Shown: piece after piece, positions 1-20,659 of the stretch
How the letters are laid out: each line of letters opens with the position of its first letter
How positions within the stretch are numbered: position 1 is the first letter of the stretch
IMG/VR virus record: IMGVR_UViG_3300029448_000558
Location: 1-20,659 of that record
DNA length: 20,659 nucleotides
DNA from: a virus
Direction: 5' to 3' (one strand)
The notes under the pieces: model-generated
Database searches by the model: none
The model's input: only the letters and a program-made list of their open reading frames with translations
Told to the model about the DNA's origin: nothing
Program-made: the position numbers and the translations under genes

Positions 1-780
1 GTAAGAGCAAAACTAACACAAGGTGTTGCAACAACATCAACACCTGCACCAAAACGTGCTACACCAAGAAGAAGACCTCCAACCCCAAAAGATTTACTTA
101 AAAATGCAGCAAAAACACTAAGTGAAAGATTTGCTAATATGCCAAGACGTGGTATGACAAGAAGAGACCCTAAAACTAGAGGTCAGTTATCTCAAATATC
201 AGAAGCTCAACGAAGGGCTTTAATGACTCGTAGACCACAACAGCCAAGACAAGAACTTCCTGAATATGCTAAATCAGCTATAAAAGCTATACGAGAACGA
301 CAACAACAACAACCTAGACGTTTGACTAAACAACAAAAACAGCAGATGAACTTCTCTAATCGAAGAGATGCAAGAATGAAAAATATTAGAGACAGGATGA
401 TGAAAAGAGGTAGGTCTCAAAAAGATATTCAAAGACGATTATTTAATGTAGACATGGCTTTCCAAAGAAGAGGGTTTAATAAGTTTGGTAATCCTCAAGA
501 AAGAGCTGCATTTGACTTAAATCAAAAAAGAAGCAGAGAGATGTTTGATTTAGTTCAACGTGGTGGAACACAAAAAGAACAGTTTGAACTTCAGAAAAAA
601 TTTCAAGATGCAATGAAAAAAGGAGCTGCTCCTAAAAAAAGAACAACAGTTCAAAGACAGCCTAGTATAGTAAGGTCTAGTAAGGGAACGCTAGTTAAAA
701 AAAATAGTAGAGGTGTAAATGATTTCCGAAAAGGAGGATTAACATTATCAATCACTGATAATAAAAAGAAAAAGAAGTGA
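1..780 (+). CDS. Very basic phage protein of unknown function (5' end outside the window)
   Basis: The reading frame is open from base 1, so the ATG at 139 is probably internal and the gene starts upstream of the window. The visible 259 codons are extremely rich in Arg, Lys and Gln. They include a proline/arginine stretch near the left edge, a Gln run around 300-315 and a C-terminal tail of five lysines. There is no membrane segment or recognisable catalytic motif. Such a basic, low-complexity protein would bind DNA or RNA well, and an internal virion or DNA-condensing role is possible, but this is inference from composition only. The stop overlaps the next gene by 4 bp (GTGA), suggesting translational coupling to the small-gene run that leads to the terminase. 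I do not recognise the family. Confidence 0.8.
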   Translation, partial: VRAKLTQGVATTSTPAPKRATPRRRPPTPKDLLKNAAKTLSERFANMPRRGMTRRDPKTRGQLSQISEAQRRALMTRRPQQPRQELPEYAKSAIKAIRERQQQQPRRLTKQQKQQMNFSNRRDARMKNIRDRMMKRGRSQKDIQRRLFNVDMAFQRRGFNKFGNPQERAAFDLNQKRSREMFDLVQRGGTQKEQFELQKKFQDAMKKGAAPKKRTTVQRQPSIVRSSKGTLVKKNSRGVNDFRKGGLTLSITDNKKKKK

Positions 781-959
781 TTGAATTTGTTCTTTATGTT
801 TATTTAGGAACAGCTTTATATAGTAAGACACAAGTTTTTGAAGATATTAATAGGTGTAAATATTTTGCAGAAAGATTAAGTAGACAGCATAGTGTTCCTA
901 AAAATAATGGTAAGTTTGAAAAAGTAACTGCCGTTTGTTTACCAAGAGATAAAAAATGA
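777..959 (+). CDS. Small conserved phage protein with hydrophobic N-terminus
   Basis: A 60-residue protein starting with GTG, sharing the GTGA overlap with the upstream stop. It has a short hydrophobic N-terminal stretch (about residues 3-15), then two cysteines (in the RCKYFAERL motif and near the C-terminal VCLP). The pattern of Cys, Tyr and Leu followed by a CxP near the end resembles small proteins I recall from marine phages, none with a known function. The gene ends in an ATGA overlap with the next gene, so it sits inside a tightly coupled cluster. The hydrophobic start could be a weak membrane anchor or export signal, with the two cysteines forming a disulphide outside the cytoplasm. 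That is inference. No catalytic motif is seen. Confidence 0.7.
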   Translation: MIEFVLYVYLGTALYSKTQVFEDINRCKYFAERLSRQHSVPKNNGKFEKVTAVCLPRDKK

Positions 960-1435
960 TAGACCCAATTACATTATCTGCTGCTGTTTCAGGAGCAACA
1001 GCTGCTTACAATGGTATAAAAAAAGCCATTCAAATGGGTAAGGAGATTGAAGATTTAGGGTCACAATTATCAACGTGGATGTCTGCTGTTAGTGATGTAG
1101 ATAATATACATAAAAATGCAAACAACCCGTCAACACTAGATAAATTATTCAACGGTTCAATTGAACAAGTTGCAATGGAATCTTATAGTAGTCGTAAGAA
1201 ACTTGAAAAACAAAGAGAAGAATTAAGAAATTTTTTAATTGGTAACTATGGCTTACAAGCATGGGATGATTTATTAAAAGAAGAAGGTAGAATAAGAAAA
1301 GCTAGAAGCCAAGCAATATATCAACGTGAAGCGAGAAATAGACAAATACGAGATTATACTATTATGGGTATAGCTTGTTTAGTAGGTTGTAGTGCGTTAG
1401 GTTGGATGTTATGGTTAATCAGCGTTTCTGTTTAA
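956..1435 (+). CDS. Conserved phage protein with coiled coil and C-terminal membrane segment
   Basis: A 159-residue protein. The N-terminus (MIDPITLSAAVSGATAAYNG) is mildly hydrophobic and Ala/Gly-rich. A charged, heptad-like helical region spans about residues 75-130, and a hydrophobic segment of about 20 residues (about 135-157) ends the protein, consistent with a C-terminal membrane anchor. Similar proteins beginning MIDPIT occur just upstream of terminase genes in marine phages, as I recall, without an assigned role. A coiled coil plus one membrane helix would fit a membrane-linked lysis or spanin-like function, but nothing in the sequence proves it. It overlaps the upstream stop by 4 bp, and the next gene starts inside its last codons. 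Confidence 0.75.
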   Translation: MIDPITLSAAVSGATAAYNGIKKAIQMGKEIEDLGSQLSTWMSAVSDVDNIHKNANNPSTLDKLFNGSIEQVAMESYSSRKKLEKQREELRNFLIGNYGLQAWDDLLKEEGRIRKARSQAIYQREARNRQIRDYTIMGIACLVGCSALGWMLWLISVSV

Positions 1436-1716
1436 TAGTTTTAATTATTATAGTTTTTAGTATTTTATTTTCTGTTGTTGCTTTTACAAAAGATGACAAA
1501 AAGAAAATGACAACTTGTAGATTAGCAAGTCAACTTTTAACTAAAGAACAGAGAGTGTGTGTATTTGTTGGGGCAAATCATACACAGTATAGAGAGTATG
1601 TTCCATATGGTGCAGGTGAATGTCCAAGACAGTATCAATGTCCATATAGACCGAATGAAAAACCTTTTGATTTAAAGAGTGTAATTAGAAGTATAAAGGA
1701 CCAGTTTACAAAATAA
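1411..1716 (+). CDS. Small membrane-anchored or exported cysteine-containing protein
   Basis: I choose the ATG at 1411 (101 residues) over an in-frame TTG at 1402. Both lie within the end of the previous gene. Residues about 5-26 are strongly hydrophobic and behave like a signal anchor or signal peptide. The remainder is polar with four cysteines, including a C-terminal CPRQYQCPYRPNEKP motif and an upstream CVFVGANHT motif. The CPxxYxCxYRPNEKP pattern recurs in small proteins of marine phages, as far as I remember, with no known function. Four cysteines behind a membrane segment suggest disulphides in the periplasm. The stop overlaps the ATG of the next gene by one base (TAATG). Confidence 0.72.
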   Translation: MVNQRFCLIVLIIIVFSILFSVVAFTKDDKKKMTTCRLASQLLTKEQRVCVFVGANHTQYREYVPYGAGECPRQYQCPYRPNEKPFDLKSVIRSIKDQFTK

Positions 1717-1961
1717 TGTCATTAAAAAAATCACAAAAATCATTAGTATCATGGGGGAAACAAAAATGGCGAACAAAATCAGGGAAGCCATCCAAGCAAA
1801 CAGGCGAAAGATACTTACCCACAGCAGCGATAAAATCATTGACATCTGCCCAGTATGCGGCAACAACGAAAGCGAAAAAAGAAGGAACAAAAAAGGGCAA
1901 ACAGTTTGTGAAGCAACCCAAGTCGATTGCAAAACAAACAGCAAAGTTTAGAAAAATATGA
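1716..1961 (+). CDS. DUF5872-like small basic phage protein
   Basis: An 81-residue, very Lys/Ser/Thr-rich protein. The motifs SLKKSQKSL, W..QKWRTKSGKPS, TGERYLP..AI, QYAATT and GKQFVKQPK match the small phage and bacterial family I know as DUF5872, whose function is unknown. An AAAGGA ribosome-binding site lies about 15 bases before the ATG. The ATG overlaps the previous stop by one base, and its own stop overlaps the next start (ATGA). An oddity is that codons from about 1750 to 1945 use many more G/C-ending triplets (GGG, CCC, GCG, TCG, AAG) than the neighbouring genes. A second open frame covers the same stretch (1766-1951). See the findings for a possible nested gene. Confidence 0.8.
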   Translation: MSLKKSQKSLVSWGKQKWRTKSGKPSKQTGERYLPTAAIKSLTSAQYAATTKAKKEGTKKGKQFVKQPKSIAKQTAKFRKI

Positions 1962-2401
1962 TTAGAGTTTTAATATTAAGTAGTTGTTTATTTTTATCAG
2001 GATGTTTTTTTAAGAATGTAGACTTTTCTGATATAGCAACAACGGCAGGTTCTGCAGGTGTAGCAGCAGTAACAACAACAGTACTTCCTAGTTTAGGTGC
2101 AGCAGGTGTTGCTGGAAGTGCAGTTGTAGGAGGATTAGCTGGTGCAGCTTTAATAGGTGAATCTAAGTCTTTATCAGCAGAAACAATAAAGGAAGTTGAA
2201 AATCCTTGGCAAATGGCACTAGTAGCATTTGACCAATTACTAGCACACGCTTGGGAAATAGTATTAGCATTAGGTATTGCGTTAATTGGTATACCTATGT
2301 TGATTACTTATTTGTTAGGTAGATTTAAACAAAGACCTGAAGATGCTAAAGCTATAAATACTTTAGTAGAAAAGGTAGCAAAGATGAAAGAAAATGACTA
2401 G
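1958..2401 (+). CDS. Putative phage lipoprotein with a C-terminal transmembrane helix
   Basis: A 147-residue protein. Residues 1-16 form a typical lipoprotein signal (charged start, hydrophobic core, LFLSGC lipobox with Cys16 as the predicted acylated residue). A Gly/Ala/Val-rich stretch (about 30-67) looks like a glycine-zipper or membrane-inserting region. A further strong hydrophobic helix lies at about residues 100-121, followed by a positively charged tail. The combination predicts a protein held in the host envelope rather than a virion part. Possible roles are lysis (spanin-like) or superinfection exclusion. Neither is shown by a specific motif. It overlaps its neighbours by 4 bp upstream and 8 bp downstream, where the terminase small-subunit candidate begins. 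Confidence 0.75.
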   Translation: MIRVLILSSCLFLSGCFFKNVDFSDIATTAGSAGVAAVTTTVLPSLGAAGVAGSAVVGGLAGAALIGESKSLSAETIKEVENPWQMALVAFDQLLAHAWEIVLALGIALIGIPMLITYLLGRFKQRPEDAKAINTLVEKVAKMKEND

Positions 2402-2765
2402 AAAATTAACAGAAAGACAACAGAAATTCTTAGATGCTTTATTTGCAGATGCAAATGGTAGTATTAAAGATGCTAAAATTATTGCAGGATATTCTCCTAA
2501 TAGTAATAATAATGAAATTATATCAGCATTAAAAGATGAAATACTTGAAGCAACACAAACTTATATGGCAGGTAATGCACCAAAAGCTGCTGTTGCTATG
2601 GTTAGTAGTATAGATGACCCTACTCAATTAGGTATACGAGATAGATTATCTGCATCAAAAGAAATACTAGATAGAATAGGTTTAGTTAAAACTGAGAAGA
2701 TGCAACTAGAAGCTACTGGTGGTGTGATGTTAATGCCACCTAAAGACAATAGTAGTGATGACTAG
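2394..2765 (+). CDS. Putative terminase small subunit
   Basis: A 123-residue protein. The N-terminus has the pattern seen in terminase small subunits: a LTERQQKFLDALF helix, then an AKIIAGYSP turn, which fits a helix-turn-helix for recognising phage DNA. The middle carries alternating charged residues and a RDRLSASKEILDRIGL segment that resembles the oligomerisation region of this family. The C-terminus is acidic and disordered. It lies two genes before the large subunit, the normal place. It overlaps the upstream gene by 8 bp and the downstream one by 8 bp. The assignment is from motif resemblance and position. The next gene is a competing candidate for DNA recognition in packaging. Confidence 0.65.
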   Translation: MTRKLTERQQKFLDALFADANGSIKDAKIIAGYSPNSNNNEIISALKDEILEATQTYMAGNAPKAAVAMVSSIDDPTQLGIRDRLSASKEILDRIGLVKTEKMQLEATGGVMLMPPKDNSSDD

Positions 2766-3168
2766 AACAGCAGGTAATTGGAAGCTACCTCAACCTACTG
2801 ATTTAAAAGAGAATGATGAGTGGTTGCCTATACCAAGAATTGCTAGAACAATACCTTTTGGTTACGAACAAGATAAAGATGACCCAAATTTATTAGTTCC
2901 TATAAAAAAAGAACTTGACTTATTGGAAAAAGCAAGGTATTATATAAAACAATATTCTTACAGAGAAGTTGCAAATTGGTTATCAAAAAACTCTGAAAGA
3001 TATATTTCACACATAGGATTAATGAAACGCTTAAAGAATGAAAAACAACGTAAGGACAAAGCTACAAGCCTACGCAGATGGGCAGAATATGCGAAAAAGG
3101 CGATACAAAAAGCAGAAGAAATCGAGTCCGAAAGAGTTGGTGCAAAAACAGTCACAGCCAATACGTGA
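2758..3168 (+). CDS. Small helix-turn-helix-like phage protein upstream of terminase
   Basis: A 136-residue protein using the ATG at 2758, with a GTG one codon earlier as an alternative. The N-terminal part has the motif IPRIARTIPFGYEQD, followed by a LLEKARYYIKQYSYREVANWLS helix pair and ISHIGLMKRLKNE. The segment YREVANWLS..SERYISHIGLMKRL reads like the helix-turn-helix of recombinase- or resolvase-type DNA-binding proteins (choose a site, then a recognition helix), and I recall such proteins directly before terminase genes in marine phages. The last third is Lys/Ala/Glu-rich and helical. It may help terminase recognise DNA. The 3' end overlaps terL by 131 bp in another frame, and the codons there become richer in G/C endings. 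Confidence 0.7.
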   Translation: MTRTAGNWKLPQPTDLKENDEWLPIPRIARTIPFGYEQDKDDPNLLVPIKKELDLLEKARYYIKQYSYREVANWLSKNSERYISHIGLMKRLKNEKQRKDKATSLRRWAEYAKKAIQKAEEIESERVGAKTVTANT

Positions 3169-4588
3169 AGAAGTAGAAAGAATACAAGAAGAAAAGAATG
3201 TAATATTTAAACCTAATGATGGTCCTCAGACAGAGTTTCTTGCAGCAAATGAAAGGGAAGTTTTATATGGGGGTTCAGCAGGAGGTGGTAAGACTTACAG
3301 TATGTTAGTTGACCCTCTACGTTATATGGGTCATCCAGAGTTTAGTGGTTTATTATTAAGACGTACTACAGAAGAATTAAGAGAATTAATATTTAAATCA
3401 CAAGAGTTATATCCTAAAATATGGAAGGGTATAAAATGGTCAGAAAGAAAGATGCAATGGGTAGCCCCCTCTGGTGCAAGATTGTGGATGTCTTATCTAG
3501 ATAGAGATGAAGATGTCTTGCGTTATCAGGGTTTAGCATTTAGTTGGATAGGGTTTGACGAGTTAACACAATGGTCTACACCATACGCATGGAATTATAT
3601 GCGTTCTCGTCTAAGGTCTACTGCTTCTGATTTGCCCATCTTTATGAGGGCAACAACAAACCCAGGAGGAAGAGGACACGCTTGGGTTAAGAAAATGTTT
3701 ATAGCTCCTGCAGCTTTCGGTAAAGCATTTGATGCAACTGATATAGATACAGCAGAAGTTTTAAAATATCCTGCAGGACATGAGAAAGCTGGAAAGCCGT
3801 TATTTAAAAGAAGATTTATTCCAGCTAGATTATCTGATAATCCATATCTTGCAGAGAATGGTGATTACGAAGCAATGCTTCTATCTTTACCCGAACAGCA
3901 GAGAAGACAACTTCTTGAAGGTGATTGGGATATAAAAGAAGGAGCAGCTTTTACAGAGTTTAATAGAGATGTACACGTTGTTGAACCCTTTCATATTCCT
4001 AGTAATTGGGTTAAGTTTAGGGCTTGTGATTATGGTTACGGTTCTTATAGTGGTGTTTTATGGATTGCAGTTTCTCCTTCTGAACAGTTGGTCGTTTATC
4101 GTGAACTATACGTATCGAAAGTTTTGGCAACGGACTTGGCAGACCAAATACTAGAGTTAGAAGCAGGAGATGGTAATATAAAGTATGGAGTTTTAGATAG
4201 CTCTTTATGGCATAAACGAGGAGACTTAGGTCCTTCACTTGCAGAACAAATGATTACAAGAGGATGTCGATGGAGACCATCTGATAGAAGTAGAGGAAGT
4301 AGAGTAGCAGGAAAAAACGAAATACATAGACGATTACAGATAGACGAATTTACAGAAGAACCTAGGCTAGTAATATTTAATAGTTGTATTAACTTAATAA
4401 CTCAATTACCTTCACTACCATTAGATAAGAAAAATCCTGAAGATGTTGATACAAATGCTGAAGACCATTTATATGATGCTCTAAGATATGGACTTCAAAG
4501 TAGACCAAAGTTTAGTATATTTGATTATGACCCAATGAGTAAACCATCAATGGGTATGAGCGTAGCAGACCAAAAGTTTGGATATTAA
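3038..4588 (+). CDS. terL: Terminase large subunit (packaging ATPase and nuclease)
   Basis: A 516-residue DNA-packaging motor. The ATPase half shows a Walker A loop GGSAGGGKT (residues 78-86) preceded by the characteristic GPQTEFLAANEREVLYG. A Walker B motif FSWIGFDE follows (about 168-175, D174/E175), and the coupling segment TTNPGGRGH lies at about 206-214. The C-terminal RNase H-like nuclease shows its acidic residues at D331 (RACDYGYG), D387 (GVLDSS) and D476/D480 (EDHLYDALRYG). Length is normal for the family. The chosen ATG lies 131 bp inside the upstream gene. Initiation at 3089 is an alternative, because residues before about 55 are basic and not conserved in the motifs I can check. 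The protein acts with the portal and the small subunit at the empty procapsid. Confidence 0.95.
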   Translation: MKNNVRTKLQAYADGQNMRKRRYKKQKKSSPKELVQKQSQPIREEVERIQEEKNVIFKPNDGPQTEFLAANEREVLYGGSAGGGKTYSMLVDPLRYMGHPEFSGLLLRRTTEELRELIFKSQELYPKIWKGIKWSERKMQWVAPSGARLWMSYLDRDEDVLRYQGLAFSWIGFDELTQWSTPYAWNYMRSRLRSTASDLPIFMRATTNPGGRGHAWVKKMFIAPAAFGKAFDATDIDTAEVLKYPAGHEKAGKPLFKRRFIPARLSDNPYLAENGDYEAMLLSLPEQQRRQLLEGDWDIKEGAAFTEFNRDVHVVEPFHIPSNWVKFRACDYGYGSYSGVLWIAVSPSEQLVVYRELYVSKVLATDLADQILELEAGDGNIKYGVLDSSLWHKRGDLGPSLAEQMITRGCRWRPSDRSRGSRVAGKNEIHRRLQIDEFTEEPRLVIFNSCINLITQLPSLPLDKKNPEDVDTNAEDHLYDALRYGLQSRPKFSIFDYDPMSKPSMGMSVADQKFGY

Positions 4589-4589
4589 T

Positions 4590-6737
4590 ATGGCAGAAGA
4601 ATTAAATGAAGATGTAATAATGGATGCAGAAGCTATTTCATTAGAAGATAGTGAAGATTCAGCTAAGACGGATATACCTGTATCAAATGCTGTTAAATTT
4701 GTTTATGATAGATTTAAAAGAGCTTATGATTTTAGATATCAAGATGAGCAAAGATGGCTAAGTTCATATAGAAACTATAGAGGATTGTATGGTCCTGATG
4801 TTCAATTTACAGAAGCTGAGAAATCTAGAATATTTGTAAAGGTAACTAAAACAAAAACACTAGCAGCCTATGGTCAAATAGTAGATGTGTTACTAGCTAA
4901 TAATAAATTTCCATTAACTATTGAACCAACAAAATTACCAGAGGGTGTAGAGGGAGATGTAAACTTTGACCCTAAAGAACCACAAGAAGTAACAGATGCA
5001 AGAGAAGGTGAAAGCCCATATGGGTTTGAAGGAGATGGTCAAGACTTACCACCAGGTTCTACAGAGAGAAGTCTATTAGATAAACTAGGTCCTTTAGCAG
5101 ATGATTTAGAACCTATAAAAGACAAATTAAAAACAGGTGTTGGTAAAACACCAACATCTATTACATTTAGTCCAGCAATGATTGCTGCTAAGAATATGGA
5201 AAAGAAAGTCCATGACCAACTAGAAGAGTCAAGTGCTACTAAACATTTACGTAGTACAGCATTTGAAATGGCTTTATTTGGTACAGGTGTAATGAAAGGT
5301 CCGTTTGCTTTAGATAAAGAATATCCTAATTGGGATAGTGAAGGAGAATATAATCCTATATTTAAAACTATACCTCAAGTAAGTCATGTATCTGTTTGGA
5401 ACTTTTATCCTGACCCTGATGCAAATAATATGGATGAAGCACAGTATACAATTGAAAGACATAAAATGTCTAGAAGTCAATTGCGTGGATTAAAGAGAAG
5501 ACCTTTTTTTAGAGAAACAGTTATTGAAGAAGTTATATCTGAAGGTGAAAACTATGTTAAAAAATATTGGGAAGATGATTTAATTGACTATGCACCTGAA
5601 CATGATGTAGACCGTTTTGAAGTATTAGAATATTGGGGTATGTGTGACATTGAAATGTTACAAGACCAAGATATAGAGATACCTGAAGAGCTAGAAGAAT
5701 TTGATGAAGTACAAGCAAACATATGGATATGTAATAATAAACTAATTAGAATGGTTCTTAATCCATTTAAACCTGCAACTATTCCTTATGTTGCTGCACC
5801 ATATGAACTTAATCCATATTCATTCTTTGGTATTGGTATTGCAGAGAATATGGATGATACACAAACATTAATGAATGGTTTTATGAGAATGGCAGTAGAT
5901 AATGCTGTACTATCAGGAAACTTATTAATTGAAGTAGATGAAACTAACCTAGTTCCGGGACAAGACCTATCTATATATCCGGGAAAGATATTTAGAAGAC
6001 AAAGCGGCGCCCCTGGTCAAGCTATTTTTGGTACTAAGTTTCCTAATGTATCCTCAGAAAATATGATGTTATTTGATAAAGCAAGACAACTATCAGATGA
6101 ATCAACTGGATTTCCATCTTTTGCACACGGACAGACAGGTGTATCTGGTGTAGGTAGAACTGCTAGTGGTATATCAATGTTAATGAACGCTGCTAGTGGT
6201 GGTATTAAAAATGTTATAAAAAATGTAGATGACTATTTATTAAAACCTTTAGGTGAAGGGTTATTTAGATTTAATATGCAGTTTGATTTTGACCCTGAAA
6301 TAAGAGGTGATTTAGAAGTTAAAGCAAGAGGAACAGAAAGTCTTATGGCTAATGAAGTTAGAAGTCAAAGACTAATGCAATTCTTAGGAACAGCAAGTAA
6401 TCCAGCTCTTGCACCTTTTGCTAAGATGGATTATATTATTAGAGAGATAGCTAAGACACTTGACTTAGATGTTGATAAAGTAACAAACAGTATTCAAGAA
6501 GCTGCTATACAAGCAGAGATAATGAAAGCAGCTAGAGAACAACAAGGCACTCCTCAACAACCTGTTGCAGGAGCAGACCCTAATGACCCAACAGGTGCTG
6601 GAGGTGGCACAATAGGAACAGGACAAGTATCTGTACCAGGAGAACAAGGATTTACAGGAAATGCACAACCACAAGGAACTCCACAACAAGTTGAAGGGGG
6701 TGGTCAACAACCCCAAGACTTGGGAACACCTCAGTAA
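4590..6737 (+). CDS. Portal protein
   Basis: A 715-residue portal, taking the ATG at 4590 directly after the terL stop. A TTG 12 bases earlier is in frame but lies inside terL. Size and position, directly after terL and before the head genes, fit the large portals of short-tailed phages. The N-terminal half carries motifs I recall from marine phage portals: FVYDRFKRAYDFRYQDEQRW, YRNYRGLYGPDVQFT, KSRIFVKVTKTKTLAAYGQI. The core follows (SVWNFYPDPDA, PYELNPYSFFGIGIAENMDD), then a helical region with the GQTGVSGVGRTASGIS motif. The last 70 or so residues are Gln/Gly/Pro-rich and probably disordered. A dodecameric ring at the capsid vertex, the channel for DNA and the docking site for the terminase, is the expected role. 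Confidence 0.87.
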   Translation: MAEELNEDVIMDAEAISLEDSEDSAKTDIPVSNAVKFVYDRFKRAYDFRYQDEQRWLSSYRNYRGLYGPDVQFTEAEKSRIFVKVTKTKTLAAYGQIVDVLLANNKFPLTIEPTKLPEGVEGDVNFDPKEPQEVTDAREGESPYGFEGDGQDLPPGSTERSLLDKLGPLADDLEPIKDKLKTGVGKTPTSITFSPAMIAAKNMEKKVHDQLEESSATKHLRSTAFEMALFGTGVMKGPFALDKEYPNWDSEGEYNPIFKTIPQVSHVSVWNFYPDPDANNMDEAQYTIERHKMSRSQLRGLKRRPFFRETVIEEVISEGENYVKKYWEDDLIDYAPEHDVDRFEVLEYWGMCDIEMLQDQDIEIPEELEEFDEVQANIWICNNKLIRMVLNPFKPATIPYVAAPYELNPYSFFGIGIAENMDDTQTLMNGFMRMAVDNAVLSGNLLIEVDETNLVPGQDLSIYPGKIFRRQSGAPGQAIFGTKFPNVSSENMMLFDKARQLSDESTGFPSFAHGQTGVSGVGRTASGISMLMNAASGGIKNVIKNVDDYLLKPLGEGLFRFNMQFDFDPEIRGDLEVKARGTESLMANEVRSQRLMQFLGTASNPALAPFAKMDYIIREIAKTLDLDVDKVTNSIQEAAIQAEIMKAAREQQGTPQQPVAGADPNDPTGAGGGTIGTGQVSVPGEQGFTGNAQPQGTPQQVEGGGQQPQDLGTPQ

Positions 6738-6891
6738 CTACATAGATTTTTTAGTTGAAACACAGCAAAGAGCTTTAGAGCAATCAGATAATCAAGTGTT
6801 AATGTATCGTTCACAAGGTGCTATATCTATATTAAGAAGGTTAAGGAACTTACGAGAAGAGGTAAATAAATCAAATGGCATACATAACTGA
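6661..6891 (+). CDS. Small conserved phage protein between portal and lysozyme genes
   Basis: Up to 76 residues. The N-terminal quarter is read in another frame of the portal's disordered C-terminal tail, and its last codons overlap the next gene by 17 bp. The conserved-looking core is W..L..YIDFLVE...RALEQSDN...YRSQGAISILRRLRNLREEVN, a pattern I recall from small proteins found right after portal genes in marine phages. It is an all-helical protein with no known activity. The ATG at 6661 has an AAGGA 10 bases upstream. A GTG at 6700 preceded by a GAAGGG run is an alternative start that would shorten the overlap. I favour the gene being real because the core lies mostly outside the portal frame. 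Confidence 0.7.
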   Translation: MHNHKELHNKLKGVVNNPKTWEHLSNYIDFLVETQQRALEQSDNQVLMYRSQGAISILRRLRNLREEVNKSNGIHN

Positions 6892-9800
6892 AGACTATTC
6901 ATTAATAAAAAAAATTATTGAAGATGAAGTTGCAAATTTAGGACTAAGTGAAAACTATGTTCCTGCTTTATTAGCTAGTGCAGGTGCAGAATCAAATTTT
7001 AATCCAAATGCTAGACAAAAATTAAATCCAAATGTAGCATCAAAAAAAGCAATTGCTTTGCAACAATCTCAACAACTTAGCGAATATTTAGATTCTTCTA
7101 AAGGAGGTAAAGGATTTGGATTATTTCAATTTGATGCTGCAACAAAAAATGGTTTTTCTAAGTGGGCAAAGTCAAATGATATTAGTCCTATAGATATAAG
7201 AGGACAAGTTCAATTTGCTTTGTTAGACAGTACAGGTAAGTTACCTTCTAAATATAATAGTGGTTCTTACTTTGGTTTAGGTAATGCACAAGACCTTAAT
7301 AAAAAAATAAATGAAGCAACATCTCCTGAAGAAAGTGCTTTAATTTTTAGAAAAGAATATATAAAGCCAAAAGTTCTTAACGCTGTAGAACAAAAAAGAA
7401 TGTTAACATTTTTAAACCCACCACAAGATGTAGTTACAGAAGAAGGAAAAGGTATTGAATTAAAAAAAGCTAAAGGTGATGTATTTACAAAAAAAGAAGA
7501 TAAATTAAAAGTAATTGACGTAGAACCACAAGAACAAAAAGGTATAGTAAAAACAGCTACTGATTATTTGTTTGGAACAAAACAAAAAATTATGCAAGGA
7601 GATACATTAAATAGAATAGCAAAAGAACAAGGCATATCTGTGGATGAGTTATTAACTCTTAATCCTCAGTATAAAGATAATCCTAATTTAATTAAAACAG
7701 GAGAAAAAATTAAAATAAAAGAGGGAGCATTACCAGGATTTAACGAGGGTGGCATGACACAAGAGAAACAAATGAATATGTTTGATGAAGGAGGTTTACT
7801 TGATGAAGGTGGTTCAGTAGACCAAGAATCAGGGAATGAAGTACCTTCAGGTTCATTACGAAAGGAGGTTCGTGATGACATTCCAGCTATGTTGAGTGAA
7901 GGCGAATTTGTGTTTCCTGCTGACGTTGTTCGTTTTATTGGTTTGGAGAAACTTATGTCTTTACGTCAAGAAGCAAAAGCAGGTTTACAAAGAATGGAAG
8001 ATATGGGTCAAATGGGAAACTCGGAAGATGCTACTCTTCCTGATGATATTCCTTTTACTATTGATGATTTAGAATTGGAGGAGGAAGAACCAATGATGAG
8101 AAAAATGCAACAAGGTGGAGATGTATATAATCTACCTGAATTTCAAGGACAACAAACAGCAGGTGTTCAACCGGGAGCTGGTGCATTAGTAGGAGAGCAA
8201 CAAGGTAAAACATCTTTTGCAAAAGTTAGAACATATAGAGGACCTGATGGTGCAACACTTAATATTCCCGGAAGTATGGTAAATGGAAAGTTTGTACCTT
8301 TATATCCTATACCTGACGGATATGAGTTAGTAGGTGATTACGTAGCACCTGTTGCAGAAGATACTACCGTTCAAACAGGATTAATTGCTCCAACAACACA
8401 ACCTGATGAAGATAGAGAACGTGCTATACAAGTAAAACAAGAAGAAGAAGAGATGAGAGATAGAAGTTATGAAGGGTATGTTCAATCTATAATGCAAAAT
8501 GCTCCAGATGGATTTGACGGAACTTTTGAATCACTATTAGCTAATAGAGATAAGGCTACATTTGGTGAGACAGGTATTCCTATGCCACAGTTTTTATTTA
8601 ATGAAGAGGATATGTTAAAAGCATTTAACAGACTTAAATCTGATGTATCTCCTCCACCTTCTAAACCATCTGATGCACAAAGAACAGCTAGTAAAATTGC
8701 AGGAGAAGCAGAAATACTTACAACTCCTGGTATAGACCCAAGAGTAGACCCAAACCTTTCAATGGAAACTGATGAGACTTTTGGTTTAGGTGATGGTCTT
8801 ACAGGTCCTGCTCCAAAAGTAGGAGAAGTTGAAGAATCAGTCTTACCTCCATTAGCACCTAAAATTGAAGTACCTACTTCTAAACCTAAAGGTAGATTTA
8901 TTTCAACAGCATATACTCCATCTACAGGAGATGTTGAAATTGAAAGAGACCCTAATACAAATGAATTTTTCTTTTTAGACGAAAACAGAAATAGAAAAGG
9001 GAGTGCTTTATCACCAGCAAATAAAATGAAATTTGGTTTGTTAGATACTCAAGTAACAGAAAGAATTAAAAATCCTGATATTGAATTAACTAACGCTGGG
9101 CTTCCAAAACCTGGAGAGTTAGCAACAAAACCACGTTTTGTAAGAACACAACCTGATTACTCAACAACTTTTGATGGTGCTTTTAATACGACAAGAGGTG
9201 GTTTCTTTTTTGAGCCTGATGAGAAACAAGATAAAGTTGATGACCCAGGTATGGAAGAATTTACAGAGATACAGAGACCTTCTGTAAAACAAACACAACA
9301 AATGTTAGATGATTCAAGAAGTGCAGATATGGCTCAACAAGCTGAAGAAGAAGAAAGACAAAGATTAATACAAGTTGAAGCTGCTAGAAAAGAAGCTGAA
9401 GCAAAAGCTATACTAGCTCAAGCAGAAGCAAAAGCAGCAGCCGATAAAGCAGCGGCTGATAAGGCAGCAGCTGAAAGACAAGCTATAGAAGCTCAAGCAG
9501 AAAAAGATAGACAAGAAAGAGAAGCATCTGAAAAAGCACAAAGAGGTGCAGAAAGAATTGAGAATATTACATCTGGTGTATCAGGTGCTGAAGCAGGTTC
9601 TGTAATTAGAACAAGAGAACCTGGTGGTACAGTAAAAGCAAAAGAAGGTGGTAAGACTGTTAAAGAAGCTGTACAACAAGTAGTTAAAGAAGAAAAACAA
9701 GAAAAAGAAGATAGTGGTGGAGACGATAAAATAGTATGTACTGCTATGAACAATCAGTACGGCTTTGGTTCATTCAGACAAACAATTTGGTTAAATCAAA

Positions 9801-10051
9801 GTAAAACACTTGACAAACACTATCAAATAGGGTATCATACTATTTTTAAACCTGTTGTACGTTATATGTATGCAGATGATAAATTATCAAATAGAATAGT
9901 AAGATGGTGGGGTGAAGGTGTTGCAAGACGAAGAACTGCTGATATTTGGCTAAAGAAAAAAGGCAAGAGACATTTATTAGGTGCAGTTGAAAGAGCAATA
10001 CTAGAACCATTATGTTATATTGTAGGAAAATTAAATGGAAGAACTAATTAA
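6875..10051 (+). CDS. Multidomain virion protein: phage tail lysozyme, LysM, disordered/coiled-coil region, conserved C-terminal domain
   Basis: A 1058-residue fusion protein. Residues about 1-175 resemble the phage tail lysozyme family, with SAGAESNFNP (Glu39 a likely catalytic acid) and GFGLFQF (80-86). Residues about 239-281 form a LysM peptidoglycan-binding repeat (QGDTLNRIAKEQGISVDEL...LNP). Residues about 330-352 hold KEVRDDIPAMLSEGEFVFP, the hallmark of an uncharacterised marine phage protein family. Long acidic, Pro-rich regions follow, then an Ala/Glu/Lys-rich coiled coil (about 819-895). The last 105 residues (from VCTAMNNQYGFGSF to IVGKLNG) are a separate conserved domain I recall from other phage proteins. 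A virion enzyme that opens the cell wall during DNA entry is the likely role. The ATG at 6875 follows a purine-rich AGAAGAGGT. It overlaps both neighbours by 17 bp. Confidence 0.85.
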   Translation: MAYITEDYSLIKKIIEDEVANLGLSENYVPALLASAGAESNFNPNARQKLNPNVASKKAIALQQSQQLSEYLDSSKGGKGFGLFQFDAATKNGFSKWAKSNDISPIDIRGQVQFALLDSTGKLPSKYNSGSYFGLGNAQDLNKKINEATSPEESALIFRKEYIKPKVLNAVEQKRMLTFLNPPQDVVTEEGKGIELKKAKGDVFTKKEDKLKVIDVEPQEQKGIVKTATDYLFGTKQKIMQGDTLNRIAKEQGISVDELLTLNPQYKDNPNLIKTGEKIKIKEGALPGFNEGGMTQEKQMNMFDEGGLLDEGGSVDQESGNEVPSGSLRKEVRDDIPAMLSEGEFVFPADVVRFIGLEKLMSLRQEAKAGLQRMEDMGQMGNSEDATLPDDIPFTIDDLELEEEEPMMRKMQQGGDVYNLPEFQGQQTAGVQPGAGALVGEQQGKTSFAKVRTYRGPDGATLNIPGSMVNGKFVPLYPIPDGYELVGDYVAPVAEDTTVQTGLIAPTTQPDEDRERAIQVKQEEEEMRDRSYEGYVQSIMQNAPDGFDGTFESLLANRDKATFGETGIPMPQFLFNEEDMLKAFNRLKSDVSPPPSKPSDAQRTASKIAGEAEILTTPGIDPRVDPNLSMETDETFGLGDGLTGPAPKVGEVEESVLPPLAPKIEVPTSKPKGRFISTAYTPSTGDVEIERDPNTNEFFFLDENRNRKGSALSPANKMKFGLLDTQVTERIKNPDIELTNAGLPKPGELATKPRFVRTQPDYSTTFDGAFNTTRGGFFFEPDEKQDKVDDPGMEEFTEIQRPSVKQTQQMLDDSRSADMAQQAEEEERQRLIQVEAARKEAEAKAILAQAEAKAAADKAAADKAAAERQAIEAQAEKDRQEREASEKAQRGAERIENITSGVSGAEAGSVIRTREPGGTVKAKEGGKTVKEAVQQVVKEEKQEKEDSGGDDKIVCTAMNNQYGFGSFRQTIWLNQSKTLDKHYQIGYHTIFKPVVRYMYADDKLSNRIVRWWGEGVARRRTADIWLKKKGKRHLLGAVERAILEPLCYIVGKLNGRTN
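9810..9838 (+). promoter_or_regulatory. Candidate sigma70 promoter inside the lysozyme-fusion gene
   Basis: TTGACA (9810-9815), a 17-nt spacer, then TATCAT (9833-9838), one mismatch from the consensus -10. The -35 box is part of the 10-mer TTGACAAACA, which also occurs at the two intergenic promoter candidates (11821 and 19245). It would place a start around 9845, upstream of the small gene at 10035 and the scaffold gene at 10296. It lies within coding sequence, so chance is possible. The shared 10-mer is the main argument for it. Confidence 0.4.
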
Positions 10052-10229
10052 AATATTTGGTGAGAGATATGCATCTCTTTCAGAAGACGAGAAAGAAATA
10101 GTTAGAGGATTACAAGGAACAGCAGAAGGTAGGGTTCTATCTAAAATACTAGGACCTGACATTATGGGTTTAATAAAACTAAAGAAACCTGTACAGACTA
10201 CTGTAAGACGTGGTTTAGGTACACGATAA
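10035..10229 (+). CDS. Small conserved phage protein before the scaffold gene
   Basis: A 64-residue protein with an AGGA ribosome-binding site 7 bases before its ATG and a 17-bp overlap with the upstream gene. It is helical and charged, with LSEDEKEIVRGLQGTAEGRVLSKILGPDIM as its core and a basic C-terminal tail. I recall similar small proteins in the same place in marine phages, without a function. No membrane segment, metal site or catalytic motif is seen. It probably belongs to the head-assembly group that follows. Confidence 0.72.
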   Translation: MEELIKIFGERYASLSEDEKEIVRGLQGTAEGRVLSKILGPDIMGLIKLKKPVQTTVRRGLGTR

Positions 10230-10243
10230 CTACCTAAATTGTT

Positions 10244-10278
10244 GGCTACTCATACCCCGTGATGGCTACTCTGACCCC
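10244..10278 (+). repeat. Two-copy 20-bp tandem repeat in the scaffold leader
   Basis: GGCTACTCATACCCC (10244-10258) and GGCTACTCTGACCCC (10264-10278) repeat at a 20-bp period. The pair is flanked by TTGTTGG (10239-10245) and CCAACAA (10277-10283), which could pair as a 7-bp stem just upstream of the AAAGGAG ribosome-binding site of the scaffold gene. The 66-bp gap is otherwise featureless and is clearly more GC-rich than its surroundings. A translational control element is possible, but this is inference. Confidence 0.6.
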
Positions 10279-10295
10279 AACAAAGGAGAAAAAAC

Positions 10296-11147
10296 ATGGC
10301 TGAAGAATTAGTTATGACAAAGGAAGCAACACCTAAAAAAGTTGCATTTGCAAGTAAACCTTACTCGCAAGAAGACAAAAGAAAAAAAGAAGAAGAAGAA
10401 TTAGAAAGTTTATTAAAGGAACAACAAGAAGGCAGTAGTAACGAAGAAGAACCATCTAGTCCTGAAGAAAAAACTTTTAAGAAGAGATACTCTGATTTAA
10501 GAAGACATCAACAAAAACAATCAGAAGAACTTAGAGAAAAAATAACTGCGTTAGAAAGTCAACTATCTGATGCAACAAAAAAAGAAATGAAGTTACCTAC
10601 ATCTGAAGAAGACTTAGATGCTTGGGTTTCTAAATATCCTGATGTTGCTGCTATTGTTGAAACTATTGCAATAAAGAAAGCAAAAGAACAATCTGCTGAT
10701 ATACAAAAGAAACTAAAAGCAATTGATGAAATGAAAATTTCTGCAACTAAAGAAAAAGCTGAAGCAGAACTTTTACAAATGCATCCTGATTTTGCAGACA
10801 TTAGAGAGAGTAATGAGTTTCACGAGTGGGCAGAAGAACAACCAAAGTGGGTTCAAGATGCATTATATGAAAATGACAGTGATGCTAAGTCTGCTGCAAG
10901 AGCTATAGATTTATATAAGATAGATAATAATATTAAAAAAGATACATCTAAAAAATCAAATGATGTAGCAAAGTCTGTCTCTACAAAGAATATGAGAAGC
11001 AGACCACAAGACAAAAACAAAGGTGTTATTAAAGAGTCTGACGTTCAGAAAATGTCTGCTCAAGAATACGAAAAAAATTCTGAAGTTATAATGGAATCTA
11101 TACGTAGTGGTTCATTTATATATGATATATCTGGTTCAGCTAGATAG
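10296..11147 (+). CDS. Capsid assembly scaffolding protein
   Basis: A 283-residue, highly charged, mostly helical protein with a textbook AAAGGAG ribosome-binding site 7 bases before the ATG. The N-terminal third is Lys/Glu-rich and probably disordered. The motif FKKRYSDLRRHQQKQSEEL leads into a coiled coil (about residues 65-95), then a LPTSEEDLDAWVSKYPDVAAIVETIA segment and a HPDFADIRES...W...QP region typical of marine phage scaffolds as I recall them. The C-terminal part is basic, as expected for the region of a scaffold that binds the coat protein. It would form the inner core of the procapsid and leave before DNA packaging. Its position before the major capsid gene supports this, with the oxygenase gene lying between them. 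Confidence 0.85.
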   Translation: MAEELVMTKEATPKKVAFASKPYSQEDKRKKEEEELESLLKEQQEGSSNEEEPSSPEEKTFKKRYSDLRRHQQKQSEELREKITALESQLSDATKKEMKLPTSEEDLDAWVSKYPDVAAIVETIAIKKAKEQSADIQKKLKAIDEMKISATKEKAEAELLQMHPDFADIRESNEFHEWAEEQPKWVQDALYENDSDAKSAARAIDLYKIDNNIKKDTSKKSNDVAKSVSTKNMRSRPQDKNKGVIKESDVQKMSAQEYEKNSEVIMESIRSGSFIYDISGSAR

Positions 11148-11156
11148 GATTATATA

Positions 11157-11834
11157 ATGGCACATAACAGTAAAATATACGTTCCTAAAAAGGACGAAGA
11201 ATACATAGCACCCTTTGGTCCTGTAATGGGATACAAAAAAATGACTCCAGCTTTCTTACGAAAGATGAATGAGTTAATGGACCCTAACTTAGAAGATTGG
11301 TCTAATAATCTTGTAGGTAAAGTAAAACAAGAATTAAAGTTTACTAAAGAAATAGAAAAGTTATGGCATAATGAGTTTGCACAATTTATAGGTAAATTCC
11401 ATAACTATGTTGAGTATAGACATTCTTTCGGAACAAGTAAACTAGATATTGATAAATATAATCATGGCATACAAATAGCTTCAGGATGGTTTGTAAGACA
11501 ATTTGAGAATGAATACAATCCATTACATATTCACACAGGTGCTAGAATGTCTTGCGTTGGTTATTTGAAACTACCTAAAGGTATAGAGAAAGAGTGGGAA
11601 GAAGATTATAAAGACCACCATCCTGCAAATGGACATATACAATTTGCTCATGGAACACCTTCAGGATATAGTCAAACAAACTTTATGGTTAAACCACAAG
11701 TAGGAGATTTTTATATATTTCCTGCAGAATTATTTCATTGTGTTTATCCATTTAAGACTAAAGGAGAAAGACGTTCCTTTAGTGTGAACTTTACTTTTGT
11801 TGAAGTTCCAAAAGAAACTGTTGACAAACAGTAA
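11157..11834 (+). CDS. Putative 2-oxoglutarate/Fe(II)-dependent oxygenase
   Basis: A 225-residue protein with the sequence pattern of the double-stranded beta-helix oxygenase fold. NPLHIHTGARMSCVGYLKLP holds the first iron-binding histidine (H124, with H126 two residues on). GDFYIFPAELFHCVYPF holds the distal histidine H194. GERRSFSVNF supplies a basic residue (R205 or R206) that would hold 2-oxoglutarate. These features match the phage and marine bacterial 2OG-Fe(II) oxygenase group, which hydroxylates varied substrates. The substrate here cannot be deduced. The gene sits between scaffold and capsid genes with a 9-bp gap upstream and an AGGAT ribosome-binding site, so it would be expressed late with the head proteins. 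A capsid promoter starts within its last codons. The usual HxD is HxH here. Confidence 0.8.
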   Translation: MAHNSKIYVPKKDEEYIAPFGPVMGYKKMTPAFLRKMNELMDPNLEDWSNNLVGKVKQELKFTKEIEKLWHNEFAQFIGKFHNYVEYRHSFGTSKLDIDKYNHGIQIASGWFVRQFENEYNPLHIHTGARMSCVGYLKLPKGIEKEWEEDYKDHHPANGHIQFAHGTPSGYSQTNFMVKPQVGDFYIFPAELFHCVYPFKTKGERRSFSVNFTFVEVPKETVDKQ

Positions 11835-11858
11835 TTTATGTATATAACTATATATAAT
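11821..11858 (+). promoter_or_regulatory. Candidate sigma70 promoter for the major capsid operon
   Basis: A perfect -35 TTGACA (11821-11826) overlaps the last codons of the oxygenase gene and is part of the shared 10-mer TTGACAAACA. A -10 TATAAC lies at 11843-11848 after a 16-nt spacer. A perfect TATAAT also lies at 11853-11858 but at too long a spacing from this -35. Initiation would fall around 11855-11865, at the left arm of the stem-loop that follows, and would give the capsid gene its own strong late transcript. Confidence 0.6.
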
Positions 11859-11860
11859 AC

Positions 11861-11900
11861 TGTAAGCAAAGCCCACAGATACGTGATACCTTTGCTTACA
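11861..11900 (+). other. Perfect 11-bp stem-loop in the capsid mRNA leader
   Basis: TGTAAGCAAAG (11861-11871) is the exact reverse complement of CTTTGCTTACA (11890-11900), with an 18-nt loop that contains GATACGTGATAC. No T-run follows on either strand, so it does not look like a terminator. It lies at the predicted 5' end of the capsid transcript, where it could protect the mRNA from decay or hold a binding site. A second, weaker hairpin (TATAAG 11958-11963 with CTTATA 11973-11978) lies further down the same 231-bp gene-free leader. Confidence 0.65.
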
Positions 11901-12052
11901 AACATCAGCAAACAACAAAAAGTTTTAAAGAATACCTGGTAAACTTAGCCCATTAAGTATAAGAATGTACAGCTTATATAGTATGCACCTAACGTAAATC
12001 AGCCCTGTTATTACATTTGTATGTTCGCATCTGTAAACTATGCTTATAATAT

Positions 12053-12058
12053 AGGGAG
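12053..12058 (+). promoter_or_regulatory. Ribosome-binding site that fixes the capsid gene start
   Basis: AGGGAG lies 7 bases before the ATG at 12066. It selects this start over an in-frame ATG at 12021, which has no such site and whose extra 15 residues do not resemble capsid N-termini. Confidence 0.75.
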
Positions 12059-12065
12059 ATATAAA

Positions 12066-13124
12066 ATGGCATTTTCTACTGCGGCAGGTTATGGTAATCT
12101 ACCTAATGGAAATTTTAGCCCCATTATCTATAGCAAACAGGTGCAACTTGCATTTCGCAAGTCATCTATTTCTGAAGCAATCACTAACTCTGATTACTTT
12201 GGAGAAATTGCTAACATGGGTGATTCCGTTAAGGTTATTAAAGAACCTGAAATTACAGTTAAGGCTTATACAAGAGGTACAGCAATTACACCTCAAGACC
12301 TTGACGATGAAGAGTTCAGCCTAACAATTGACAAAGCTAATTACTTTGCATTTAAGGTTGACGATATCGAAGAAGCACATTCACACGTTAACTTTCAACA
12401 GTTAGCTAGTGATAGAGCTGCTTATAGACTATCTGACCAATTTGACCAAGACGTTCTTGGTTACTTGTCAGGTTTTAAGCAGTCATCTATACATGGTACT
12501 GCTGATACTGCAAACTCAACTGTAAATGGCTCAAAAGCTGTTTCAACTGCTGGTTCAGACGAATTATTATCATCAATGTTAATTGATGCTCTTGATTTTG
12601 GTGGGTCATCAGGTGATGCTGTTGCTATCCAACCTAGAACAGGTGGAGCTACTACTGCTGCCCCTGCTGCTGGTGATAGACACCCATTAACAGTTATTGC
12701 TCGTATGTCAAGATTACTTGACCAACAAAATGTAGATACTAACGGAAGATGGTTAGTTTTAGACCCAGTATTTATTGAGGTTTTAAAAGACGAAGACTCA
12801 AGATTATTTGATGCCGATTTCGGTGGAAGTGGTCTTCAGAATGGTTTAATTCTTAATAACCTACACGGTTTTAAAGTTTACCAATCTAACAATCTACCTG
12901 CTGTTGGAACAGGTCCTTCAAATACAGGCACAAACAGTTCAACAAACTATGGTGTGATTGTGGCAGGACATAGTTCTGCTGTAGCTACTGCTGAACAAAT
13001 CAACAAAACAGAGACTTATAGAGACCCTGATTCTTTTGCTGATATTGTTAGAGGTATGCATTTGTATGGTCGAAAGATACTTAGACCTGAAGCTCTTGTT
13101 AGAGCAAAATATCACTTAGCGTAA
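12066..13124 (+). CDS. Major capsid protein (HK97-like fold expected)
   Basis: A 352-residue capsid subunit. The start MAFSTAAGYGNLPNGNFSP, the segment YFGEIANMGDSVKVIKEPEI followed by YTRGTAITPQDL, and the motif KANYFAFKVDDIEEAHSHVN match the major capsid family I know from marine phages. The C-terminal half has the WLVLDPVFIEVLKDE and GLILNNLHGFKVYQSNNLP segments seen in HK97-fold coat proteins of this type. Codons are less AT-biased than in most of the window (more GAC, GTT, CTT), in keeping with high expression. It follows its own promoter and leader. The gap to the next gene is 13 bp with a strong AAGGAGA site. No cleavable N-terminal prohead domain is obvious. Confidence 0.92.
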   Translation: MAFSTAAGYGNLPNGNFSPIIYSKQVQLAFRKSSISEAITNSDYFGEIANMGDSVKVIKEPEITVKAYTRGTAITPQDLDDEEFSLTIDKANYFAFKVDDIEEAHSHVNFQQLASDRAAYRLSDQFDQDVLGYLSGFKQSSIHGTADTANSTVNGSKAVSTAGSDELLSSMLIDALDFGGSSGDAVAIQPRTGGATTAAPAAGDRHPLTVIARMSRLLDQQNVDTNGRWLVLDPVFIEVLKDEDSRLFDADFGGSGLQNGLILNNLHGFKVYQSNNLPAVGTGPSNTGTNSSTNYGVIVAGHSSAVATAEQINKTETYRDPDSFADIVRGMHLYGRKILRPEALVRAKYHLA

Positions 13125-13137
13125 AGGAGAATATAAT

Positions 13138-13635
13138 ATGGCATTAGGCGATAATACAACTTCTGTTGCTAGAGGTATGGGTTCTAGAGGTAGACAACCA
13201 TACTTTATTCAACATACACTAGATTTTGCTCAAGCAGTAACTGACAAGGGAACTGCTCTTGCAGCAAATGATGTTATTCCAGGATTAACTATTCCTGCGA
13301 ATACTGTTATACTTCATGCGGGATTTGAAGTTACAGAAGCCCATGCGGGTACTTCTACTGATACCGATTTTGACTTTGGCATAACAGGTGGAGACCTTGA
13401 CAACTTTGTTGATGGTTTTGACTTTGATGGTGCAAGTGTAGGTGATTATGCTCCTACTCCTGCAGCTTATGCTCCAGTTATTATTGGTGGAACTTCAGAT
13501 ACTATTGACATTGAACTTCAAGCTATGACAGGCACAACAACAGGGGGTAAACTCCGATTGTTCGCTATCTGCATGGACATTGATGACATTGGCACAATGG
13601 CTGCTGACGAAGTAGACAGAGATACATTAGCGTAA
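13138..13635 (+). CDS. Probable head decoration or minor capsid protein
   Basis: A 165-residue protein directly after the capsid gene, with a strong AAGGAGA ribosome-binding site 7 bases upstream. It is Gly/Thr/Asp-rich and predicted to be mostly beta strands. It opens with a Gly/Arg stretch (VARGMGSRGRQPYF) and has IPANTVILHAGFEV, an acidic Asp/Phe-rich middle (DFDFGITGGDLDNF) and a final LRLFAICMDIDD strand. In related phages a gene in this place often codes for a decoration or stabilising capsid protein, and co-transcription with the capsid gene before the hairpin at 13650 fits this. The assignment is from position and composition, and no family motif is certain. Confidence 0.7.
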   Translation: MALGDNTTSVARGMGSRGRQPYFIQHTLDFAQAVTDKGTALAANDVIPGLTIPANTVILHAGFEVTEAHAGTSTDTDFDFGITGGDLDNFVDGFDFDGASVGDYAPTPAAYAPVIIGGTSDTIDIELQAMTGTTTGGKLRLFAICMDIDDIGTMAADEVDRDTLA

Positions 13636-13649
13636 CTCAATTATCTACT

Positions 13650-13675
13650 AAGGGGGCAGGGCAACTTGCCCTCTT
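13650..13675 (+). terminator. GC-rich hairpin ending the capsid operon
   Basis: AAGGGGGC (13650-13657) pairs with GCCCTCTT (13668-13675), eight pairs with one G-U, around a 10-nt loop. It lies 14 bp after the decoration gene stop and stands out as the most GC-rich short stretch nearby. The downstream bases are only mildly T-rich (ACATTACATTT), so termination may be partial or factor-assisted. It would make the head transcript shorter and richer than the tail transcript. Confidence 0.5.
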
Positions 13676-13696
13676 ACATTACATTTAGGATAGGAC

Positions 13697-14638
13697 ATGG
13701 CTGAAAGTTTTCTTACACATACAAATAGAGTAATAGCACGTTTAAATGAAGTGCAATTAACATCTTCTAATTTTACTTCTTCAAGAGGTATTCAAACACA
13801 ATGTAAGAACGCTGTTAACGAAGCCGTAAGATTTATTAATCAAAAAGAATTTCAATATCCTTTTAATCACACAACAAAGACAGAAACACTAACTGCTGGA
13901 ACATTTAAATATAGTATACCAACAGATGCTAAAACAGTTGACTATAATACATTTAGATTAGTTAAAGATAGTGACTTAGCAACTAGTGGTGGTAAACTAA
14001 GGACAACAGATTATAATGATTATGTAAATTCATACATAACTCAAGAAGATGAAATAAGTACAACAACATTAAGTACATCACATACAGACTCTGTTACTAC
14101 AATTACAGTTGTAAGCACAACAGGATTTAATAGTGCAGGTACTTTATTTATAGGAAATGAACAAGTAACATACACAGCTATAGGTAGTTCAACAACATTT
14201 ACTGGTGTAACACGAGGGGCTAATGGAACAACAGAATCTGCCCATGATAGTGGTGTTCAAGTTGCACAGTTTGAAAGAGGTGGTATACCACAATCTGTTA
14301 TTAGAACACCTGATAATAATTATATATTATATCCTTTCCCAACAAAATCATTTTCTATAAAGTACGATTACTTTTCTTTTCCAACAGATATGACAGCACA
14401 TAGTGATACAACAACTATACCTGATAGATTTGCACCTATTATAGCAGATGGTGCTACAGCATTTGTTTATCAGTATAGAGGTGAGACACAACAATATGGT
14501 ATAAACTTTGCACGTTTTGAGCAAGGTATAAAGAATATGCAAACGCTATTGGTAAATAGATTTGACTACATTAGGTCTACATTTATACCAAGGCAAGGTT
14601 ATTCAAATACGTCTGATATAACAACAAGAGTAAGTTAA
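13697..14638 (+). CDS. Head-tail adaptor or tail tube-like protein with an inserted beta module
   Basis: A 313-residue protein. The N-terminus (residues about 3-50) has the pattern FLTHTNRVIARLNEVQLTSS, NFTSSRGIQTQ and NEAVRFINQKEFQYPFNHT. The C-terminal part has IPDRFAPIIADGATAFVYQYRGE and NFARFEQGIKNMQTLLVNRF. Together these match the adaptor/tail-tube-like proteins I recall in marine short-tailed phages, which attach the tail below the portal. Residues about 121-190 form an inserted, Thr/Ser-rich beta module (TGFNSAGTLFIGNEQVTYT...FTGVTRG), which recurs in the next gene. AGGA ribosome-binding motifs precede the ATG. It is separated from the next gene by one base, and it follows the hairpin at 13650. 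Confidence 0.72.
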   Translation: MAESFLTHTNRVIARLNEVQLTSSNFTSSRGIQTQCKNAVNEAVRFINQKEFQYPFNHTTKTETLTAGTFKYSIPTDAKTVDYNTFRLVKDSDLATSGGKLRTTDYNDYVNSYITQEDEISTTTLSTSHTDSVTTITVVSTTGFNSAGTLFIGNEQVTYTAIGSSTTFTGVTRGANGTTESAHDSGVQVAQFERGGIPQSVIRTPDNNYILYPFPTKSFSIKYDYFSFPTDMTAHSDTTTIPDRFAPIIADGATAFVYQYRGETQQYGINFARFEQGIKNMQTLLVNRFDYIRSTFIPRQGYSNTSDITTRVS

Positions 14639-14639
14639 T

Positions 14640-16376
14640 ATGCCTGACCAATCGCAAACTTCTCCTTCAGCATTTGTATGTGAAGGTGGGTTAGTTAAAA
14701 GTCGTTCTACGTTTATAATGCAACCAGGACAAGCACTTGAGTTGTTAAACTTTGAGCCTGACATTGAAGGTGGGTATAGAAGAATAAACGGTTTTAGAAA
14801 ACACTGCAATCACATTGTACCTCAAACTTCAGCTAGTACCGAAAAAGTTTTAATGGTAGCATTTTTTAATAATAACATAATAGCTGCTAGAGGTGAAAAA
14901 ATATTTAGTTCAGCTTCAAGTGAGCTATCTGGTAAAATACTCATAGGTACAAGCATGGCAGGTTCAGGCACTATTTCAGTAGATAGTACAAGTGGCTTTA
15001 GTTCTAGTGGTACTTTACAAATTAACTCAGAAATATTTACTTACACAGGAAAAACAACTTCAGCATTTACAGGCGTAACAAGAGCAACAAGTTCAACATC
15101 TGCTGCAGCACACGCAATAGATGATACAGTTTCAGAGAGTTGGACAGAAAGAGATAATAGTAGAACAAATGCTAGTAAGTATTCGTTTGAAAGATATAAC
15201 TTTGATGGCAATGAAAAGTTAATTGTTGTTGATGGAGTAAATGACCCAACAATATTTAACACATCTTTAACAGCTTCAGATGTTACAACTTCAAGTGTAG
15301 AGGGTGCTAAATTTGTAGCTGCATTTAAAAACCATATGTTCTATGCTGGTATGTCTAGCACACCTCAAGAGATAGTATTTAGTGAGGGTTTAAATGAAGA
15401 TGGATTTAGTTCAAGTGCTAGTTTACCTGCAGGAAGTATTAAGGTAGATGACACTATTGTTGGTATAAAAGCATTTAGAGGTGAGTTATTTATATTTTGT
15501 GAAAACAGAATATTTAAAATTACGGGAAGTTCAGGAAGTGGTTCTGATGTATTTTCAGTAACACCTGTTACAAGAAATATTGGATGTGTAAACGGTGATA
15601 CAATTCAAGAATTTGCAGGTGACTTAATATTCCTAGGACCTGATGGATTACGTACAGTAGCAGGTACAGCAAGAATTGGTGACGTTGAACTTGGAACTAT
15701 TAGTGCAAACGTACAATCTATATTTGATGAAAATTTAGTTGATGCAGCATTATTTGAATCAATTGTAATACCTAATAAAACACAATATAGAATATTCTTT
15801 TCTAAAGAAGGTGCGGCTGAAGATAATACAAAAGGTGTAATATGTGTTATGAAAGGACAGAGCTTTGAATTTTCTGAGTTAAGAGGTATAAAACCATCGT
15901 GTACAGATACCTTTGTTGAAGCAGGTAATGTGTTAACAATACATGGTGGTTTTGATGGTTTTGTACACAGACAAGAAAAAGGTAATGACTTTGATGGTAC
16001 AACAATATCAGGTAGATATAGAAGTCCTGATTTAACTTTTGGAGACCCTGGAATAAGAAAACATATGCAAAGAGTTATAGTAAACTACAAACCTGAGTCA
16101 GCTATTAATGCTGATATGTTTGTAAGATATGATTATGAAGATAGAAACTCTTCAAGACCTGCAGCATATGCATTAGATTCTGAAGATGTGGTAGCTATAT
16201 ACGGCACATCAACTTATGGAACACCTACATATGGTGGTGCATCACAACCATTACTAAGACAATCAGTAGAGGGTTCAGGATTTGCAGTTGCATTGAGAGT
16301 TAATGATAATGCTACAACAGCACCATACTCATTAAAAGGATTTCAATTAGAATATCAGTTAGGAGCAAGAAGGTAA
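14640..16376 (+). CDS. Tail nozzle/hub-like protein with an inserted beta module
   Basis: A 578-residue protein, mostly beta strands. It opens with PSAFVCEGGLVKSRSTFIMQPGQALELLNFEPDIEGGYRRINGFRK, a start I recall from tail proteins of marine short-tailed phages (shown here in overlapping pieces: FVCEGGLVKSRS, LELLNFEPDIEGGYRRI). Repeated strands such as KFVAAFKNHMFYAG, ELFIFCENRIFKITG and GDLIFLGPDGLRTVAG resemble blades of a beta propeller, the fold of podovirus nozzle proteins. Residues about 101-165 are an inserted module similar to the one in the preceding gene. It probably forms the lower tail, below the adaptor ring. Its ATG is two bases after the preceding stop, and its own stop abuts the next ATG. 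Confidence 0.7.
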   Translation: MPDQSQTSPSAFVCEGGLVKSRSTFIMQPGQALELLNFEPDIEGGYRRINGFRKHCNHIVPQTSASTEKVLMVAFFNNNIIAARGEKIFSSASSELSGKILIGTSMAGSGTISVDSTSGFSSSGTLQINSEIFTYTGKTTSAFTGVTRATSSTSAAAHAIDDTVSESWTERDNSRTNASKYSFERYNFDGNEKLIVVDGVNDPTIFNTSLTASDVTTSSVEGAKFVAAFKNHMFYAGMSSTPQEIVFSEGLNEDGFSSSASLPAGSIKVDDTIVGIKAFRGELFIFCENRIFKITGSSGSGSDVFSVTPVTRNIGCVNGDTIQEFAGDLIFLGPDGLRTVAGTARIGDVELGTISANVQSIFDENLVDAALFESIVIPNKTQYRIFFSKEGAAEDNTKGVICVMKGQSFEFSELRGIKPSCTDTFVEAGNVLTIHGGFDGFVHRQEKGNDFDGTTISGRYRSPDLTFGDPGIRKHMQRVIVNYKPESAINADMFVRYDYEDRNSSRPAAYALDSEDVVAIYGTSTYGTPTYGGASQPLLRQSVEGSGFAVALRVNDNATTAPYSLKGFQLEYQLGARR

Positions 16377-19241
16377 ATGGGAGCAACGTATACAAGACAA
16401 TCATCTTATACAGATGGTGACGTAATTACAGCAGCACATACCAATGATGAATTTGACCAAATATTAGCAGCCTTTCAAGCAAGTAGTGGACATACACACG
16501 ATGGAACTGCTAACGAAGGTGGTCCTATAACTAAGTTATTAGGTAATTCATTAACCTTTGGTGCTGCAACTGCAGGAACAGATATAACAATAACATTCGA
16601 TGGAGAAACATCTGATGGTGTATTTGCATGGATGGAAGATGAAGATTATTTTAAGTTTTCAGATGATATACTAATTGTCGATGATGAGCAATTAATATTT
16701 GGTTCAGATTCAAATGTTGCAATTAGTTATGATGAAGCTACAACTGATTCATTAAAAATAGCTGCAACTGAGGGTGCAGGATTAGCTATTACATTAATGG
16801 CTGATGAAGGTGATGATGCAGGAGATGAGTGGAAATTAAATATAGCTGATGGTGGCACACTAACATTAGGTAATGATATAGCAAGTGCAGGAAGTTATGT
16901 AACACATCTTACTTTAACTCCTAATTCTACAGTAGCTAGTTCTACATTAGCTGTAGCAGGTAATCTTACAGTAGGTGGTTCTTTAACATTAGGTTCAGGT
17001 GCTGAGTTAGCTGAAGCTGAATTAGAAATGCTTGATGGCATTACAGCAGGTACTGTTGCTGCTAGTAAGGCTATGGTTGTAGATGCTAATAAAGATATAG
17101 GAACAGTTCGTAATTTAACTATTGATGGTACATTTTCAGATGGTAATTACACATTTGATACTAGTGGTAATGTCAGTGGTTTAGGTACTATTGCTTCAGG
17201 TGCTATTACATCTACTGGAATAGTTACAGGTACAGGATTTACAGCAGGTAGTGCTGTTTTAGCTGAAGCAGAACTAGAGTTACTTGATGGCTTAACTGCA
17301 GGTACAGCTATAGCTTCAAAAGTAGTTACAACAGATGCAAGTATAAATACTACAGGACAAAATAATTTAACTATCTCTGGCGAATTAGATGCAGCGACAG
17401 GTGACTTTTCAAGTAATGTTGATATAGCAGGTGATTTAACACTATCAGCAGGAGCAGATGGTGCTTTAAGATTTAGTGCTGCAAGTTCTATAAAAATACT
17501 TGATAATAGTGCGGCTTCCCTAGTTATTGAAGAAGCTGACAATGCTTACATGACGTTTGTTACTACTAATTCTTCTGAAGCAATTAAATTTGATAAAGCA
17601 CTTGATATTAATGGTGCTGTACAAATTGATGCAACCTTTACCTCTGGTGTAGATGGACAAGGTTATGATACTAAGTTTTTTGGAGATACATCTAGTGCAT
17701 TTATGTTATGGGATACATCAGCCGATGATTTAATATTTAGTGGTGCTGCAGGGCTAGTTGTTCCTGATGGACAGTTAGTATTAGGTTCAACAGCCGTATC
17801 TTCAACAGCTACAGAATTAAATTTACTTGATGGTGTATCAGGATTAGTACAAGCTGACTTTACAAAACTAGCAGCAGTTGATTCAACAGCAGCTGAACTT
17901 AACATTGTAGATGGAGATACTTCTGCCACAGCAACAACATTAGCAGATGCTGACAGAGTTGTTGTTAATGATAATGGCACAATGGTTCAGGTTGCTCTAA
18001 CTGACTTTGAAACATACTTTGAGTCAGCTTTAGACACACTATCAAATGTAACAACAGTAGGTGCTTTAAATAGTGGTTCAATAACAAGTGGATTTGGTGC
18101 TATTGACAATGGCTCAAGTGCTATAACAACTACAGGTACTATAACAGGTGGTTCGTTAGATATATCAGGTAATGCAGATATTGATGGAGTAACCAATTTA
18201 GATAATACAGATATAGATGGTACATTAGTAGTAGATGGTTCTAACATATCACTAGACAGTACATCAACTTTAAACATAGATAACTCTAATACATCTAATG
18301 GAATAACAATCGGAACAGCAACATCAGGTGTTCCAATATCTATAGGACATACTACATCTGAAGTAACAATTAACGATAATATGACTGTTACAGGTGACTT
18401 AACAGTTAGTGGAACAACTACTACTGTAAACTCAACAACTGTAAATTTAAATGACCATAACATTATATTAGATAGTGGCAACAGCACATCTGCTGTAATT
18501 AATGGAGCAGGTATTACTCTTGAGGGTGGTACAGGAACAGATGCTTCATTTTTATATAGTACTACAGGTCCTAAATTTGAATTAAAGTTAGGTTCAGATT
18601 ATGAGGATTTACAAGTTGACCAACTTATTGCAGCTTCATTAGATGTATCAGGAAACATAGATATAGATGGTACTTCAAATCTAGATATAGTTGATATAGA
18701 TGGTGCTGTCGATATGGCATCAACACTTACAGTTGCAGGTGTGGTTGATATAACAGACACTACTGACTCTAGTGATGCTACTGGTGATACAGGTGCATTA
18801 AGAGTTGAGGGTGGTGCAAGTATAGCTAAAAAACTTTTTGTTGGTACAGATGCAGACATTGATGGTACATTAGAAGCAGATGTTATAACAGTTAATGGCA
18901 CAGCACTTAATACTGTAATTGCAGGAGTAACAGTTACCAATGCTACAAACTCTGCACACGTATTAGTAACAGACAACGAAAGTACAAACGAAGAAAATCT
19001 TATTACCTTTGTAGAAGGTGCTACTGATAGCACAGGAAATGTTGGTTTGGAAATGGATGGTAATCTTTCTTATAACCCAAGCACAGGTACAGTATCAGCT
19101 ACAATATTTAAGGGTAATATAGATGCTGTAGATGGTGATTTTGATGGCACACTAGAAGCAGATGCTATAACAGTTGCAGGAGCAACATTAAGTTCTGTTA
19201 TTCAAGATGAAGCAACAGCATTAGCTATTGCGTTAGGATAA
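16377..19241 (+). CDS. Long repetitive tail fibre/spike-like protein
   Basis: A 954-residue, Asp/Thr/Ser/Gly-rich protein with no cysteine that I can find. The N-terminus (MGATYTRQSSYTDGDVITAA, then HTNDEFDQILAAF) has the attachment-type start of phage fibres. The rest is built of short beta repeats such as AELExLDG(I/L)TAGTxxASK, LTIDG/LTVSG and DIDGTxNLD, with a conserved TTTTVNSTTVNLNDHNIIL block near residue 680. It would project from the tail and contact the host surface. No trimerising S74 chaperone domain is seen at its end, unlike the last gene in the window. The start directly abuts the preceding stop. A strong promoter follows its stop. Confidence 0.8.
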   Translation: MGATYTRQSSYTDGDVITAAHTNDEFDQILAAFQASSGHTHDGTANEGGPITKLLGNSLTFGAATAGTDITITFDGETSDGVFAWMEDEDYFKFSDDILIVDDEQLIFGSDSNVAISYDEATTDSLKIAATEGAGLAITLMADEGDDAGDEWKLNIADGGTLTLGNDIASAGSYVTHLTLTPNSTVASSTLAVAGNLTVGGSLTLGSGAELAEAELEMLDGITAGTVAASKAMVVDANKDIGTVRNLTIDGTFSDGNYTFDTSGNVSGLGTIASGAITSTGIVTGTGFTAGSAVLAEAELELLDGLTAGTAIASKVVTTDASINTTGQNNLTISGELDAATGDFSSNVDIAGDLTLSAGADGALRFSAASSIKILDNSAASLVIEEADNAYMTFVTTNSSEAIKFDKALDINGAVQIDATFTSGVDGQGYDTKFFGDTSSAFMLWDTSADDLIFSGAAGLVVPDGQLVLGSTAVSSTATELNLLDGVSGLVQADFTKLAAVDSTAAELNIVDGDTSATATTLADADRVVVNDNGTMVQVALTDFETYFESALDTLSNVTTVGALNSGSITSGFGAIDNGSSAITTTGTITGGSLDISGNADIDGVTNLDNTDIDGTLVVDGSNISLDSTSTLNIDNSNTSNGITIGTATSGVPISIGHTTSEVTINDNMTVTGDLTVSGTTTTVNSTTVNLNDHNIILDSGNSTSAVINGAGITLEGGTGTDASFLYSTTGPKFELKLGSDYEDLQVDQLIAASLDVSGNIDIDGTSNLDIVDIDGAVDMASTLTVAGVVDITDTTDSSDATGDTGALRVEGGASIAKKLFVGTDADIDGTLEADVITVNGTALNTVIAGVTVTNATNSAHVLVTDNESTNEENLITFVEGATDSTGNVGLEMDGNLSYNPSTGTVSATIFKGNIDAVDGDFDGTLEADAITVAGATLSSVIQDEATALAIALG
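17001..17915 (+). repeat. Degenerate internal repeats in the tail fibre gene
   Basis: Two copies of a unit encoding AEAELExLDGxTAGTxxASKxxxxD (about 17001-17090 and 17253-17340) and two shorter copies encoding TATELNLLDG and TAAELNIVDG (about 17793-17846 and 17877-17915). The unit is conserved in protein and only partly in DNA, as expected for an old internal duplication with selection on structure. Confidence 0.6.
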
Positions 19242-19244
19242 TGC

Positions 19245-19273
19245 TTGACAAACAAGCAAAAATAATGTATAAT
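19245..19273 (+). promoter_or_regulatory. Consensus sigma70 promoter for the last fibre genes
   Basis: TTGACA (19245-19250), a spacer of exactly 17 nt, then TATAAT (19268-19273): a perfect match to the bacterial housekeeping consensus, in the 53-bp gap after the fibre gene stop. Initiation would fall near 19280, just before the AAGGAAAG ribosome-binding site (19283-19290) of the next gene, leaving a very short leader. It shares TTGACAAACA with the sites at 9810 and 11821. Confidence 0.8.
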
Positions 19274-19294
19274 TAACACAACAAGGAAAGACAA

Positions 19295-19651
19295 ATGGCA
19301 AATACATTTAAAGTTATAACAAGGGATGTTTGTCCTGCAAGTTCAGGTACTCCTGAAACACTCTATACTGTGCAATCAGGCAGTACAGTAGTTGTTTTAG
19401 GTATGACACTTGCAAATGTTCACACATCACAAGTTACTGCTTCAGTAACACTTGTTAGTACAACGACACAAACATCACAAACACAAAACACTACAGCACA
19501 TATTGTAAAAGATATTCCGTTGCCTGTAGGTTCAACTGTAGAGATTATGGCAGGAAACAAGATTGTGTTAAACGTAGGTGATATAATTAAAATAGATTGT
19601 TCTGTAGCTGACAAAGTATCAGCGACTATGAGTTATATGGAGATAACCTAA
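19295..19651 (+). CDS. Small beta-rich structural protein, probably fibre-associated
   Basis: A 118-residue protein with an AAGGAAAG ribosome-binding site before the ATG. The sequence alternates hydrophobic and Thr/Ser residues (LYTVQSGSTVVVLGMTLANV, PLPVGSTVEIMAGNKIVLNVG, KVSATMSYMEIT), predicting a compact beta sandwich. I recall proteins of the pattern YTVP.G.T.VV.G..LAN...LPAGS..E...G.K.VL..GD...SYMEIT near tail fibre genes in marine phages. The exact role is unknown, and linking or decorating the fibre is possible. It lies two bases before the last gene and shares its promoter. Confidence 0.72.
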   Translation: MANTFKVITRDVCPASSGTPETLYTVQSGSTVVVLGMTLANVHTSQVTASVTLVSTTTQTSQTQNTTAHIVKDIPLPVGSTVEIMAGNKIVLNVGDIIKIDCSVADKVSATMSYMEIT

Positions 19652-19652
19652 T

Positions 19653-20659
19653 ATGGGATATGTAGGAAATAGTCCAGCAGCAAACTTTGCATCTGTAACT
19701 AAAGATTTGTTTAGTGGAGATGGAAGCACGACTGCTTTTACATTATCTAAAGCAGCGACAACCAATGGTGTTGCAGTCTTTGTAGAAAACGTAAGACAAG
19801 AACCTACAATAGCGTATGCAGTCAGTGGTACAACATTGACGTTTACTGCTGCACCTGTAAGTTCTAGTGGAAATAACATTTATGTGTTACATCACAACGC
19901 ACCTGCAAGTACAGCCAACCATCCTGCAGCACAGCCTTTGACTGCTACAAGTGGTACGTTTAGTGCAGGTGTTTCAGGAACTACTGGTACGTTTACAGGA
20001 GATGTAAGCATTGATGGTGGTGATTTTGTATTTAACGAAAGTGGTGCATCAAAAGATTTTAGAGTTGAAGGTGACACAAATGCTAATCTTTTTATTGTTG
20101 ATGGTTCTGAAGACAACATAGGTATTGGTCAAGTTCCATCTTTTACCACTCAAAGTGGTGTTCATTTAGCTGACGATTATAAAATTGGTTTTGGTGCAGG
20201 TGGCAATAGCAGACCAGATTTTCAATTAGGTTTTAATTCAACTAGTGGAGAGTTAGAGTTAGCTTGTGGTAATGGTGCTGATACTGCTGACGTATTTTTT
20301 AATTCTAGTGGTACATTAGGATTTAATCTTAGTGGTGGTACTACCTGTATTTTATTTGAAGATGCTGACAACAGTAGTGCTACTGTTATGACTATGGTTA
20401 ATGCAGCATATAATGGTGGCACAAACAAGATAGCCACATTTAATACTACTAAACTATCTCTTGACCCTCAAAATAGTGAATCATTACTTCTTGGAACAGA
20501 TGGTTCATTAAGACTGCAACACGTTTATGATGACACTACATCTAATTCAGCAAATATGTACATACACTCAGATGGCACACATCAAGTTCTAAGGTCAACA
20601 TCTTCTGAAAGATATAAAAAAAATATTGAAACATTAGAAGATAAATATGCTGATGCAGT
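19653..20659 (+). CDS. Tail fibre protein with a C-terminal S74-type chaperone domain (3' end outside the window)
   Basis: The frame is open from the ATG at 19653 to the window end (335 complete codons), so the gene continues beyond it. The N-terminus (MGYVGNSPAANF, then DLFSGDGSTTAFTLS) is a common fibre attachment start. The middle is a Gly/Ser/Asp-rich beta region with repeats such as GTFSAGVSGTTGTFTGDVSIDGG. The last visible part, RSTSSERYKKNIETLEDKYAD, opens the intramolecular chaperone domain (peptidase S74). Ser317 and Lys322 have the S-x4-K spacing of its catalytic dyad, by which the domain trimerises the fibre and then cuts itself off. The rest of that domain should lie just past the window. 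The ATG follows the previous stop by one base. Confidence 0.82.
   Translation, partial: MGYVGNSPAANFASVTKDLFSGDGSTTAFTLSKAATTNGVAVFVENVRQEPTIAYAVSGTTLTFTAAPVSSSGNNIYVLHHNAPASTANHPAAQPLTATSGTFSAGVSGTTGTFTGDVSIDGGDFVFNESGASKDFRVEGDTNANLFIVDGSEDNIGIGQVPSFTTQSGVHLADDYKIGFGAGGNSRPDFQLGFNSTSGELELACGNGADTADVFFNSSGTLGFNLSGGTTCILFEDADNSSATVMTMVNAAYNGGTNKIATFNTTKLSLDPQNSESLLLGTDGSLRLQHVYDDTTSNSANMYIHSDGTHQVLRSTSSERYKKNIETLEDKYADA

Follow-up and report, generated by a model that had tools for sequence, protein, structure and literature searches.

HMO-2011-type phages are recognised in part by a DnaJ-like domain inserted in their DNA polymerase, and SAR116 is the host clade of HMO-2011. In HMO-2011, CRP-1 and CRP-345 the scaffold gene, a promoter, a leader and the capsid gene follow one another as they do in the DNA studied here, but these phages are without the oxygenase gene that is our subject and their scaffold-capsid junction measures 240-263 bp. 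A phage collection search gave no oxygenase match in HMO-2011-type isolates, and the main text of a survey of such phages does not mention a 2OG oxygenase (PMC9038755). Phage MW202701 (Manatee Spring) also has a guest gene in this junction; its guest is an annotated HNH-type endonuclease inserted 3' of the promoter, whereas the oxygenase lies 5' of it. Thus the junction takes different guests. In MW202701.1 (L083) the endonuclease gene occupies locus coordinates 14579-15148, between the promoter and the capsid gene.

For phage 2OG oxygenases in general, DNA repair and nitrogen/2OG signalling have been proposed (PMC3037559), as have a coupling to ferrochelatase in pelagiphages (PMC9599517) and a repair role in CRP-810-type phages (PMC11288001). 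None of these proposals was found tested on the subfamily described here in any of the three papers.

An oxygenase gene among the head genes

The window, which is the whole stretch of DNA analysed (a 20.7-kb record), comes from an HMO-2011-type podovirus, as capsid, TerL and portal homologues are present in conserved order and the terminase/portal/adaptor order matches that of HMO-2011; the replication module lies outside it. All features given below are on the + strand. A 225-aa gene of the 2OG-Fe(II)-oxygenase type (11157..11834) is situated 9 bp 3' of the scaffold stop codon and 231 bp 5' of the capsid start. Its product matched PF13759 (2OG-FeII_Oxy_5; 6.1e-18, 65.5 bits against a Pfam gathering cut-off of 27) and phrog_81, '2OG-Fe(II) oxygenase' (1.3e-24), and scored 42.4 bits against NCBIfam TIGR02466, under the curated cut-off of 62.5. 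The upstream gene (10296..11147) matched phrog_13678 (1.4e-65), and its product is 70% identical to HMO-2011 gp48 over residues 59-283; gp48 and phrog_13678 are labelled 'hypothetical' or 'unknown function' in databases, and the gene is taken as a probable scaffold gene because it precedes the capsid gene and encodes a charged sequence that looks coiled. Downstream lies the major capsid protein gene (12066..13124; phrog_267, 1.2e-65; 79% identity to the HMO-2011 'putative coat protein'), the start of which was set at 12066 by homology and not at 12021, where a longer ORF begins. The oxygenase, its place between these two genes and the 9-bp gap were thus correctly read in the original prediction. 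The same gene order turned up in dozens of separate IMG/VR contigs, which rules out an error of assembly as its source.

A Shine-Dalgarno-like motif, AGGA (11146..11149, read from the sequence), overlaps the scaffold stop 7 nt 5' of the oxygenase ATG. No promoter was visible in the 9-bp gap, either by eye or with a sigma-70 scanner, and the oxygenase is therefore expected to share the scaffold transcript rather than to depend on the capsid promoter, which agrees with what had been predicted. The upstream junction takes two forms, an 8-9 bp gap in the clade of the window and a 4-nt ATGA overlap with the scaffold stop in a second clade, and these geometries are in line with separate insertions.

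An AlphaFold2 model made with 45 homologues (pLDDT 82, pTM 0.83; low confidence in the loop of residues 154-159) predicts a double-stranded beta-helix of the 2OG oxygenase superfamily. A PDB sequence search with the single oxygenase protein as query gave no match. The top PDB matches in Foldseek were 3bvc and 2rg4, then PasI, PolD, Tpa1 and prolyl/lysyl hydroxylases, with E-values of 3e-7 to 1e-4 for the best of them (3bvc, 2rg4, PasI, PolD and prolyl hydroxylases). TM-scores of about 0.4-0.5 for PasI, PolD, Tpa1 and the prolyl/lysyl hydroxylases are too general for naming a substrate.

H124-x-H126 (11526..11534), H194 and R205 are taken to make up the metal site, as all four residues are invariant in 67/67 homologues. 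The iron site, on whose function the original prediction had partly staked its reading, is conserved, but as HxH...H...R instead of HxD...H...R: the canonical HxD/E...H triad is replaced by HxH...H194, with His at the carboxylate position, in every homologue. The distal Arg/Lys associated with the 2OG carboxylate is present as R205, again in 67/67, and aligns with the Arg of 3bvc. Since 3bvc also carries HIH, the HxH motif looks like a subfamily trait and not like decay. In seven homologue pairs dN/dS is about 0.01-0.12, a sign of strong purifying selection, and about 70 residues are invariant in 45 diverse homologues. The oxygenase is presumably catalytically active.

Occupied and empty scaffold-capsid junctions

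The capsid promoter, TTGACA-N16-TATAAC (11821..11848), was found with an explicit pattern, as the sole match in the window against 0.03 expected by chance; the sigma-70 scanner, which accepts only T as the final base of the -10 box, missed it. Its -35 box lies inside the last oxygenase codons, so that in the window the C-terminal tail VDKQ encodes the box. Of 80 loci collected with the capsid protein as query, 74 were scorable and 6 were not. The scaffold-capsid slot was occupied by the oxygenase in 14/74 and empty in 60/74, at scaffold-capsid distances of 885-946 bp and 219-301 bp, respectively. All 60 empty loci have the promoter, 3-15 bp after the scaffold stop and with a 16-bp spacer (rarely 17-18). 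It is likewise present in 70/70 scored occupied loci, overlapping or closely following the oxygenase 3' end; 68 of these were found by the first scan and two (L034 and L041, where the promoter is 8 bp 3' of the oxygenase stop) by inspection. Promoter and leader therefore predate the oxygenase, since relatives without it have the promoter immediately 3' of the scaffold stop. The suggestion that they had been kept or gained through the insertion is thus refuted; on this comparison the capsid promoter and leader are ancestral, and the oxygenase was inserted upstream of them.

The clearest pair consists of L111, which is occupied, and L112, which is empty. Their capsids are identical in 354/358 residues and their leaders are 98% identical, and the extra DNA of L111 is a clean insertion of about 650 bp, running from the scaffold stop to just before the promoter. 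On the capsid tree, slot occupancy requires 10 changes, of which at least seven are forced by well-supported branches, and a comparison of capsid residues revealed none perfectly associated with the presence of the oxygenase.

The 5' leader of the capsid mRNA (11843..12065) is structured and conserved, and is present in phages with and without the oxygenase. In 23 sequences its 33 pairs are paired in 92% of cells, 21/33 pairs have changed on both sides, and covariation reached 0.402 as against 0.196 in shuffled alignments (0/500 as high) and about 0.07 in slid ones. The leader could be regulatory and control capsid synthesis. A GCAAACRAC stretch resembled a tmRNA tag, but the idea of a tmRNA- or tRNA-like element was dropped, as ARAGORN and Rfam gave no match for the leader. 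Leaders of the window type also occur in L082, L084, L106, L111, L118, L128, L139 and others, and a second leader type (ACTTTAGAGATTACCCAATTATGTGAGCC...CGCATGAATGGTCCTTATAAAGTAAAATGACTAAAA) precedes related capsid genes in L092-L097, L113, L131 and others.

Other homes of the gene in phages and bacteria

The original prediction had called for gene order to be compared in relatives with and without the gene, its reading being at risk if all of them carried it in other genome regions; many do, but not all. The first 80 related loci were found with the oxygenase as query, and further scans extended the set. Most of these 80 show the scaffold-oxygenase-capsid order, and the capsid slot is the commonest home among the sampled loci, a sampling that is biased by the query. 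In 10 of the 80 the oxygenase lies directly 3' of the ribonucleotide reductase gene, before gp20/gp21 (MazG), as in L040, L044, L049, L052, L054, L061, L066, L068 and L071, and in two (L076 and L077) a tandem pair precedes the small terminase gene. Such tandem oxygenases span 3591-4920 in L076, 5022-6351 in L077 and 1497-2823 in L196; the copies have diverged, each falling in a different tree clade. In another phage lineage (L218-L225) the gene lies between MazG and ribonucleotide reductase, where a 4-nt overlap with the reductase frame suggests translational coupling of the two. It follows a helicase gene in L201, and is found in lysis cassettes of phages with unrelated structural genes (L226-L241). 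Its neighbours in these cassettes, named by eye, are a conserved 133-aa holin-like gene, a probable endolysin gene and a GroES-like gene.

Closely similar copies occupy different homes. Between the oxygenases of L067, in the capsid slot, and L071, in the reductase slot, identity is 98% at the protein and 92% at the DNA level, and the homology of the two loci stops at the gene boundary. The tree of the oxygenase that the original prediction had proposed did not sort by location: slots were intermixed, and a single clade per slot was rejected both for the capsid slot (p-AU 4.06e-5) and for the reductase slot (1.59e-38). The distant T4-like sequences are too long-branched for rooting this tree. 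Near-complete capsid-slot contigs of 53-60 kb hold one close oxygenase copy. G007 (43.5 kb), which matches the window at 100% identity in terminase, portal and oxygenase residues 1-204, has a reductase gene and no second oxygenase. In G012 (42 kb) the oxygenase follows the helicase gene, and the scaffold-capsid and reductase-gp20 junctions are both empty. The reductase-slot contigs stop short of the capsid gene, and these phages may have both slots filled. In search of a clean recombination breakpoint around the cassette, we also compared which loci were nearest to one another in scaffold, in leader and in capsid; mosaicism was widespread and no simple picture emerged.

When 84,980 species genomes were scanned, 16 loci were obtained. 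One of them (L274, QQUU01000028.1) carries a Bacteroidetes label but belongs to an HMO-2011-type phage and shows the scaffold-oxygenase-capsid order; either the contig was misbinned or the host is an unexpected one. The remaining loci, chromosomal or unbinned, are alphaproteobacterial, with homologues in Henriciella, Marinicaulis, Parvularculaceae, Nisaea and SAR116 that are mostly 51-58% identical (39-46% for the most distant three) and stand alone, with no constant neighbour. In L276 and L277 (Marinicaulis, Parvularculaceae) the chromosomal gene lies between purA-like and serA/serC-like genes. The main bacterial groups adjoin the second capsid-slot clade (98/96 support), which indicates that genes passed between phages and bacteria; the nesting of bacteria among phage branches makes transfer from phage to bacterium possible as well.

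Substrate and comparison with known oxygenases

The original prediction had taken the position of the gene as pointing to a virion-linked or late substrate. An enzyme that hydroxylates the capsid, the scaffold or packaged DNA late in infection, its place between head genes reflecting that role, would agree with the recurrence of insertion at exactly the scaffold-capsid junction in two separate oxygenase clades, with the expected co-expression with the scaffold gene, and with late-gene homes in other phages (the lysis cassette and the site before the small terminase). A 98% identical copy nevertheless sits in the reductase slot, within the replication and nucleotide module, the capsid slot is empty in most capsid-seeded relatives, including L112 with its nearly identical capsid, no capsid residue tracks the gene, and bacteria hold stand-alone chromosomal homologues. 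This reading is thus quite improbable, and the inference from position drawn earlier is not supported. An enzyme acting on nucleotides, DNA or RNA, in repair or modification, is also unlikely, if a little easier to entertain. The reductase slot, the overlapping frames at the MazG-reductase slot and the helicase slot speak for it, as do the distant T4-like homologues, which lie beside the clamp gene gp45 or in the gp47-gp46 and gp43-recA intervals, and the DNA repair suggested for phage 2OG oxygenases (PMC3037559, PMC11288001). However, late-module homes are equally common, bacterial neighbours are unrelated to nucleotides except for purA in two genomes, and the Pfam scan gave no similarity of the oxygenase to the AlkB or TET/JBP families. 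It is very improbable that the consumption of 2-oxoglutarate and oxygen itself matters, through a shift in nitrogen/carbon or iron signalling, and not one specific product: this has been proposed for cyanophage 2OG oxygenases (PMC3037559) and the reported ferrochelatase coupling in pelagiphages (PMC9599517) would fit, but the roughly 70 invariant residues and low dN/dS argue for a specific substrate pocket.

We consider it somewhat probable that the gene is a host-derived auxiliary gene whose enzyme has a cellular rather than a virion substrate; both the direction of transfer and the cellular substrate are what we infer from the comparisons above. The enzyme occurs in replication modules, in phages whose capsids differ and in bacteria that are not infected, which is difficult to reconcile with a substrate in the capsid or in packaging, and a cellular protein or metabolite is, with comparable confidence, the simplest common denominator. 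On this view a cassette of one gene would have been inserted repeatedly, at several gene junctions, in HMO-2011-type phages and in other marine phages; the copy of the window would have landed between the scaffold stop and a capsid promoter that was already present. There the oxygenase would be translated from the upstream transcript, its final codons doubling as the -35 box. During infection the phage enzyme would most likely oxidise, and probably hydroxylate, a protein or metabolite of the cell, adding to or imitating the chromosomal enzyme of alphaproteobacterial hosts and leaving the capsid unmodified, although capsid and oxygenase could interact where phages have both. Like a moron, the gene is sporadic among close relatives and has a cellular homologue; in contrast to the classical moron with its own promoter and terminator, its 3' end overlaps the capsid promoter. 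A more tentative and rather doubtful idea is that a cassette without its own nuclease or transposase moves repeatedly and precisely among a few fixed junctions (those at the capsid promoter, reductase, helicase and terminase). Conserved sequence at promoters or gene ends might serve for the recombination, and one enzyme would in this way be switched between early and late expression.

Because a 98% identical enzyme adjoins replication genes in related phages, a position within the head-gene cluster is not safe evidence of virion function. The occupied and empty sites provide a clean set for studying auxiliary-gene insertion that spares a strong late promoter, and the gene points to a conserved, uncharacterised oxygenase subfamily common to abundant marine phages and alphaproteobacteria, including SAR116.

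With the PF13759/phrog_81 oxygenases of cultured cyanophages and pelagiphages, the window protein has in common a profile match above the cut-off, the fold and annotation as an auxiliary gene, but it is only 24-31% identical to them. The subfamily of the window is specific to HMO-2011-type phages, a few other marine phages and alphaproteobacteria, and, unlike its cultured-phage relatives, uses the scaffold-capsid junction; in HTVC008M, P-SSM2/P-SSM5 and S-SCSM1 the distant homologues are flanked by core replication genes. The chromosomal homologues of Henriciella, Marinicaulis, Parvularculaceae and SAR116 match the window oxygenase over nearly its full length, and those examined keep its HxH...H...R residues, but each is a stand-alone chromosomal gene with varying neighbours. 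Among solved folds the best matches are the uncharacterised 3bvc and 2rg4 of marine Rhodobacterales, of which 3bvc shares the HIH motif, the distal His and the Arg, while identity to the two is 14% and the TM-score only 0.54-0.61.
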